Shown here piece after piece: positions 1-64,000 of a stretch of 64,000 nt of DNA; position 1 is the first letter of the stretch; each line of letters begins with the position of its first letter. The notes below the pieces were generated by a model that had not been told where the DNA came from, did no database searches, and saw only the letters and a program-made list of their open reading frames with translations. Both the position numbers and the translations under genes were made by a program. This DNA comes from Mesonia mobilis DSM 19841 (lineage in GTDB: Bacteria > Bacteroidota > Bacteroidia > Flavobacteriales > Flavobacteriaceae): assembly GCF_000423405.1 (NCBI RefSeq), contig NZ_AUHX01000005.1, forward strand, positions 124,001-188,000. Reading direction: 5' to 3'.

Positions 1-3
1 TTT

Positions 4-1491
4 ATGCGCATACCAACCAAAATTTGGTTTCAAAGTCTTTCCGTAGGAGTTTTTATCTTTTGTTTAAATTCCTGCGGAATCACTTATAACGATCGTTCTT
101 ACGAATTTCAAAATGAGGTTTATTATCGAAATTTCGGGAAAGCGGCCACATTGATCGAAGACAATAAATTTCTTTCTATAAAAAGAAACCGCCTACTCTA
201 CCTGATGGAAAAGGGAAAAGTAGAACATATGAACGGTAATTATAAAGAAAGTAATCATCTCTTCGAAGAAGCCTATATTTTAATTGACGACAGAATTAAC
301 ACCAATGCCGGCCAGGCAGTTGCAGCCAAACTCACCAACCCAATGGCAGCGCCTTATAAAGGTGAAGATTTTGAAAAAGTAATGATTCATTACTATATGG
401 CGCTCAATTATTTTCAATTAGGAATGCCTAATGAAGCTTTGGTGGAAGCAAAACGTATCAATATTAAACTGCTTGAACTCAACCAAAAATATAAGAAGAA
501 CAAAAATAAATATACCGAAGACGCTTTTGCGCAAATACTTCAAGGACTTTTATATGAAGCGACCGGCGATATTAATAATGCTTTTATCGCTTACCGTAAT
601 GCTGAAAAATTATATGCTGGAAACGATAATTCTTATTACGGAGTGCAAATTCCGCTTCAATTACAAAAAGATTTAGTTAGAACTGCTAAACAATTAGGTT
701 TTACACAAGAATACCAAACCTATAGCAAACAATTTAATTTAACTGCGGAAGAAATTACTTCGCATCCTGCCGAAGCAGTTATTTTCTGGGAAAACGGTTT
801 AGGACCTGCAAAAGATCAAACTCAAATTACTGCGGTAGATGGAGCTTTTGTAGCGGTCGATGATGCTGAAAATTCAATTTTTATTCCCATCCCACCGGGA
901 ACAAATTTGGGTATAACTTCTATTGCCATCCCAAAATATGTACAACGAGAAAGTTTTTATAAAGGTGCTCGATTAAAGTTTAATAACCAACAAACCAACT
1001 TTCAGTTAGTAGAAGATTTTTATCCTATTGCAAAGCAAACTTTGCACGATAGAATGTTACGAGAAGCGGTAGATATTGCTTTACGACTCGGCGCAAAAAA
1101 AGCTACCAGCGCAGGTTTAGGTGCGATTGCAAAAGAACTTTTAGGCGATGATGCAGAAGGTATCGTTAAAGCCGGAGCAGATATTGCCGGTGCCGCCACC
1201 GAAAAAGCAGATACGCGAAATTGGCAAACTTTACCGGCAACGATTAGTTATGCGCGAGTTCCTTTAACTGAAAAGGAAAACAATACTTTTATTATTGAAA
1301 AATACGGAATGGCTACCGATAGTGATACTATTTCAATTCCGTATAAAAAAGGTTTGCAACTCGTAAGTTATTTTGATGTAGGAAAAGCAACAATGAATTA
1401 TGTAAAACCTCAATTTAAAGTTCAACAAGATGAAGTTGAAAAGAAAGCGGTAACAGCCAAAGATTCTACTTCAACACAAAAAATTAAATAA
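4..1491 (+). CDS. COG3014-like outer-envelope lipoprotein
   Basis: A 495-residue predicted lipoprotein. The start at base 4 gives a clean signal peptide ending in a lipobox (LNSC, Cys at about residue 24), so I keep it although it lies at the window edge. Residues 60-240 look like helical TPR-type repeats (alternating Ala/Leu/Tyr-rich helices); residues 250-460 are more beta-rich. The overall shape resembles the COG3014 family of uncharacterised lipoproteins with TPR-like repeats, but this is a pattern-level match. The next gene starts 2 bases after the stop, so the two are probably cotranscribed. Function is unknown; an envelope role is inferred only from the signal. Confidence 0.8.
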   Translation: MRIPTKIWFQSLSVGVFIFCLNSCGITYNDRSYEFQNEVYYRNFGKAATLIEDNKFLSIKRNRLLYLMEKGKVEHMNGNYKESNHLFEEAYILIDDRINTNAGQAVAAKLTNPMAAPYKGEDFEKVMIHYYMALNYFQLGMPNEALVEAKRINIKLLELNQKYKKNKNKYTEDAFAQILQGLLYEATGDINNAFIAYRNAEKLYAGNDNSYYGVQIPLQLQKDLVRTAKQLGFTQEYQTYSKQFNLTAEEITSHPAEAVIFWENGLGPAKDQTQITAVDGAFVAVDDAENSIFIPIPPGTNLGITSIAIPKYVQRESFYKGARLKFNNQQTNFQLVEDFYPIAKQTLHDRMLREAVDIALRLGAKKATSAGLGAIAKELLGDDAEGIVKAGADIAGAATEKADTRNWQTLPATISYARVPLTEKENNTFIIEKYGMATDSDTISIPYKKGLQLVSYFDVGKATMNYVKPQFKVQQDEVEKKAVTAKDSTSTQKIK

Positions 1492-1493
1492 GT

Positions 1494-1886
1494 ATGAAGT
1501 TAAAATTACGCGATTTATTGATGGTAAGCGCCATTTTATTCTTAGGGTTTATCGCTTATTCTAATTTTAGTACGCTTGCTAAAAACTGGACTTCTACCAA
1601 CTGCTACAAAAACATTCAGTATCGATTAGTGCAAGACGGTAAAAAAGGTAAGCGTTTTCGTTGGAAACTTCAGTTTAAAAATAATTATCATCAATTAGTG
1701 ACCTTTAATTACGGAATTACTGAAGAAGAAAATAACTTCTTAACCAACCAACGTAAAACATTACAGGCTCACCAAACGAGTGAACCTGTAGAGATTTATA
1801 CCGATCAGCAAAAATTTTATGTATTGGTAGACGGCTTAAGTTTTGAAGTTAGCGGCCATCCGACCGAACCTTGTGATACCGAATAA
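1494..1886 (+). CDS. Small membrane-anchored protein of unknown function
   Basis: A 130-residue protein with one N-terminal hydrophobic segment (about residues 7-26) followed by a basic, aromatic soluble domain with two cysteines (about residues 37 and 127) that could form an extracytoplasmic disulfide. It starts 2 bases after the upstream lipoprotein gene and is likely its partner. Its stop lies 2 bases from the stop of the convergent dsbD; an AT-rich inverted repeat (1883-1905) spans both stops and may be a weak shared terminator. I do not recognise the family. Confidence 0.75.
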   Translation: MKLKLRDLLMVSAILFLGFIAYSNFSTLAKNWTSTNCYKNIQYRLVQDGKKGKRFRWKLQFKNNYHQLVTFNYGITEEENNFLTNQRKTLQAHQTSEPVEIYTDQQKFYVLVDGLSFEVSGHPTEPCDTE

Positions 1887-1888
1887 AT

Positions 1889-3931
1889 TTAGTTTTTAAA
1901 TTTATCGATTCCTTCTTGTAACCAAGCAGCGTATTCTTCAACATCTGGTGTGTACGCAACAGGTTTATTCAGCATATTTTCTTCGTGATCTAATAAAATG
2001 TAATAAGGTTGAGCATTTACGCCATAATGCTCAATCTGAAAATCGCTCCACTTATTACCAACGGTTCTTATACGTTTTCCGGTGGTTTTGCTGGTATATT
2101 GCTCGTCTTCCGGCAATGCATCTTTCACATCGACATATAATGAAATTAACACCACATCGTTTTTCAATTTTCCTAACACTTGCGGTTCACTCCACACGCG
2201 TTCTTCCATTTTTCTACAATTAGCACATACAAGTCCGGTAAAATCGAGTAAAACCGGTAAATCTTTCTTTTTCGCGTATTTCATTCCTTTATCATAATCT
2301 TTAAACATCACGATATCGTTTGGGCCTAAATAAGCATCTTCAGGAAACTCATCGTTGCTAGCACCGCCAGAACCTAATTTTTTATAACCTACTCCATACG
2401 GAGATTCACTATAATTCATCGGCGGAGTTACACCGCTTAAAATTTTTAATGGCGCGCCCCAAAGTCCGGGAATTAAATAAACCGTAAACGCTAAGGTTAA
2501 TAAACCTAATAAAAGTCTTCCGACAGAGATATGTGGTAATTCAGAATCGTGCGGAAGTTTCATTTTTCCGAAGAGATAATACGCTAAAGTTCCGAAAATA
2601 GCGATCCAAATTGCTAAGAAAATCTCTCTTTCTAAAACGTGAGTTTGCAAAATAAGATCGGCATTCGATAAGAATTTAAAAGCTAAGGCCAATTCTAAAA
2701 ATCCTAAAAATACTTTCACGGTATTTAACCAACCTCCGGAACGCGGTAAACTATTCATCCAAGCCGGGAATAAAGCAAATAAACCAAACGGAATAGCAAT
2801 CGCTAACGAGAAACCAAGCATCCCGATCACCGGTGCTAAACCACCTTTTGAAGCAGCTTGAACCAGTAACGTCCCTACAATCGGACCAGTACAACTAAAC
2901 GATACGATCGCTAAGGCTAACGCCATAAAGAAAATACCGACAACACCACCACGATCGGCTTGGCGATCTACTTTATTAGCCCAAGAATTAGGCAACATAA
3001 TTTCGAATGCTCCTAAAAATGAAATTGCAAAAATGACTAATAAAATGAAGAAAATAATGTTGAAAGTCGCATTGGTCGATAGCGCGTTTAACGAATCGGC
3101 ACCAAAAATACCTACGACTAACGTCCCTAATAAAACATAAATCACAACGATAAAGAAACCGTATAATAACGCATTTTTAATGCCTTTACTTCTGGTTTTA
3201 CTTTGTTTGGTAAAAAAACCAACCGTCATTGGGATCATTGGGAAAACGCACGGAGTTAACAAGGCTAAAAACCCAGAAAAGAAAGCTAAAAAGAAAATGG
3301 TAAGTGTGCTTTTATCTTCTTCTTCGTCAACATTTTCATCTACATTTTTACCCGATTGCTGAACTTGGCTCGCTTCTGAAACTTCTTCTTTTTCTGCTCC
3401 AGAAGATTTTTCTGCTGTGGCTCCGTAAGCTTGAAATTCATCATAATTTTGAAGGAATTTCACTTCATTCTCTTTCAGATCAAATACCACGTAATACTCT
3501 TCACCAATACAACTTTCTTTACAAACCTGATATTTCAGTTCCATTTTTACAACTGAAAGTTGCTCATCGGTTAAAGTAATGTTTTGTTTAAAAGTAGCTT
3601 CTTCAGCAAAGAAAATTTCATCTACGCCAAAAATTTCACTGTATTCTGTTTCAGATTCACTTTCGGTGGTTTTCCCGTCTAACTCGTAACCATTTCCTTC
3701 CTCTAAATAATTAAACCATAAAGGTAAAGGTCCGCCTTCGGGCGTATCTTGAGAATATACGTGCCAATCTTCTTCAATTTCAGCTTCTAAAATAAATTGG
3801 TAAGAATTATCAGATTTTTTTTCGATGCTTCCACTCCATTCTACCGGATTTACGACTTCGGGGGCACCGAATTGAGCTTGTGTAGAAAATGTAAATAAAA
3901 CAAGAAATGCAAGTAAAATACTATTTCTCAT
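1889..3931 (-). CDS. dsbD: Thiol:disulfide interchange protein DsbD
   Basis: Carries reducing power from cytoplasmic thioredoxin across the inner membrane to periplasmic disulfide reductases. The 680-residue product has a signal peptide (ending near residue 20), an N-terminal DsbD-alpha-type beta domain with a Cys pair (C137 and C141), an acidic linker (about 175-207), a multi-span membrane domain with the two expected membrane cysteines (LTPCVFP at C228 and SFSCTGP at C347), and a C-terminal thioredoxin-like domain with CANC (C569/C572). All three cysteine pairs of the electron relay are therefore present. It overlaps the 3' end of tilS by 11 bases, so the pair is cotranscribed. Length and order match Bacteroidota DsbD. 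Confidence 0.95.
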   Translation of the reverse strand: MRNSILLAFLVLFTFSTQAQFGAPEVVNPVEWSGSIEKKSDNSYQFILEAEIEEDWHVYSQDTPEGGPLPLWFNYLEEGNGYELDGKTTESESETEYSEIFGVDEIFFAEEATFKQNITLTDEQLSVVKMELKYQVCKESCIGEEYYVVFDLKENEVKFLQNYDEFQAYGATAEKSSGAEKEEVSEASQVQQSGKNVDENVDEEEDKSTLTIFFLAFFSGFLALLTPCVFPMIPMTVGFFTKQSKTRSKGIKNALLYGFFIVVIYVLLGTLVVGIFGADSLNALSTNATFNIIFFILLVIFAISFLGAFEIMLPNSWANKVDRQADRGGVVGIFFMALALAIVSFSCTGPIVGTLLVQAASKGGLAPVIGMLGFSLAIAIPFGLFALFPAWMNSLPRSGGWLNTVKVFLGFLELALAFKFLSNADLILQTHVLEREIFLAIWIAIFGTLAYYLFGKMKLPHDSELPHISVGRLLLGLLTLAFTVYLIPGLWGAPLKILSGVTPPMNYSESPYGVGYKKLGSGGASNDEFPEDAYLGPNDIVMFKDYDKGMKYAKKKDLPVLLDFTGLVCANCRKMEERVWSEPQVLGKLKNDVVLISLYVDVKDALPEDEQYTSKTTGKRIRTVGNKWSDFQIEHYGVNAQPYYILLDHEENMLNKPVAYTPDVEEYAAWLQEGIDKFKN

Positions 3932-5237
3932 AAGTTAGGGTAAGTTTTAATATAGTTGTTGTGTTCGGTTCAATTTTAAAACGATTATCAGTTCGATAAC
4001 CAACGACCCAGGCAATTTTTTCATCGGAAATTAACACCCAGGTATTTTCTTTTTCTAGCGGCGACAATTTTTCATCTTTTAGAAAGTCGCTCAGCTTCTT
4101 TTTTCCTTTCATCCCAAACGGCTGAAAACGATCTCCCGCTTGCCATTTTCTTAAGGTTAAAGGAAACTTTATTTTTTGCGCGGGAAGATAAGCAATGTTT
4201 TGGCTAAACGCTCCCATTTCGTTAACATTTTCTAGGGAAAGTTGCTTTTGATCCCATTTAATTTCAGCTTGATTTTCTTCAATTTTTATAAGTTGATCTT
4301 CTTGATCTTTAATCGCACTCAAAATCAAAACTTCACGATCTCTTATTAAACGATGGGTTTTAGAGAATACCTGTTTGCCGGTTTGGGCTTCTAAAAGATT
4401 ATAAACATCGTTCCATTCGGTAAATCCAAATGAATTTAATAACTGAAATAAAACTGCTTTCGTATGTGGTGTTTGCTTTAAATCTTGAACGTTTAAAAAA
4501 TATTTCCCGTTTATTTCTTCCACCAATCGGCTAAACAAGATCGTCGTGTAATCTTCTAACAAATTTGCCGCGTCTTGTAAATTTTGCTGTGTTTGCTGAA
4601 AACTTTCCAACAAATTAGGATTTTCTTCTGTTAACTGTGGAATGATATGATGCCGAATTTCATTGCGTACATATTTATCGGAAGCATTCGAGCTGTCTTC
4701 TCGCCATTCGATTTTTTGCTCTTTCGCGTACTGCTGAATTTGCTCCCGACTAAACGACAATAACGGACGTACAATTTTACCATTTTGTTGCGGAATCCCT
4801 GTTAAACCGTTTAAACCCGTGCCACGAGTCGTATTGATTAAATACGTTTCTAGGCTATCGTTTGCATGATGCGCCGTTAAAATATAATTGAATTGGTGTT
4901 TTTCAGCTAACTCTTCAAACCAACGGTAGCGCAATTCTCGCGCGGCTAATTGAGTTGAAAGTTGATAATCTTTAGCGTATAATTCGGTTTGAAATGATTG
5001 CGTAAACACTTCAACTTGTAATTGTTCAGCTAAATCTTTTATAAACACTTCATCTTGTTCACTTTCTTCACCGCGAAGGTTAAAGTTACAATGCGCTAAA
5101 CTAAAATTAATTCTGGATGCTTTACATAAATGAGCTAACACTACACTGTCAATCCCACCGCTAATGGTTAACAAACATTTTCCTTGAAGTAAAAACGGAA
5201 ACTTAGCCTTAATATGTTGCTGAAATTCTTGAAGCAT
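3921..5237 (-). CDS. tilS: tRNA(Ile)-lysidine synthase
   Basis: Modifies C34 of the CAU-anticodon tRNA-Ile to lysidine so that it reads AUA; ATP and lysine are substrates. The 438-residue product has the N-terminal PP-loop SGGIDS at residues 26-31, the ATP-pyrophosphatase fold to about 220, and the TilS-type C-terminal domain, where the RFQPFGMKGKKKLSDFLKD-type segment is characteristic. It is upstream of dsbD and overlaps it by 11 bases. Upstream lie two hairpins of an interspersed repeat (5317-5395) between this gene and pabB. Confidence 0.95.
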   Translation of the reverse strand: MLQEFQQHIKAKFPFLLQGKCLLTISGGIDSVVLAHLCKASRINFSLAHCNFNLRGEESEQDEVFIKDLAEQLQVEVFTQSFQTELYAKDYQLSTQLAARELRYRWFEELAEKHQFNYILTAHHANDSLETYLINTTRGTGLNGLTGIPQQNGKIVRPLLSFSREQIQQYAKEQKIEWREDSSNASDKYVRNEIRHHIIPQLTEENPNLLESFQQTQQNLQDAANLLEDYTTILFSRLVEEINGKYFLNVQDLKQTPHTKAVLFQLLNSFGFTEWNDVYNLLEAQTGKQVFSKTHRLIRDREVLILSAIKDQEDQLIKIEENQAEIKWDQKQLSLENVNEMGAFSQNIAYLPAQKIKFPLTLRKWQAGDRFQPFGMKGKKKLSDFLKDEKLSPLEKENTWVLISDEKIAWVVGYRTDNRFKIEPNTTTILKLTLTYEK

Positions 5238-5316
5238 CTTGCCCTCAAAGATAGCAAGTTCTTAACGATAATTAAGTAACTTAAATTACAGAATTAGGAA
5301 TTGATATTTTATTAAT

Positions 5317-5395
5317 CCTGCAAGGTCTTTTTTTGACCTTGTAGGTATATTTTTTAAATCGTTTAAAACCTACAAGGTTTTGAAAACCTTGCAGG
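5317..5395. repeat. Pair of facing palindromic repeats (CCTACAAGGT family)
   Basis: Two near-perfect hairpins: 5317-5345 (CCTGCAAGGTC, T-rich loop, GACCTTGTAGG) and 5369-5395 (CCTACAAGGTTTT, one G, AAAACCTTGCAGG). Their stems share one core, so each arm can also pair with the other hairpin. This looks like a REP-like interspersed element placed between pabB and tilS. Because both neighbours are on the minus strand it may also attenuate or stabilise the pabB transcript end. Confidence 0.75.
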
Positions 5396-5404
5396 AAGTT
5401 TACA

Positions 5405-6700
5405 TTATTTTTCTAACACCCGATGCATTGCGGCGGCTTTGGTTAGGCATTCTTCATATTCTTTTTCAGGATCAGATTTGGCGGTAATTGCGCTTCCGAC
5501 GGAAAAAGAAAGGTATTTATTTGTAGAATTATATAAAATACTTCGAATAATGACATTAAAATCGAAATCGCCTTGCGGACTCATATAACCCACGCAACCA
5601 CTGTATAAACCGCGTTTTGTGGCTTCGAGTTCTTCAATAATTTTCATCGCTGAAATTTTTGGAGCTCCCGTCATACTTCCCATCGGGAAAGTGCTTCGTA
5701 ATACTTCAACCGGCGGAATGCCTTCAGCTACTTCTGCAGTAACGGTTGAAATTAGTTGATGCACTTGCTGAAAACTATACAATTTACAAAGTTCTTCTAC
5801 TTCAACACTTCCTTTTTTAGCTGTTCTGGACAAATCGTTACGCACCAAATCGACGATCATCACATTTTCTGAAATTTCTTTAGGATCGTTTTTTAAACTT
5901 TCTTTTAAAGCTTCATCTTCCGCAGGATCTTGTAAACGCTTGGCGGTACCTTTAATAGGCTGAGAAATAACTTTACTTCCGGTTTTCTTTAAGTAACGTT
6001 CAGGACTGGCCGAAAGCAAATGAAATTCTTCTAATTTTACATAAGCAGCAAATGGCGGTTTTGAGATCGTATTAAGATCAAAATAGGTGAATAATGGTTG
6101 AAGTAGAAATTTTTCAGCATAAAATTCTTGACAAAAATTAGCTTCATAAATATCGCCTCGATGAATATGCACTAACATTTTTTCAACTCTTGCTATATAT
6201 TCATCTTTAGTTAATCTAGCGTTTATAGTTGCTGAAGTATTTTCTTTTTCAGTTTGATAAATTGTAGAAGTGTTTAAAATGTCTTGCCAGTCTTCTTCCA
6301 ATTCGTCATCGACCATCCCGAGATAATGCATTTCAACCTCGTCTTTTTTCAATAAAAAGATTTTTTTAGGTTGAAAAAAATAAAGATCAGGAAAACTTAA
6401 TCCGTCAAAATTTTTAGAAGATAATGCTTCTACATCATTTTTGAGATCGTAAGTCAAATAACCAAAAATCCAGTCTTTGGTGGTTTGCTGGTATTCTTGT
6501 AGTTTGTCGAATGCGTTAACATAATCGGTTTTTAAAGCTGTAAACGCTTCCACCGCCAAAATTGCCTCATATTCTACACTTGAAAATTCATAGCTATTCG
6601 AATCTAACCAAACGACTTCTTCAAATTGATTTGCCCATTTAAATAGTTGATTTTTGAATTTTTCTGTAAGTGAAAAAGAGATTTTTTTTTGGGTACGCAT
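5405..6700 (-). CDS. pabB: Aminodeoxychorismate synthase component I
   Basis: Converts chorismate and ammonia/glutamine to 4-amino-4-deoxychorismate for folate synthesis. The 431-residue product covers the chorismate-binding (TrpE-like) fold; visible motifs are PIKGTAKR, VMIVDLVRNDLSR and GSMTGAPK followed by RGLYSGCVGY. The Lys in PIKGT is typical of PabB, whereas anthranilate synthases have PIAGT, so I call PabB rather than TrpE. The N-terminal domain is shorter than in E. coli PabB, as is common in this phylum. No glutaminase subunit is next to it. Confidence 0.88.
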   Translation of the reverse strand: MRTQKKISFSLTEKFKNQLFKWANQFEEVVWLDSNSYEFSSVEYEAILAVEAFTALKTDYVNAFDKLQEYQQTTKDWIFGYLTYDLKNDVEALSSKNFDGLSFPDLYFFQPKKIFLLKKDEVEMHYLGMVDDELEEDWQDILNTSTIYQTEKENTSATINARLTKDEYIARVEKMLVHIHRGDIYEANFCQEFYAEKFLLQPLFTYFDLNTISKPPFAAYVKLEEFHLLSASPERYLKKTGSKVISQPIKGTAKRLQDPAEDEALKESLKNDPKEISENVMIVDLVRNDLSRTAKKGSVEVEELCKLYSFQQVHQLISTVTAEVAEGIPPVEVLRSTFPMGSMTGAPKISAMKIIEELEATKRGLYSGCVGYMSPQGDFDFNVIIRSILYNSTNKYLSFSVGSAITAKSDPEKEYEECLTKAAAMHRVLEK

Positions 6701-6753
6701 TTTTTAGTTAGGAGTGGTTAGTTAGCAGTGTTTAGTTGGCAGTGTTCAGTATT

Positions 6754-6796
6754 CAGTTGGCAGTTGGCAGTTGGCAGTTGGCAGTTGGCAGTTGGC
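6754..6796. repeat. Heptanucleotide microsatellite (CAGTTGG)6
   Basis: Six tandem perfect copies of the 7-mer CAGTTGG, preceded by diverged copies back to about 6720 (such as TTAGTTGGCAGTG). It lies between the FMN reductase stop and the pabB start, so on the minus strand it sits just upstream of pabB. The same words occur in the large repeat blocks at 19.2-19.9 and 39.3-40.6 kb. Confidence 0.9.
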
Positions 6797-6826
6797 AAAA
6801 ATCTAAATTATTAATAAATTAAAAAT

Positions 6827-7369
6827 TTATTCTTTCAATTCTTGTTCAAAATTTGAAACCACATCATTTAGACCGAGTAGTAAAATTTCGTCGGTGATTT
6901 TATGATTTTCAACATCAAAATTTTCATTGAACGAAGGCAGACTAAAACTCTCAACGACTTCTGCACCGAAGCGTGGTAAAACATTTTTATAGTATTCTAA
7001 AGAAGATGCCGCGCCGCGTTTTCCGGGAGAAGTACTCATTAACAATACTTTTTTGTCTTGTAGAAACTTGAGCTCCATTCGGGAAAGCCAATCGGTTATG
7101 TTTTTGAAGTAAGCTGAAGGTCCGCCATTATGTTCGTTTACCGCGATCACTAAAGCATCAACTTCTTTTATAAGCATTTTTAAAACCTGAATATCTGCCG
7201 GATATCCTTTTTCATTTTCGTGATCTACACCAAACATCGGAAACTCATAATCGTTAAGCTCTAAGACTTTTACTTCGTGATTTTCGATGCGTCCCACTAC
7301 ATAATTCAACAACTTTTTATTGATCGAGTTTTTACTGTTAGAACCGGCAAAGGCAAGTATTTTTTTCAT
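6827..7369 (-). CDS. NADPH-dependent FMN reductase family protein
   Basis: A 180-residue flavodoxin-like oxidoreductase. The N-terminal segment LAFAGSNSKNSINKKLL is the phosphate-binding loop of this family; the mid-protein segment with EHNGGPSAYFKN is the usual flavin-contacting loop, followed by LLMSTSPGKRGA. Members reduce FMN, quinones or azo compounds with NAD(P)H; the physiological substrate here is unknown. It is transcribed alone, upstream of the heptamer repeat and pabB, and follows the terminator of lpd. Confidence 0.85.
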   Translation of the reverse strand: MKKILAFAGSNSKNSINKKLLNYVVGRIENHEVKVLELNDYEFPMFGVDHENEKGYPADIQVLKMLIKEVDALVIAVNEHNGGPSAYFKNITDWLSRMELKFLQDKKVLLMSTSPGKRGAASSLEYYKNVLPRFGAEVVESFSLPSFNENFDVENHKITDEILLLGLNDVVSNFEQELKE

Positions 7370-7383
7370 CTTACTTTAAAATT

Positions 7384-7420
7384 AAAAACCTCACGAATTT
7401 ATAAAATTGTGAGGTTTTTT
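7384..7420 (-). terminator. Rho-independent terminator of lpd
   Basis: An 11-bp stem (AAAAACCTCAC / GTGAGGTTTTT) with a 14-base AT-rich loop, flanked by T runs on both strands. It lies directly after the lpd stop on the minus strand and before the FMN reductase start. Confidence 0.85.
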
Positions 7421-7441
7421 ATCATGCTTATTTACTTTTTC

Positions 7442-8842
7442 TTAAGTATGCAAAGGTCTATCTTCTGTTGCAGCTAAAGCAGCTTCTTTCACAGCTTCAG
7501 AATAGGTTGGGTGTGCGTGACTCATACGAGCGATATCTTCTGCACTTGCTCTAAACTCCATCGCTGTAACCGCTTCAGCAATTAAATCTGCTGCACGAGC
7601 TCCTACGATATGAACACCAAGAACTTCATCTGTTTCTTTATCTGATAAAATCTTTACAAAACCGTCGGTATCGCCACTTGCACGAGAACGACCTAAAGCT
7701 CTCATCGGGAATTGCCCACTCTTATATTCAACTTTATCTTCTTTTAATTGCTCTTCAGTTTTACCAACAGAAGCAACTTCTGGCCAAGTGTAAACTACTC
7801 CAGGAATTAAATTATAATCGATATGTGGTTTTTGACCGGCAATTGTTTCAGCAACAAAAACACCTTCTTCTTCGGCTTTATGCGCTAACATGGCTCCTTT
7901 TACCACATCACCGATTGCGTAAATATTATCGGCAGAAGTTTTTAAGTGCTTGTCTACTTCTACTTGTCCGCGATCATTCATTTTCACGCCGGCAGCTTCA
8001 GCATTTAACCCATCGGTAAATGGCTTTCTTCCTACAGAAACTAAACAATAGTCGCCTTTAAATTCTACTTCTTTATCTTTTTTATCGGTCGCTTTGATCA
8101 CCACCTCGTCACCGGTATTTTCAACAGAAGTAACTTTGTGAGAAACTGCAAAATTAACTTTTTGCTTTTTCATCACTTTGGTTAACTCTTTACTTTGCGC
8201 TTTATCCATCGTTGGGATAATACGATCTAAGTATTCTACTACGGTAACCTCTGCTCCTAATCTTTTATAAACTTGACCAAGCTCTAAACCAATAACTCCA
8301 CCACCAATAATCACTAAGTGTTTTGGTACTTCTTTAAGTTTTAAAGCTTCGGTAGAAGTGATGATTCTTTCTTTATCGATATCGATAAACGGAAGACTCG
8401 CCGGTTTACTACCCGTAGCAATAATGGTATGTTTTGCTTCGATCGTAACTGTTTCTTCACCTTCGATCTTAATGTGTGTTTTATCTTCAAAAGAACCAAC
8501 CCCTTGATAAGAATCGATTTTATTTTTATCCATTAAAAAATCGATCCCTTTCGTAGTTTGTTCAACCACAGAAGCTTTACGCTCCATCATTTTTTCAAGG
8601 TTCAATTTAATATCGCCAGTAAGTTCTATACCGTGTTCTTCAAAATGCTTTACTGCATCTTCGTAGTGGTGAGAAGAATCTAATAAAGCTTTAGACGGGA
8701 TACAGCCTACATTTAGACAAGTACCTCCTTTGGTTGAATATTTTTCTATGATTGCGGTTTTCATCCCAAGTTGCGCGCAACGAATAGCGGCTACGTAACC
8801 TCCGGGACCAGAACCAATGACTGCAACGTCGTAAGTGCTCAT
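7442..8842 (-). CDS. lpdA: Dihydrolipoyl dehydrogenase (E3)
   Basis: Reoxidises dihydrolipoamide of 2-oxoacid dehydrogenase complexes using NAD+. The 466-residue product has an N-terminal FAD-binding GSGPGGYVAA, the redox-active disulfide GGTCLNVGCIPSK (about residues 40-52), an NAD-binding GGGVIGLELG, a second FAD contact with YAIGDV, and the C-terminal catalytic HAHPTYSEA. Full length. It is a single-gene unit with its own terminator; the E1 gene at 48.1 kb is a plausible partner enzyme but is far away. Confidence 0.97.
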   Translation of the reverse strand: MSTYDVAVIGSGPGGYVAAIRCAQLGMKTAIIEKYSTKGGTCLNVGCIPSKALLDSSHHYEDAVKHFEEHGIELTGDIKLNLEKMMERKASVVEQTTKGIDFLMDKNKIDSYQGVGSFEDKTHIKIEGEETVTIEAKHTIIATGSKPASLPFIDIDKERIITSTEALKLKEVPKHLVIIGGGVIGLELGQVYKRLGAEVTVVEYLDRIIPTMDKAQSKELTKVMKKQKVNFAVSHKVTSVENTGDEVVIKATDKKDKEVEFKGDYCLVSVGRKPFTDGLNAEAAGVKMNDRGQVEVDKHLKTSADNIYAIGDVVKGAMLAHKAEEEGVFVAETIAGQKPHIDYNLIPGVVYTWPEVASVGKTEEQLKEDKVEYKSGQFPMRALGRSRASGDTDGFVKILSDKETDEVLGVHIVGARAADLIAEAVTAMEFRASAEDIARMSHAHPTYSEAVKEAALAATEDRPLHT

Positions 8843-8931
8843 AATTTAGTTTTGTTGATTTTTAAAACGATAACAAAAATACGATAAGTAATTCAATCAA
8901 CAAGATTTAGAAGGCAAAAAGCGGTTATAAA

Positions 8932-9393
8932 TTACAAAAGCGAAATCGATGTATTATTTTTCACCTGATTGATCATAAATGTGCTTTGTGTACTTGCAAT
9001 TACTTTAATGGTCGTGAGTTTATTAATTAGAAAACTTCGGTATTCTTTCATATTACTCACATAAATTTTTAAAATATAATCGTAATCACCGCTAACATGA
9101 ATACATTCTAAAACTTCATCGAGCTTTAAAATTTCTTTTTCGAATTTGGTGATATGCTCTTTGTTATGCTGAATTAATTTTACGTGACAAAAGACTAAAA
9201 AGTTCTTATTGATCTTTTCTGTATCGATCAACGCTACATATTTTGAGATCACTTCTTCCCGCTCTAATCTTTTGATCCGTTCGTGAATCGCGGTATTTGA
9301 CATCTCTAACCGAAAGGCAATTTCTTTGGTCGTAAGTTTTGCATTTTGTTGAAGGATATTCAGAAGTTTTTTATCGATTTCATCCAATTTCAT
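8932..9393 (-). CDS. Lrp/AsnC-family transcriptional regulator
   Basis: A 153-residue protein with an N-terminal winged HTH beginning LDEIDKKLLNILQQNAKLTTKEIA (quoted in part: LDEIDKKLLNIL) and a C-terminal RAM ligand-binding domain (about 65-145) with a GDYDYILK-type turn. It is divergent from the PLP enzyme starting at 9553, which is the usual arrangement for an amino-acid-responsive local regulator. I infer that it controls that gene in response to methionine, cysteine or a related amino acid. Confidence 0.92.
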   Translation of the reverse strand: MKLDEIDKKLLNILQQNAKLTTKEIAFRLEMSNTAIHERIKRLEREEVISKYVALIDTEKINKNFLVFCHVKLIQHNKEHITKFEKEILKLDEVLECIHVSGDYDYILKIYVSNMKEYRSFLINKLTTIKVIASTQSTFMINQVKNNTSISLL

Positions 9394-9552
9394 AACGAAA
9401 AATTTTCAGCATTAAAGAATTCAAAAAACAATTTTTAAAATTTAAATCTATAAATATATCTTTTAAATGAATTATTTTCTAAGTTGATTTAAATCTATTG
9501 ATTTTATTTCTGAATTAATTCAATTTTGATAGAAATATTAAAACGAATTCAA

Positions 9553-10752
9553 ATGAAATATAATCCTTCAGATAAAATACAGGATCTTCAATATTTTGGA
9601 GAGTTTGGCGGCGTAAATCCATCGATTTCAGATTCTTCTACCTATACTTTTCTTTCAGCAAAAACGATGTTCGACACGTTTGAAGGAAATGCCGAAGGTT
9701 GTTATTTATATTCTCGACACTCCAGCCCTAGCAACCTTTATTTAGGAGAAGCTTTAGCGGCGATGGAAGCGACCGAAGCTGCAACCGTTACTGCCAGCGG
9801 AATGGGAGCCATTACACCGGTGATTTTACAACTCTGTGATGCCGGCGACCATATGATCTCTAGTCGAACGATTTACGGCGGAACTTATGCGTTTATGAAG
9901 AATTTTCTTCCGAAGCTAAATATTGCTACCTCTTTTGTAAATATTACCAAATTAGAAGAAGTTGAAGCTGCGATTACTCCCAAAACCAAAGTTATTTTTT
10001 GTGAAACGGTTAGTAATCCACTATTGGAAATTGCCAACTTACCGGCATTGGCAAAACTTGCAAAAAAGCACAATTTACAATTGGTGGTCGATAATACGTT
10101 TTCTCCACTTTCTATTACCCCAAAAGAAATAGGAGCCGATATTACGATTCATTCGCTTACAAAATTCATCAACGGAAGTAGCGATACGGTTGGCGGCGTG
10201 ATCTGTGGTTCGTTAGAATTTATTAATCAATTGCGCAGTGTAAATGATGGCGCGTGTATGCTTTTGGGCGCAACGATGGATAGTTTTCGATCGGCTTCCA
10301 TTTTAAAAAACTTGAGAACACTTCATATTCGAATGCATAAACACAGTGAAAATGCAATGTATTTAGCTGAAAAATTTCAAGAACTAGGTTTAAAAACGGT
10401 TTATCCCGGTTTAGAAAATCATCCCGGTCACGAAACTTTCAAGCAAATGATGAATGATGAATATGGTTTTGGTGGAATGCTTACCATCGATGTAGGTTCT
10501 TTAGAAAAAGCCAATACTTTAATGGAATTAATGCAGGAGAAAAATTTAGGTTATTTAGCGGTAAGTTTAGGATTTTATAAAACTTTATTTAGCGCTCCGG
10601 GAACTTCAACTTCCTCTGAAATTCCTGAAGAAGAACAAGCCGAAATGGGATTAAGTGACGGATTAATTCGTTTTTCTATTGGTTTAGATAATCATATCGA
10701 CAGAACTTTTGAACGCATGAAAGAATGTATGCAAGAAGTTGGGATTCTATAA
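9553..10752 (+). CDS. Cys/Met-metabolism PLP enzyme (methionine gamma-lyase / cystathionine gamma-synthase family)
   Basis: PLP-dependent gamma-family enzyme of sulfur amino acid metabolism. Motifs: YSRHSSPSN near the N-terminus, ASGMGAI around residues 80-87, VDNTFSPL, and the PLP-lysine segment IHSLTKFINGSSD. I place the start at the ATG at 9553 (399 residues); a TTG at 9526 in the same frame would add nine residues, but the family match begins after the ATG. Which reaction it performs (alpha,gamma-elimination or gamma-replacement) cannot be decided from motifs. The divergent Lrp gene suggests amino-acid-dependent expression. Confidence 0.88.
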   Translation: MKYNPSDKIQDLQYFGEFGGVNPSISDSSTYTFLSAKTMFDTFEGNAEGCYLYSRHSSPSNLYLGEALAAMEATEAATVTASGMGAITPVILQLCDAGDHMISSRTIYGGTYAFMKNFLPKLNIATSFVNITKLEEVEAAITPKTKVIFCETVSNPLLEIANLPALAKLAKKHNLQLVVDNTFSPLSITPKEIGADITIHSLTKFINGSSDTVGGVICGSLEFINQLRSVNDGACMLLGATMDSFRSASILKNLRTLHIRMHKHSENAMYLAEKFQELGLKTVYPGLENHPGHETFKQMMNDEYGFGGMLTIDVGSLEKANTLMELMQEKNLGYLAVSLGFYKTLFSAPGTSTSSEIPEEEQAEMGLSDGLIRFSIGLDNHIDRTFERMKECMQEVGIL

Positions 10753-10754
10753 AC

Positions 10755-10783
10755 AAAAAACTCCGCTACTTGCGGAGTTTTTA
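10755..10783 (+). terminator. Terminator after the PLP enzyme
   Basis: A stem of AAAACTCCGC / GCGGAGTTTT with a 5-base loop (tactt), starting a few bases after the stop at 10752. It lies between convergent genes and has T runs on both strands, so it can serve both. Confidence 0.88.
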
Positions 10784-10801
10784 ATTTTATATTGAATTGA
10801 T

Positions 10802-12181
10802 TTATTGACTAATCATTTCGATATTAAAGCTAGAACCGCTCGCTAAAACTTGAACATTACTACTTGAAGTATCTGAAAAGATACCAATAGATTCCCAAGC
10901 GTTAAGCTGAACTAATTTTTCTCCGGAAATCGTAATTATTTCACCGTTACTCACATTAGCATAAACTTCACTACCGGCAACTAAATTAGTACTTGAATAA
11001 CCTTTTGCTAGAAAAAATTTAATGTTTTGTGAGTTACCGCCGGTTTTTTGAATCATTAATTTAAAACTAACTCTGTAAATACCGGGTTGATTTTGAATCT
11101 GAAAATTATTACTTCCGGCAGTAATTCCATGCTGAAAGTCTGTTGTACCAAAAGGAATATAATTGTATTGATCTAGATTTGTTGTTGAAGATTTTCTAAT
11201 TTCAGCAAAATACTTCACATCTGGTGGTGCCACCCAACTTGCTTTTCCGTTAGCATCAGAGGTTAATACTTTTCCTGCACCTTGAGTTCCATCAGTAATT
11301 TTTATTGAACCATTTACTTCTAATTTTGCTGAAGGGCTTGAAGTACCGATACCTACTTTTGTTGCACTCCACCCAGTTGATTCATTATTTCCTAAAATAA
11401 TTGTATTTGCTTCATTTGCAGAAGAATTGTAACCTATAGCCACAGCATTTTGACCACTTGCGCTAGAATTACTACCAATAGCAGAACTATTTTGCCCTGA
11501 TGCCGAAGATGAAGTACCTAAAGCTATTGAATTATTTGTTGAAGAAGAAGTTGAAGCTCCAATTGCAATCGATTTGTAACCCGAGGCATTTGCATTAGAA
11601 CCAACAGCTATTGCTTCATTACTTGTAGTACTCTCTGCAGCATCACCTATAGCAATACTTTTATTAGTATTAGCATTAGCATTTGCATTTCTACCTAGAG
11701 ACATCCCTCCATTAGGTTGTAAATAACCAACCCTTTGATTATTGACTTTAAATTCTAAGGGAATATAGTTTGTTGTTCCAATAAAATCACCTTCACTAGC
11801 TTGATTACCGCCATCTGCCCAACCGCCAGAGCCAGCTTCTGTACCAGAACTAGATTGTAAGTTACTTATTTCTGCATCTAATTTTTCATTCGATACTAAA
11901 TTTAACCAAGTAGAACCATTAAAATAAAACAAACCTGTATTTAATTCTCCATTAGCTAAATCTGTATTCCAAACAATTAAACCTTTAGCTGGATTTTCTA
12001 TAGCAGTTACTCCTAAATCTATTCTTGGAAGTAAAACACCTTTATTTGAAGACTTAATATCGAGAATACTAGACTCATCAGGCTCAGTAGTTCCAATACC
12101 TACTTGAGCAGAGATATTAAAGAAATTAAATAATAAAAATAATATTAATGTTTTTTGAATAAGTAGTCTGAACGATTTCAC
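10802..12181 (-). CDS. Secreted surface protein with YadA-head-like repeats
   Basis: A 459-residue exported protein with a signal peptide ending ISAQ (about residue 25). The next segment (VGIGTTEPDESSILDIKSSNKGVLLPR) is the common start of Bacteroidota surface proteins that begin with VGIGTT (quoted motif). Residues about 170-265 form tandem 14-residue units of the type AIGSNSSASGQN.., as in YadA-head/Hep_Hag beta-roll domains; the region to about 310 carries the KVGIGTSSPSAKLEVNG motif; the last 130 residues look like a C1q/TNF-like jelly roll. I infer a trimeric surface adhesin or sheath protein. No T9SS sorting domain is visible at the end. Confidence 0.8.
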   Translation of the reverse strand: MKSFRLLIQKTLILFLLFNFFNISAQVGIGTTEPDESSILDIKSSNKGVLLPRIDLGVTAIENPAKGLIVWNTDLANGELNTGLFYFNGSTWLNLVSNEKLDAEISNLQSSSGTEAGSGGWADGGNQASEGDFIGTTNYIPLEFKVNNQRVGYLQPNGGMSLGRNANANANTNKSIAIGDAAESTTSNEAIAVGSNANASGYKSIAIGASTSSSTNNSIALGTSSSASGQNSSAIGSNSSASGQNAVAIGYNSSANEANTIILGNNESTGWSATKVGIGTSSPSAKLEVNGSIKITDGTQGAGKVLTSDANGKASWVAPPDVKYFAEIRKSSTTNLDQYNYIPFGTTDFQHGITAGSNNFQIQNQPGIYRVSFKLMIQKTGGNSQNIKFFLAKGYSSTNLVAGSEVYANVSNGEIITISGEKLVQLNAWESIGIFSDTSSSNVQVLASGSSFNIEMISQ

Positions 12182-12270
12182 ATCTAATATTTTAAATTCG
12201 ATGCAAAAAAATAACTAAAGCACTTAGCATAGAAATATATTCGCTAAGTAGTAAAAAAAAACGATAAAAT

Positions 12271-12300
12271 AAAAAAAGATACCCTTTTAAGGTATCTTTA
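12271..12300 (-). terminator. Terminator of the tail-fibre-like gene
   Basis: Stem AAAGATACC / GGTATCTTT with a 7-base loop, followed on the minus strand by a long T run. It sits just beyond the stop of the gene at 12326-13810 and before the upstream region of the YadA-like gene. Confidence 0.85.
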
Positions 12301-12325
12301 CTAGGATTTTAAGTGTATGTTAATT

Positions 12326-13810
12326 TTATTTTTGAATCAACAATTTTTCAATTTTATTCAATCTTTCTTCTAAAGATTTTATTTGTTCATCTTTTTCTTT
12401 CAATTCTTTTTCTTGAGCTTCAATCTTAGCATTTAACTCTATTATGTAGAGAAAAGACTCTTCTATTTTCTCGAGATTGATTCTTGAAAAATCTGACAAA
12501 TTATATTTAAAATTTTTGTTTTTGAGGTCTTCATAAGAAACTACTCCTGGTAAGTGTCCATTTTCTTTTACGAATTGTTCAGCAAAGGCTAAACTATTAA
12601 AATGGTATGAAGGTAATATTTTTGATTCTCCGTTAAAATATTTTTCGAAAACATAATCTGGCAATAACTCACCTCCAGAGGTATAGATCTCATCTGCATA
12701 CAAATCTCCTCCAACAGTTAATGTATGGGTAAGATTGTTTACGTCAGACATGTCTACATTAATCCCTAATCTATTGATAGAAAAGTCACCACCTATTAAT
12801 GGTGTGTCGCTTGAAGAGTTTTCAATATATAATTTATCGCTTCCGGTTTCGTAAGCACCAGCTCTATATCCAATCCCAACATTTCCAGAACCACTTTGAT
12901 TTGTAAAAAATGTACCATAACCTAAGCCTACATTATTACCACCACTCTCATTAGACCAAAAAGAACGTCCTCCTAAAGATGTATTATAACTCGAAAGATT
13001 ATCTCTTAAGGCTTGTACTCCAATTGCGGTATTAAACTGACCGCCTTCATTATACATTAATGACCTAACACCGAATGCCGTATTATAATTACCTGTTAAT
13101 AAAAATGCTAAAGAATACTCTCCAAATGCAGAATTTCTAATCCCTGATTCGTTATTTCTTAATGATGAGTCGCCTACAGCCGTGTTAAAGGAACCCGAGT
13201 TATTTAACTTTAATGAATTATAACCTAAACCAATATTTTTTTCACCTCCAACATTAAATTGTCCAGCAGCATAACCAATAAAGATATTATAATTATCAGT
13301 TAAATCATCATTCTGACCAGCAAAACGACCTAAAAAAACAGATCTCCCCGTGTTTAAAACTTCCAGTTGACCTTTCGTTGTTATTCTTAATTTTGGTGAA
13401 TTATTTGTAGCAAACACCAAAGCTTCTGCATCTGTTGTCCCTATAAAATCATTATCACTATCTGTTCCTACATTTCCAGAAACATTCCAACTATTGTTTG
13501 AAGAACCTCCACTTCCAAAACTTACCCAATCACTTTCTACATTATCCCAATAATAAAAACCAGGAGTGTTAGTACCTACTGTAGTGGTTAAATAAACAAT
13601 CATTCCATCTTGAGAAGCCGTTGGGTTCGTACTTGGAAAAGCACTTATTCTAGGGATTAAAAGCCCGTCAGAATTTGAAGGCGACGAAGGATTGCTCGCT
13701 CTTATATCTAAAGATGCTTGAGGATCGGTGGTATTTACCCCTACTTGCGCAAAGGCAGAAAATCGAATAGATAATAAAACTAAAATAAAAAGAGTGTACC
13801 TTTTTTTCAT
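12326..13810 (-). CDS. Secreted tail-fibre-like surface protein
   Basis: A 494-residue exported protein with a signal peptide ending AFAQ (about residue 22), then VGVNTTDPQASLDIRAS, the same N-terminal module as the neighbouring gene. Residues about 155-330 contain repeated Gly/Asn units (such as NTAFGVRSLMYNEGG and NVGLGYGTF), a beta-helix pattern. The C-terminal 110 residues carry the LAFAEQFVKENGHLPGV-type segment followed by a coiled coil (about 440-490). In this phylum that tail is often annotated as a tail-fibre or S74-like chaperone region. I infer a trimeric fibre whose coiled coil drives assembly. It has its own terminator. Confidence 0.78.
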   Translation of the reverse strand: MKKRYTLFILVLLSIRFSAFAQVGVNTTDPQASLDIRASNPSSPSNSDGLLIPRISAFPSTNPTASQDGMIVYLTTTVGTNTPGFYYWDNVESDWVSFGSGGSSNNSWNVSGNVGTDSDNDFIGTTDAEALVFATNNSPKLRITTKGQLEVLNTGRSVFLGRFAGQNDDLTDNYNIFIGYAAGQFNVGGEKNIGLGYNSLKLNNSGSFNTAVGDSSLRNNESGIRNSAFGEYSLAFLLTGNYNTAFGVRSLMYNEGGQFNTAIGVQALRDNLSSYNTSLGGRSFWSNESGGNNVGLGYGTFFTNQSGSGNVGIGYRAGAYETGSDKLYIENSSSDTPLIGGDFSINRLGINVDMSDVNNLTHTLTVGGDLYADEIYTSGGELLPDYVFEKYFNGESKILPSYHFNSLAFAEQFVKENGHLPGVVSYEDLKNKNFKYNLSDFSRINLEKIEESFLYIIELNAKIEAQEKELKEKDEQIKSLEERLNKIEKLLIQK

Positions 13811-14051
13811 AACATTTAATTATTAAAATTTAAAAGGGGTAACGCGGCAAATATATAAATATATATCATCAAAAATCTTAAAAAAAATATATTTTTCTTA
13901 GCATCTATAGAGCTTAAGTCTTATGAATCAATATTTTCCATAAAGTGCAAATTTCATAGATTATCGGTATATGTGAAGTTTATTTTTTAGCAATTTGCTC
14001 TTCAAGTTAAAAAATTGTAAAATTACAACTTGATCTTTTAAAAATAAATTA

Positions 14052-15542
14052 ATGGATAGCCAAACTACCGATCCTAATAGCCAAAAAGTAATTGAAAATA
14101 ATTTAAGCATCTTTCAAGCTTTGATTCCCGTTTTTGCTTTAATTGGAATGTTAACTTACAATGTATATGTTTTTGAAGACGATGCCTTAAATGGTTCTAA
14201 TCAGTTTATTTTATTGATGGGTGCAGCTGTGGCAGCAATTGTTGGTCATTTTAATAAAGTGCCTTATGCTTCGATGGTTGAAGAAGTTGCTCAAAATATT
14301 AAATCGACGACAGGTCCTATTTTAATACTATTGATGGTAGGCGCTTTAGCCGGAACTTGGCTGGTGAGTGGTATTATTCCTACGATGATCTATTATGGCT
14401 TACAAATACTCAACCCGACTATATTTCTTGCGGCTTGCGTTGTGATCTGTTCGGTGATTTCTATTGCGACCGGAAGTAGTTGGACCACCTCTGCTACCGT
14501 TGGTATTGCATTGATTGGGATTGCCAATGCCTTGGGGATCTCTTTAGGGATGACGGCAGGAGCCATTTTATCGGGGGCTTATTTTGGAGATAAACTTTCG
14601 CCACTGAGTGATACGACCAACCTAGCTCCGGCGATGGCAGGTACCGACTTATTTACCCACATCAGGTATATGTTGTACACCACAGTGCCTACGATATTGG
14701 TTACCCTTATTGTTTTTATAATCATCGGTTTAAATATTGAAACCACCGGTGTTGCCGATACCGATTCGATATTAGCCTCCATTGAAGAGTCATTCTATAT
14801 TACGCCTTGGCTATTTATTGTTCCGGTAGTGGTTATTTTCTTGATCGTTAAAAAGACGCCGCCTTTAATTGCCTTATTACTCGGAACATTATTAGGTGCT
14901 ATTTTTGCTCTTATCTTTCAACCTGAAATTATTGCTAAGTTAGGCGATAGCGAAAGCCTTAACTTCTTTTCGGGGTATAAAGGAATTTTAAATGCAATTA
15001 CCGTCGATACCGCTATTGAAACTTCTAATGAATCGCTGAATGATCTATTTTCTTCTGGGGGAATGGCCGGAATGCTGGGTACGATCTGGTTAATTATTTG
15101 TGCGATGGTTTTCGGTGGAATTATGGATGCCATTGGCGCACTTTCAAGAATAAGCCGTGCTTTATTGAATCTTTTCCACAGTACTTTCGGGTTATTTAGC
15201 AGTACGGTGATTAGCTGTTTAGCTTTAAATGCCACAGCATCTGATCAATATTTAGCGATTGTAGTACCCGGTAAAATGTTTGCCAAAGCTTATAAAGATA
15301 AAGGCTTAGCTCCTGAGAATTTAAGTAGAACACTCGAAGATTCTGGTACGGTAACTTCTGTTTTAATTCCTTGGAATACTTGTGGTGCATACCATAGCGG
15401 AGTTTTAGGAGTTCCGGTGGCGAGCTACTTGATGTATGCAATGTTTAATTATTTGAGTCCGTTTACTACTTTAGTATTTGCTGCTTTTCATATTAAGATT
15501 AGACAGTTAACGCAAAAAGAACCTGAAGCAGCTCAACTTTAA
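14052..15542 (+). CDS. nhaC: Na+/H+ antiporter of the NhaC family
   Basis: A 496-residue inner-membrane protein with about 11-12 hydrophobic segments. The stretch SGAYFGDKLSPLSDTTNLAP (residues about 175-195) is the NhaC-family signature in the transport core, and a second half-repeat around residues 360-460 carries NATASDQYLAIV and EDSGTVTSVLIPWN. It exports Na+ (or exchanges other solutes) for protons. It appears monocistronic; 240 bases of AT-rich DNA separate it from the divergent surface-protein gene. Confidence 0.92.
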   Translation: MDSQTTDPNSQKVIENNLSIFQALIPVFALIGMLTYNVYVFEDDALNGSNQFILLMGAAVAAIVGHFNKVPYASMVEEVAQNIKSTTGPILILLMVGALAGTWLVSGIIPTMIYYGLQILNPTIFLAACVVICSVISIATGSSWTTSATVGIALIGIANALGISLGMTAGAILSGAYFGDKLSPLSDTTNLAPAMAGTDLFTHIRYMLYTTVPTILVTLIVFIIIGLNIETTGVADTDSILASIEESFYITPWLFIVPVVVIFLIVKKTPPLIALLLGTLLGAIFALIFQPEIIAKLGDSESLNFFSGYKGILNAITVDTAIETSNESLNDLFSSGGMAGMLGTIWLIICAMVFGGIMDAIGALSRISRALLNLFHSTFGLFSSTVISCLALNATASDQYLAIVVPGKMFAKAYKDKGLAPENLSRTLEDSGTVTSVLIPWNTCGAYHSGVLGVPVASYLMYAMFNYLSPFTTLVFAAFHIKIRQLTQKEPEAAQL

Positions 15543-15616
15543 GAATTGTATAAGAAGCGAAAAGCGTCGATTACCGGCTGAGTTGTTATCTTTGCACTTC
15601 AGAAAAAATAATCTTC

Positions 15617-16333
15617 ATGAAATTAGATATACTTGCCATTGGCGCCCATCCCGATGATATAGAACTCAGTTGCGCCGGTACTTTAGCAAAAGAAGTTGCG
15701 AACGGAAAAAAAGTAGGTGTTTTAGACTTAACCCGTGGCGAATTAGGTACGCGAGGTTCAGCTGAAATTCGTGACCAAGAAGCTAAAGACGCTGCTGAGA
15801 TTTTAGGCTTAGCGATGCGTAAAAACTTAGGTTTTAGTGACGCGTTTTTCGTTAACAACACTGCACACCAACTAGAAATTATTAAAGTGATTCGTAAATA
15901 CCGTCCGGAAGTTGTTTTTTGCAACGCGGTAGACGATCGCCATATCGATCACCCAAAAGGGAGTCAGTTAGCCAGTGACGCTTGTTTTTTAAGTGGCTTG
16001 CGTAAGATTGAAACCTACTGTGATGAAAACAAGCAAAAAGCCTGGCGACCCAAGTTTGTGTATCACTATATTCAGTGGAAAGACCTACAACCCGATGTTG
16101 CGGTAGATATTTCCGGGTTTATCGATAAAAAAGTAGAAGCCGTTAAAGCCTATCGCTCTCAATTTTTTGATCCCGATAGCAAAGAACCTACCACCCCGAT
16201 CTCTAGCGGTAACTTTTTAGATAGTGTTACCTATCGCGCTCGCAATTTAGGCCGATTGATTGGTACCGAATATGCTGAAGGTTTCACGGTAGAACGCTGT
16301 CCTGCAGTCGATTCTATATTTGATTTAATTTAA
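15617..16333 (+). CDS. bshB1: Bacillithiol biosynthesis deacetylase BshB1
   Basis: Zn-dependent deacetylase of GlcNAc-malate, the second step of bacillithiol synthesis. The 238-residue product has the LmbE/PIG-L metal motif AHPDDIELSCAGT (about residues 9-21), the conserved TRGELGTRG, and the second metal motif with RHIDHPKG. The TRGELGTRG pattern and length fit BshB1 well. No other bsh gene is in the window. The tRNA-His promoter begins about 12 bases after the stop. Confidence 0.93.
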   Translation: MKLDILAIGAHPDDIELSCAGTLAKEVANGKKVGVLDLTRGELGTRGSAEIRDQEAKDAAEILGLAMRKNLGFSDAFFVNNTAHQLEIIKVIRKYRPEVVFCNAVDDRHIDHPKGSQLASDACFLSGLRKIETYCDENKQKAWRPKFVYHYIQWKDLQPDVAVDISGFIDKKVEAVKAYRSQFFDPDSKEPTTPISSGNFLDSVTYRARNLGRLIGTEYAEGFTVERCPAVDSIFDLI

Positions 16334-16345
16334 TTAAAAAAATAT

Positions 16346-16376
16346 TTTGCAGAATTGAGTATTTACACTAAATTTG
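16346..16376 (+). promoter_or_regulatory. Promoter of tRNA-His (TTTG-N19-TAAATTTG)
   Basis: TTTG at 16346-16349 and TAAATTTG at 16369-16376 with a 19-base spacer match the Bacteroidota sigma-A consensus (TTTG, 19-21 bases, TAnnTTTG) exactly. It lies about 50 bases upstream of the tRNA. Confidence 0.8.
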
Positions 16377-16425
16377 CATCCGCATTTACTAATTGATATT
16401 TTAGTAAACGTTCTTCAAAACAAAT

Positions 16426-16500
16426 GGTGGTTGTAGCTCAGCTGGTTAGAGCGCCTGATTGTGGTTCAGGAGGTCGTCGGTTCGAAACCGATCTTCCACC
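16426..16500 (+). tRNA. tRNA-His (anticodon GTG)
   Basis: A cloverleaf can be drawn: acceptor GTGGTTG (16427-16433) with CTTCCAC (16493-16499), two T-T mismatches; D arm GCTC/GAGC; anticodon stem CCTGA/TCAGG around TTGTGGT; T arm GTCGG/CCGAT around TTCGAAA. The extra G at 16426 faces C73 (16500), the G-1 identity base of tRNA-His. CCA is not encoded. Confidence 0.96.
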
Positions 16501-16507
16501 CTTTTTC

Positions 16508-16538
16508 AAGTCCTTGCATTCGTGTAAGGACTTTTTTA
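16508..16538 (+). terminator. Terminator of tRNA-His
   Basis: Stem AAGTCCTT / AAGGACTT (extended inside by CA/TG) with a short loop, followed by a run of Ts. It begins 8 bases after the tRNA. Confidence 0.85.
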
Positions 16539-16630
16539 TGCTTTAACTTGAAGTTTGCCGCAGGTAACTCCCTTCTATATTATTTTGGCATGATCCTTGG
16601 AATTGACTTTTTATAACTAATTTATTTATT

Positions 16631-17731
16631 ATGAAAAAATCATTACTTGGATTCATTCTTGTTTTAAGTGCTCTTTCTTGTGTGGAAGATGAAAAAACCT
16701 CTACTACTTTTCCTTTGGAAATCGATCGTGAGATCAAAACTACTAAAACGCTCGAGAATCCTTTAGTAGATTTAACCAACGTGGAGACGCAGGTCTTTGA
16801 TTTGGGCTTAGTCACCGATAGTTTACTCAAAGGCAAAGACGGAACGTTGATCTATTTTGAACGCGATCGTTTTGAAGTAGATGCCACTACTCCACTTACT
16901 TTAGAACTGGAAGAGTATTACCAGTTTAAAGATTTGGTGACGCACCAGCTTTCTACCGAAACGGTAGACGGGAAACTTTTAAGCTCTTCTGGGGTGATCT
17001 ATCTTGAAGTGACCGATGGTACTCAAGAAATCTCGCTAAAAGAAAACGCTACTTTACCAGTCACCTTCCCCGATCACCGAATTCATAACAACGATATCTA
17101 TTACGGCGCACGTAACGAAGAAGGAATTATGCAATGGAAAAAAGATACCTCTTTGGTCGATACTACCGTACTCAATTATCAATATAGCAGAATGTATGGA
17201 GTAGATCAATATATGTCTATTAAAGTGCCTCGCGATTCTTTGGATTATTATTTGGAGATGAATGAATCTTTTAATGTGTATGACATCGCTGATAATAAAA
17301 ACAGCAACTCTACCTCGAATTACCAACCTATCATCGATCCCGCAAAGATTAATTTACAGCAACTCGATTGGATTAATGTTGATCGCGTAGTAGCACCTGA
17401 CGGTTTTAAAGATGTTTTGCTTGCCAATGAAAAGCTTGCCGACTATTTTACGATCTATGTTTTATATGAAGACCTGGACTCTTTTATAACTTATCCTTAT
17501 TACGAAGCAAAAGATGAAATCAGTTTGGCACAACTCCTTATTAAAGGGAAAACGCAGTTATTATTGGTACAACTTACTGCCGACCAAGAAATCTATTCGC
17601 AACAAATTACCTTAGGAGAACGCAATCGCTACCTCATCGGTATGAAAAAAACTTCTTTAGAAGCTTTGAATACTTTTCTTGATGGTATTTCGGCCAGGGA
17701 TAGCAGTGAAAATCCCGCAGTGGAGCGCTAG
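16631..17731 (+). CDS. Lipoprotein of unknown function
   Basis: A 366-residue predicted lipoprotein with lipobox LSALSC (Cys at about residue 17). The rest is acidic and beta-rich with no membrane segment and no catalytic motif that I can name. It is a single gene, ended by the strong bidirectional hairpin shared with the convergent M28 peptidase. I do not recognise the family. Confidence 0.8.
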   Translation: MKKSLLGFILVLSALSCVEDEKTSTTFPLEIDREIKTTKTLENPLVDLTNVETQVFDLGLVTDSLLKGKDGTLIYFERDRFEVDATTPLTLELEEYYQFKDLVTHQLSTETVDGKLLSSSGVIYLEVTDGTQEISLKENATLPVTFPDHRIHNNDIYYGARNEEGIMQWKKDTSLVDTTVLNYQYSRMYGVDQYMSIKVPRDSLDYYLEMNESFNVYDIADNKNSNSTSNYQPIIDPAKINLQQLDWINVDRVVAPDGFKDVLLANEKLADYFTIYVLYEDLDSFITYPYYEAKDEISLAQLLIKGKTQLLLVQLTADQEIYSQQITLGERNRYLIGMKKTSLEALNTFLDGISARDSSENPAVER

Positions 17732-17761
17732 CGGAATGAGGAATTGTAGCGGATAGCCCGA

Positions 17762-17805
17762 TTCAAACACAAAAGCAGCTTTCTCAAGCTGCTTTTGTGT
17801 TTGAA
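17762..17805. terminator. Bidirectional terminator with a 20-bp perfect stem
   Basis: A perfect inverted repeat: TTCAAACACAAAAGCAGCTT, loop tctc, and its complement. It sits between the convergent lipoprotein and M28 peptidase genes. Confidence 0.88.
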
Positions 17806-17820
17806 GGACGCCTAAAAAAT

Positions 17821-18831
17821 TTATTGCGCCTTATCGACCACTAAACGTTCATCACGATTCGCGACCTCCCAAGCGGTGTAAAATATAAGTTGCGCGCGAC
17901 GTGCCATGAGATCGTACTCGATTTTATCTGGGGTATCGGTAGGTTGGTGGTAATCGGCGTGCGTTCCGTTGAAATAAAAGATCACCGGAATGTTGTGCTT
18001 TGCAAAGTTGTAGTGATCGCTACGGTAATAGAAACGGTTGGGATCGTTCTCGTCGTTGTAGGTATAATCTAAGTCGAATTGCGTGTATTTGTTGTTCACT
18101 TCTTCTGAGAGTTCGTGCAACTGGGTACTTAGCTTATCGCTCCCTATTAAGTAGATGTAATTGGGGTTGTCTTCGTGTTTCGGGTCGATGCGCCCAATCA
18201 TATCGGTATTAAGATCGGTAACTGTATTTTCTAATGGGAAGATTGGATTTTTGGTGTAATAGTCGGACCCCAATAGACCTTTTTCTTCGCCGGTAACGTG
18301 CAGGAACAAGATGGATCTTCTAGGTTGATAACCGTCGTCTTGTGCTTCTTTAAAAGCTTCGGCAATTTCTAAGATAGAAACCGTACCCGAACCATCATCG
18401 TCGGCTCCGTTATAGATATTCCCTTCGGCATCCATTCCCACATGATCGTAATGTGCCGAGATCACCACGATCTCTTCTGGAAATTCGCTGCCTTTGATAA
18501 AGGCCACTACATTTTCTGAATCGTTGTATTTATTGTTGAAAAAACTAGAAGGTATGTCTTGAAAATAGTCTTCGCCGCCGAGTGGAGAAGCGATTTCCAT
18601 TTTCATATAATTATCTTTTAGGTAATTGGCCGCTTTTTTTTGTCCGGGTTTTCCGGTATCTCTTCCTTGAAATTCATCGGAAGCGAAGGTGTAGAGGTGA
18701 TCTTTAAGTTCTGCTGCGGTAATGGTACTTGCGTATTCTTCGACATTGGCTTCTGAAATAGGCTTGTTTTTTTGGATTTTACAAGCTAAGGCCATCGAAA
18801 AAACAGCCATTACTAAAATTTTTTTTATCAT
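17821..18831 (-). CDS. M28-family Zn aminopeptidase, lipoprotein
   Basis: A 336-residue predicted lipoprotein (lipobox ALAC, Cys at about residue 17) with an M28 peptidase domain. All metal and catalytic residues can be seen in order: SAHYDHVG (His), GADDDGSGT (bridging Asp), TGEEKGLLGS (catalytic Glu pair), NTDMIGR (Asp) and HADYHQPTDTPDK (His). It probably trims peptides at the cell surface or in the periplasm. It is monocistronic and transcribed toward the shared terminator. Confidence 0.92.
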   Translation of the reverse strand: MIKKILVMAVFSMALACKIQKNKPISEANVEEYASTITAAELKDHLYTFASDEFQGRDTGKPGQKKAANYLKDNYMKMEIASPLGGEDYFQDIPSSFFNNKYNDSENVVAFIKGSEFPEEIVVISAHYDHVGMDAEGNIYNGADDDGSGTVSILEIAEAFKEAQDDGYQPRRSILFLHVTGEEKGLLGSDYYTKNPIFPLENTVTDLNTDMIGRIDPKHEDNPNYIYLIGSDKLSTQLHELSEEVNNKYTQFDLDYTYNDENDPNRFYYRSDHYNFAKHNIPVIFYFNGTHADYHQPTDTPDKIEYDLMARRAQLIFYTAWEVANRDERLVVDKAQ

Positions 18832-18922
18832 TGGTTTGCGCTTAATTATTTGGTAGCCAAGATATCAAAAAATCTAGAGATGCTCTAAGGAGTAACTGCT
18901 AAAAAATTTCTTAAAATTTATT

Positions 18923-18952
18923 TTTGAGAATTGAAAAAAGCTCTTATATTTG
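18923..18952 (+). promoter_or_regulatory. Promoter of tRNA-Ser (TTTG-N18-TATATTTG)
   Basis: TTTG at 18923-18926 and TATATTTG at 18945-18952. The sequence after the -7 box (CATCCGC) is the same as after the tRNA-His promoter, supporting a shared promoter type. Confidence 0.78.
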
Positions 18953-18988
18953 CATCCGCGTTCAGGGAATACCTGATGAGACACTCAA

Positions 18989-19073
18989 GGAGAAATGGCA
19001 GAGTGGTCGAATGCACCGGTCTTGAAAACCGGCGAGGGTCACACCTCCGGGGGTTCGAATCCCTCTTTCTCCG
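18989..19073 (+). tRNA. tRNA-Ser (anticodon TGA)
   Basis: 85-nt class II tRNA: acceptor GGAGAAA pairs with TTTCTCC; anticodon stem CCGGT/ACCGG around CTTGAAA; long variable arm; T arm GGGGG/CCCTC around TTCGAAT; G73. CCA is not encoded. It stands at the left border of the repeat-bounded accessory region. Confidence 0.96.
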
Positions 19074-19074
19074 C

Positions 19075-19106
19075 AAAAAGCTACAACATTTGTTGTAGCT
19101 TTTTTT
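19075..19106 (+). terminator. Terminator of tRNA-Ser
   Basis: Stem AAAAAGCTACAAC / GTTGTAGCTTTTT with loop attt, directly after the tRNA. Confidence 0.88.
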
Positions 19107-19229
19107 ATACCTGCCTTTTTCCTCTACTTTTCCTTTATTTTTCTTTTACTCCTTTGCCCTGCCGTTTATCGCATTTTCTATGTTATCGATAAAGTGTGTT
19201 TCATGGAGGTATCTAGGGAGTATCGTGGG

Positions 19230-19905
19230 GGTTGATTAGGGGTTTTTAGGTTGTAGGTTGTAGGTGTTAGGTGTTGGGGAGGTTTTTAGTTTTTAGTGTT
19301 CAGTTGGCAGGGTTTAGGTTGTAGGTTGTAAAATGTAGCATGTATATTGTAGTGGTTGGGAGTTGGAAGGGTTTAGTGTTCAGTTGGCAGTGGGCAGTGG
19401 GCAGGGTTTAGTGGGGAGTTTGATGAAGTTGAAGTCGAAACTGAATTCGAAATTGAAATTGAGAGATTCCTCCTTCGTCGGAATGACAGTCTTTCGTTGA
19501 TCCTTCGGCGGGCTCAAGACTTGGCGGTGTTCAGTGTTCAGTAGGCAGGGTTTAGGTTGTAGATTGTAGATTGTAGGTTGTAGTGGTTGGGAGATGATCC
19601 TTCGGCAAGCTCAGGGTGACAGTGGGAAGTGGGGAGTTTGATGAAGTTGAAGTCGAAACTGAATTCGAAATCGAAATTGAGAGATTCCTCCTTCGTCGGA
19701 ATGACAGCTTGTAGTGGGGAATTTTTAGTGGTTAGGTTGTAGAGAGTATAATGTAGACTGTAAAATGTAGTGGTTGGGAGTTGTCCTTCGGCAGGCTCAG
19801 GGTGACTTTTAGAAGCAGGAAGCAAGAAACACGAGACAGGATGAAGTTGATCCTTCGACAAGCTCAGGGTGACAGTGGGGAGTTTGTAGATTGTAGACTG
19901 TACGG
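19230..19905. repeat. Left repeat block (heptamers, hexamers, GAGAT/TGAC hairpins)
   Basis: About 700 bases without a gene. It is built from degenerate 7-mers (TTGTAGA/TTGTAGG, CAGTTGG-like), degenerate 6-mers (GAAGTT, GAAGTC, GAAACT, GAATTC runs at about 19428-19460 and 19643-19680), and short hairpin elements: GAGATTCC..GGAATGACAG at 19460 and 19681, and CCTTCGGCAGGCTCAGGGTGAC-type copies (shortened here) near 19499, 19596, 19785 and 19852. An internal duplication places two copies of one unit at about 19415 and 19630. The same block recurs at 39.9-40.05 kb. Open frames inside it look spurious. Confidence 0.85.
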
Positions 19906-20136
19906 TTAGAGTTTTTTGAGGAGGGGAGCGATGATGAAGAAGAAGACGACTATGCCTATAAAAAAATTAATGATGTCGTGGTTTTCATATCCGGGTTCGG
20001 GAGGGTTGGGACCATGGAGGTATTCTTTGAAGGTATATTTTTTGCGTCTGGCAATCGATCGCCACAAAGTGCCCTATAGCCAACGGGTGGTGCCTCCTAT
20101 AAAATTGAAAAAAAAACTAATAAAATGATGATTCAT
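19906..20136 (-). pseudogene. Small two-span membrane protein, interrupted by an amber stop
   Basis: On the minus strand a 77-codon frame starts at ATG 20136 and ends at TAA 19906-19908, with one in-frame TAG at codon 21 (20074-20076). The first 20 codons give a hydrophobic helix (HFISFFFNFIGGTTRW); after the stop come a basic segment (RRKKYTFKEYLHGP) and a second hydrophobic helix (NFFIGIVVFFFIIAPLL). The protein-like composition on both sides of the stop indicates a real gene with one nonsense change. It follows the preceding gene remnant by 5 bases. Family unknown. Confidence 0.6.
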
Positions 20137-20141
20137 TTGTT

Positions 20142-20427
20142 CTATGATTTAATTTGTGTCTGCTCTTCCCGACTATTTTCCTGTTGAGGCTCGCTTGGTT
20201 TTGTTTCTAAGCCTAGCTTTTGGCTTAGCTCCACTCCTATTTCTTGATTGAGTTTCCCACCTTTTATCAGGTTGACCCATGCTCATCCACATTGGTGATG
20301 GGTTTCTTGGCCTTTAATGGTTTCAAAATATTAATAATGTTTTCTTTTTCATTATAAATACCTATAAGCTTACAACTTCAACTATTCCTTTCGTAAAGAA
20401 AACTTGATCTGCTAAATTTAATTTTAT
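20142..20427 (-). pseudogene. Frameshifted remnant of a small gene, family unknown
   Basis: Three in-order pieces of minus-strand frames read as one protein: a first piece with ADQVFFTKGIVEVVSL, a second with IGIYNEKENIINILKPLK and ITNVDEHG, and a third with VNLIKGGKLNQEIGVELS ending at TAG 20142-20144. Two frame changes join them (near 20373 and 20281). The first piece begins at ATA 20427 where an ATG may have stood, and a TATATTTG box (20432-20439, minus strand) lies just upstream. I infer a decayed gene cotranscribed with the small membrane protein. I do not recognise it. Confidence 0.5.
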
Positions 20428-20431
20428 ACTA

Positions 20432-20459
20432 CAAATATAAAAATTACAGTACATATCAA
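20432..20459 (-). promoter_or_regulatory. Possible promoter of the decayed gene pair
   Basis: On the minus strand, TTG (20459-20457), 17 bases, then TATATTTG (20439-20432), matching the TAnnTTTG -7 consensus. It points toward the remnant starting at 20427. Confidence 0.4.
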
Positions 20460-20551
20460 TTACAGTTAGATTTTAAAGACCTATTTTTTTATATTTACAA
20501 TTTATAAGTTGAAACTAAATTTCATTTCCTAGAGAAGATACCAAAAACTTC

Positions 20552-22927
20552 ATGAATAAAAAAGACCTTACCGAAAGGGATATCTGTACCAAATTTATTA
20601 ATCCAGCTATACAGAAAGCAGGCTGGGACATTCGTAAACAAGTACGGGAAGAGGTCTTTTTTACTGACTGACGTATTATCGTACAGGGAAATTTACATAC
20701 TCGCGGTAAAAGAAAACGAGCAGATTATATTTTATATCATAAGCCCAATACCCCACTTGCAATTATTGAGGCTAAAGATAATAATAGTCCCGTCGGAGCC
20801 GGGATGCAACAAGCTTTAGAATATGCTGATATTTTACAGATTCCGTTTGTGTTTACCTCTAATGGCGATTCGTTTGTTTTTCACGATAAAACTGGTTTAT
20901 ACGGTAACGTGGAAACCGAACTCCCAATGGATGAATTCCCTTCTCCGGAATTCTTATGGGAACTTTATCTGAAGTATAAAAATATTGATACCCCAGAGGC
21001 TTTAGAGGTTGTAGAACAGGATTATTATGTAGACATCAGCGGAATGAGTCCGCGCTATTATCAACAAAATGCCGTGAACAGAACCGTTGAGGCCATTGCA
21101 AAAAAACAGGATCGTATTTTATTAGTTATGGCTACCGGTACGGGTAAAACTTATACCGCTTTTAATATTATTTGGCGGCTCTGGAAAGGACAGATTAAAA
21201 AACGTATTCTTTTTCTTGCTGATAGAAATGCATTATTGACCCAAACCAAAAATGGAGATTTCTCCCCTTTTGGAAGTGAAATTATGCACATCATCAAGAA
21301 TCGAAAAATTGATAAATCCTATCAAATTTACTTTGCCCTTTATCAAGGATTGACGGGTAATGAAGAATCTAAAAACGCTTATAAAGAATTTAGTCGTGAT
21401 TTCTTCGACCTTGTGGTTATAGACGAATGTCACCGTGGTAGTGCTTCAGAGGCTTCTGCGTGGCGGGAGGTACTTGATTATTTTAGTGCTGCTACTTAAA
21501 TAGGTTTAACTGCTACGCCTAAAGAGACAAAAGATATTTCCAACATCGCCTATTTTGGAGAACCCGTTTACACCTATTCGCTGAAACAAGGTATTGATGA
21601 TGGCTTTCTGGCTCCTTACAAAGTAATACGAATCAGCACTACCGTTGATGAAGGCTGGCGACCTACCCAAGGCTTAAAAGATAAATACGGCAATGAGATT
21701 GAAGATCGCATATATAACCTTAAGGACTACGACCGTACGTTGGCTATTGACGAACGAACCCAGTTAGTTGCTCAAAAAATTACCGAATATCTTAAAGGAA
21801 CTGATCGTTTTGCAAAAACCATAGTTTTCTGTACCGATATCGATCACGCCAACCGAATGCGCATAGCGCTTATTAATGAGAATGCAGATTTGGTCGCTAA
21901 GCATCAACATTATGTAGTAAAAATTACAGGAGATGATGAAATAGGTAAGCGCGAGCTCGACAACTTTACTGATGTTGAAGAACGCTTTCCCGTTATTGCC
22001 ACCACCTCAAAAATGCTGACCACCGGTATAGATACCAAAATGGTTAAGGTGGTAGTACTTGAAGCTAATATAGGTTCGATGACCGAATTTAAACAGATCA
22101 TCGGTCGGGGTACACATATTCGGGAGGCTGAGGGCAAAGTCTTTTTTTCGATTATGGATTTTAGAAAAGCGACCAATCATTTTGCAGATCCTGACTTCGA
22201 TGGTGATCCTGTACAAATCTACGAACCAGAACCTGATGCCCCTATTGTACCGCCAGATGATGAGGATACCCCCATTATAGACGGGGATTGGCCAGATATT
22301 GATGAGCCCGATTATCCTGCAGGAGACCCGCCTGATATTGATATCGACGGTATACCTGATACTCCTAAGAAGTTTTATGTAAACAACGTAAAAGTAAGTG
22401 TAGCGCACGAACGGGTTCAATACTACGGCAAAGATGGTAAGCTAATCACTGAGTCTTTAAAAGATTACACCAAAGAAAACCTAACCAAACAATTTGCTTC
22501 TCTTGATGATTTTTTACTCCGCTGGAACAGTACCGAAAAGAAAGACGAATTATTCAGGGAATTAGCAGAGCATGGGGTGCTTTTGGAAGCCTTGCGTGAG
22601 GAGGTAGGTAAAGATCTGGATGATTTTGACCTTATATGCCACATCGCTTTTGATCAACCACCATTAACTCGAAGAGAGCGAGCAGATAATGTACGTAAGC
22701 GTAACTATTTCGCAAAATATTCAGGTATTGCTCAACAAGTGTTAGATAGTCTTCTCGTAAAATATGAATATGAAGGTATCACCTCTATAGAACAAGGTTC
22801 TGTACTCAAAGTAAAGCCCCTAAATGAATTGGGCTCTCCTGTAGAGTTAGTGCGTGCTTTTGGAAATCACAAAGACTTTGAAAAAGCCATTCAAGAATTA
22901 GAAAAAGAAATTTATAATATTGCTTAA
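20552..22927 (+). pseudogene. hsdR: Type I restriction subunit HsdR with two in-frame stops
   Basis: A single 792-codon frame runs from ATG 20552 to TAA 22925-22927, broken only by TGA at codon 40 (20669-20671) and TAA at codon 316 (21497-21499); no frameshift is needed. Codon 40 falls where HsdR proteins have Gly in TDGRIIV, so GGA to TGA is likely; codon 316 falls where Gln precedes IGLTATP, so CAA to TAA. Visible domains: HSDR_N nuclease (IIEAKDNN), helicase Walker A ATGTGKT, DECH-type box DECHRGS, GLTATP, and motif VI IGRGTH in the second half. As written it cannot make full-length HsdR. It abuts the next gene. Confidence 0.9.
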
Positions 22928-24424
22928 TTGAATATTCTTCATAAAATAGCACAGCCTGAAGGGAGACGTCTTGAACTTAAAGAAGTGATGCCCACTAAAG
23001 CCGAATTTGCAAAAACAATTATTTCGTTTGCAAACGATGCCGGGGGTGAATTATTTATTGGTGTAAAGAACAATCCTAGAAAAATTACAGGATTTCAACA
23101 AACCCAATTAGATACCATTGAAAACCAAATTAGTAATATTATTCATGATCAATGTCGGCCTACTATTCTACCTGAAATAGATTTTATTGAACATCATGAC
23201 ACCTATATTCTTAGAGTTTATATCCATAAAGGAAACCAACCTCCCTATTTTATTGCTTCCAAAGGAAAAGAAAATGGCACTTATATTAGAGTTGGCTCTT
23301 CCAATAGAGTCGCCAATAATCAAATACTACAAGAATTAGAAAGACAGGGGCAACAAATATCTTTTGATTCAGAAGTGTATTTTAAAAAAAGTTATCAAGA
23401 GTTACGTATAGAGACCTTTAAGGAGTTTTTCAAGGAAAAGACGGGTGAAAATTTGAGGCTTCAAATTCTAAAAAAATTAGCTCTTGTGAAACAAGAACAA
23501 GGGCAATTATTGCCTACGCATGCCTTACTTTTACTAGCCGAAGATCAAGCTCGTGAACAATTTTTCCCTAATGCTAAAATTGAGTGTGCGCTTTTTAAAG
23601 GGGTGGTTCCCGGTACTTTTATAGACCAAAAATCTATTCAAACTAGTATCGCTTTACAGCCAGAATTAGCTTATCAATTCATCTTGCGTCATATCTCCCA
23701 AGGCACCAAAGATTATGAGGGAGTATATAGAAACGATCGTTGGGAATACCCTATAGTTGCTATTAGAGAAGTTATTAGAAACGCTGTGATCCATAGAGAT
23801 TACTCGCTTACAGGAAAAGATATTAAAATTGCTATTTTTGATGATAAGTTAGAAATAACGAGCCCCGGAAAATTATTATCCACGATTGATTTTGACGACA
23901 TGGACGCCGGACAATCTGATGTGAGAAATAAAGTCTTAGCCCCTGTATTTAAACGTTTAGGAATTATTGAACAATGGGGTAATGGCCTACAATTAATAGC
24001 TGATGATTTAAAACGGTACCCTGAAATAGACCTCCAATGGAAAGAACCCGGCATAGCGTTCCGAGTGTCTTTTATAAAAGCAAATTATCAACAAGAGCAG
24101 GAGTTACAGCAGGAGTTACAGCAAGAGTTACAGCAAGAGTTACAGCAAGAGTTACAGCAAGAGTTACAGCAAGAGTTACAGCAAGAGTCCTTGTATACTA
24201 AAATATTGCTAATTCTAAAAGAAAAAACATCTTCAAAGAAAGAAATCTCTGTTACGTTAAATCAAAAATCAATATCCAGTCAATTGAATATTATTTCTAA
24301 TAAACTAATTGAAGACCTATTAATAGAACGGACAATACCTGATAAGCCTAGTAGTTCTAAACAACAATATAAAATAACAGAGAAAGGAATTGTATTTTTG
24401 CAACTGCTTAATAAAAATAAATAA
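22928..24424 (+). CDS. AlbA_2 (Schlafen-like) / HATPase regulator inside the RM operon
   Basis: A 498-residue protein of the COG2865 type. Residues about 14-125 form an AlbA_2 (Schlafen-like) domain (LELKEVMPTK, FANDAGGELFIGV); residues about 265-370 an HATPase_c_4 domain (IREVIRNAVIHRDYS, DDKLEITSPGKL, RLGIIEQWGNGL); the C-terminus (about 415-495) a winged HTH. Between them is a 7-copy ELQQ repeat. Translation must start at TTG 22928, immediately after the hsdR stop, since the family match begins there. Such genes often sit inside type I RM loci and have been suggested to regulate them; some Schlafen-like proteins act on RNA. The frame is intact although hsdR and hsdS are broken. Confidence 0.85.
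   Translation: MNILHKIAQPEGRRLELKEVMPTKAEFAKTIISFANDAGGELFIGVKNNPRKITGFQQTQLDTIENQISNIIHDQCRPTILPEIDFIEHHDTYILRVYIHKGNQPPYFIASKGKENGTYIRVGSSNRVANNQILQELERQGQQISFDSEVYFKKSYQELRIETFKEFFKEKTGENLRLQILKKLALVKQEQGQLLPTHALLLLAEDQAREQFFPNAKIECALFKGVVPGTFIDQKSIQTSIALQPELAYQFILRHISQGTKDYEGVYRNDRWEYPIVAIREVIRNAVIHRDYSLTGKDIKIAIFDDKLEITSPGKLLSTIDFDDMDAGQSDVRNKVLAPVFKRLGIIEQWGNGLQLIADDLKRYPEIDLQWKEPGIAFRVSFIKANYQQEQELQQELQQELQQELQQELQQELQQELQQESLYTKILLILKEKTSSKKEISVTLNQKSISSQLNIISNKLIEDLLIERTIPDKPSSSKQQYKITEKGIVFLQLLNKNK
24101..24184 (+). repeat. In-frame 12-nt tandem repeat (7 copies) encoding ELQQ
   Basis: Seven copies of GAGTTACAGCAA (first copy ends in CAG) with almost no substitutions, plus partial units on both sides. 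Each unit adds Glu-Leu-Gln-Gln, giving a hydrophilic coiled-coil or hinge between the ATPase-like and winged-helix domains. Copy-number change would keep the frame. Confidence 0.95.
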
Positions 24425-25855
24425 ATGAGTAACATCACTTCAAATATAAAATCCATCCGCGATATTATGCGTAAAGACACCGGTGTTGACGGTGACGCAC
24501 AGCGTATTTCACAAATGGTATGGATGCTTTTTATGAAGATTTTTGCCGATAAGGAAGAAGAATGGGAAATTACAATTGATAACTACGAAAGCCCTATTCC
24601 GGAAAAGCTTAAATGGCAAAACTGGGCAGCTGATGAAGAAGGGTTGACTGGAGACCAGTTGATGGACTTTATCGATAATGAGCTGTTTCCCGTTCTTAAA
24701 GATCTGGATATTACCATTAGCCCACAGGCTAATATCATTCGTTCGGTATTTGAGGACACCTATAATTATATGAAAAACGGAACCCTGTTCCGTCAGGTGA
24801 TCAATACCATTAATCAGATTGACTTTAACAGCTCTACAGACCGCCACCTTTTTAATGATATTTACGAGACCATTTTAAAAGAGCTACAGTCTGCCGGTTC
24901 TTCTGGGGAATATTATACCCCCCGTGCTGTAACCCAATTTATGGTAGATATGATAGATCCTCAACTGGGTGAGACCATTCTAGACCCCGCTTGTGGTACT
25001 GGTGGTTTTTTGACATGTAGTATTGATCATATCCGTAAGCAGGTGAATACCCCACAAGACCGTGACAAATTGCAAAACTCGATTCGTGGTATTGAGAAGA
25101 AACCCCTACCCCATTTACTGTGTACGACCAACCTGATGTTACACGGTTTTGACTTGCCCGCAGTTCGTAGGGATAACTTACTGAGTAAACCCTATAGCGA
25201 TTGGGGAGCCAAAGATAAAGTAGATATCATCTTGAGCAATCCCCCTTTTGGCGGTGTTGAAGAAGACGGTACCGAAACCAACTTCCCTCAAAAGTTTAGA
25301 ACCAAAGAAACCGCGGACTTATTCTTAGCTTTAATTATACGATTGCTTAAAGACGGTGGGCGCGCGGCAGTGGTTTTACCTGACGGAACCTTATTTGGTG
25401 AAGGTGTAAAAACGCGGGTTAAAGAAGAACTGTTGGCGAAGTGTAATCTGCATACTATTGTGCGTTTGCCTAACGGGGTTTTTAATCCCTATACCGGTAT
25501 CAATACCAACTTGTTATTCTTTGAAAAAGGTAGACCTACTAAGGAGATTTGGTATTATGAGCATCCCTATCCCGAAGGCGTAAAGAGTTATAATAAAACC
25601 AAGCCTATTAACATCAAGGAATTTGACGCTGAAAAAGACTGGTGGAAAAAGCGAAAAGGTTCACCACTTGCGTGGAAAATTACCTTAGATGAGATCAAGG
25701 CGAAAAACTATAACCTAGATTTTAAAAACCCGCATGAAGAAGTAGATTCTTTAGAGGCACCAAAGGTAATTCTAGAAAAGTACCGTAAAACGGAAGCTAA
25801 AATTACTAGCATACAGGATGAGATTGTTAAAGTACTAACCGAAGCTTTACAATAG
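24425..25855 (+). CDS. hsdM: Type I DNA methyltransferase subunit HsdM
   Basis: N6-adenine methyltransferase subunit of a type I system. The 476-residue product has the N-terminal HsdM helical domain (about 5-130), the SAM motif DPACGTGG at 187-194, and the catalytic NPPF at 272-275. Length and motifs are complete. It starts at the base after the stop of the AlbA_2 gene, and its stop is directly followed by the hsdS ATG. With hsdS broken it would lack its usual specificity partner unless the C-terminal hsdS fragment or a second copy elsewhere serves. Confidence 0.95.
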   Translation: MSNITSNIKSIRDIMRKDTGVDGDAQRISQMVWMLFMKIFADKEEEWEITIDNYESPIPEKLKWQNWAADEEGLTGDQLMDFIDNELFPVLKDLDITISPQANIIRSVFEDTYNYMKNGTLFRQVINTINQIDFNSSTDRHLFNDIYETILKELQSAGSSGEYYTPRAVTQFMVDMIDPQLGETILDPACGTGGFLTCSIDHIRKQVNTPQDRDKLQNSIRGIEKKPLPHLLCTTNLMLHGFDLPAVRRDNLLSKPYSDWGAKDKVDIILSNPPFGGVEEDGTETNFPQKFRTKETADLFLALIIRLLKDGGRAAVVLPDGTLFGEGVKTRVKEELLAKCNLHTIVRLPNGVFNPYTGINTNLLFFEKGRPTKEIWYYEHPYPEGVKSYNKTKPINIKEFDAEKDWWKKRKGSPLAWKITLDEIKAKNYNLDFKNPHEEVDSLEAPKVILEKYRKTEAKITSIQDEIVKVLTEALQ

Positions 25856-27684
25856 ATGCAGTTACTCAAACACTTTCATAAGCTCAGCATTCATCCTAAA
25901 AATGCCAATGCCCTTAAAGGGCTGATTCTCCAGTTAGCGGTACAAGGAAAATTAACAGCAGACTGGAGAAAAGAAAATCCAGAACTTATCAGCGGTTTGA
26001 ACTCAGCTGAAAGGCTTAAAAAATCGATTAAGGCTGAAAAAATAACACTAATTAAAAAGAAATTAATTAGAAATATTAAAACATCTGCTTTTAGAAAAAA
26101 TGACTATTACATAGATACACCTGAAAATTGGGAATGGATATAATAGGAGAGCTTGGAGCTATATTTAATGGCAACAGTGTAAATAAAAGCGTTAAGCAAG
26201 CTAAGTATGAAGGCCTTGATAATGGCTATCCATATTTAGGAACTAAAGATATTGGTTATGGTTTTGAGTCTATAAACTATGAAAATGGAGTAAAAATACC
26301 CAAAAATGAAGATAAATTTAAAGTCGCTCATAAAGGTGCTGTGCTAATTTGTTCTGAAGGCGGAAGCGCAGGAAAGAAATGTGGTATTGTAAATAAAGAT
26401 GTATGCTTTGGGAATAAGTTATATGCTATTGAGCCATTTTAAAACATCGAACCTACCTTTCTCCTATCGCTATATCTAACCCCTAAATTTTTTGAACAGT
26501 TTCAGTCTCAAATGACTGGAATAATTGGTGGAGTTTCAATATCAAGATTTTGTGATATTGCTGTTCCTTTGCCTTCTTTAGAAGAACAAAAAGAAATTGT
26601 TCGAGTTGTCGAAATCCTTTTTAAAGAAGTGGAGCAATTGGAAACTCTCACACACAAGCGTATTCAACTTAAACAAGATTATGTTGCTTCGGCTTTACAT
26701 CATTTGGCCACTCAAAGCACGCAAACAGCCTGGCAAGAGTTGACTCCGCACTTCTCAACTTTTTTTGATGATGTCACCAACATTAAAAAACTACGGGAAA
26801 CTATTTTACAATTGGCCGTACAAGGTAAACTCACTGCAGATTGGCGCGCCCGTCACCCTAAGCTTGTTTCTGGAGAACATCACGCAAGTGAGCTTTTAAA
26901 ACGTATAAAATCAGAAAGAAATAAATTAATAGCAGAAAAGAAATTAAAGAAAACAAGGGAAAAAGGTAATATTTTAGAAGACGAATTTAATTTGGATTTG
27001 CCAGATTCTTGGACAAAAGCTAAAACAGTCGATTTAGGCTTTATCACAAAACTTGCTGGTTTTGAGTATTCTAAATATATAAATCTTCAAGATGTAGGAG
27101 AAGTTCCTGTTATTAGAGCTCAAAATGTAAAACCAAACAGAATTGACGAAACTAAATTAAAATATATTGATTTAGAAACATCAAAATTGTTGAGTCGTTG
27201 TGAGTTAGTTAAAGAATCATTGCTAATTACGTTCATTGGTGCTGGAATTGGTGAAGTAGCTGTGTTTAGAAAAAAGAAAAGATGGCACTTAGCACCTAAT
27301 GTTGCTAAATTAGAACCTTTCAATGAGTTTAATCATAATCTAGAAATTGATTACTTATTGTTTTATTTACTTTCCCCAATTGGTCGAAAAGAACTTTTCA
27401 AGCATATTAAATCCACAGCGCAACCAAGTCTTTCTATGGGAACTATTAGAGATATAATAGTATGTCTTCCACCACTAGAAGAACAAAAAGCCATTGTAGA
27501 AAAAGTAAATGTTTTGATGGGTCTTTGTGATGCATTAGAACAGGAGGTACAAACTGGTGAAGAACAACTAGAGCAATTGATGGAGAGTGTGTTGAGGGAG
27601 GTTTTTGAGGGTAGGCAAGAAGACAAGCAAGATACTTTACCTATGGCTGCGGAGCCGGAGAATAATTATGAGTATAAAAACTAA
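25856..27684 (+). pseudogene. hsdS: Type I specificity subunit HsdS, broken in the first recognition domain
   Basis: The gene has the normal two-TRD plan of HsdS, with a conserved repeat [15 protein letters not shown] near the start and again mid-gene (about 26808-26853). A frame change near 26140 (after PENWEWI) and an in-frame TAA at 26440-26442 (after LYAIEPF) split the first TRD into three pieces. The downstream piece (from about 26443; first ATG 26512) is open to 27684 and holds the end of TRD1 (PLPSLEEQKEIV) and all of TRD2 (ending PPLEEQKAIVEKV). Half-size HsdS proteins can sometimes dimerise, so the 3' piece might retain function; this is speculation. Confidence 0.9.
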
Positions 27685-27698
27685 TAGGTCTAAACAGA

Positions 27699-28649
27699 AT
27701 GTTAAACTGGCTAACCAAAATATTTGCTAAAAAATCCAATGAAGCAGCGAGCAAGAATACCACGGAAGAAACAATTGAGTACACAGACTTTGATTATGAA
27801 TCTCTTTGCGAACTTTATTATAAAAATAAATGGTTACGTCAGGAAGCGAATAGCGAAGGTTTAAAGAATTTATGGTTAGAATATGATGATATTAATAGTA
27901 AGCAAATAATAGCTTCTTTAATTAATAATTTTAAATATGTAATACAAGAAGATGCTTCTTTATATGTGAGAAATACTTTAAGGAAATGTATTAAGAATTG
28001 GCAATTGAGTCCTGAAACTACACTCTTTATAGGTTTTCAAAAACACAAATATCCAGATGGTTCACAAATTATTTTGAATTTTATGAAGTCTATTCTTACA
28101 GAAATAAACCCTCTTTGGAAAGAACATAATTTATTACCTAATTTTCATTATGGTATTGATCGAATCAAAAAAGATGGCTTTCCGAGGGATGGCTTGAACT
28201 TGAAACAGATTGTTATAGTTGATGATTTTATTGGTACAGGTGGAACGGCAAAAAAAAATATTGAACATATTCAAAAATTAATAAATGATAAACAAAAAGA
28301 CTTTACTTTGAACTTGTTTTCCCTAGCTGCTATGAAATCTGGAATAAAAACTTTAGAACCTTTAAAAGTTCCAATGTCCACTTGTTATAAGTTAGAAAAA
28401 GCTACTAAAACTATCTGGCCATTTTATGAAAGAAAGAAGATAAAAAAAAGAATAATCAATATGGAAAAAATTCTTTATGAAGGAGTCGAACCCGAACAAC
28501 TTGAAAAATTCAGTCTTGGTTATGGTAAGTCAGAGGCTATCTATGCTTGGAATAGATTCAATTTACCAAATAATAATTCTCCAATATTTTGGTGGAATCG
28601 ATATAGTAATGGTAAATCGAGAAAACCTCTTTTTAATAGAATGCAATAG
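27699..28649 (+). CDS. Retron-associated phosphoribosyltransferase-like effector
   Basis: A 316-residue soluble protein. Residues 171-183 (IVIVDDFIGTGGT) are a clear PRPP-binding motif of the type I PRTase fold. The N-terminal 100 residues and the basic C-terminus (KKIKKRI) have no family I can name. It lies 3 bases upstream of a small winged-helix gene and then a retron RNA and reverse transcriptase; retrons with a PRTase plus a winged-helix protein are a known class (type III in the published classification, as I recall). I infer that this is the toxic effector held inactive by the RT-msDNA complex. It begins 14 bases after hsdS. Confidence 0.8.
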   Translation: MLNWLTKIFAKKSNEAASKNTTEETIEYTDFDYESLCELYYKNKWLRQEANSEGLKNLWLEYDDINSKQIIASLINNFKYVIQEDASLYVRNTLRKCIKNWQLSPETTLFIGFQKHKYPDGSQIILNFMKSILTEINPLWKEHNLLPNFHYGIDRIKKDGFPRDGLNLKQIVIVDDFIGTGGTAKKNIEHIQKLINDKQKDFTLNLFSLAAMKSGIKTLEPLKVPMSTCYKLEKATKTIWPFYERKKIKKRIINMEKILYEGVEPEQLEKFSLGYGKSEAIYAWNRFNLPNNNSPIFWWNRYSNGKSRKPLFNRMQ

Positions 28650-28652
28650 ACT

Positions 28653-28934
28653 ATGGAGAGGAGAGATTTCACAACGTATCTTTTAGCAACAGAAGAAACA
28701 TCATTTCGTATTTCTTATTTTAAAGAACTTTTTAATCCTAAAGATTTGGCAGAGATATTAGATTCACTTAGTGAGACAGGAATAGTTGAGGTTGATTGGG
28801 ATAAAAAGTTAATAATTAAAAAATTAGATGTAGAAAAGATTCTTATTTCAAAAAATAAGTTAAAAAGAAAAAAAAGTGAAAAGCCTTCATATATGAAGGC
28901 AGATCAAACCGAAATTAATAAACCATATATGTAA
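28653..28934 (+). CDS. Retron-associated winged-helix protein
   Basis: A 93-residue protein whose first 65 residues read as a winged HTH: helix pairs around FRISYFKELF and LAEILDSLSETGIV, then a beta wing (EVDWDKKLIIKKL). The Lys-rich tail follows. It starts 3 bases after the PRTase gene and ends 2 bases before the retron RNA region, so the three form one unit. Small winged-helix partners of this kind accompany PRTase and deoxyribosyltransferase retron effectors. It may bind msDNA or the effector; that is inferred. Confidence 0.75.
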   Translation: MERRDFTTYLLATEETSFRISYFKELFNPKDLAEILDSLSETGIVEVDWDKKLIIKKLDVEKILISKNKLKRKKSEKPSYMKADQTEINKPYM

Positions 28935-28936
28935 AA

Positions 28937-29111
28937 AAAGGGAAGAAGGATTAGTAAATGAGGCGAAGTCGCCTCAGGACAGTTAAGGCTGTTTTATCCA
29001 TTATGATGATTTGTTGGAACTGAAATCAGAAAAATGATTTCAGGTACAATAATTCATTATATTAAAATGGATCTCTATTTTATGAATTATTGTGTAATTC
29101 TTCTTCTCTTT
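28937..29111 (+). ncRNA. Retron msr-msd RNA
   Basis: Between the winged-helix gene and the RT gene the sequence folds as a retron ncRNA. The a1 (28937-28953) and a2 (29095-29111) arms form a 17-bp helix with two G-U wobbles. Inside are a 7-bp hairpin at 28959-28976 (TGAGGCG / CGCCTCA), a weaker one at 28977-28999, a 9-bp hairpin at 29020-29043 (CTGAAATCA / TGATTTCAG), and a long hairpin at 29046-29093 (ACAATAATTCAT / ATGAATTATTGT, then AAAAT/ATTTT), likely the msd template. The G at 28954, just after a1, is the candidate branching guanosine. The RT gene follows after 11 bases. Confidence 0.85.
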
Positions 29112-29122
29112 AAATTAAAGTT

Positions 29123-30157
29123 TTGAGCTATACTATACATGATTGGGAAAAGGCTATCGATACTTCAAATCTCTCCGAGATTGAGAGGGTTAAAAGAATG
29201 CAGTATGTCAAAAGCGCTTTCAAAAATAATGTTCCAGTCATTATTGACACACAGCACCTTTCTAAATTACTTGGTCTAAAATTAGGAGTATTAAATAATA
29301 TGGTACAAGCTCCATCAAGTTTTTATAGAGAGTTTAAAATACCCAAAAGAAAAGGCGGCTATCGTGATATCGTAACACCGTATACTTCATTATTAGAAGT
29401 GCAACAATGGATAGCTAAACATATACTCTCTAGTTTTGATATACATCCTTCAGCTTATGCTTATGTAAAAGGAAAAAATATCGCTCAAAATGCTAAGTCA
29501 CACATTGGGTCTAAAGAGATGTTGAAAATTGATCTAAAAGATTTTTTTCCTTCAATAAAAATACCAAGAGTACGAGAGCTTTTTAAAAGATTAGGTTATA
29601 GTAAAGAGGTCACCTATTATCTAAGTTAACTCTGTTGCTTAAAAGATCAATTACCACAAGGAGCCGCTACCAGTCCTGTTATTAGCAATATAATTCTATT
29701 CAATCTGGACAAAAGATTAGCGAAATTCTCTTCAAATAATAATATAACTTATACCCGGTATGCAGACGATTTAATTTTTTCAGACAAATCAATTCCTCAC
29801 GATTTCAGTACTTTAGTTATGATGAATATCGAGGATGAAGGTTTTTTAGCAAATCCTGATAAAACAATAGAATACTCAGCAAACCAGAGAAAGCTTATAA
29901 CTGGAATTGTCGTAAAAAAAGACTCAATAAGGCTTCCAAAAGATTTTAGACGCGAAGTCAAACAACAAGCTCACTTTATTTTAAAATTTGGAATATTAGA
30001 TCAAGTTAAAAGATATAACGACATTTTCTATATTGATAGGATACTTGGTAGATTAAGTTATTGGAAACAGATTGAACCAGAAAATCAATATGTAAGTAAT
30101 ACTATCAAGAAAATAAATTGGATGTACAATGAAGCATTACAAACTAATCAAGAATAA
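29123..30157 (+). pseudogene. Retron reverse transcriptase with one in-frame stop
   Basis: A 344-codon frame with TAA at codon 169 (29627-29629). It has the retron hallmarks: NAKSH at 123-127 (the NAXXH motif), IDLKDFFPSI at 136-145 with the first catalytic Asp, and, after the stop, PQGAATSP, YADD at 213-216 and ITG in the place of the VTG motif. The sense residue at codon 169 was probably Lys, Gln or Glu (one base from TAA). The frame can only begin at TTG 29123, since the protein pattern starts there. Without suppression the product lacks YADD and cannot make msDNA. Otherwise full length. Confidence 0.9.
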
Positions 30158-30182
30158 CTTTATGAATTGAGGACAAAAAATA

Positions 30183-31478
30183 TTAAACAGTCGGCAGAAC
30201 AACACCCAATTTATAAATATTCATATAATCGGGTATAAGGTTTTGCTTTAGATCATTCCCAGTTATTTTTTTTAAACCTGTTTTCTGATCAGGGTAAATA
30301 ATTAAACAGTCTATAAGCTTATTATATTCTTTATCATTATAAAGTACATCATAAACTTTTTTAAGACGAGCGTAACCACTCACTTGGCGCATATCTCGAT
30401 TATTTCTGCCATTTAAATAGCTAGGTTTATATTTCGCATCAATCACCATTTTATACGTCTCCGTATTTAGCAAATAATCAAGCTCACTACCCCTATTTTT
30501 AAATTGAAAAAAAACAGCTGTTCCAAAATGTTCTTTGAGCAAACTAAGTGTATAGAGTTCAAAAAGCTTACTCATATCTATCCAAAAAGGTGGGGTTTCT
30601 ACTTTCTCTTTAGTTTGCGATTTAATGCTATAGCCATAGCGCTTGATAATATAGCTAGCTAATGTTAAAGCCTCATCATATTCTTTAAATAAACTTCTAG
30701 ATTTTCCTTGAGGCATCTCTTTAAGGCTTACCTGAGTAGCAACCTGATTAAAAGCAGGATTAATATAATTATACAAATCCTTTAGCCCCTTGGCCTCGGT
30801 AAGTTTATTAAAAGTCGGTAAATAAGCTTTCGATAATTCAAAAGCCTTATTCAGGAGTTTATTTTCAGGGGTGTTCACACCAAATTCCTCAAATTGACAA
30901 TAGGTATGTAAGTTTTTATTTTGAGCTAGGTTATGTTTGATTGTTTTTGATACCAGTACTTTACCTTTTACTCGGCTCTGTAAATTATGTTCAACTTTAT
31001 AATATGACTTTTTAAGGCCTTTTTTTACGATACGTCTTAAAATACCTAAGAATTCGATAATCAAAAAGGGAGTCAAAAAGTCCTGATGCTGTTCTATTTC
31101 AATTTTTGGCTCTTCCCACTTTACCTCAACAAGCTCCTTTATCTCCTGAGTAACCTCAGGGTGCTTCATACAGTGCAGCAGCATCTTCAAGTAATCGGTC
31201 TGCTTGTCGGTATCTTTATCAATCTTTGGAGATATCTGTATTGGTAATTTATTTTGTATAACCCAATCTACACCGATGTAATAATTAGTCTTAATGGCAT
31301 ACTCTCCAAGCTCTTGATCAATACAATTAATTTCATAGCAACGCTCCAACTGCTCTCTGTTTCGGTGTGTTTTTTTAAAAGTTTTAAAAAAGGACTTCCC
31401 TTCTATTGCATTAAGAAATTCGTGAGTAACGGGAGCGATTTCCTTAAAACCTTCGTGTTCTGAAAATTGAAGCATCAT
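30183..31478 (-). CDS. mcrC: McrC, nuclease subunit of the McrBC restriction system
   Basis: A 431-residue McrC: an N-terminal beta-rich region that contacts McrB and a C-terminal PD-(D/E)xK nuclease with ELDYLL followed by MVIDAKYKPSY (about residues 335-360). It cuts DNA when the McrB GTPase ring delivers it to modified cytosine sites. Its ATG overlaps the mcrB stop by 4 bases, the usual coupling. Its stop faces the retron RT gene from 25 bases away. Intact, unlike its retron and RM neighbours. Confidence 0.93.
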   Translation of the reverse strand: MMLQFSEHEGFKEIAPVTHEFLNAIEGKSFFKTFKKTHRNREQLERCYEINCIDQELGEYAIKTNYYIGVDWVIQNKLPIQISPKIDKDTDKQTDYLKMLLHCMKHPEVTQEIKELVEVKWEEPKIEIEQHQDFLTPFLIIEFLGILRRIVKKGLKKSYYKVEHNLQSRVKGKVLVSKTIKHNLAQNKNLHTYCQFEEFGVNTPENKLLNKAFELSKAYLPTFNKLTEAKGLKDLYNYINPAFNQVATQVSLKEMPQGKSRSLFKEYDEALTLASYIIKRYGYSIKSQTKEKVETPPFWIDMSKLFELYTLSLLKEHFGTAVFFQFKNRGSELDYLLNTETYKMVIDAKYKPSYLNGRNNRDMRQVSGYARLKKVYDVLYNDKEYNKLIDCLIIYPDQKTGLKKITGNDLKQNLIPDYMNIYKLGVVLPTV

Positions 31479-33394
31479 ACGACTTTAAGATCTTCAATAT
31501 GTTTCTTCACATCTTCTTGCAGAATACCATCTTTTACGTATTCTAGCAGTATTGGTTTGATTTCATATTCCAAACGCAGCTCTAATTCTTTCCGCTGTTC
31601 ATCTTCAGAACCAGATTTAAGAAGAAAGTAACTATGTCCTAAGTGTATATCCTTGTAATCAAAATCTGCTGTAAGGTATTTGGAGTTTTGTTGCTTACCA
31701 TCTACAGCTTCTACAAAAAGTTCGGATACTTTACTGAATAAATCTTTTGCCTTTGCATTCGAAATAACACCTTCATCGGGTAATACGTCTACAAAAGCAA
31801 AACGTCTGCGGATAGCATAATCAATATGCCCCACACTGCGGTCAGCGGTGTTCATCGTTCCGATGATATATAAATTAGGTGGGATTGTAATTTTAGAATC
31901 TTCATCGATCGAATACATACTCTCTACAGCCTCCCCGCGGTATTCTAAGGCATATATTAACTCCCCCATTACACTTGGTAAATTTGCTCGGTTGATTTCG
32001 TCGATGATGAGAACATAATTTGCTGTTTTATTATTCAACGCACTTTCTGCAAATTTCGCTAGTGATTTATTTTCAGGTTCATATTCGAGAGCTCCATTTT
32101 CATTAGTCTTAATTGTAATACCTCTTACAAAATCTTCATAGGTATAGGAAGGATGAAATTGAATTATTTTCTTATCGCCTTTAGTAACAATTTCATCATT
32201 CTCTAATATTAACTTTCCTTTTAAATCAAAATTTTCAAACAAAAAATACATAAACTCATAATTCGTAATATCGGAATTATATTTATGTTTCAAATCTAAA
32301 AAGAACTGCTGGACTTTTTTATTTTTTTCTATATAGTTAAGATTCTTGTATTCTTGTTTAATTAACCTTAAAACGTTATTTAAACAAGATTCACTATTAA
32401 TAGGGAAATACTTGTCTGGATGATATTGATAAAGTACTTTTAGCACAAAACCTTTACCTATGGGATAGTCGTAAATGTTTTCAAAAACAATATCCTCTAA
32501 CAATTTTGCTACTTTTTTCATAGCCTCTGAATTGTCTTCAATATCACGTATAAAACCATTCTTTTTATATTCTTCATTTTTAGCATCCCAATAAATTTTA
32601 CCTTTAGTAGCTCTACCAGCATACTTTCCAGTGTCTACTAATTTATATTCAATCCAATAGCAAAAAGTATCATTACTTTCAATTCCCAATACATAATCAT
32701 CTAGTTTCAAATTTGATAATTCTTGTTTTTCAAATCTGTTTAAAAACGTCTTATTAAGCCCGTTAACAAAATTACGATGTTCAAGAATATCATCATTAAC
32801 TTTGTAATTCTTAAAGAAAACGTCAATCTTATCTAGTGGATTAAATTTTACGGTATCTTTTGTTAGTGCATCAGCAATTTTCTTTGCTAGATAGGTCTTT
32901 CCGGTACCGGGAGGCCCTTGAAGGATAATTTGTTTTTTGTAATTTAATACAGTTTGGATACTTTCTAACATTAATTTTGATTTTATTGTTGTGTACCAAA
33001 AATTGATAAATTCAGAATTATTTGCACTTTCTAAAGTTGTGGGAAGGTATAAGCTATCATTCCATTTCTGAGCTAATGATTTATATTCTTCTTTATATTT
33101 ATCTCCTTCCATTGAGATTATTTTGATATCTCGCTTAATATCAAACCAGATATCCTTATTAGTGTTTGGCTCACTTGAACCAGTTATTTGAACTAAAGCT
33201 AAAGGACCACCACTTCTGACTAGAACGATATCTCCTATTTTGACGTCATTTTTGAACTTCTGAGGTTGTCCTCTGTCATTATCCCAAGATTCACCCATCC
33301 CTATAATTTGATGGTTCATCAAAATTTCTGTTACCACACTTCGATTTACAGTTTCTTCATCACTTGGGTGAAGCATCATATGCCAATAGTTCAT
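31475..33394 (-). CDS. mcrB: McrB, modified-DNA-recognising AAA+ GTPase
   Basis: A 639-residue McrB. Residues 1-100 form an EVE/PUA-like domain (IGDIVLVRSGGPLALVQITG) expected to read modified bases. The AAA+ motor follows: Walker A GPPGTGKT at 160-167, Walker B VLIIDEIN around 461-467, and MNTADRS at 514-520, the GTPase-specific sensor. Between Walker A and the conserved FHPSYTYEDFVRG (413-425) lies an unusually long insertion of about 215 residues, containing YWIEYKL and YQYHPDKYFPIN. McrC follows with a 4-base overlap. Frame intact. Confidence 0.92.
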   Translation of the reverse strand: MNYWHMMLHPSDEETVNRSVVTEILMNHQIIGMGESWDNDRGQPQKFKNDVKIGDIVLVRSGGPLALVQITGSSEPNTNKDIWFDIKRDIKIISMEGDKYKEEYKSLAQKWNDSLYLPTTLESANNSEFINFWYTTIKSKLMLESIQTVLNYKKQIILQGPPGTGKTYLAKKIADALTKDTVKFNPLDKIDVFFKNYKVNDDILEHRNFVNGLNKTFLNRFEKQELSNLKLDDYVLGIESNDTFCYWIEYKLVDTGKYAGRATKGKIYWDAKNEEYKKNGFIRDIEDNSEAMKKVAKLLEDIVFENIYDYPIGKGFVLKVLYQYHPDKYFPINSESCLNNVLRLIKQEYKNLNYIEKNKKVQQFFLDLKHKYNSDITNYEFMYFLFENFDLKGKLILENDEIVTKGDKKIIQFHPSYTYEDFVRGITIKTNENGALEYEPENKSLAKFAESALNNKTANYVLIIDEINRANLPSVMGELIYALEYRGEAVESMYSIDEDSKITIPPNLYIIGTMNTADRSVGHIDYAIRRRFAFVDVLPDEGVISNAKAKDLFSKVSELFVEAVDGKQQNSKYLTADFDYKDIHLGHSYFLLKSGSEDEQRKELELRLEYEIKPILLEYVKDGILQEDVKKHIEDLKVV

Positions 33395-33515
33395 AACTTA
33401 TTTGATTAAGTGAAAACTTAAAACTACAGATATTAAAAAACTTTTTAATGAGGAATCCCGCATTTTTAATCATTTTATTATTATTCTTTATACCTATACT
33501 GAAACAATAGCCTTT

Positions 33516-33719
33516 ATGGGACACAACTACAACAAAGATTCCTTTACCAAAGATCAAGACTTTGAAGATTATGTAGAGTAGGTTTTATTTCTGAAGAAGT
33601 TGTATGATTTACTCCATAAAACCAACGACTATCAGCAAAATAGTCAGCGTTTTGTAATGAACCCCAAGCATCTTGACTTTAAATTTCGATGTCAGTTCAC
33701 CGGGCAAGAATTTATATAA
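33516..33719 (+). pseudogene. Remnant of a nuclease-like gene
   Basis: From ATG 33516 a frame reads DSFTKDQDFEDYVE, TAG (33579-33581), then LFLKKLYDLLHKTNDY and FRCQFTGQEFI before TAA 33717-33719. The last segment resembles the start of a PD-(D/E)xK-type core (FRC..TGQEF.IEAKYR is a pattern I associate with restriction-endonuclease-like proteins), and a shifted frame continues briefly (YIKASYS). I infer a truncated gene with one nonsense change and a frameshift. The match is weak. Confidence 0.4.
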
Positions 33720-33757
33720 AAGCTAGCTATTCGTTATGTCTTGTTGTGTAGCGTATC

Positions 33758-34372
33758 TTATTCCGCTTCCCACTTCTCTTTTCTTTTTGCCTCGTCGTTT
33801 AAGGATAAGTAATGAATGGCGAGGATTAATTGAATATGGGGGTTCTCTAAGTTGAACTTTTTTTTGTGTCTTAAAATGATTCCATAATTTAAATAGAGGA
33901 AGTTAACATCTCCCGTTTCGGCAATTTTAATCGCGTATTTATTGATAGGGTCGTTGGTTTTCCCTATATCGCTTAAAAACTTTTGGTAGGCTCCGTTATA
34001 TACGGCTCCAATACTTTTATAGACCACCTCACTATCGGGGTATGTGGTTTTCCCAAAACTCCAAATTTTGTTAAAAGTCGATGGAGAAATATGCTTATAC
34101 AGTTCTTTTTGTTTTTCAAAATCGATCCTTAACCAAAACGGATTCCCTGCTGCCATTAAACTTTCGTGAGGGATTTGCTCGTAGCAGGTTTTAAAATCGG
34201 TATCTCGCTGTACACACATTTCTGTTTTAAAGAACTCGGTGATCTTTTTTAAATCGGCTATTTCTTGTTTTGTGAAATTTGCACGAAGTTCGGTGGTATA
34301 CGAATTCGATTTACAAGAAAAAATTATTGTTAAGGCTATGATTGCGACTAAGTATCGTATCCATTTTTTCAT
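33758..34372 (-). CDS. Lipoprotein of unknown function
   Basis: A 204-residue predicted lipoprotein with lipobox IIFSC (Cys at residue 20). The mature part is helical and charged, with the pair CVQRDTDFKTC suggesting a disulfide. It is in the same direction as the S41 peptidase and a small exported protein upstream, with 130-base gaps. I do not recognise the family. Confidence 0.75.
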   Translation of the reverse strand: MKKWIRYLVAIIALTIIFSCKSNSYTTELRANFTKQEIADLKKITEFFKTEMCVQRDTDFKTCYEQIPHESLMAAGNPFWLRIDFEKQKELYKHISPSTFNKIWSFGKTTYPDSEVVYKSIGAVYNGAYQKFLSDIGKTNDPINKYAIKIAETGDVNFLYLNYGIILRHKKKFNLENPHIQLILAIHYLSLNDEAKRKEKWEAE

Positions 34373-34503
34373 CGGCTGCTCAAGGTTTTTGCTGTTCGGT
34401 GTATGTTAGTTTCTCTAAGCTAGTTCAAATTACTGACTTTTAACTTAGTTTATGTTCGCCAAGTAGGAAACTGTAATTATTACAAATGATTTCAACTGTC
34501 TTT

Positions 34504-36129
34504 TTATTGCTTTGCGATCTCTAAGGCTTTTTCTAAGACCTCATCTCTCCCTGCTCGTAAGCCGTCGATGGTGGGTTTTACTTCTATGTCAATTTTCACT
34601 CCGTTTCTTTGGCTTTCGGTACCGTCTGGATATACTACGCCGTTGCCCGACATGGCCGTTTGAAAACCTCCTAGATATTCGAATCTTACCACATCGCCAT
34701 CTGCTCCGGCAGTTTGATTTCCTACGGTTACTACGTTATCTGCCGTTTGAAAAGCCATGGCGGTAAACTCTGCCCTGCTCATCGTACTTTCGTTCACCAA
34801 TACAATAATTTTACCTTTAAACGCTTTATTGCTGCTGTTGGTCTGTAAAGGCTTTTTGAATTGAAACCTAGACGGATACCCTAAACTTGGTGTATAAATT
34901 TTAGTAAAATCTCTTTTTTCTGAATTTAAATACCTGGTACAACGTTTATAAATAAAGGCCGGATAATTTCTTAGGTCGATGATGATGGCCTTCTTATTTT
35001 CAAAAGATTCAAATACCGCTTCGACGTCTTCCCCTTTAAGCCTTGCCATATTGATGTAGCCTACGTTCTCATCAAATGATTTTGATTTTACTTGTGGAGT
35101 GTTCCAATACTCAAAATCTCTAAAATCGTATCTATTCACGGGCAGTTGTTGCCGCTTTCCTTCTCTTTCGATGGTTAATACCACCTGATCTTCTGAGCCA
35201 TTTAAGGTATAGATGTAGGCTCTTTTAATTTTATTATTGGTATTGGAACCCGAAACATACTTTAGGTTTTTCTCTGCTTCTTTAGCGAAGTCTTTCCCAT
35301 TCACTTTTAGGATAACGTCTCCTAATTTTAGTTTATTCAGCTTTGCCAGTGAATCGTTGTAGAAACCTGACACTACCGCTTTATTTTCTAGGTGCGATAG
35401 TTGTAGGGGCAGGTATTTTTGACTTTGATTCGAAAAATTGACCCACGCGTGCGCATCGTCTAATTTGGCAATCAGTTCTTTGATGGCTAATTGATAAGCC
35501 TCTTTATTTGCGGCCTCTTTGATTTTTGGGATCATTTCGATTAAGACAGCGTCCCAATTTTGATCGGTAAGGTATTTATAAGGATAGAAATATTCGATGA
35601 TGTTCCAATATTTGAATAGGCCTAATAAGCGATAGGCTTCTTCCGGATATTCAAAATTTTTATAATTTGGTTCGTTAGTGATTTTTATTTTACCGACCCG
35701 TTCTTTAGCAGCGTAGAAACTCTTTTTTTGATTTCTATTGTTCTCGATATATGTTAGTGTTTCGGAAAGTTCAGTCGTAAAAAGCCTTGGGTCTTGCGTC
35801 CAAGACAGGTCGAAATTTTTATCGAAATAGTCTTCCTGAGTATCACATTTTCTGCATTTTTTAATTTTGCCTAAGCTTTGAATCCAATCGCTATACACCT
35901 TTGAAAGGGCATTTTTGTCTGTCGCTTTGAGCACCTTTGGAAGTTGTGCTATGCATTGTTGATCCCAATCGAATTCTCCTTTGGCAACTTCGGGGTGGTA
36001 ATACTTGAGAAAGCCATAGATCTTCCCCAGGGAAGCTAATTTTTCTGTTTCTGAAATTGACTGTTGCGCCGTGATCCCAGCAGTATAACCCAAGATTAGC
36101 AGGATCGAAAGAATTGCTTTTTTTATCAT
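34504..36129 (-). CDS. S41-family (C-terminal processing type) peptidase
   Basis: A 541-residue exported protein with a signal peptide ending ITAQ (residue about 21). It has an N-terminal helical domain, a PDZ-like domain (about 255-330, with LKLGDVILKVNGKDF) and a C-terminal S41 peptidase core (about 345-525) with IIIDLRNYP and NESTMSRAEFTAM, where the Ser of STMSRAE is the expected nucleophile. Such proteins degrade or process periplasmic peptides. Substrate unknown. Placed in accessory DNA rather than in a core operon. Confidence 0.88.
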   Translation of the reverse strand: MIKKAILSILLILGYTAGITAQQSISETEKLASLGKIYGFLKYYHPEVAKGEFDWDQQCIAQLPKVLKATDKNALSKVYSDWIQSLGKIKKCRKCDTQEDYFDKNFDLSWTQDPRLFTTELSETLTYIENNRNQKKSFYAAKERVGKIKITNEPNYKNFEYPEEAYRLLGLFKYWNIIEYFYPYKYLTDQNWDAVLIEMIPKIKEAANKEAYQLAIKELIAKLDDAHAWVNFSNQSQKYLPLQLSHLENKAVVSGFYNDSLAKLNKLKLGDVILKVNGKDFAKEAEKNLKYVSGSNTNNKIKRAYIYTLNGSEDQVVLTIEREGKRQQLPVNRYDFRDFEYWNTPQVKSKSFDENVGYINMARLKGEDVEAVFESFENKKAIIIDLRNYPAFIYKRCTRYLNSEKRDFTKIYTPSLGYPSRFQFKKPLQTNSSNKAFKGKIIVLVNESTMSRAEFTAMAFQTADNVVTVGNQTAGADGDVVRFEYLGGFQTAMSGNGVVYPDGTESQRNGVKIDIEVKPTIDGLRAGRDEVLEKALEIAKQ

Positions 36130-36336
36130 TTTTTATCGTTTTCCCCCTATTTCTGCTAGACATTTTAAGATGTAGATCTCGGTTCATTTAGGGATTTCTC
36201 ATCGTTTATAGTTGTTTTCTATCTATACTTGTTGATCTAAAGACTATAAAACTCGAGTTGTATTACAGCCACTTTTACCTACTCCGCTTCTATTTTTATA
36301 GGTTTACCCCTATTTAACTCGCTATCAATTCCTTGA

Positions 36337-36801
36337 TTAACGTAAATTCTCCAACGAATGGATACATTCGCTTGCCACAATTTTCATTCTTTTATTGAAT
36401 TCAGGAAATGCATAAAAGTAATGAAATTCTTTGCGCATATCATAAATAGCATACTGTTCGGGAAAATACCGGAATGGTATTTTATGTCCGCCTTGGAATT
36501 CACAAAGCAGTATATAGGTTTTTTCATTTCTAATGTCTTTGTTAGGCCCCAAAGGCAATGTTGCAAATGCTAATTTCCATTTTTGTATGTTACCGCAAAC
36601 GACCTGTTTAGCTTTATTTTCTAAGTCTGCGATCATTATTTCATCAGCATCATACCTGGTATTGTCATCATTGTTGATGGTTACCTGTTTTAGTTGTTCC
36701 CAATCATATTTATCTACGCCATAATTTTTTAAATCGGAATCATTTTGCCCTACCACATTTATCGTTATCAAAAATATAAGTATCGTCAGATTAACATTCA
36801 T
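36337..36801 (-). CDS. Small exported protein of unknown function
   Basis: A 154-residue protein with a signal peptide ending VVGQ (about residue 19). The mature domain contains two cysteines (CGNIQK and the C-terminal CIHSLE) and a beta-rich core with CEFQGGHKIPFRYFP. I do not recognise it. Both flanks are AT-rich with no clear terminator. Confidence 0.65.
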   Translation of the reverse strand: MNVNLTILIFLITINVVGQNDSDLKNYGVDKYDWEQLKQVTINNDDNTRYDADEIMIADLENKAKQVVCGNIQKWKLAFATLPLGPNKDIRNEKTYILLCEFQGGHKIPFRYFPEQYAIYDMRKEFHYFYAFPEFNKRMKIVASECIHSLENLR

Positions 36802-37045
36802 TGTGTAGATTTTGTAAACGTTGTATTATCCCACTATTTTGAGGATTAGTCATCTTCAAAAGAAGGTCTATGCCCCTAAATTTAAGTATTATTTAGCATA
36901 TCTGCTTTACGAGTATCTGTAAAACAGATATTTATTAAGTATTCAAATTAAGAACCAGAAAATTAAATGCTTTTTTGAATGTATTTCTAAACCTTTTGCT
37001 AAGCCTAAAAAAGAAATATAAATCTAACTAGCCTACAGCTATGAT

Positions 37046-37261
37046 TTAAAATTTTAAAAGTTGGTAGAAGTCAACTTTCAATGCTTTTGAAATTTCATAC
37101 AAAGAATAGACGGTAGGATTAACTTTGCCATTTTCTAGTTTCTCAATTGCTTGCCGATCTTTACCGCATTCTCGTGCTAAATCAGATTGATTCCAGCCTT
37201 TTTTCAAACGCAATTCGATAATCCGATTACCAACTTTCTTTTTCAATTGATCCTTTGTCAT
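37046..37261 (-). CDS. XRE-family HTH regulator, divergent from the sigma-dCas12f operon
   Basis: A 71-residue HTH_3 protein (start taken at ATG 37261; a 19-codon extension to 37318 is possible but looks unlike the family). The helix-turn-helix is clear: NQSDLARECGKDRQAIEKLENGK. It has no other domain. It is transcribed away from the sigma factor gene and shares its upstream region, where TTTGTCATAT occurs three times, once across its own start codon. I infer an autoregulated repressor of the operon. Confidence 0.88.
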   Translation of the reverse strand: MTKDQLKKKVGNRIIELRLKKGWNQSDLARECGKDRQAIEKLENGKVNPTVYSLYEISKALKVDFYQLLKF

Positions 37262-37342
37262 ATAACAAATGTCAATCAAATACACTACAGTTTTGTCATA
37301 TTTTAAATTGACACTCAAAATAATTTTATATATTTGTCATAT
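37254..37342. promoter_or_regulatory. Three direct copies of TTTGTCATAT, probable operators
   Basis: Exact copies at 37254-37263, 37292-37301 and 37333-37342, with starts spaced by 38 and 41 bases. The first covers the XRE start codon and the third overlaps the -7 box of the divergent operon; the third also extends into an inverted repeat (TGTCATAT, AATA, ATACGACA). These are the natural candidates for XRE binding sites. Confidence 0.6.
37308..37336 (+). promoter_or_regulatory. Promoter of the sigma-dCas12f operon (TTG-N18-TATATTTG)
   Basis: TTG at 37308-37310, 18 bases, then TATATTTG at 37329-37336, matching the Bacteroidota -33/-7 consensus. Transcription would start near 37343, just upstream of the sigma factor gene. 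The TTTG of the -7 box is shared with the third TTTGTCATAT copy, so bound repressor would block it. Confidence 0.65.
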
Positions 37343-37416
37343 AATAATACGACAATTTAACATTTATAATGTTACTTAAGTTTTCTAATCTGTTAACTAT
37401 TAGTCAATTTCTTAAA

Positions 37417-38217
37417 ATGTCACCTATGCAAACTCATTTCTATACCCAGTTACAACTCGGCTCTTCGGAAGCCTTGGCTTATTGGTATGATCGATACCAG
37501 CAGATGCTCTTCTATTTCGGACGGCGCTGGCTGAAGGATCATTTTGTAGTGGAAAACCTAGTACAAGACTGTTTTATCAAGTTGTGGCAGCAGCGGGAGA
37601 CGCTGGAGAGTACGCAACATATTTTCTTTTTTCTACGTTTGGTGATGAAGCGCGGTTGTATTTCGCACTTTACCCAAGCCCAGCAACAGTTTAACCGAAG
37701 CCTTCACCGCTTGGAGCAGTACGAGAATTATAACGATTACTTACTCCAAGACGATCGATCGATGCACGAGGAACACCTCGCGAAGCATGCTGCGCAGCAA
37801 CACGCCTTTGAACAGGTGCAACAGGTCTTGCCGTTATTGAGTGCCGAGCGGCGGCGGCTGATCGAGCTTTGCCTTCGCTATGGCTTTCGTTACCTCCCCA
37901 TTGCACAAGCACTGGGGAAAGGAATGACGGAAACCGCTAACGAAGTGAAACGTAGCATCGCTGAGCTGCAACGCCTGCTACAGCAAGACCCCAATCTTGA
38001 TTTGGAAGCAGCGCCTGTAACAAAAAGCAAGCCTCGCGAACTTACGCCCGCTCAAGCGAAGGTATTTTCCTTGCGTTGCGAAGAAGCCTACTCTTTTGCC
38101 CGTATTGCGAAAGCCCTAGATTGCTCGCCGCAAGAAGCGCAGCAGGAATTTATGAAGGCCTATCTGTTGCTGCAGCACACGCAGCACACGCAGCACACTC
38201 CATCCCAAAAGCACTAA
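37417..38217 (+). CDS. ECF-type sigma factor with an extra C-terminal HTH, partner of dCas12f-like protein
   Basis: Counting from a possible upstream ATG at 37369, residues 30-100 match sigma region 2 (YQQMLFYFGRRWLKDHFVVE.., then LVQDCFIKLWQQRE), residues about 150-203 region 4 (LSAERRRLIELCLR, RYLPIAQALGKGM), and residues 222-268 a second HTH of the same type (LTPAQAKVFSLRCEEAYSFARIAKAL). I prefer ATG 37417 (266 residues) or 37426, because family members begin near QTHFYTQLQ. No anti-sigma gene is adjacent. Instead the Cas12f-like gene starts 1 base after the stop, implying one transcript and probably one complex. Codon use is visibly richer in G/C than the neighbours. The tail has a 9-nt repeat encoding QHT. 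Confidence 0.85.
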   Translation: MSPMQTHFYTQLQLGSSEALAYWYDRYQQMLFYFGRRWLKDHFVVENLVQDCFIKLWQQRETLESTQHIFFFLRLVMKRGCISHFTQAQQQFNRSLHRLEQYENYNDYLLQDDRSMHEEHLAKHAAQQHAFEQVQQVLPLLSAERRRLIELCLRYGFRYLPIAQALGKGMTETANEVKRSIAELQRLLQQDPNLDLEAAPVTKSKPRELTPAQAKVFSLRCEEAYSFARIAKALDCSPQEAQQEFMKAYLLLQHTQHTQHTPSQKH

Positions 38218-38218
38218 G

Positions 38219-39316
38219 ATGAAGAAGAAGACGATGAAACTTACACGAAAAATTCAGCTAGTGGGCGATTTGCCAACGGCAGAAGAGCGCCAGGCAGAGA
38301 TCGGAAAGCTGTACCACTGGCAGACCTGCTGTTACCGAACGGCGAACCTGATGGTCTCGCACCTGTATGCGCAGGAAATGATGGAAGATTTTTTCTATTT
38401 GAGCGAAGGCACCCGGGTGAAGTTATGGGATGAGCGTAAAGATCCTGCCGGGATTTTTATTACCTCGCGGATGAATACAATTTATCAGGTGGCTTCCCGC
38501 CGCTTTAAAGGTGAGATGCCTACCAATATTATCTCTTGCCTGAAAGGAAGCCTGTATAGTGAGTTTACCAAATCTCGAGCGGCCTACCGACTCGGGGAAC
38601 GCTCACTGCCTAATTTTAGGAAGGATATGCCTTTTCCCTTTAGTCGGGAAGAGCTGCGCCAATTTGCCTATGTGCCTGCACAAAAAGCTTTTTGTTTTAG
38701 GCTGTTTGGGATTCCGCTCAAGACCTATTTGGGTAGGGATTTTAGTGATAAACGTCGGCTACTGCAACAGCTAGCCCAAGGGGAACTCCCTCTTTGTACG
38801 TCTAAACTTCAGCTGAAAAACAAAAAGATCTATTGGCTGCCTGTTTTTGAATTGGAAAAAACTAGCCCTCCTCTACAACCGGGAGTGGTGGCTGAGGCTT
38901 CGTTCTCGTTAGCATACCCACTGGTGGTGAAGGTGGGTAAACACCGATTAACGATTGGAACGAAGGAAGAATTTTTATACCGACGCCTAGCGATACAAGC
39001 GGCACGAAAGCGTGCGCAGCAAGGGGTTACCTATGCAAAATCGGGAAAAGGGCGCCGACGGAAACTGAAAGCGGTTGCCAAATTAAAGGAAACGGAACGG
39101 AATTATGTGCGCTCTCGCCTACACCTGTACAGCCGGCGTTTGATTGATTTTTGCCTCAAGCACCAGGCGGGTACTTTGCTACTGCTAGAGCAAGCGGATA
39201 AAATTGGGATCGCTAAGCAGGAGGAGTTTGTGCTTCGGAATTGGAGCTATGATGAATTGCTGACGTTGATCCAATATAAGGCTGCGAAAGCGGGGATTGA
39301 GGTGGTGGTTGGGTAG
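38219..39316 (+). CDS. Nuclease-dead Cas12f/TnpB-like protein (dCas12f)
   Basis: A 365-residue protein with a Cas12f-like layout: an N-terminal helical/REC-WED part (about 8-215, with LYHWQTCCYRTANLM and SRMNTIYQVASRRFKG), then a RuvC-like half. The RuvC-I strand reads AEASFSLAYPLVV: Ser228 stands where GVDLG-type proteins have the catalytic Asp. The bridge region KSGKGRRRKLKAVAKLKETE and RuvC-II (GTLLLLEQ, Glu324 kept) follow, then NWSYDELLTLIQYKA. The chain ends at AGIEVVVG, before the zinc finger and last catalytic Asp. It should bind guide RNA and DNA without cutting. Coupled to the sigma gene, it fits the recently reported dCas12f-sigma RNA-guided transcription systems. A later ATG at 38234 is an alternative start. 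Confidence 0.85.
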   Translation: MKKKTMKLTRKIQLVGDLPTAEERQAEIGKLYHWQTCCYRTANLMVSHLYAQEMMEDFFYLSEGTRVKLWDERKDPAGIFITSRMNTIYQVASRRFKGEMPTNIISCLKGSLYSEFTKSRAAYRLGERSLPNFRKDMPFPFSREELRQFAYVPAQKAFCFRLFGIPLKTYLGRDFSDKRRLLQQLAQGELPLCTSKLQLKNKKIYWLPVFELEKTSPPLQPGVVAEASFSLAYPLVVKVGKHRLTIGTKEEFLYRRLAIQAARKRAQQGVTYAKSGKGRRRKLKAVAKLKETERNYVRSRLHLYSRRLIDFCLKHQAGTLLLLEQADKIGIAKQEEFVLRNWSYDELLTLIQYKAAKAGIEVVVG

Positions 39317-39690
39317 GTTTTAGGTGGTGGGTTTTAGGTGGTAGGAAATGGGGAGTTTTTAGAGGTTAGACTTTTTGGTGGGGAGTTGGGAGTGTTCAGT
39401 AAGCAGTGTTTAGTAGGCAGTGGTGAGGGTGTAGATTGTAGTGTGTATACTGTAGGTTGTAAAGGTTGGGAATGTTTCCTTCGACAGGCTCAGGATGACT
39501 TTTAGAGTATAGAATATAGAGGTTAGAGCATAGACTTTTTTAGGGAGAAGTTGATCCTTCGGCAGGCTCAGGATGACAGTGGTCAGTTTTTAGTTGAGGG
39601 GTTGTAGATTGTAGCATGTATACTGTAGAAGTGAGAAGTGCAGGATGCGGTGCTGAAGCAAGTTGAGCATGACGGTTGGTATTCAGAAGT
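39317..39690. repeat. Right repeat block, first part
   Basis: Directly after the dCas12f stop: G-rich degenerate heptamers (TTAGGTGGT, TTGTAGA, CAGTAGG words) and hairpin elements of the CCTTCG..GCTCAGGATGAC type near 39478 and 39552, then GGTGCTGAAGCAAGTTGAGCATGAC-like at about 39650. No gene seen. If the guide RNA were encoded next to dCas12f it would have to lie in or beyond this low-complexity DNA. Confidence 0.75.
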
Positions 39691-39699
39691 TGAATTTTG

Positions 39700-39877
39700 A
39701 ATAACATCCGGCCTATCGAAGATGAGTCGTTAAATTTGAAGTGAAAATACCGTAAAATTTCAGGCTGTTTGAGCGATAGCGAGTTCCTGAAATTTAGGTG
39801 TCGAACGATAAATTTAGAGGAAGCTTCGTAAGCCTAGACTTTTGTTTCTTTTGGGCGATGCAAAAGAAAAGAACATG
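39700..39877. repeat. Structured intergenic element, possibly a dispersed repeat
   Basis: Non-simple sequence between the low-complexity blocks. It contains a 10-bp inverted repeat AAATTTCAGG / CCTGAAATTT around a 21-base loop (about 39756-39797), a partial repeat of TCG(T/A)TAAATTT on both sides, and a hairpin TTTCTTTTG / CAAAAGAAA near 39846-39872. I recall similar sequence as a dispersed element in other Flavobacteriaceae but cannot confirm it here. No coding frame. Confidence 0.55.
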
Positions 39878-39883
39878 AATTGA

Positions 39884-40180
39884 AGTTGAAATTGAAGTTG
39901 AAGTCGAAATTGAAACTGAAACTGAGAGATTCCTCCTTGCGTCGGAATGACAGCTTGTAGTGGGGAGATTTTAGAGGTGAGTGGTGAGGTTGTAGAGTAT
40001 AAATTGTAGATTGTAGACTGTAGAAGTTGGGAGATGATCCTTCGGCAGGCTCAGGAATTGGCGGTGTTCAGTGCTCAGTAGGCAGTTTATTATAGTAGGA
40101 TGAGATGCTGAAGCGAGTTCAGCTTGACTGCCCTTCGACAAGCTCAGGGTGAAATTTGGGATTTGGAAGTTTATATAAAA
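39884..40180. repeat. Right copy of the island-flanking repeat
   Basis: Degenerate GAAGTT/GAAATT hexamers (39884-39925), GAGATTCC..GGAATGACAG (about 39926-39954) and the following TTGTAG heptamers match 19636-19806 closely and in the same orientation, up to the hairpin near 40037. The following words TTGGCGGTGTTCAGTG and TCAGTAGGCAG match 19519-19548. A GAGATGCTGAA..TTCAGCTTGAC hairpin is at 40102-40130. Confidence 0.8.
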
Positions 40181-40270
40181 AACGAGGGTGCTTGCACACC
40201 CGTAAGGTGAGGTCTTTGTTGCACTCACTAAGTGAGCTTTGCTCATCTGCAACGCGCGGGTACACTTATG
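40181..40270 (+). ncRNA. Candidate structured RNA downstream of dCas12f
   Basis: A compact fold can be drawn on the plus strand: hairpin GGGTG/CACCC (40186-40201); outer stem CGTAAG-G-TG (40201-40209) with CACTTATG (40263-40270), one bulge and one G-U; inner stem GTTGCA/TGCAAC (40218-40253); and hairpin TGAGC/GCTCA (40233-40245). It is GC-richer than its surroundings and has no coding frame. It could be a guide-RNA scaffold or an unrelated dispersed element; the strand is not certain. Confidence 0.35.
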
Positions 40271-40289
40271 AGAGGTATTTGAGGATGCG

Positions 40290-40640
40290 GGTTTGCCCTT
40301 CGACAAGCTCAGGGTGACAATTTAGAGAATAGAAGTTAGAGGTTAGAGCATAGACTTTTTTAGGGGGAAGTTGGGAGTTGGGAGTTTTTAGAGGTGAGTG
40401 GTGAGGTTGTAGTGTTCAGTAGGCATTGTTCTGTAAGGAGTGTTCGGTAGGCAATTTTCAGTTGAGGGTTTATAGATTGTAGCATGTATACTGTAGAAGC
40501 GGGAAGTGCAGGATGAGATGCTGAATCAAGTTCAGCATGACGGTAAGGGTTATGCCCTTCGGCGGGCTCAGGATGACAATTTAGAGCATAGAATATAGAG
40601 ACTAGAACCTAGACTTTTTGACATCCACCCCGCCTTATCG
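40290..40640. repeat. Right repeat block, last part
   Basis: More degenerate heptamers (TTGTAG, CAGTAGG, TTAGAGG words) with hairpin elements near 40297 and 40555 (CCTTCG..GCTCAGG type) and at 40512-40543 (GAGATGCTGAA, TCAAG, TTCAGCATGAC). It ends shortly before acpH. No gene seen. Confidence 0.8.
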
Positions 40641-40751
40641 GGCCCCCTCCTTCGAAAGGATGGGAGCTTTTTGAGGAAGTTGAAGTCGAATTCTAAACTT
40701 TTACTTCTCCCCTTCTTGTACAAACTTATTATTCAACGTACTTTAGAGGTT

Positions 40752-41345
40752 ATGAATTACCTTGCCCATATTTACCTCTCGGGGGATGATCTCCCTTTAT
40801 TAAAAATTGGAAATTTTGCTGCCGATTCGATTAAAGGGAAAGCTTATAAAAAATTTCCGCAGACCCTACAGCAGGGAATTTTACTGCATCGTGAGATCGA
40901 TACTTTTACCGATACACACCCGATTGTTTTTGAAAGTAAACATCGTCTCTTCAAAAAATACCGGCATTATTCTTCGGTGATCGTCGATATGTTTTACGAT
41001 CATTTTTTAGCTAAAAACTGGCAAGACTACCACTCTACCCAACTTCCCGTTTATGTGGAAGATTTTTATTTACTGCTGAAGTATAATTTTGAACTTCTCC
41101 CGAAACGGGTTCAGAATTTTTATCCGTATATGGTGAGTGACAATTGGTTATTAAGTTATGCCGATCTAGATGGACTTCATAAAATTCTTAGCCAAATGAG
41201 CAGTCGTGTTCGTGGCAAAGTAAAGTTACAAGATGCGATTGTAGAATTAGAGCAGTATTATGAAGATTTTGAACAGGAGTTCGTTACTTTTTTTAAAGAA
41301 CTTGAAGCTTTTGCTGCACAGAAGAAAAAAGAGCTGCTAATTTAA
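40752..41345 (+). CDS. acpH: Acyl-carrier-protein phosphodiesterase (AcpH / DUF479)
   Basis: Removes phosphopantetheine from acyl carrier protein. The start is set at ATG 40752 because the protein family begins MNYLAHIYLSG; an upstream in-frame ATG at 40671 would translate repeat DNA. The 197-residue product has the conserved GNFAADSIKG, LHREIDTFTDTHP and VDMFYDHFLA, which carry the HD-like metal ligands. It marks the return to core genes after the accessory region. Confidence 0.9.
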   Translation: MNYLAHIYLSGDDLPLLKIGNFAADSIKGKAYKKFPQTLQQGILLHREIDTFTDTHPIVFESKHRLFKKYRHYSSVIVDMFYDHFLAKNWQDYHSTQLPVYVEDFYLLLKYNFELLPKRVQNFYPYMVSDNWLLSYADLDGLHKILSQMSSRVRGKVKLQDAIVELEQYYEDFEQEFVTFFKELEAFAAQKKKELLI

Positions 41346-41449
41346 CTTTACTTTTCACTTTCTATTTCCGGTTAATTTTACCAAAGCTTTAAGAGAGGTT
41401 CTTTCTTAATTTCAAGACTTTGAGTAACTTCGCAATCTTGCAGAAAATT

Positions 41450-44281
41450 ATGGCAAATTTCGACGAAAACATAGAAGTACTGGGTGCCCGTGTGCACAAC
41501 CTAAAAGATATAGATGTTACCATTCCCAGAGAAAAATTAGTAGTGATTACCGGGCTTTCGGGCTCCGGAAAGTCTTCTTTGGCGTTTGATACGATTTATG
41601 CGGAAGGGCAACGCCGCTATATAGAAACTTTTTCCGCTTACGCTCGTCAATTTTTAGGCGGTTTAGAACGGCCCGATGTCGATAAGATCGATGGGCTTTC
41701 TCCCGTCATTGCGATTGAGCAAAAAACGACGAGTAAAAGTCCGCGTAGTACCGTGGGAACGATTACCGAAGTGTATGACTTTTTGCGTCTTCTGTTTGCG
41801 CGCGCCAGCGATGCTTACAGCTATAAGACGGGAGAGAAAATGGTAAGCTATAGCGATGAGCAGATAAAAGACCTCATCAAAAAAGATTTTACCGGTAAAC
41901 GTATCAATATTCTTTCTCCGGTGATCCGCTCCCGAAAAGGTCATTACCGCGAGTTATTCGAGCAAATTGCCAAGCAAGGTTTCTTAAAAGTAAGAACCGA
42001 TGGTGAAGTGCGTGATATCGAAAAGGGAATGAAACTCGATCGTTACAAAACACACGATATTGAGATCGTGATCGACCGAATGAAGGTGAGCGATGACGAA
42101 AAAATCGACAAACGCTTATCGCAAAGCATCAATACCGCGATGAATCAAGGAGATAATGTGTTGATGATTCTTGATCAAGATTCTGAGGAGATTCGGTATT
42201 TTAGTAGGAATTTAATGTGCCCTACCAGCGGAATTTCTTACCCAAATCCTGAACCTAATAATTTCTCATTTAATTCACCTAAAGGCGCTTGCCCAAAATG
42301 TAATGGGATTGGCTCTTTGTATGAGGTGAATTTGAAAAAAATAATTCCTGACGATACGAAATCGATCAAAAATGGTGGTTTAGAACCTCACGGCGCACAA
42401 AAGAAAAACTGGGCGTTTAAACAGATGGAATTGATTGCACAACGTTTCGACTTTAAACTTTCAGACCCGATCAAAGACATCCCGAAAGAAGGATTAGAGA
42501 TGATCTTGCACGGCGGAAAGGAAAAATTCAACATTCAATCGAAAGAATTGGGCGTGACCCGTTCTTACAAAATCGATTTTGAAGGAGTCGCTACGTTTAT
42601 CGAAAACACCTATAACAACAACGATTCTTCTTCGTTAAAACGTTGGGCAAAAGCCTATATGGATAAGGTAAAATGCCCGACCTGTGAAGGCAGCCGATTA
42701 CAAAAAGAATCGCTTTACTTTAAAGTTAACGAGCAAAATATTGCCGAGTTAGCAGAAAAAGATATTCTCGAACTTACCGATTGGTTTGAAAAACTTCCGA
42801 AGAAACTCAGCAAAAACCAGTGGAAGATCGCTGAAGAAATCGTAAAAGAAATTACCACTCGCCTACAGTTTCTAGTGGATGTAGGCTTGACTTATTTATC
42901 GCTGAATCGCGGTTCTAAATCACTTTCGGGAGGAGAAGCGCAACGTATTCGATTGGCGACCCAAATTGGTTCTCAATTGGTGGGTGTGCTTTATATTTTA
43001 GATGAACCGAGTATTGGATTGCATCAGCGTGATAATGAGAAACTGATCAATTCTCTAGAATCTTTACGTGATGTAGGGAATTCTGTGATTGTGGTGGAAC
43101 ACGATAAAGATATGATCGAACGTGCCGATCACGTGATCGATATTGGTCCGTTTGCCGGTAAACATGGTGGTGAAATTATTAGTGAAGGAACACCGGAAGA
43201 AATCAAAAAACACGACACCTTAACCGCTTCTTACTTAAATGGAAAGAAAGAAATTAAAGTCCCCGAGCAACGACGCGAAGGCAACGGAAAGTTTATCGAA
43301 CTAAAAGGTGCTACAGGAAATAATTTAAAGAATGTTTCGGTGAAATTTCCGTTAGGAAAAATGATCTTGGTGACCGGCGTTTCCGGTAGTGGAAAATCTA
43401 CGTTGATCAACGAAACCCTCTACCCGATCATGAACGCGCATTATTTTAATGGCGTAAAAGAACCGATGCCTTACAAAAGCATTAAAGGTTTAGATCATTG
43501 CGATAAAGTGATCGATATTAACCAATCACCTATCGGAAGAACGCCACGTTCTAACCCGGCTACGTATACCGGCGTATTTTCTGAGATTCGAAACTTGTTT
43601 GCTAAAACTGCCGAAGCCCAAATTAGAGGCTATAAACCGGGAAGGTTTAGTTTCAACGTAAAAGGCGGAAGATGTGAAACCTGTAAAGGTGGCGGACTTC
43701 GAGTAATCGAAATGAACTTTTTACCCGACGTTTATGTGGAGTGTGAAACATGCCAGGGTAAACGCTTTAATCGAGAAACCTTAGAAATTCGCTATAAAGG
43801 TAAATCGATTAGCGATGTGTTAGAGATGACGATAGATGAAGCGACCGAGTTTTTTGAACCGATTCCAAAGATTTATCGTAAGTTAAAAACCATTCAAGAT
43901 GTGGGACTGGGTTATATTACGCTTGGGCAACAAAGCACTACACTTTCGGGAGGTGAGGCGCAACGCATAAAATTAGCCACCGAACTTTCTAAACGCGATA
44001 CCGGAAATACGTTCTATATTTTAGATGAACCTACCACTGGACTTCATTTTGAAGATATTCGTGTCTTGATGGAAGTCTTGAATAAATTAGCCGATAAAGG
44101 CAATACGGTTTTAATTATCGAGCATAATTTAGATGTGATCAAACTTGCCGATCATATTATCGACATTGGTTACGAAGGTGGTAAAAATGGTGGTCAAGTG
44201 ATCACTAAAGGGACTCCGGAAGAAGTAGCTAAACACAAAAAAAGTTTTACGGCTAAGTTTTTAAGAAAAGAACTAAATTAG
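41450..44281 (+). CDS. uvrA: Excinuclease ABC subunit A
   Basis: Damage-recognition ATPase of nucleotide excision repair. Start taken at ATG 41450 (943 residues) since the conserved sequence begins [14 protein letters not shown]; a TTG ten codons earlier is unlikely. Two ABC modules: Walker [10 protein letters not shown] and GVSGSGKST, two LSGGEAQR signatures, and a C-terminal zinc module CETCKGGG / CETCQGKR. The first zinc site reads CPTSG..CPKCNG rather than CxxC..CxxC, a variant I associate with this phylum. The LOG-family gene follows after 21 bases. Confidence 0.97.
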
Positions 44282-44302
44282 CCACCCTTAAAATTTTAAA
44301 CT

Positions 44303-44998
44303 ATGAGTACATTAAGAAATAGCAATCATAAAAGCTGGAACGAGATAAAAATTAACGATAGCTGGGCGCTCTTCAAAATTATGAGCGAATTTGTGCACGG
44401 TTACGAACGTATGAGTGCCATTGGGCCTTGTGTTTCTATCTTTGGTTCAGCAAGAACAAATCCTGAACATAAATATTATAAACTAGCTACAGAGGTTGCT
44501 GAAAAAATTGTTGAACACGGTTACGGAGTAATTACTGGCGGCGGTCCCGGGATTATGGAAGCCGGTAATAAAGGAGCGCATTTAGCCGGCGGAACTTCGG
44601 TAGGCTTAAATATCGATCTTCCTTTTGAGCAACACGACAACCCGTATATCGATAAAGACAAAAGCTTAGACTTTGATTACTTTTTTGTTCGTAAAGTGAT
44701 GTTTGTAAAATATTCTCAAGGTTTTGTAGTAATGCCAGGAGGTTTTGGAACTTTAGATGAATTGTTTGAAGCGATTACCTTAATACAAACCCATAAGATC
44801 GACAAATTCCCAATTATCTTGGTAGGTCACGAATTTTGGGATGGGTTATTAGATTGGGTAAAAACTACATTATTAGACAGTTTTAAAAACATTAGTGCTG
44901 GCGATATGGATTTGGTACAAGTTGTAGATTCTGCAGATGAAGTGATCGATATTCTTAATAAGTTCTATAACCAATATAACTTAAGTCCGAACTTTTAA
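44303..44998 (+). CDS. LOG-family Rossmann protein (TIGR00730-like)
   Basis: A 231-residue lysine-decarboxylase-like fold protein with VITGGGPGIMEAGNKGA and PGGFGTLDELFE, the nucleotide-binding and catalytic signatures of the LOG family. Members release the base from nucleoside monophosphates; the substrate in this organism is unknown. Close behind uvrA, so possibly cotranscribed. Confidence 0.93.
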   Translation: MSTLRNSNHKSWNEIKINDSWALFKIMSEFVHGYERMSAIGPCVSIFGSARTNPEHKYYKLATEVAEKIVEHGYGVITGGGPGIMEAGNKGAHLAGGTSVGLNIDLPFEQHDNPYIDKDKSLDFDYFFVRKVMFVKYSQGFVVMPGGFGTLDELFEAITLIQTHKIDKFPIILVGHEFWDGLLDWVKTTLLDSFKNISAGDMDLVQVVDSADEVIDILNKFYNQYNLSPNF

Positions 44999-45075
44999 TT
45001 TATACAATACAAATCAAAAAAAACGTTATATAATTACTGCCCAACCCCATATTCTAAATTAAAATTTAAAGTAGA

Positions 45076-47895
45076 TTGATTATAAAACGACTTTTATTAT
45101 CTATATTTTTATGTCTGCCTTTGCTTCATATTGCTCAAACAACTATGAATGTAAAGGCATCTTTAGATGATAAAAAAAGGTTGATCGATATTCAACAAGA
45201 AATCGTATATCAAAACACGAGTAAAGATACTTTACAAGAAATTTACTTATCAGATTGGGCCAATAGTTTTAGCAGTAAAACGACTCCGCTCGCCAAACGC
45301 TTTGCTGAAGAATTTTCTAGAAAATTTCACTACGCTCCCGATTATGAGCGTGGTGGAACTATTATTCGAAATCTTCAAAATCTACAAAAGAAAGATCTGG
45401 CTTGGAAGCGGCCGGAAGGCTTTCCCGATATTATCCAAATTCCATTAAAGGAAAATCTACTTCCAGGCGAAGCTTATACCCTTCAGCTTAATTATCAGGT
45501 AAAACTTCCTAACGACAAGTTTACCCGTTATGGTTATAGCGATCAGAAATTTAAGCTGAAATACTGGATGCTGGTTCCTTCAGTTTACACTGATAAGGGC
45601 TGGGAAATTTACAGCAATAAAAACCTAAACGATCTATTTTCTCCGTTAGTTGATGTGGAGATTGAATTTACCCATCCTAAAACTTACCAACTAGTTTCTC
45701 CGTTAAATACCATCATTAAAACTGAAAATGATTCTTTAAGAACTACGCAGCTTAGCGGCAAAAATTATATCGATCAAAAAATTTATTTGCTGAAAGAAAA
45801 TGAATTTAGAACGATCAAAACCGATCAGGTAAAGATCATTACCAATCTTGAAGATGATGATGTTACGCCGCAAATTAAAGCTTTAACGATCGATCGTATT
45901 GTTCAGTTTTTAAATTATCGGTTAGGGGAATATCCGTTAGAAAATTTAATGGTGACCCAAGATGAATATCTTGACAATCCTATTTACGGTTTAAATCAAT
46001 TGCCGTCTTTTATTCGACCTTTTCCCGATGGTTTTCAGTACGACATTAAATCGTTTAAAAGCATCACTAAAAATTATTTAGATAATACCTTACTGCTCAA
46101 CCCGAGGAAAGAAGCTTGGCTTAAAGATGCCATTTTGGTATATTTAATGATGGAATATGTAGATGCCTATTACCCAAATACCAAACTTTTGGGTGGTTTT
46201 AGTGAGTTTATCGGGATTCGATGGTTTCACGCGGCCGATTTAAAATTTAATGACCGCTATCCTTTTTTTGCCTTAAACATGTCTCGGTTAAATTTAGACG
46301 AGCGGTTAAGCGCCAGTCAAGATTCGTTAATTAAATTCAACAAAAATATTGCGAATCCTTATAAAGCCGGTGTAGGTTTAGCGTATATCAACGATTATTT
46401 AGGTGAAAAGAAAACCACTTATCAAGCTTTAAAATCTTTTTATTCACAATACCAACTTGACGATGATGTCGAGGTGGATGATTTTAAAAATTTAATTGAG
46501 GAAAATGCCGAAAAAGATCTCGACTGGTTTTTTGAAGATTACGTAAACACCAATGCTCGAATCGACTTCAGCATTAAAAAAGTTGAAAAATCTAAGGATT
46601 CACTCACTGTAACGATCGAAAATAAAGAGAACAACCATATGCCAGTTTCTCTTTACGGATTAAAAGACAAACAAGCCATTTCGAAATATTGGGTAGAAAC
46701 GCCAGATTCGTTAGCGACGATCACCATCCCCAGAGATGATATTGAGCGTTTAGCTTTAAATTATGAAGCCATAATCCCAGAATATAACCAGCGAAATAAT
46801 TATAAAAGCGTCACCACTTTATTAAACAAGCCTATACAATTTCGGTTATTAGAAGATATTGAAGACCCAAGATACAACCAGCTATTTTTAATCCCCGAGT
46901 TTGATTATAATCTTTACGATGGGTTTATCATAGGTCCTAAACTTTATAACAATACCATTTTACGCCGTAATTTTAATTTTAGAATTGCTCCGCGTTTAGG
47001 TTTACGAAGTCAGGCTTTCATCGGTTCGGTTTCTGCTTCGAATACGCATCAATTTCAAAATGAAAAGCTTCATCAAGTCACTTATGGAGTTTCTGCCAAT
47101 CGCTATTCGTATGCAGAAGATTTATTTTATCATCGACTAACGCCTTACTTCAATATTTACTTCAGAAATAAGTATTTAAGAAGTAATGAAAGTCAAGCCA
47201 TTGGTATTCGTAGCGTAAATGTATTCCGTGATCGCGCACCTGCCAATCCTATAGACGACCCAGATTATAGCGTGGTCGATATTCAGTATAATTATAGCGA
47301 TCGAAATTTTAGAGATTATTTCACGACGAATGTCGATTATCAAATTGCCAAACAATTCAGTAAGGTTTCGGTGACCACTAAATGGCGTAAATTATTTCTG
47401 AACAATCGCCAGATCGAGTTGAGAGCATTTACCGGATTATTTTTATTTAACGACAGTAAAAATTCAGACTATTTCAGCTTTGCTTTAGACCGCCCGACCG
47501 ATTACCTGTTTGACTATAATTACTACGGAAGAAGTGAATCTACCGGTTTATTTAGTCAGCAATTTATCGAAGCTGAAGGTGGATTTAAATCGAAATTACA
47601 GCCCGCTTTTGCCAATCAATTTATTTCTACGCTCAACGGAAGTTTTACGATCTGGAACTGGATTCACGCCTATGGTGATGCCGGAGTCGTGAAAAATGCT
47701 GGGCAAAACCCTGAGTTTTTATACGATTCTGGGATTCGGGTAAATCTAGTACAAGATTATTTTGAAATTTTCTTCCCTATGTATTCCAGTTTAGGTTGGG
47801 AACCTGCACAAGATAATTACGATCAAAAAATTAGATTTATTGTATCGCTGGATTTTAATACTTTAATCAAACTATTCACCAGAAGATGGTATTAA
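45076..47895 (+). CDS. Degenerate M1-peptidase-like protein with a C-terminal outer-membrane barrel
   Basis: A 939-residue exported protein. TTG 45076 starts a good signal peptide (LLLSIFLCLPLLHIAQ). Residues about 20-560 have the layout of M1 aminopeptidases (N-terminal beta saddle, then helical domain), but no HEXXH is present: the place expected for the metal helices reads AWLKDAILVYLMMEYVDAYY. From about 590 to the end there are alternating aromatic strands finishing ..NTLIKLFTRRWY, typical of an outer-membrane barrel with terminal aromatic. I infer a surface protein that has lost peptidase activity. Confidence 0.72.
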   Translation: MIIKRLLLSIFLCLPLLHIAQTTMNVKASLDDKKRLIDIQQEIVYQNTSKDTLQEIYLSDWANSFSSKTTPLAKRFAEEFSRKFHYAPDYERGGTIIRNLQNLQKKDLAWKRPEGFPDIIQIPLKENLLPGEAYTLQLNYQVKLPNDKFTRYGYSDQKFKLKYWMLVPSVYTDKGWEIYSNKNLNDLFSPLVDVEIEFTHPKTYQLVSPLNTIIKTENDSLRTTQLSGKNYIDQKIYLLKENEFRTIKTDQVKIITNLEDDDVTPQIKALTIDRIVQFLNYRLGEYPLENLMVTQDEYLDNPIYGLNQLPSFIRPFPDGFQYDIKSFKSITKNYLDNTLLLNPRKEAWLKDAILVYLMMEYVDAYYPNTKLLGGFSEFIGIRWFHAADLKFNDRYPFFALNMSRLNLDERLSASQDSLIKFNKNIANPYKAGVGLAYINDYLGEKKTTYQALKSFYSQYQLDDDVEVDDFKNLIEENAEKDLDWFFEDYVNTNARIDFSIKKVEKSKDSLTVTIENKENNHMPVSLYGLKDKQAISKYWVETPDSLATITIPRDDIERLALNYEAIIPEYNQRNNYKSVTTLLNKPIQFRLLEDIEDPRYNQLFLIPEFDYNLYDGFIIGPKLYNNTILRRNFNFRIAPRLGLRSQAFIGSVSASNTHQFQNEKLHQVTYGVSANRYSYAEDLFYHRLTPYFNIYFRNKYLRSNESQAIGIRSVNVFRDRAPANPIDDPDYSVVDIQYNYSDRNFRDYFTTNVDYQIAKQFSKVSVTTKWRKLFLNNRQIELRAFTGLFLFNDSKNSDYFSFALDRPTDYLFDYNYYGRSESTGLFSQQFIEAEGGFKSKLQPAFANQFISTLNGSFTIWNWIHAYGDAGVVKNAGQNPEFLYDSGIRVNLVQDYFEIFFPMYSSLGWEPAQDNYDQKIRFIVSLDFNTLIKLFTRRWY

Positions 47896-48025
47896 CCTCA
47901 AAATCACTATCTTATTATTTATTACATATTTTTAAATTATATCTAATAATTTAACGTTAAATTATGTAATTTTCATTAAAATTGGAAAATAGTCACGATT
48001 TCATAATTTTAGGCATTTTTTGAAA

Positions 48026-48056
48026 TTGATTTTCTCCTTAATTTTTACTATATTCG
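48026..48056 (+). promoter_or_regulatory. Possible promoter of the E1 dehydrogenase gene
   Basis: TTG at 48026-48028, 20 bases, then TATATTCG at 48049-48056, one mismatch from TAnnTTTG. The start codon follows at 48078. Confidence 0.4.
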
Positions 48057-48077
48057 TGACCTATTAAAAAATCGAGT

Positions 48078-50489
48078 ATGGAAGAAAAGGTCTTAGAAAA
48101 AACTGATATTTCTTTTGCAGAATTTAAAGCACAAGTAATTAAAGATTACACCACTGCTGTTGTAAGTAGAGAATGTAGTTTGCTAGGTCGTCGTGAAGTA
48201 TTAACCGGTAAAGCTAAATTCGGAATCTTTGGGGACGGGAAAGAAGTCCCTCAACTTGCGATGGCAAAAGCTTTTAAGAACGGAGATTTTCGTTCAGGTT
48301 ACTATCGCGATCAAACCTTTATGATGGCGTTAGACTTACTTTCTGTGGAAGAGTTTTTTGCCGGACTTTATGCCAATACCGATATTGAAAAAGAACCGAT
48401 GGCGGGAGGTCGCCAAATGGGTGGTCACTTCGGAACGCATAGTTTAAATGAAGATGGCACCTGGAAAAACCTTACCCAACAACCCAACTCTAGTGCAGAC
48501 ATCTCTCCTACTGCAGGACAAATGCCGAGATTATTAGGACTGGCACAAGCTTCTAAAATTTATAGAAATGTAGAAGGTATCGCTGCTGAAAATTTTTCTG
48601 TAAGCGGTAACGAAGTTGCTTGGGGTACCATTGGTAATGCGAGTACCAGCGAAGGTTTGTTTTGGGAAACCATCAATGCCGCCGGGGTTATGCAAGTACC
48701 GATGGTGATTAGCGTTTGGGATGATGAATACGGAATTTCTGTTCCTGCAAAATACCAAACTACCAAAGAAAATATCTCTGAGATCTTAAAAGGATTTCAG
48801 CGTGATGAAGAAAATGACGGTTACGAAATTATCGTTGTAAAAGGTTGGAACTATCCAGAATTGATGGAAGCTTACCAAAAAGCCGGACAAATCTCTAGAG
48901 AGCAACATATTCCGGTATTAATTCACGTGATCGAGCTTACGCAACCGCAAGGGCATTCTACTTCCGGTTCTCACGAGCGTTACAAATCTGAAGCGCGTTT
49001 GCAGTGGGAAAAGGAGACCGATTGTAATGTAAAGATGCGTGAGTGGATGTTGGCCAACGACATCGCTACCGAAGATGAATTAACACAGATCGAAAAAGAC
49101 GCTAAGAAAACGGTTCGTGACGGTAAAAAAGCCGCTTGGAAAGCTTTTACCGAGCAACCGCTTCAACAGAAAAAAGTGGTCGTCGATCTATTGCAACAAG
49201 TAGCAAATACAAGTAGTAACAAAAACTTTATTCAGCCTTTAGTTGATGAATTATCGAACATTAAAGAGCCTCAAAAATTTGAAGTTTTACGTACTGCCCG
49301 AAAAGCTTTAAAATACATTTACCAAGAAACTTCTGAAGCAAAGACCAATCTCGTCAATTGGATCAATACATTTCAAGAAGACACACAACCCGAATATAGC
49401 AGTCATTTACACAGCGAACAAGATAATAATGCTTTATCGATTGCTGAAGTTGCCCCTGCCTACGATGAGAATGCCAAAATGGTAGACGGTCGTATTGTAC
49501 TGCGAGAAAACTTCGATAAGATTTTCACCAACCATCCGGAAGCTTTGATCTTTGGAGAAGACACCGGTAATATTGGTGATGTAAACCAAGGTTTAGAAGG
49601 TTTACAAGAAAAATATGGCGATCTAAGAATTGCCGATGCCGGTATTCGTGAAGCTACGATTTTAGGTCAAGGTATCGGGATGGCGATGCGTGGTTTACGT
49701 CCGATCGCAGAAATACAGTACTTAGATTATATTATGTATGCGCTGCAAATTATGACTGATGATCTAGCAACGCTACATTACCGTACCAAAGGAAAACAAA
49801 AAGCACCGCTAATTGTAAGAACTCGTGGTCACCGTTTAGAAGGTATTTGGCATAGTGGCTCACAAATGGGTGGTTTAGTACATTTGCTTAGAGGTATTCA
49901 CGTATTAGTCCCTCGAAACATGACCAAAGCTGCCGGTTTCTACAATACCTTATTAGAAAGTGATGAGCCTGCTTTGATCGTAGAATGTTTAAATGGTTAT
50001 CGTTTAAAAGAAAAACTACCGAATAACTTAGGAGAATTTAAAACACCAATCGGTGTGGTTGAAACGGTAAAAGAAGGAAATGATATTACGCTGGTTTCTT
50101 ACGGTTCTACCTTAAGAATTGTAGAAGACGTCGCTAAAGAATTATTAGAGGTGGGTATTGATGCTGAAGTGATCGATGTACAATCACTTTTACCGTTCGA
50201 TATTCATCACGATATTGTAAAGAGTGTTGAAAAAACCAATCGCTTGCTAGTGATCGACGAAGATGTTCCCGGTGGAGCTTCTGCCTACATTGTGCAAGAA
50301 ATTTTAGAAAAGCAAAATGCCTATCGTTTCTTAGACAGCAAACCGCAAACGCTGACTGCTAAAGAACACAGACCGGCTTACGGAACCGACGGAGATTACT
50401 TCTCTAAACCTTCAGCAGAAGATATATTTGAGAAAGTATATAGCATTTTTAATGAAGTAAATCCTGAGCAATTCCCAAGCTTACGATAA
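48078..50489 (+). CDS. 2-oxoacid dehydrogenase E1, fused alpha and beta subunits
   Basis: Thiamine-diphosphate decarboxylase of a branched-chain or related 2-oxoacid dehydrogenase complex. The 803-residue product joins an alpha-type half (about 1-400; MGGHFGTHSLN, and GNASTSEGLFWETINAAG with the ThDP-binding region) to a beta-type half (about 465-803; IFGEDTGNIGDVNQG, DAGIREATILGQGIGMAM, transketolase C-terminal domain). The fusion is common in Bacteroidota. E2 and E3 genes are not adjacent; lpd at 7.4 kb is a possible E3. Which oxoacid it uses is not decided by the sequence alone. Confidence 0.9.
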   Translation: MEEKVLEKTDISFAEFKAQVIKDYTTAVVSRECSLLGRREVLTGKAKFGIFGDGKEVPQLAMAKAFKNGDFRSGYYRDQTFMMALDLLSVEEFFAGLYANTDIEKEPMAGGRQMGGHFGTHSLNEDGTWKNLTQQPNSSADISPTAGQMPRLLGLAQASKIYRNVEGIAAENFSVSGNEVAWGTIGNASTSEGLFWETINAAGVMQVPMVISVWDDEYGISVPAKYQTTKENISEILKGFQRDEENDGYEIIVVKGWNYPELMEAYQKAGQISREQHIPVLIHVIELTQPQGHSTSGSHERYKSEARLQWEKETDCNVKMREWMLANDIATEDELTQIEKDAKKTVRDGKKAAWKAFTEQPLQQKKVVVDLLQQVANTSSNKNFIQPLVDELSNIKEPQKFEVLRTARKALKYIYQETSEAKTNLVNWINTFQEDTQPEYSSHLHSEQDNNALSIAEVAPAYDENAKMVDGRIVLRENFDKIFTNHPEALIFGEDTGNIGDVNQGLEGLQEKYGDLRIADAGIREATILGQGIGMAMRGLRPIAEIQYLDYIMYALQIMTDDLATLHYRTKGKQKAPLIVRTRGHRLEGIWHSGSQMGGLVHLLRGIHVLVPRNMTKAAGFYNTLLESDEPALIVECLNGYRLKEKLPNNLGEFKTPIGVVETVKEGNDITLVSYGSTLRIVEDVAKELLEVGIDAEVIDVQSLLPFDIHHDIVKSVEKTNRLLVIDEDVPGGASAYIVQEILEKQNAYRFLDSKPQTLTAKEHRPAYGTDGDYFSKPSAEDIFEKVYSIFNEVNPEQFPSLR

Positions 50490-50516
50490 TTGAAAAAGAA
50501 AAATAATTTTTGATAG

Positions 50517-52067
50517 TTACATCCACGCTTTTGTGGATGTTTCTATTTTATAGAAACTGTAATTTAGATTTTTCAATACTTCTTCGTGCACTAACGGAAA
50601 TGACAGATCGCCCCCTGCGGTATGAAATTCTAAATTGTAAAGCTTGCGCTTTTTAAACCAAAGCGGTTGTTTAACCGTAACCGATTGCAATTTAAACAGC
50701 TCTAAAATTTCGGTTTCCTGATTCCAAATCCCTTGTTTTTTAATGATGAAGTTTTCGGTGAATTCAATTGCGACCGAATCGTAATACTTTTTATTTAAAA
50801 ATACCGAAAGAGCAACGTAGATCAACACCATTGGTGCAATGATCTGCCACTCGTACCAAGAAAAAATAACCACCGGAATAAATGCGATCACCACCGGAAT
50901 TAAACTCAGCATCACGCGTCTAACTATCAAAAGTCGATGCGGTTTGATCGCTTCGGAAGTTTCTTCTGCTCGGTTATATAAAAAAGTTTTTATTTTTTGA
51001 AGCTTCTCTTTTGCGAGTCCCGGAATTTTAATTTTTCCTTTTTGCGCCTGAATATTATCAGCGCTGCTAGCTAACGAAACTTCAGCTTCATAAAGATCTA
51101 ATCGTTTCTGGATAGGATTGGTGCTTAACCTCAACAACTGAACACGTCTTGGTTTTAACGAAGTTCTTGTATTGGTTTTGAGACCCATTTCTAAATCTAA
51201 GCTCGATGTGGTTTGGGTAAGTGTTAAGTTGAAATATTTGATAAAAATTTCGATAGTAGAAATCACAATTCCCACCAGAAATGTAAAGATCAAAGCTGCG
51301 AACGCCACTAAGATGATGCCGGAACTATCTGAAAAATTCTCTGCGAGGTAATTGGCAGAATCTTCTACATAGGTATTTTCTATTTTCAGTTGATTCAATT
51401 CATTCATGATCGTACCGAAAAACAGAAAAATTAACCAAATTCCGCGTAGATAATTAGAGGTTAAGCCTAGTTTTAATAAATCGAAGATGCTGAGTTGGTG
51501 CTTCCATTCTACATTCTTCTTTTTAGATTTTGAAGTGTGTACCGCATCGGTTTCAACTTCAACATTATTTTCAATTTCGTCGGTGGTTTTTTCCGCAGCT
51601 AAATCCATTAAAATACTTCGTAAAGCATCTGCTTTTTCTTTAGAAAGCGCTTTAATGGTCACCTCTTTTTGCGAACTTCCGGCAGTATCGATCGCGACTT
51701 CATATACATTGATAATTCTCTGAACTATGGAACGTTTAAAATAAACTTGCTGAATTTTATCGAACGGGATATTGATAAATTCTGTAGAAAAAACTCCCTT
51801 TTGCAAGACAAATTCTTTCTGCTCGTAATCGATATGAAACTTGAATTTTTTGTAGTAAAAAAAACTATAAATAAGTGATAACAAACCTACAACGCCAAAA
51901 CCCAATAAAATATAAAGTTTTGCCTTAGCATTGCTACTGAATAATAGGTAGGCAAATGAAATTAAAACCGCTTTTAACACCTTATAGAATGAAGATGTGA
52001 ATATCACTAAAATTCCAATTTTAGATTGTAGCTGTGGTTTCGCAAAAGCCTTATTCATATTCTTCAA
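50517..52067 (-). CDS. PH (bPH2) domain membrane protein, YdbT-like
   Basis: A 516-residue membrane protein with three bacterial PH (DUF304) modules (about 75-160, 270-355 and 420-505) separated by pairs of hydrophobic helices. The order and size match the B. subtilis YdbT type, which works with a YdbS-type partner. The partner gene lies directly upstream and overlaps by 17 bases (or 8 if ATG 52058 is used). Role uncertain; in Bacillus the pair is linked to antibiotic tolerance. Confidence 0.85.
   Translation of the reverse strand: MKNMNKAFAKPQLQSKIGILVIFTSSFYKVLKAVLISFAYLLFSSNAKAKLYILLGFGVVGLLSLIYSFFYYKKFKFHIDYEQKEFVLQKGVFSTEFINIPFDKIQQVYFKRSIVQRIINVYEVAIDTAGSSQKEVTIKALSKEKADALRSILMDLAAEKTTDEIENNVEVETDAVHTSKSKKKNVEWKHQLSIFDLLKLGLTSNYLRGIWLIFLFFGTIMNELNQLKIENTYVEDSANYLAENFSDSSGIILVAFAALIFTFLVGIVISTIEIFIKYFNLTLTQTTSSLDLEMGLKTNTRTSLKPRRVQLLRLSTNPIQKRLDLYEAEVSLASSADNIQAQKGKIKIPGLAKEKLQKIKTFLYNRAEETSEAIKPHRLLIVRRVMLSLIPVVIAFIPVVIFSWYEWQIIAPMVLIYVALSVFLNKKYYDSVAIEFTENFIIKKQGIWNQETEILELFKLQSVTVKQPLWFKKRKLYNLEFHTAGGDLSFPLVHEEVLKNLNYSFYKIETSTKAWM
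50519..50550. terminator. Terminator between E1 gene and PH-domain gene
   Basis: Stem ACATCCAC / GTGGATGT with loop gctttt, followed by a T-rich tract on the plus strand. It contains the stop codon region of the convergent PH-domain gene. Confidence 0.65.
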
Positions 52068-52581
52068 CGGTTAATTTTTTTGCTACGGCTTCTTTTAAAT
52101 TCACTGCTAAATTGGGTAACAAACCGGGAATACTCACATCACTTCCTTGTCCGCCGGCGGTAAAAATCTTCAAGGTTGAAATTCCTAAAGCTTTATCGAA
52201 AACTCCGCGAGAGATCGACACGTGCTGAATACGATTAAATGGGATTACTGTTGTTTTGGTGATTAAATAGCCTCGACGGTAAATAAGATCTTTTTCGCGC
52301 AAGGCATAGCCATATTTTTTTTGAAGTAAGGAAGCATTTAGGTAAGCAAAACCAAAAAACAACAAAAGAATCCCCAAGACTAAATACAAACTCCAATGCG
52401 CGGGTAAAAAATAAAACAGCACTCCCCAACCCGCCAAAAGTATGACCAGCCCAATGGTGATTTGGTAAAAACTTTTGGTTTGCTTTTTCTTAGAAATCGT
52501 TTCAAAATCTACTGCCTGATGATCAGGCAGTAGATCAATATTGATTTGTTGATTGGTAAACTCACTCTCTACGGAATCCAT
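52051..52581 (-). CDS. PH (bPH2) domain membrane protein, YdbS-like
   Basis: A 176-residue protein with two hydrophobic helices (about 40-85) and one bPH2/DUF304 domain (about 95-160; YLITKTTVIPFNRIQHVSISRG). It is the small partner of the downstream YdbT-like gene. It overlaps menB upstream by 13 bases, so menB and the two PH genes form one transcript. Confidence 0.88.
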   Translation of the reverse strand: MDSVESEFTNQQINIDLLPDHQAVDFETISKKKQTKSFYQITIGLVILLAGWGVLFYFLPAHWSLYLVLGILLLFFGFAYLNASLLQKKYGYALREKDLIYRRGYLITKTTVIPFNRIQHVSISRGVFDKALGISTLKIFTAGGQGSDVSIPGLLPNLAVNLKEAVAKKLTVEEYE

Positions 52582-53408
52582 TTCTTATCGAAATTTGGTT
52601 GACGTTTTTCTAAAAATGCATTTCTACCTTCTTTTGCCTCGTCGGTCATATATGCTAAACGCGTTGCTTCACCGGCAAATACTTGTTGCCCTACCATACC
52701 GTCGTCGGTTAGGTTCATTGCAAATTTTAGCATTTTTATAGAAATTGGTGATTTTGCCAGCACTTCCTGCGCCCATTCGTAAGCCGTCGCTTCTAACTCG
52801 TCGTGCGGAACCACTGCATTTACCATTCCCATATCGAAGGCTTCCTGCGCCGAATAATTTCTTCCTAAAAAGAAGATTTCACGTGCTTTCTTTTGCCCTA
52901 CCATTTTGGCTAAATAGGCAGAACCGTACCCCCCGTCGAAACTCGTTACATCGGCATCGGTTTGTTTAAAGATCGCGTGTTCTTTACTCGCCAACGTCAT
53001 ATCGCAAACGACATGTAAACTATGGCCGCCACCTACTGCCCAACCGGGAACTACACAAATCACCGCTTTGGGCATAAAACGTATTAAACGCTGTACTTCT
53101 AAAATATTTAAACGATGGTAACCGTCTTCTCCTACATAGCCTTCTTTACCACGTGCTTTTTGGTCGCCGCCGCTACAGAAAGACCACACGCCATCTTTGG
53201 TCGAAGGACCTTCGGCAGAAAGTAGCACCACTCCTATCGAGGTATCTTCGTGGGCGTCGTGAAAGGCATCTAATAATTCACTCGTAGTTTTTGGACGAAA
53301 CGCATTTCGAACATTGGGTCTATTAAAAGCTATTCTTGCTACACCATTCGATTTTTTATAGGTAATATCGTCGTATTCTTTAGCAGTCTCCCACTTTATT
53401 TCACTCAT
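52569..53408 (-). CDS. menB: 1,4-Dihydroxy-2-naphthoyl-CoA synthase
   Basis: Cyclises O-succinylbenzoyl-CoA in menaquinone synthesis. The 279-residue crotonase-fold protein has the MenB features SFCSGGDQKARG, PGWAVGGGHSLHVVCDMTLAS and SFDGGYGSAYLAKMVGQ (Asp and Tyr of the active site). Full length. It heads a unit with the two PH-domain genes; menD, menF and a MenI-like gene lie 3-7 kb further right on the same strand. Confidence 0.97.
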   Translation of the reverse strand: MSEIKWETAKEYDDITYKKSNGVARIAFNRPNVRNAFRPKTTSELLDAFHDAHEDTSIGVVLLSAEGPSTKDGVWSFCSGGDQKARGKEGYVGEDGYHRLNILEVQRLIRFMPKAVICVVPGWAVGGGHSLHVVCDMTLASKEHAIFKQTDADVTSFDGGYGSAYLAKMVGQKKAREIFFLGRNYSAQEAFDMGMVNAVVPHDELEATAYEWAQEVLAKSPISIKMLKFAMNLTDDGMVGQQVFAGEATRLAYMTDEAKEGRNAFLEKRQPNFDKKWIP

Positions 53409-53491
53409 AATTTTGGTATTTATTTCTGTAAAATTACGGTTTTAAATCAAAATTGTGTAATTTTAAAGGTATACTTATTATTTCAGTAAAG

Positions 53492-53857
53492 ATGAAAAAC
53501 TTATTGTTTTTGGGAGTTCTGCTTTTCGGAATTCAATTAACGGCACAAGAGCGTCTTACCCGATTTTCTACGCCGAAAGATTCGTTGAATTTTATTCACA
53601 AGAATTTTAAACCTATTCAATTGACCAAACATTTACAAAATATAGGTTATGGTGAGCAAAATGATCTTTATTATTTCCCGATAAGAGAAAGAGTGAGTAA
53701 TTATAGGTTTAAATATACAGCTAATGATGTCGCAGAATATTTATTTGTTGAGCGACCGCTTTTACGACAAATGAACCCGAATTATAATTATGTAGGAAGT
53801 CAGCTTTCTGATCCTAACTATATTTATACACTTTCTTATTGTGATTTTCAATACTGA
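53492..53857 (+). CDS. Small exported protein of unknown function
   Basis: Start taken at ATG 53492, giving a signal peptide ending LTAQ (about residue 18) and 121 residues in total; a frame start at 53453 would add an unlikely leader. The mature part is Tyr- and Asn-rich with no motif I recognise. Divergent from menB. Confidence 0.65.
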   Translation: MKNLLFLGVLLFGIQLTAQERLTRFSTPKDSLNFIHKNFKPIQLTKHLQNIGYGEQNDLYYFPIRERVSNYRFKYTANDVAEYLFVERPLLRQMNPNYNYVGSQLSDPNYIYTLSYCDFQY

Positions 53858-53933
53858 TAAAAAAGTTGGCAACTTAGAAATTTGAAGCATATTTAGCTCG
53901 ATTACATTTGTTCGTTGTCACTAATTTGAAAAC

Positions 53934-54308
53934 ATGATCAAATCCTTAATTCATAAATTATTTCAATCTTCTAAAAAAAGAAATGAAATTTTAAATGAAC
54001 TAAAAAGTAATCAAAATATTCAAACTCAAAGTAAAACTGACTTCAATCAAGCTGATTTTAAGTTGAAGAAAGGAAAAGTTGAAACAATCTATTCGCCAAA
54101 TTTAGGAAATCAAAAAGGTTTAATATTGAAAAAATGGTATGTTGAACCAGATGATCTCGTAAAACATGGAGATATTATTTGTCTTATTGAAAATGAAAAT
54201 ATTACCATGGAATTTGAAAGCTTTTATAGCGGAAAAATAATTTCAACTTGTAAGCTAAATCAAAATCTATCGAACGGAACCGAACTTTTTAAAATAGAAG
54301 GTATTTAG
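53934..54308 (+). CDS. Biotinyl/lipoyl-like domain protein without the attachment lysine
   Basis: A 124-residue protein. Residues about 48-122 fit a biotinyl/lipoyl beta-sandwich (IYSPNLG..KWYVEPDDLVKHGDIICLIE, in two parts; then FYSGKIIS). The attachment turn reads ENENITME where carriers have ETDK or EAMKM, so Asn89 replaces the modified Lys. It cannot be a normal lipoyl or biotin carrier. The first 45 residues are charged. Function unknown; a structural or binding role is possible. Confidence 0.65.
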   Translation: MIKSLIHKLFQSSKKRNEILNELKSNQNIQTQSKTDFNQADFKLKKGKVETIYSPNLGNQKGLILKKWYVEPDDLVKHGDIICLIENENITMEFESFYSGKIISTCKLNQNLSNGTELFKIEGI

Positions 54309-54444
54309 AATATTAGAATCTGATAGATTATCTTTCAGATCAAAGACAACCTACAAGAATAACAGACTCAACTTTTTAAGTATTAACCTTCAAAAATTCT
54401 ATTTTAGCATCATATTTGATACCTTTAAAGCGTAAAAGAAACTT

Positions 54445-54984
54445 ATGAATTTTAGAAACTTCCTCTTCGTTTTGCTCATTGGCTGCTCGGCTTATGCTCA
54501 GGAGTTAGAAGATCCTAATCTTTTTGCGACCAATAATCAAATTATAAGAGCAAATCTATATAGTGGTCGCGCGGTTTCTTTATCGCAATTTGATGGCTAC
54601 ATTAAACCGGAGCGCACGCAGTTTACGCTTCCGCAAGGTAATGTGTATGAAGATGAATACAATCGTGAAATTAATATGATGGCGATTGCAGAATCTGAAC
54701 GCTGGAAACGCCAAAGTGGCATAGTCGATATGGATTTCCCTACGCGACAGTTACAACAAATTAATAGTAATGTTCAGGTATTTTACAATAACCGAGAGAA
54801 TTTTAAATACCGTACCAACTTTAACATGAATTACGACGGGCAACGCACTCCCGATGGTGGTATACGTAATGAAGTATATCAAGATGTGAGTCAGCCGCTC
54901 ATTAATCCTTATTATATGCGTGGATTTTCGCCTTATCAGCGAAGAAGAGGTTCCGGTAATTTTGGATTTTACATGACTAGGTGA
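54445..54984 (+). CDS. Exported protein of unknown function
   Basis: A 179-residue protein with a signal peptide ending AYAQ (about residue 18). The mature part is rich in Asn, Arg and Tyr and lacks known motifs. Its 3' end overlaps the 3' end of the convergent cvfB-like gene by 16 bases, so no terminator separates them. Confidence 0.65.
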   Translation: MNFRNFLFVLLIGCSAYAQELEDPNLFATNNQIIRANLYSGRAVSLSQFDGYIKPERTQFTLPQGNVYEDEYNREINMMAIAESERWKRQSGIVDMDFPTRQLQQINSNVQVFYNNRENFKYRTNFNMNYDGQRTPDGGIRNEVYQDVSQPLINPYYMRGFSPYQRRRGSGNFGFYMTR

Positions 54985-55811
54985 ATGCCATCGTCTTCAA
55001 TCGAAATCAGTCGTTCTTTGTAAAGCATTCCTATCGCCTTTTTAAAACTCTTTTTACTCATTTCTAATCTCGCTTTGATATCTTCAGGGGAAGATTTATC
55101 GGTAAGTGGTATAAAGCCTTTATTCATTTCCAGCTCATTCATCACAGCATCGGCATTAGGTTCTATGCTACGATAACCGGGACGCTGTAAGGTAATGTCG
55201 ATCTTATTATCTTTTCTAGTTTTCTTTACCCAACCGGTTAATTTATCTCCGGTTTTTAAGTCTTGAAAAACATCGTCGTGGTACACTAAACCTTGGTGCA
55301 ACTCATTCACGATTAAATTGAAACCAATCTCTGTTTTATTCGTTACAATTAAATCTACTTTCTCGTAAGGTTCTACGGTAAGTTCGGTATTATCTAAGAA
55401 ATGATTTACTTTACTTGAAGCCGTTAAACGTTGGGTTTCTTCATCTAAATAGCAAAAAATTAAATAATGCTCCCCTTCTTTCATAGGGTAAGCTTGCTCT
55501 TTAAACGGAACAAATAAATGCTTTTCTAAACCCCAATCTAAAAAGGCACCCATTTTATTAGCATCGACACATTCTAAAAAAGCAAATTCATCTAATTGAA
55601 CGTAAGGCTGTAAAGTAGTTGCTACCGGACGCTCATCGTGATCTAAATACACGAAAACCTCTAGCTCATCACCAATTTCAAAACTCTCTGGTTTATATTT
55701 ATTGGGTAATAAAACTTCATTTTCTTTCTCTCCGCTATCGTCTTTTAAAAAAAGTCCGGGGGGAGTGTCGCGATCTATCGTTAAGGTATGGTATTCACCA
55801 ATGCTAAGCAT
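54969..55811 (-). CDS. S1-like RNA-binding protein, CvfB family
   Basis: A 280-residue protein with three S1-like OB modules (the clearest at about 70-135 with AFLDWGLEKHLFVP and 140-205) and a C-terminal winged helix (about 215-280; DIKARLEMSKKSFKKAIGMLYKE). Length and order match CvfB/YitL, which binds RNA and affects virulence gene expression in Firmicutes. Role here unknown. Confidence 0.9.
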   Translation of the reverse strand: MLSIGEYHTLTIDRDTPPGLFLKDDSGEKENEVLLPNKYKPESFEIGDELEVFVYLDHDERPVATTLQPYVQLDEFAFLECVDANKMGAFLDWGLEKHLFVPFKEQAYPMKEGEHYLIFCYLDEETQRLTASSKVNHFLDNTELTVEPYEKVDLIVTNKTEIGFNLIVNELHQGLVYHDDVFQDLKTGDKLTGWVKKTRKDNKIDITLQRPGYRSIEPNADAVMNELEMNKGFIPLTDKSSPEDIKARLEMSKKSFKKAIGMLYKERLISIEDDGIHLVM

Positions 55812-55944
55812 AATACTAATTTAGGTTGCAAAGATACGTGCTTTTTAGACACAAAAATGCCCAAAAAGCAAAAGAAATCCGTTTCGGTCATCACGTCATC
55901 TGCAATCATTTCTTTTTCCTCTTGGGCGGGGCAGTTGTTAACTT

Positions 55945-56283
55945 TTATTTAAAAAGCTGTTCTTTATTATAGTGTTTCGTCAATAAATAATAGACTACTA
56001 CTCGATGCTTATTGCGGTTCGATTTTCCATATTTTTCAATGACGGCATTGATTCCCACATTTAGCTCATCGGTATCTTCGAGGCCTAATTTCTTTACCAA
56101 AAAGTTTTTTCGAACACGATCTAATTCTTCTTGATCTGATGATGAAACGGTATTAGCATCACTGTTATAAATCGAAGGCCCCATGCTTTCGGCAATCTTT
56201 CGAAGCAGATCGACATCAGGATTATCTTCAATCTTATTTACATCTTCAATGTATTGTCCTACTTTCTCATCTAGTTTACTCAT
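55945..56283 (-). CDS. DUF2853 family protein
   Basis: A 112-residue soluble helical protein. The segment VRKNFLVKKLGL and the C-terminal NRNKHRVVVYYLLTKHY match what I recall of DUF2853, common in Bacteroidota. No function is known. It is a single gene with 130-170 base flanks. Confidence 0.85.
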   Translation of the reverse strand: MSKLDEKVGQYIEDVNKIEDNPDVDLLRKIAESMGPSIYNSDANTVSSSDQEELDRVRKNFLVKKLGLEDTDELNVGINAVIEKYGKSNRNKHRVVVYYLLTKHYNKEQLFK

Positions 56284-56414
56284 AACAATTTCTGATTTTT
56301 TAGTTGAAATAAAATTACATAAATCATCTGCTAGAAACTGTTATCAATTCGCTAAATAACAAGGTTTTAAGAAGTACTGTTAAGAAAATGAAATATTAAA
56401 AATTAAACTTATTT

Positions 56415-56447
56415 GATGAAACCTTGAATCAAGTTCAAGGTGACGTC
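56415..56447. repeat. GAGAT/TGAC-family hairpin, CCTTGAA stem
   Basis: ACCTTGAA, loop tcaag, TTCAAGGT, then GACG, next to the menD stop. One member of the hairpin family described in the findings. Confidence 0.75.
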
Positions 56448-56457
56448 GTTATAGCTT

Positions 56458-58200
56458 TTAATCTTTCGGTAGTAATACTTTGAAGTAATTTTTTAAGTAT
56501 TGATCGTTTTCTTCTCGAGGTGTAAAAATTTCTAAAATTTTAGGTTGATCGCCTTCCGCATAAAACTGAATCAATTCTTCTTTTAAACTAGCTTTATCGG
56601 TGGCTGCTTGGTAAGTAAAACCATACATTTCAGCTAAATGATTTGCTCTCAAATTATGCGTAGTTTCAAAAAAGGTTGAAAAATGCTCGGTTTCTTTAGC
56701 TCCGGGTAAAATTCTAAAAATTCCGCCGCCTTGGTTATTGATGATAATAATTCTGAAACTCTTCGGAATATAATTATTCCACAACGCATTGCTATCATAA
56801 AAGAAACTTACATCTCCCGTAATTAACGTCGTAGGAAATTTTGCTTTTACCGCAGCGCCTACGGCTGTTGAAGAACTGCCATCAATTCCGCTTGTTCCGC
56901 GGTTACAATACACCTGTAAACTTGGATACAGTCGAAATAATTGCGCATACCTCACCACACTACTATTAGAGAGATGAACCACCTGTTGCTCGGGCATTTG
57001 CTGTAATACCTGACGAAAAGCTTGTAGATCACAAAACGGAATTTCTTCCATATATTTATCGTGATGCACATCGCGTTGCGCATTTACTTGTAACCATTTA
57101 TCTCGATAATCACTTTCAACAGGCTGCGTTGAAGGAAGAAACTTGCTAAAAAACTCATTCGCACTCACATCCAAATGTTTATTCAAACAGAAAAAAGTAT
57201 CGAAAGCTTTCTTTGCATCGACATGCCAATGTTGTTGGGGTTGATAAGTGCGTAAAAAAGCTTTTACCTTTTTGGAGATAATGAGTCCGCCAAAAGTCAA
57301 TAAAATATCCGGTTGCAATTGTTCAAATTCTTCTTCTCGAGATGCTGAAGCTTCAATCGGAGCGATAATTTTATCGATTCTCGTAATGAATTTCTCGTGG
57401 TGTAAATTAGAAGTTGTTTCTGTAAATACCAATACAGAAGGATCTTCTGCCAATTCATCTAAAAACTTTTGCTCTACGGCATTGGGTTTATTTACTCCCA
57501 CTAAAACCAATTTCCGCTTTGCCTTATTCCACATTTCAGCATAAGATTGTAATGCTTTTTCTGAGGTCGTTTTTGGTTCTCGAATCGGTTCTATGGTTAA
57601 CGGATTTACCGTTGGCTTTTCAACTAAATGATATAAAGGCTCGTAAAACGGAGCGTTGATATGCACGGGACCATTTTGCTCGATCGCCGTATTTAAGGCT
57701 AAATTAATTTCACGTTCGTTATGTTTTTGCGCTTCAAAAAGCTTTTGTTTAAGCTTAGGGTCAATGGGTACTGCTTCTTCCAAAACTAATTCTGAGTACA
57801 AATTAGCGGAATATAAAATATGATTTTGATAGACGTTTTTTTGTCGAATAGTTTGCCCATCACCAATATCGATACGCTCTACAGGACGATCGGCAGAAAT
57901 TACCACCAAGGGCACATCGCTATAAAAAGCTTCGGCAATGGCCGGATAATAATTTAACAACGCACTCCCGGAAGAACAACATAAAGCCACCGGCTCTTGC
58001 AATTGCTGCGCTAACCCCAAGGCAAAAAATGCCGCCGAACGTTCATCGACAATACTATAGGCTTCCATCTCTGGATGATTGGAAAAACTGATCGTTAAAG
58101 GTGCATTGCGTGAACCCGGAGAGATCACAACGTGTTTTATTCCTTTAGACAAACATAATAAGGTAATCGATTGGGCAAGCGGTATGCTGGAGTATTGCAT
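56458..58200 (-). CDS. menD: MenD, SEPHCHC synthase
   Basis: Thiamine-diphosphate enzyme that joins isochorismate and 2-oxoglutarate in menaquinone synthesis. The 580-residue product starts with the MenD-specific HVVISPGSRNAPL, keeps the catalytic Glu region, has NRGTSGIDGSSSTAVGAA, the ThDP/Mg motif TGDVSFFYDSNALW and NNQGGGIFRILPGA. Full length. The isochorismate synthase gene lies upstream on the same strand after 356 bases of repeat-bearing intergenic DNA. Confidence 0.96.
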   Translation of the reverse strand: MQYSSIPLAQSITLLCLSKGIKHVVISPGSRNAPLTISFSNHPEMEAYSIVDERSAAFFALGLAQQLQEPVALCCSSGSALLNYYPAIAEAFYSDVPLVVISADRPVERIDIGDGQTIRQKNVYQNHILYSANLYSELVLEEAVPIDPKLKQKLFEAQKHNEREINLALNTAIEQNGPVHINAPFYEPLYHLVEKPTVNPLTIEPIREPKTTSEKALQSYAEMWNKAKRKLVLVGVNKPNAVEQKFLDELAEDPSVLVFTETTSNLHHEKFITRIDKIIAPIEASASREEEFEQLQPDILLTFGGLIISKKVKAFLRTYQPQQHWHVDAKKAFDTFFCLNKHLDVSANEFFSKFLPSTQPVESDYRDKWLQVNAQRDVHHDKYMEEIPFCDLQAFRQVLQQMPEQQVVHLSNSSVVRYAQLFRLYPSLQVYCNRGTSGIDGSSSTAVGAAVKAKFPTTLITGDVSFFYDSNALWNNYIPKSFRIIIINNQGGGIFRILPGAKETEHFSTFFETTHNLRANHLAEMYGFTYQAATDKASLKEELIQFYAEGDQPKILEIFTPREENDQYLKNYFKVLLPKD

Positions 58201-58417
58201 TGTTTTTATAGAATTTTCTCCTACAAAAATACGGCTTATTCGTTAATTTATCTGTGCGTTTATAAGTTTTTGTATGGTTTGCTTCAAGCAAAAACTTTGT
58301 TTGAATTATGGATTTTAAAACAAAAACTAAAGAAATTACGTTTACCTATGAAACCTCAATACCTTTCATCAACTTGAAAGATTTTCAAATTTCTATAGTA
58401 TAATCATGATTATTCTC

Positions 58418-58512
58418 GTCATTCCGGACTTGATCCGGAATCTCATCCTACTTTGAAAAAAAATACGGATCATATGATCATGAAATAACACTTCGACTCC
58501 GCTCAGTGTGAC
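58418..58512. repeat. Two hairpin elements between menF and menD
   Basis: 58418-58447 reads GTCATTCCGGA, cttga, TCCGGAATCTCATC: the reverse orientation of the GAGAT..TGAC family. 58489-58512 reads ACACT, tcgactccgctc, AGTGT, GACA. The rest of the 58201-58556 gap holds AT-rich DNA without a gene that I can support. Confidence 0.75.
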
Positions 58513-58556
58513 AACCTATTTAATAAAAAGCTCAAACCTCATCTTTAACTTCTAAC

Positions 58557-59681
58557 TTAAAGAACTTTCTGCATCGTTTCTGCTTTTCTAAGTGTTTCTT
58601 CCCACTCGGCATTTGGGTTCGAATCTATTGTGATTCCGCCGCCAATGTAGAGCATCGCTTTGTTTTCTAGGAGTTGCATACAACGTAAATTCACGTATAA
58701 ATTAGATTGTCGCTCGATTAAGTTAAAAGCTGAATTTTCTACATTTCGCTTTCGAGGATTTCGAGGTTTTTCTACCTGGATATTCAATTCTCCCACATAG
58801 CCTGAATAAAACGTACGATCGTAAGCTTCTTCTTTTAAAATGAATTCTTTCGCCATTTGTTTAGGCAAACCACAAACCGCCGGTGTTGGGTGCAAACTGG
58901 TCACAATTTCAGCTAAACTATCTTTTAGAAAAACTCCGCTAATATCAGTTTTTAAATGGACTACATTTCCTGCGCGATGGGTATGCACTTCTGAAATTTG
59001 CAAACGCTCGATCCCTTCAATAGTTGTTAATGCATTCTCGATAGTTCGGGTAACAATGGCTTGCTCTTCTTTTTCTTTTTCGCCCCAAGAAACATCGGTA
59101 GTTCCTTCAAAAACCTGTGTTCCCGCTAATGCCATCGTTTTAAAACGATTATTTTGCGTTTTCACTAAGGTTTCCGGTGTGGCTGCCAACCATAAGCCTA
59201 CCTGCGGATGGTACCAACAATACACAAAAGCCGTCGGATAATTTTTCAGTAATCGCTTAAAATATTCGATGGGTTGTGTTTTTACCACTAAAACTTGTTT
59301 TCTGGAAAGTACGACTTTTTCTAATGCTGAATTTTTAATGGCTTCAACTCCTTTTTCCACTAAATTTTCATGAAAGTTTTTTTGCTGAAGCGTGGTTTCG
59401 AAAGTGGTCGTAGAAGTTGTTTTTTCCGAAATTAGCTCTTCCGCAGCATAATTCAGCTTCGAAAATTCAGCTTTTTTTCGATCAAAAAAAATGGTGTTCT
59501 GTTGATCATCAAACGGAGCGAATACAAAACCTTCTTGCTGAAAGTTTTCTAAATATTCTAATTTAGCGTCCTGCTGAAGTTGCAAGTGAAGCTCATCACT
59601 ATTGGGATGACGATAAGCCACAAAAGGTAATTGTGCTTCGAGTTGTTGTTCTAATTTTTGAAAATATATAGGTAGGGTCAT
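58557..59681 (-). CDS. menF: Isochorismate synthase
   Basis: Converts chorismate to isochorismate, first step of menaquinone synthesis. The 374-residue chorismate-binding protein has LEKVVLSRKQ, LAATPETL, the family TALAGT-like MALAGTQ, HLKTDISG, HPTPAVCGLPK and the C-terminal FYSGYVGEL plus LYIGGGI. The HPTPAVCG motif distinguishes isochorismate synthases from PabB/TrpE. Placement between menD and a MenI-like gene supports MenF over a siderophore EntC. Confidence 0.92.
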   Translation of the reverse strand: MTLPIYFQKLEQQLEAQLPFVAYRHPNSDELHLQLQQDAKLEYLENFQQEGFVFAPFDDQQNTIFFDRKKAEFSKLNYAAEELISEKTTSTTTFETTLQQKNFHENLVEKGVEAIKNSALEKVVLSRKQVLVVKTQPIEYFKRLLKNYPTAFVYCWYHPQVGLWLAATPETLVKTQNNRFKTMALAGTQVFEGTTDVSWGEKEKEEQAIVTRTIENALTTIEGIERLQISEVHTHRAGNVVHLKTDISGVFLKDSLAEIVTSLHPTPAVCGLPKQMAKEFILKEEAYDRTFYSGYVGELNIQVEKPRNPRKRNVENSAFNLIERQSNLYVNLRCMQLLENKAMLYIGGGITIDSNPNAEWEETLRKAETMQKVL

Positions 59682-59810
59682 TTGGATTTTTTAAATTTGA
59701 AATACATTTCAACTATAAGATGCTTGTCAACTGTTTCTTACGATAATCTGAACTTTTTTAATTCTCAATGAAACTTTAGTTTCAGGTTCTCACTTAGATT
59801 ATTATCTAGC

Positions 59811-59843
59811 AGGATAAGATTCTGAATTAAATTCAGAATGACG
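59811..59843. repeat. Hairpin element, ATTCTGAA stem
   Basis: ATTCTGAA, loop ttaaa, TTCAGAAT, then GACGC. Same family as the elements at 40512 and 56415. It lies between the thioesterase and menF. Confidence 0.75.
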
Positions 59844-59877
59844 CAGCTTTACTTATTATATTCTCTTAATTCCACAG

Positions 59878-60303
59878 TTACTTTTTCTTGGGTAGGGCAA
59901 TGGTGGTTAATTTTACGGCAGAAATTAAGTTGTCTTCGACATCTCGAATTTTAATATCCCAAACCTGTGTGGTTTTGCCTTTGTGTATAAATTCGGCACG
60001 CGCAAACACCTCTCCGCTGGCGATACTTTTTACGTGATTAGCAGAAATTTCGATACCGCGAATATAGAAATGCTCTCCGTCTAAAAAGATAAAACTGGCC
60101 GCACTCCCCACACTTTCTGCGAGTGCTACCATCGCACCACCGTGCAATACGCCATCGGGTTGGTGTACTTTTGGAGTCACCGGCATTTTTGACACCAGAA
60201 AATCTTTACCAACATCGATAAATTCTATCTCTAAGGTTTCCATTAAAGTGTTTTTGCACATTTTTGCACAACCGGCTAGTATTTCTTCTTTAGAATATTT
60301 CAT
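59878..60303 (-). CDS. PaaI-type hotdog thioesterase, likely DHNA-CoA thioesterase
   Basis: A 141-residue hotdog-fold protein with HQPDGVLHGGAMVALAESVGSAAS, the PaaI/YbgC-type active site (quoted core: LHGGAMVALAES). Being next to menF and menD, it is probably the thioesterase that releases 1,4-dihydroxy-2-naphthoate in menaquinone synthesis (MenI role). The reaction is inferred from context. Confidence 0.85.
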   Translation of the reverse strand: MKYSKEEILAGCAKMCKNTLMETLEIEFIDVGKDFLVSKMPVTPKVHQPDGVLHGGAMVALAESVGSAASFIFLDGEHFYIRGIEISANHVKSIASGEVFARAEFIHKGKTTQVWDIKIRDVEDNLISAVKLTTIALPKKK

Positions 60304-60409
60304 TTTTTAATATCTCTATAAAATCTTATTACATAATTGAAATTAAATATTTAGTTTCGAAAAATATCTAAATCTCGATGATCGAGTAAAAATACAAAAT
60401 AGCAACTAC

Positions 60410-61054
60410 ATGGCGACCGAAGAAAAAAAAGTTTCATACACGACCACCAATTCTTATTCTACTAGAAATAAATTGACTTCAGCAACTAAAAACGTTTGGT
60501 TTTGCTGCCACGGACTCGGTTTTTTAAGTCGGTATTTTATTCAATATTTTAACGGATTGGATGCCGATGAGAATTATATTATCGCTCCGCAAGCACCTTC
60601 TAAATATTATCAAAAATCAGATTTTAAGCACGTAGGAGCCAGTTGGCTTACGCGTGAAGAAACAAAACAAGAAACTGAAAATGTGTTGAATTACTTAGAT
60701 GCGGTTTTTGCTTCGGAAGAAATACCTGAAGATAAACGATTGATTTTGCTTGGCTATTCGCAAGGCGTTTCGGTAGCGATGCGTTGGTTGGCTTCTCGAA
60801 AATTAAATGTGGATACCTTGGTGATCCATTCCGGCGGGATCCCGAAAGAATTGAGTCCGCAAGACTTTGATTTTTTAACCACAACTCAGGTTGAAGTGTG
60901 GTACGGCACCGAAGACGAATATTTAACCGAAAAACGACTTAATGAAGAAACCCGTCGCGCCAAAGAAATGTTCGGAGAAGCTTTAAAAATCGTTCCGTTT
61001 GAAGGAAAACATGTTGTGAATCGCGAATTAATCAATCAACTCGGAAACTTATGA
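60410..61054 (+). CDS. Alpha/beta-hydrolase, phospholipase/carboxylesterase type
   Basis: A 214-residue esterase with CHGLGFLSRYF (oxyanion region), the nucleophile elbow GYSQGVS (about residues 122-128), an Asp in WYGTEDEYL and a C-terminal His in FEGKHVVNRE. This is a complete Ser-Asp-His triad in the usual order. Substrate unknown. It overlaps the next membrane-protein gene by 4 bases. Confidence 0.87.
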   Translation: MATEEKKVSYTTTNSYSTRNKLTSATKNVWFCCHGLGFLSRYFIQYFNGLDADENYIIAPQAPSKYYQKSDFKHVGASWLTREETKQETENVLNYLDAVFASEEIPEDKRLILLGYSQGVSVAMRWLASRKLNVDTLVIHSGGIPKELSPQDFDFLTTTQVEVWYGTEDEYLTEKRLNEETRRAKEMFGEALKIVPFEGKHVVNRELINQLGNL

Positions 61055-61629
61055 AAGCCTCTAAAACCTATTTAAAAGGAAAATCTGTTTTTGTTGTTTC
61101 TGCTATAGTGATCGCCGTTACTTCGCTTACCGTTTATTTTACTGGCATTCATTACCAGAGAAGTGTAAATGATAACCTGCTCATTTCCTTATCGATCATT
61201 GCGATCGTACTATTCGTATTTATAACCTACGGACTTTTTAAAGGAATTGGTTTGGTGAATAATTTTCCGAAGTTTAAAAAATTTAAGTCCGGCGAGATGA
61301 TTGATCTCCCGGTGGGTAAAAATTCGGTTTCTAGTGTTGATGTCGGCGACGGTATTGAAGGTTTACTCTTCTCTATTGTTTCTTGGATTTTACTCACCAT
61401 CGCTTTCGTGATCTTCCTCGTTTTTCTTGAAGCTGTTTTATGGTTATCGATCTTCGTGATTCTTGCAATGTTGTATTGGGTTTTCTTTCGAGCTTTAAAA
61501 TTGGTATTTAGCAAAGCTAAAATTACTCAGGGACACTTCTTCAAGTCGATTGCTTTTGCCTTAGGCTATACTTTACTTTACACCGGATGGATTTTTGCAA
61601 TTGTTTTTATTGCTGAACAACTAGGCTAG
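61051..61629 (+). CDS. Membrane protein of unknown function
   Basis: A 192-residue protein with about five hydrophobic helices (around 12-32, 42-62, 105-125, 128-146, 168-190) and a short soluble loop with IDLPVGKNSVSSVDVGDGIEG-like residues (IDLPVGKNSV). It overlaps the esterase gene by 4 bases (ATGA), so the two are translationally coupled. Family not recognised. Confidence 0.75.
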   Translation: MKASKTYLKGKSVFVVSAIVIAVTSLTVYFTGIHYQRSVNDNLLISLSIIAIVLFVFITYGLFKGIGLVNNFPKFKKFKSGEMIDLPVGKNSVSSVDVGDGIEGLLFSIVSWILLTIAFVIFLVFLEAVLWLSIFVILAMLYWVFFRALKLVFSKAKITQGHFFKSIAFALGYTLLYTGWIFAIVFIAEQLG

Positions 61630-61631
61630 GA

Positions 61632-61672
61632 ATTAGGTATTAGGTATTAGGTATTAGGTATTAGGTATTAGG
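61632..61672. repeat. Heptanucleotide microsatellite (ATTAGGT)n
   Basis: Five perfect tandem copies of ATTAGGT plus a partial sixth, starting 3 bases after the stop of the membrane-protein gene. Same unit length as the CAGTTGG array at 6754. Confidence 0.92.
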
Positions 61673-61750
61673 AAAGTTTTATGTTTTGAATTCAATGCAA
61701 AGCTTTTACATTCAAACTTTTCAAAAGTTATTTTTTATACTTCGCAAGAC

Positions 61751-61815
61751 GTGATGCCGCATCAAATCCGGGATGACGAAAACGAGTCAGCTTCAACTTC
61801 AAATTCAGTTTCATA
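61751..61815. repeat. Hairpin element plus CTTCAA-type hexamers
   Basis: GTGATGCCG.. to ..CCGGGATGACG (61751-61778) is a diverged member of the hairpin family; it is followed by degenerate hexamers (CTTCAA, CTTCAA, ATTCAG, TTTCAT) up to 61815. Similar hexamers occur at 62129-62178. Confidence 0.6.
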
Positions 61816-61870
61816 TTCTTTTTAGTTGCCCTTTTTGTTTTATATATTTGAATCTATAAACAATTTATAC

Positions 61871-62083
61871 ATGATATTAATCGATGCCCATACTCGTACA
61901 GGATTGTTAATTTTATATGCAGCAATGACTATAAATGCGATTTATCTAGCCTTAAAATATGAGAAACAGCACATGAAAGTCATTTGGAGTCTTCTAGCTA
62001 TATTTTTACCATTGCTGGGTAGTGCTTTATATTTAATACAGTTTCAAATTAACAAAAAAGAACTTCGAGGCATTAAAAGTTAG
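61871..62083 (+). CDS. Small two-helix membrane protein (PLDc_N-like)
   Basis: Start taken at ATG 61871 (70 residues). Two hydrophobic helices (about 10-28 and 36-56); the second has WSLLAIFLPLLGSALYL, similar to the PLDc_N domain in which W..a.flP..G...Yl is conserved. Such proteins are membrane stubs related to the N-terminus of cardiolipin synthases. No catalytic domain is attached. Confidence 0.7.
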   Translation: MILIDAHTRTGLLILYAAMTINAIYLALKYEKQHMKVIWSLLAIFLPLLGSALYLIQFQINKKELRGIKS

Positions 62084-62088
62084 AGTGA

Positions 62089-62178
62089 TGCGATTCGGGA
62101 TCAGATCCGGAATGAAGAAAAAGAATCAGCTTCGACTTCAACTTCAGTTTCGATTTCATTTTCAACTTCAATTTCTAG
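62089..62178. repeat. Hairpin element and hexamer tract before mazG stop
   Basis: ATTCGGGAT, cag, ATCCGGAAT (about 62092-62112) is followed by degenerate hexamers of the CTTCGA/CTTCAA/TTTCAA type to the mazG stop. Confidence 0.65.
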
Positions 62179-62952
62179 TTAAGCCTTTTTCGCTTCTTCC
62201 CAAAAGACGTCCATTTCTTCTAAGGTCATTTCTTTTAACGATTTCTTATTTTCTTTGGCTTTTTCTTCTAAATACTGAAAGCGTTTAATGAATTTTTTAT
62301 TGGTACGTTCTAAAGCATTTTCAGGATTGATGTTGAGAAATCTAGCATAATTGATCATCGAGAATAAGACATCGCCAAATTCTGCTTCGATCAAATCTTG
62401 ATTTTGTTGGTTCACTTCTTCCTGAAGTTCTTCTAATTCTTCTTTTACTTTTTCAAACACCTGTTGTGGCTCTTCCCAATCAAAACCAACTCCGGCTACT
62501 TTATCTTGAATTCTACTGGCTTTTACCAAAGCCGGCAACGAGCGTGGTACACCTTCTAATACACTTTTTTTGCCTTCTTTAAGTTTTAGGTTTTCCCAGT
62601 TTTTCTTGACATCTTCTTCATTTTCTACTTCCACATCTCCGTAAATATGCGGGTGGCGAGAAATGAGTTTCTCACAAATACTATTGGCAACATCGGCAAT
62701 ATCGAAGCTTTTTTTCTCGCTTCCGATTTTTGAATAGAAAACAATGTGCAACAATACATCACCCAGTTCTTTCTTCACTTCTTCGAGATCGTTATCTAAA
62801 ATAGCATCTCCAAGCTCATAGGTTTCTTCGATGGTTAAGTGTCGAAGGGTTTCCATAGTTTGTTTGCGATCCCAAGGACAATGTTCGCGAAGTTCATCCA
62901 TGATCGTGAGTAAACGGTCAAAAGCTTGTAGTTGGTCTTTTCTAGTATTCAT
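62179..62952 (-). CDS. mazG: Nucleoside triphosphate pyrophosphohydrolase MazG
   Basis: Hydrolyses (d)NTPs to NMP and PPi. The 257-residue product has two MazG-type helical domains: the first with HCPWDRKQTMETLRHLTIEETYEL and EEVKKELGDVLLHIVF, the second with EEELEELQEEV-like and EAEFGDVLFSMINYARFL (each EExxE..ExxD metal motif visible). Full length. Upstream lies DUF5606 after a 350-base gap. Confidence 0.95.
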   Translation of the reverse strand: MNTRKDQLQAFDRLLTIMDELREHCPWDRKQTMETLRHLTIEETYELGDAILDNDLEEVKKELGDVLLHIVFYSKIGSEKKSFDIADVANSICEKLISRHPHIYGDVEVENEEDVKKNWENLKLKEGKKSVLEGVPRSLPALVKASRIQDKVAGVGFDWEEPQQVFEKVKEELEELQEEVNQQNQDLIEAEFGDVLFSMINYARFLNINPENALERTNKKFIKRFQYLEEKAKENKKSLKEMTLEEMDVFWEEAKKA

Positions 62953-63302
62953 TTTTTGAAAAATTTGGAAGTTTAAAAGTACAATTTATTGAGTAGAGTT
63001 GAGTGGTGAGATTTTAGTATTACCCTTCCGTCATTCCTTCGGAATGCCACCTTCCCTAGTTTTAGGGAAGGAATTTTTAATTTTAACTTAAAACGGCTTC
63101 AAGATAACGGCATTTTTTAAAGCAGTAAGGAGTTTGCAAGAGGAATAGCAGCGGCATCCTTTTTTGTTTATAAAAGCTTCTCGACTCCGCTCGAAGTGAC
63201 AATCAAAAAAGATATAACGAATAGCCCGGCCCGTTAGGGCTTGCCATAAAAAAAACCTTGCAAATCATTACAAGGCTTCCTGTTTTGAAATAGTAAAAAA
63301 AT
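62953..63302. other. Intergenic region between mazG and DUF5606
   Basis: 350 bases without a coding frame that I can support. It holds GTCATTCCTTCGGAATG.. with an inverted GGAAG-type arm near 63031-63070 (CCTTCCCTAGTTTTAGGGAAGG is a perfect hairpin, 63051-63072), a CTCGACTCCGCTCGAAGTGAC element near 63179-63199, and the DUF5606 terminator. Confidence 0.6.
63248..63278 (-). terminator. Terminator of the DUF5606 gene
   Basis: On the minus strand, CCTTG / CAAGG with a 10-base loop, followed by nine or more Ts, starting about 25 bases after the DUF5606 stop. Confidence 0.7.
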
Positions 63303-63734
63303 TTATTCTTCTTCTGAAGAAGTTTCTTCTTTAGCTTCAGCTTCCGGTTCAGAGAAATCGGTGATTCCTGCGTTTACCAAAATGTTATACCACTGAAATA
63401 CTTTTTTAATATCGCTTGCATACACGCGATCTTCATCGTATTCCGGTAAAATTTCTTTGAAATATTCTTCTAATTTTGCTTTAGATTCTTTGTGGCTAAT
63501 GGCTTCTTTACCATCTTCCTTTTCTGCAATTTTTTCAAAAACCGCTCTTAAAGGAACTTCTTCTGTATAAGTATACATTGCAATTTCACTAAGCATGCTC
63601 ACATTATGGCGCACGTTTACCGATATTTTTTTGCCATCTGCTAACGATTCTGCCACAAAACCACCACGGGTTTGCGCTTTTAATTCATACAATCCCGGTT
63701 TTCCTGAAATAGCTAATACTTTTTCTAAACTCAT
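63303..63734 (-). CDS. DUF5606 family protein
   Basis: A 143-residue protein starting LEKVLAISGKPGLYELK, which I recognise as DUF5606, conserved in Bacteroidota next to def. An N-terminal SH3-like beta domain (about 1-55) is followed by a helical part and an acidic tail rich in Glu. No function is known. def lies upstream on the same strand (58-base gap), so they are probably cotranscribed. Confidence 0.88.
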   Translation of the reverse strand: MSLEKVLAISGKPGLYELKAQTRGGFVAESLADGKKISVNVRHNVSMLSEIAMYTYTEEVPLRAVFEKIAEKEDGKEAISHKESKAKLEEYFKEILPEYDEDRVYASDIKKVFQWYNILVNAGITDFSEPEAEAKEETSSEEE

Positions 63735-63791
63735 GTTTTAATTTTTTTAAAGGTCGCAAATATCTAATCTCTTGGTTTATTTACAAAAAGA

Positions 63792-64000
63792 TTAGCGTGC
63801 TTTTTTTGCATTAGGAAAGCGCATTCTGTAATCTACACGAATGTCGCCTTTGCTTATTTTTTGTAATTTACTCTTAATGAGACGTTTCTTTAAGGTTGAC
63901 AGTTTATCGGTAAATAAAATACCTTCTATATGATCATACTCGTGCTGAATTACTCTTGCCGCCAAACCATCGTAAGTTTCGGTATGTTTATTAAAGTCTT
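63792..64000 (-). CDS. def: Peptide deformylase, 3' part (truncated by the window)
   Basis: On the minus strand the last 69 codons of def are present, ending at TAA 63792-63794. The third deformylase motif QHEYDHIEGILF, with both metal-binding His and the catalytic Glu, is visible, followed by the usual basic C-terminus. The enzyme removes the formyl group from nascent proteins. The start lies beyond base 64000. Confidence 0.93.
   Translation of the reverse strand, partial: DFNKHTETYDGLAARVIQHEYDHIEGILFTDKLSTLKKRLIKSKLQKISKGDIRVDYRMRFPNAKKAR

What the first reader, a model, noticed from the sequence alone, without database searches (positions are those of the whole stretch)
37417..39316. Sigma factor plus nuclease-dead Cas12f-like protein in one operon: likely RNA-guided transcription system
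Seen: an ECF-type sigma gene and a 365-residue Cas12f/TnpB-like gene are separated by one base. The latter has Ser228 in place of the RuvC-I Asp (AEASFSLAYP against GVDLG-type), keeps Glu324, and ends before the zinc finger and third catalytic residue. Known: TnpB/Cas12f bind guide RNA and DNA through these folds; nuclease-dead Cas12f linked to sigma factors has recently been reported in Bacteroidota to recruit RNA polymerase to guide-matched sites without a promoter motif (my recollection). Inference: this pair turns on a target operon chosen by a guide RNA rather than by a promoter sequence.
Basis: partly seen in the sequence, partly recalled or inferred. Interest (0 to 1): 0.95.

Follow-up and report, generated by a model that had tools for sequence, protein, structure and literature searches.

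The report
RNA-guided sigma factor pair, known family
This is a genuine pair of genes, a sigma factor and a dead Cas12f that should work with a guide RNA, of a kind whose relative has already been solved bound to RNA polymerase; the new part is its guide RNA and a conserved RNA element that many guides of the family resemble.

Summary
In detail: an ECF-type sigma gene (37417-38217) and a 365-codon Cas12f-like gene (38219-39316) lie one base apart, and Ser228 stands where nucleases have the RuvC-I Asp. So this is a new member of a recently described kind. One detail fails: Glu324 is not retained catalysis, because 20 of 27 relatives have Asn there. New here: the guide-RNA scaffold (40184-40253) with a putative 16-nt guide; a second pair in the same genome; the scaffold in 37 of 37 genomes with the protein, against 1 of 14 without. 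Many guides of the family resemble one strand of a conserved structured RNA upstream of SusC/SusD operons and often of the pair itself (best match there for 76 of 165 guide-element pairs, 4-12 for shuffled guides). I infer that this strand is a docking site, with initiation near a built-in terminator. The window's own guide has 3 mismatches in 16 to the best such site, so its target is unproven.

The parts
37417..38217 (+). ECF-type sigma factor gene (266 aa from 37417; the longest ORF begins at 37369); best region-4 match at residues 208-248, one of two stretches
   Evidence: Pfam r2 and r4_2; matches RpoE of PDB 9n9q, E 2.7e-66
38219..39316 (+). nuclease-dead Cas12f (dCas12f) gene, 365 aa
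   Evidence: end-to-end match to PDB 9n9c_A, E 2e-153; model matches 9n9m and 9n9c
38900..38902 (+). codon 228, Ser in place of the RuvC-I Asp
   Evidence: Ser in 27 of 27
39188..39190 (+). codon 324, Glu; not conserved in the family
40184..40253 (+). guide-RNA scaffold, beginning 868 bases past the last base of the dCas12f stop codon
   Evidence: R2 covariance model 73.3 bits, E 5.3e-20 (the window copy was among the 20 sequences the model was built from); first 30 bases found once in the window, 0 expected in shuffles
40254..40269 (+). putative 16-nt guide after the scaffold's 3' CAAC
   Evidence: position; length inferred from where guide/site identity falls in relatives
37046..37318 (-). 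divergent HTH_3 regulator; an HTH_3 gene also flanks the structured element beside SusC/SusD in this genome
   Evidence: Pfam HTH_3 7.1e-15 here and 2.8e-10 there
39317..40183 (+). repeat-rich spacer between dCas12f and its guide RNA; irregular repeats, no regular CRISPR-like array seen

Best explanation
The two genes encode a dCas12f-sigma pair that, with the guide RNA made from about 40184 onward, starts transcription at guide-matched DNA. Shown here by sequence: membership in the family of the solved dCas12f/sigma/RNA polymerase complex; loss of the RuvC-I Asp and of the C-terminal part; adjacency of sigma and dCas12f; a guide scaffold in every genome examined that has the protein; two pairs and three guide scaffolds in this genome. 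Inferred: the 16 nt after CAAC are the guide; a common site in the family is one strand ('B', consensus GCGTGGGCTCTCTTAT) of a structured leader RNA upstream of SusC/SusD operons and often of the pair itself, with G just 5' of the match; initiation falls about 46 bp past the site (figure recalled, not tested), at the 3' arm of that leader's terminator, so that new transcripts escape it. In this genome the best candidate targets are the leader of a SusC/SusD operon on contig C1 and the leader of the second pair on C3.
For: PDB identity of the family. Sigma adjacent in 53 of 58 loci. Scaffold in 37 of 37 dCas12f genomes and 1 of 14 without; hairpins 96.8% paired with 51 double-change cells. Element: 98.5% of cells paired, 391 double-change cells against 20-65 when slid; terminator pairing 95.9%. 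Best 17-nt match of a guide over a cognate element plus 1.6 kb, both strands, falls at B in 76 of 165 guide-element pairs (39 of 62 guides) against 4, 6, 7 and 12 of 165 for four sets of shuffled guides. G just before B in 74 of 82 elements; guide/B identity 0.64-1.0 over positions 1-16 and 0.08-0.44 after, 25 pairs. Own SusC/SusD operon after an element. Both pairs under selection: pN 0.14 (dCas12f) and 0.30 (sigma) against saturated pS.
Against: No RNA, binding or transcription data. The window guide differs from the C1 B site at 3 of 16 positions, and 12 places besides itself lie within 3 mismatches in this genome (3 for the backward control), the closest, with 2, inside rpoB. The 20-nt window guide has no match within 3 mismatches except itself. 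The window pair has no element upstream. The 25 pairs behind the identity profile were chosen by similarity to the 16-nt consensus, so the high values inside 16 are partly built in, and the G before B is also a paired base of the element. Guides matched their own genome's B only slightly better than other genomes' (1.68 against 1.92 mismatches; 277 of 5000 permutations as good). Only 26 of 64 guides are B-like by that cut. The element also occurs in 9 of 29 genomes without dCas12f. The structure model is only fair (mean pLDDT 69, residues 319-365 under 50).
Confidence: 0.88

Rival explanations
1. The guide acts on RNA rather than DNA: the B-like guide pairs with the A or C strand of the leader RNA and shifts it between the rod (A:B) and the terminator (B:C).
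For: B is complementary to both A and C, and both pairings covary; the leader is a structured RNA, not a bare 16-bp site.
Against: The solved relative is titled a gRNA-DNA R-loop complex; G precedes B in 74 of 82 elements, which suits a DNA target motif but is also a paired base; the A. taeanensis guide matches best outside the element, in the SusC leader.
Confidence: 0.12
2. Guides and B strands are alike only through common origin: a gRNA captured a piece of the leader, and the real targets lie elsewhere.
For: Weak excess of cognate over permuted matches; second-pair guides share further letters with the leader beyond 16 nt (by eye); 38 of 64 guides are not B-like.
Against: The likeness stops at about 16 nt, as for a guide and its site, and is kept in many genera.
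Confidence: 0.3
3. The window copy is a decaying duplicate of the C3 pair that no longer regulates anything.
For: No leader element upstream; guide RNA displaced by repeats; poor guide match.
Against: Both frames intact; nonsynonymous change far below saturated synonymous change; scaffold intact; displacement is common in the genus (11-870 nt from the last sense codon in 11 loci, 7 of them over 110 nt).
Confidence: 0.1
4. Ordinary ECF sigma factor beside an unrelated transposon-derived TnpB remnant.
For: NCBIfam best hit is guided_TnpB, below cut-off.
Against:: fixed pairing, fixed length, Ser228 in 27 of 27, solved complex of a relative.
Confidence: 0.01

Closest known systems
dCas12f-sigma (RpoE)-RNA polymerase system in PDB 9n9c, 9n9m, 9n9o, 9n9q (9n9c and 9n9m released 2025-12-24); sequence identical to the Allomuricauda (Flagellimonas) taeanensis protein
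   Same: 365-residue dCas12f, 62% identical over the whole length; Ser at the RuvC-I position; sigma gene just upstream; same gRNA scaffold
   Different: Two pairs in this genome; guide RNA about 870 bases after the gene instead of 14; different guide; no leader element before the window pair
TldR, TnpB-derived RNA-guided transcription factors (Wiegand et al. 2024; seen only as a citation)
   Same: Nuclease-dead, guide-dependent regulators of the same superfamily (recalled)
   Different: TldRs repress by blocking promoters (recalled); here a dedicated sigma factor is paired
Active Cas12f nucleases (8hr5, 9nzo, 9nzr, 7c7l)
   Same: Shared fold
   Different: RuvC-I Asp present there, Ser here; they extend beyond the point where this protein ends

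Membership tests
dCas12f-sigma RNA-guided transcription family | Cas12f-fold protein homologous over its full length to the solved dCas12f | tested here: met
dCas12f-sigma RNA-guided transcription family | RuvC-I catalytic Asp lost | tested here: met
   Ser228; Ser in 27 of 27
dCas12f-sigma RNA-guided transcription family | cognate ECF-type sigma gene adjacent | tested here: met
   one base apart; matches RpoE of 9n9q
dCas12f-sigma RNA-guided transcription family | own guide-RNA scaffold near the gene | tested here: met
   40184-40253, E 5.3e-20; 37 of 37 against 1 of 14
dCas12f-sigma RNA-guided transcription family | guide-matched site with 5'-G upstream of a regulated operon (motif recalled) | tested here: inconclusive
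   family: G before B in 74 of 82, best guide match at B in 76 of 165 pairs; window guide: 3 mismatches in 16
dCas12f-sigma RNA-guided transcription family | protein binds guide RNA, sigma factor and RNA polymerase | not testable with these tools
   seen only for the solved relative, from entry titles and chain names
dCas12f-sigma RNA-guided transcription family | transcription starts downstream of the guide site without a promoter motif (recalled) | not testable with these tools
   needs transcript-end mapping
CRISPR-Cas12f (type V-F) nuclease | intact RuvC catalytic residues | tested here: not met
   Ser228, position 324 variable, C-terminal part absent
CRISPR-Cas12f (type V-F) nuclease | CRISPR array beside the gene | tested here: not met
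   only irregular repeats in 36800-41000 (direct repeats of 20 nt or more); no wider search
TldR repressors | no dedicated sigma partner; acts by blocking a promoter (recalled) | tested here: not met
   sigma gene adjacent here and in 53 of 58 loci

The most novel reading that the evidence does not exclude
Across Flavobacteriales, many dCas12f-sigma systems carry a near-fixed 16-nt guide that reads the B strand of a widespread structured leader RNA for which I found no Rfam family. That leader has its own promoter-like box (by eye) and a terminator that uses the same B strand. Guided initiation falls at the terminator's 3' arm, so the guide turns SusC/SusD operons, and in many species the pair itself, from terminated to transcribed. 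The guide would be less a reprogrammable address than a key to one RNA-encoded lock.
Probability: 0.33. Interest if true: 0.75.

Novelty: new member of a known kind. Interest (0 to 1): 0.5.

Why it matters
The pair widens a very young family. The genus seems to be Mesonia (nearest named loci), with two pairs in this genome. More useful, the comparison yields guides for 36 genomes and concrete candidate target sites, which makes the question of what these systems regulate in nature directly testable: SusC/SusD nutrient-uptake operons and, in many species, the system itself. It also brings out a strongly covarying structured RNA that gave no Rfam match in the six loci scanned that hold it.

Tried and rejected
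Rejected: Glu324 as a retained catalytic residue. Rejected: a close genomic match of the full 20-nt window guide, or of 23 nt of the second-pair guides; only the guide genes themselves were found within 3 mismatches. Rejected: the 2-mismatch site on contig C11, because it lies inside a gene that reads as rpoB. Not pursued: an inverted B-like site in the SusC leader of 5 congeneric genomes, on the strand facing away from susC. Rejected: the element as an Rfam family; no match over the element at E up to 1 in the six loci scanned that hold it; one search covered only the window, which has no element. Rejected: Rfp18 of Flavobacterium psychrophilum as the same RNA, because the passages describe an sRNA pairing with protease mRNAs through a third stem-loop (PMC9723704, passages only); this is a judgement from text, not a sequence comparison.

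Led nowhere: the window guide RNA folded alone is no more stable than shuffles (z -0.85). The A. taeanensis guide search gave 8 hits besides the guide itself and 12 for the backward control; one of the 8 lies in a SusC leader and is argued from its place, not its score, and another (L075) lies inside a gene. Literature: the paper behind PDB 9n9c was not found in the held library. What I say of the 5'-G motif and the 46-bp start distance is recalled from an RNA-guided transcription preprint of the Sternberg group, and I cannot tell whether that work already describes the leader element or the SusC targets. Papers seen: PMC12908284, PMC13186708 and PMC9723704 as passages; all others as listings.

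Limits of counts: the 58 loci leave out L001 and L002 (shorter copies of L004 and L003) and include some loci twice (L006 = L015, L012 = L049). The scaffold and element models were built from members of these same loci. Guides: 79 scaffold hits in held loci, 73 gave a guide, 64 distinct, 36 genomes; 6 hits whose 3' end did not fit a CAAC-like motif were dropped; two guides in genomes without a held element leave 62. Elements: 82 in 34 genomes, not all copies. Downstream-gene classes came from a rough pattern (sigma 15, SusC-like 32, other 24, none 11); by eye at least 4 'other' are sigma and 4 are SusC-like. 24 of 82 elements gave no terminator distance, which looked only 35-75 nt past B. Of the HTH-like genes beside elements, Pfam was run on one (plus the window's); the rest were read by eye. 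Part of the output was cut.

Full report
What is there. A sigma gene (37417-38217, +) and a 365-codon gene (38219-39316, +) are one base apart. The sigma protein has Pfam region 2 and two region-4 stretches, the best at residues 208-248; at 266 residues it is longer than a usual ECF factor (about 190, recalled). The second protein has no Pfam hit and only sub-threshold NCBIfam hits to TnpB and Cas12f2. Against the PDB it aligns over residues 1-365 with 'Nuclease-deactivated Cas12f' (9n9c, 9n9m, 9n9o, 9n9q; E 2e-153), far ahead of active Cas12f (E 1e-33 and weaker). The PDB sequence aligns without a difference to the protein of locus L018, Allomuricauda taeanensis. The sigma matches chain 'RpoE' of 9n9q (E 2.7e-66), and 9n9q also holds an RNA polymerase beta close to this genome's RpoB. 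I saw chain names and two entry titles, not a paper.

Dead nuclease. Residue 228 is Ser where Cas12f nucleases have the Asp of GVDLG, and it is Ser in 27 of 27 proteins aligned. Residue 324 is Glu only here; 20 of 27 have Asn. Read to the stop codon, 25 of 27 are 364-365 codons, the other two having been measured from a later start. An AlphaFold2 model (mean pLDDT 69, residues 319-365 under 50) has 9n9m and 9n9c as best structural matches, then active Cas12f.

Distribution. In the 60 genomes, 10 have the protein at E up to 1e-20 (own genome included), among them 8 of 15 congeners. 46 loci came from named genomes; their titles are of Bacteroidota as far as I know the names. The nearest named relatives are Mesonia, so the window is probably a Mesonia; its name was not given. 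Sigma lies just upstream in 53 of 58 loci; of the others, four begin at a contig end and one (L013) is a remnant with stops. The own genome has a second pair on contig C3 (77% identical dCas12f). Between the two copies nonsynonymous difference is 0.14 (dCas12f) and 0.30 (sigma) against saturated synonymous difference, so both are under purifying selection.

Guide RNA. A scaffold of about 70 nt (hairpin GGGTG..CACCC, hairpin GGTGAGG..CACTCACT, a third small hairpin, then ACAAC) follows the gene in 57 of 58 loci; the exception has 17 bases left. In the window it is at 40184-40253. Covariance model R2 found it in 37 of 37 genomes with the protein and 1 of 14 without (G036, 46 bits). Its two modelled hairpins are 96.8% paired with 51 double-change cells. 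The own genome has three scaffolds, one here and two beside the C3 pair. Counted from the last sense codon, the first scaffold starts 14-147 nt (median 17) downstream in 44 other loci but 11-870 nt in 11 loci of the genus, where repeats can intervene.

Guides and a structured element. Many guides begin GCGTGGGCTCTCTTAT. Nearly the same letters form one strand (B) of an element first seen upstream of sigma in 21 of 58 loci (L006 and L015 are one locus; in L040 it lies 2 kb off). The element is a rod-like RNA: on 88 copies (85 distinct) 98.5% of pair cells are standard, with 391 double-change cells against 20-65 for slid controls. B can also pair with a downstream strand (C) followed by T-rich sequence, like a terminator (95.9% paired, 31 double-change cells against 0-10 for slid controls). 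Model R1 found it in 43 of 66 genomes: 34 of 37 with dCas12f and 9 of 29 without. So it is not exclusive to dCas12f. Of 82 copies in dCas12f genomes, a rough pattern put a sigma gene after 15 and a SusC-like gene after 32; by eye at least 4 more of each. In the own genome one copy precedes the C3 pair and one precedes a SusC/SusD operon on C1 (Pfam Plug and SusD_RagB), with an HTH_3 gene on the other side. The window pair also has a divergent HTH_3 gene but no element.

Is B the target? For: over each cognate element plus 1.6 kb, both strands, the best 17-nt match of a guide falls at B in 76 of 165 guide-element pairs (39 of 62 guides), against 4, 6, 7 and 12 of 165 for four sets of shuffled guides. 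Over 25 cognate guide/B pairs, identity is 0.64-1.0 at positions 1-16 and 0.08-0.44 from 17 on; these pairs were picked by likeness to the 16-nt consensus, so the first part is partly built in, the fall is not. G precedes B in 74 of 82 copies, though that base is also paired in the element. One species matches 18 of 18 (L041). Against: only 26 of 64 guides are B-like by that cut; cognate matches beat permuted ones only weakly (1.68 against 1.92 mismatches in 22 genomes, 277 of 5000 permutations as good), so the data show that guides and B are alike, not that each guide is tuned to its own genome. The A. taeanensis guide matches instead a site 355 bases past the start of an element, in the SusC leader, 14 of 17 with a 5'-G; that search gave 8 hits besides the guide and 12 for the backward control, so place rather than score is the argument. 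The window guide matches the C1 B site at 13 of 16; 13 places in the own genome, itself included, lie within 3 mismatches, against 3 for the backward control. B end to terminator end is 49-55 nt in the 58 of 82 copies measured. With a start about 46 bp past the site (recalled), initiation would fall on the terminator's 3' arm. That is inference.

Verdict. The added value is the guide RNA, the second pair, and the element with its guide-like strand. Whether the element is in print I cannot say: my searches of the open library did not turn up the primary paper or the element.

Noticed in passing
G000 C1:468604-468740 (L116, L089) and the other copies in alignment A6: Covarying structured RNA with no Rfam match over it in six loci scanned, up to 8 copies per genome, often between a divergent small HTH-like gene (by eye) and a SusC operon; also in 9 of 29 genomes without dCas12f.
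   Followed up: partly
window 37254-37354: TTTGTCATAT repeats between the HTH gene and the sigma gene, possible operators for the HTH protein.
   Followed up: no
window 30183-33394 (-): McrBC-type restriction pair (Pfam McrBC and AAA_5) a few kilobases from the dCas12f pair.
   Followed up: no
L089 7259-12931: On the other side of the C1 element lie a weak DndB match (below the Pfam cut-off) and genes that read, by eye, as defence-like; the element may border a variable defence region.
   Followed up: no
window 39317-40670: Repeat-rich non-coding stretch (CCTTCGACAAGCTCAGG and TTAGAGGTTAGAG types) that separates gene and guide RNA; similar repeats, by eye, in congeners.
   Followed up: partly
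G000 C1:468301-468316 (+): Inverted B-like motif GACC[CT]GGGCG[CT]AGGTACT in the SusC leader of five genomes of the genus; in the own genome it shares the first four letters with the window guide.
   Followed up: partly
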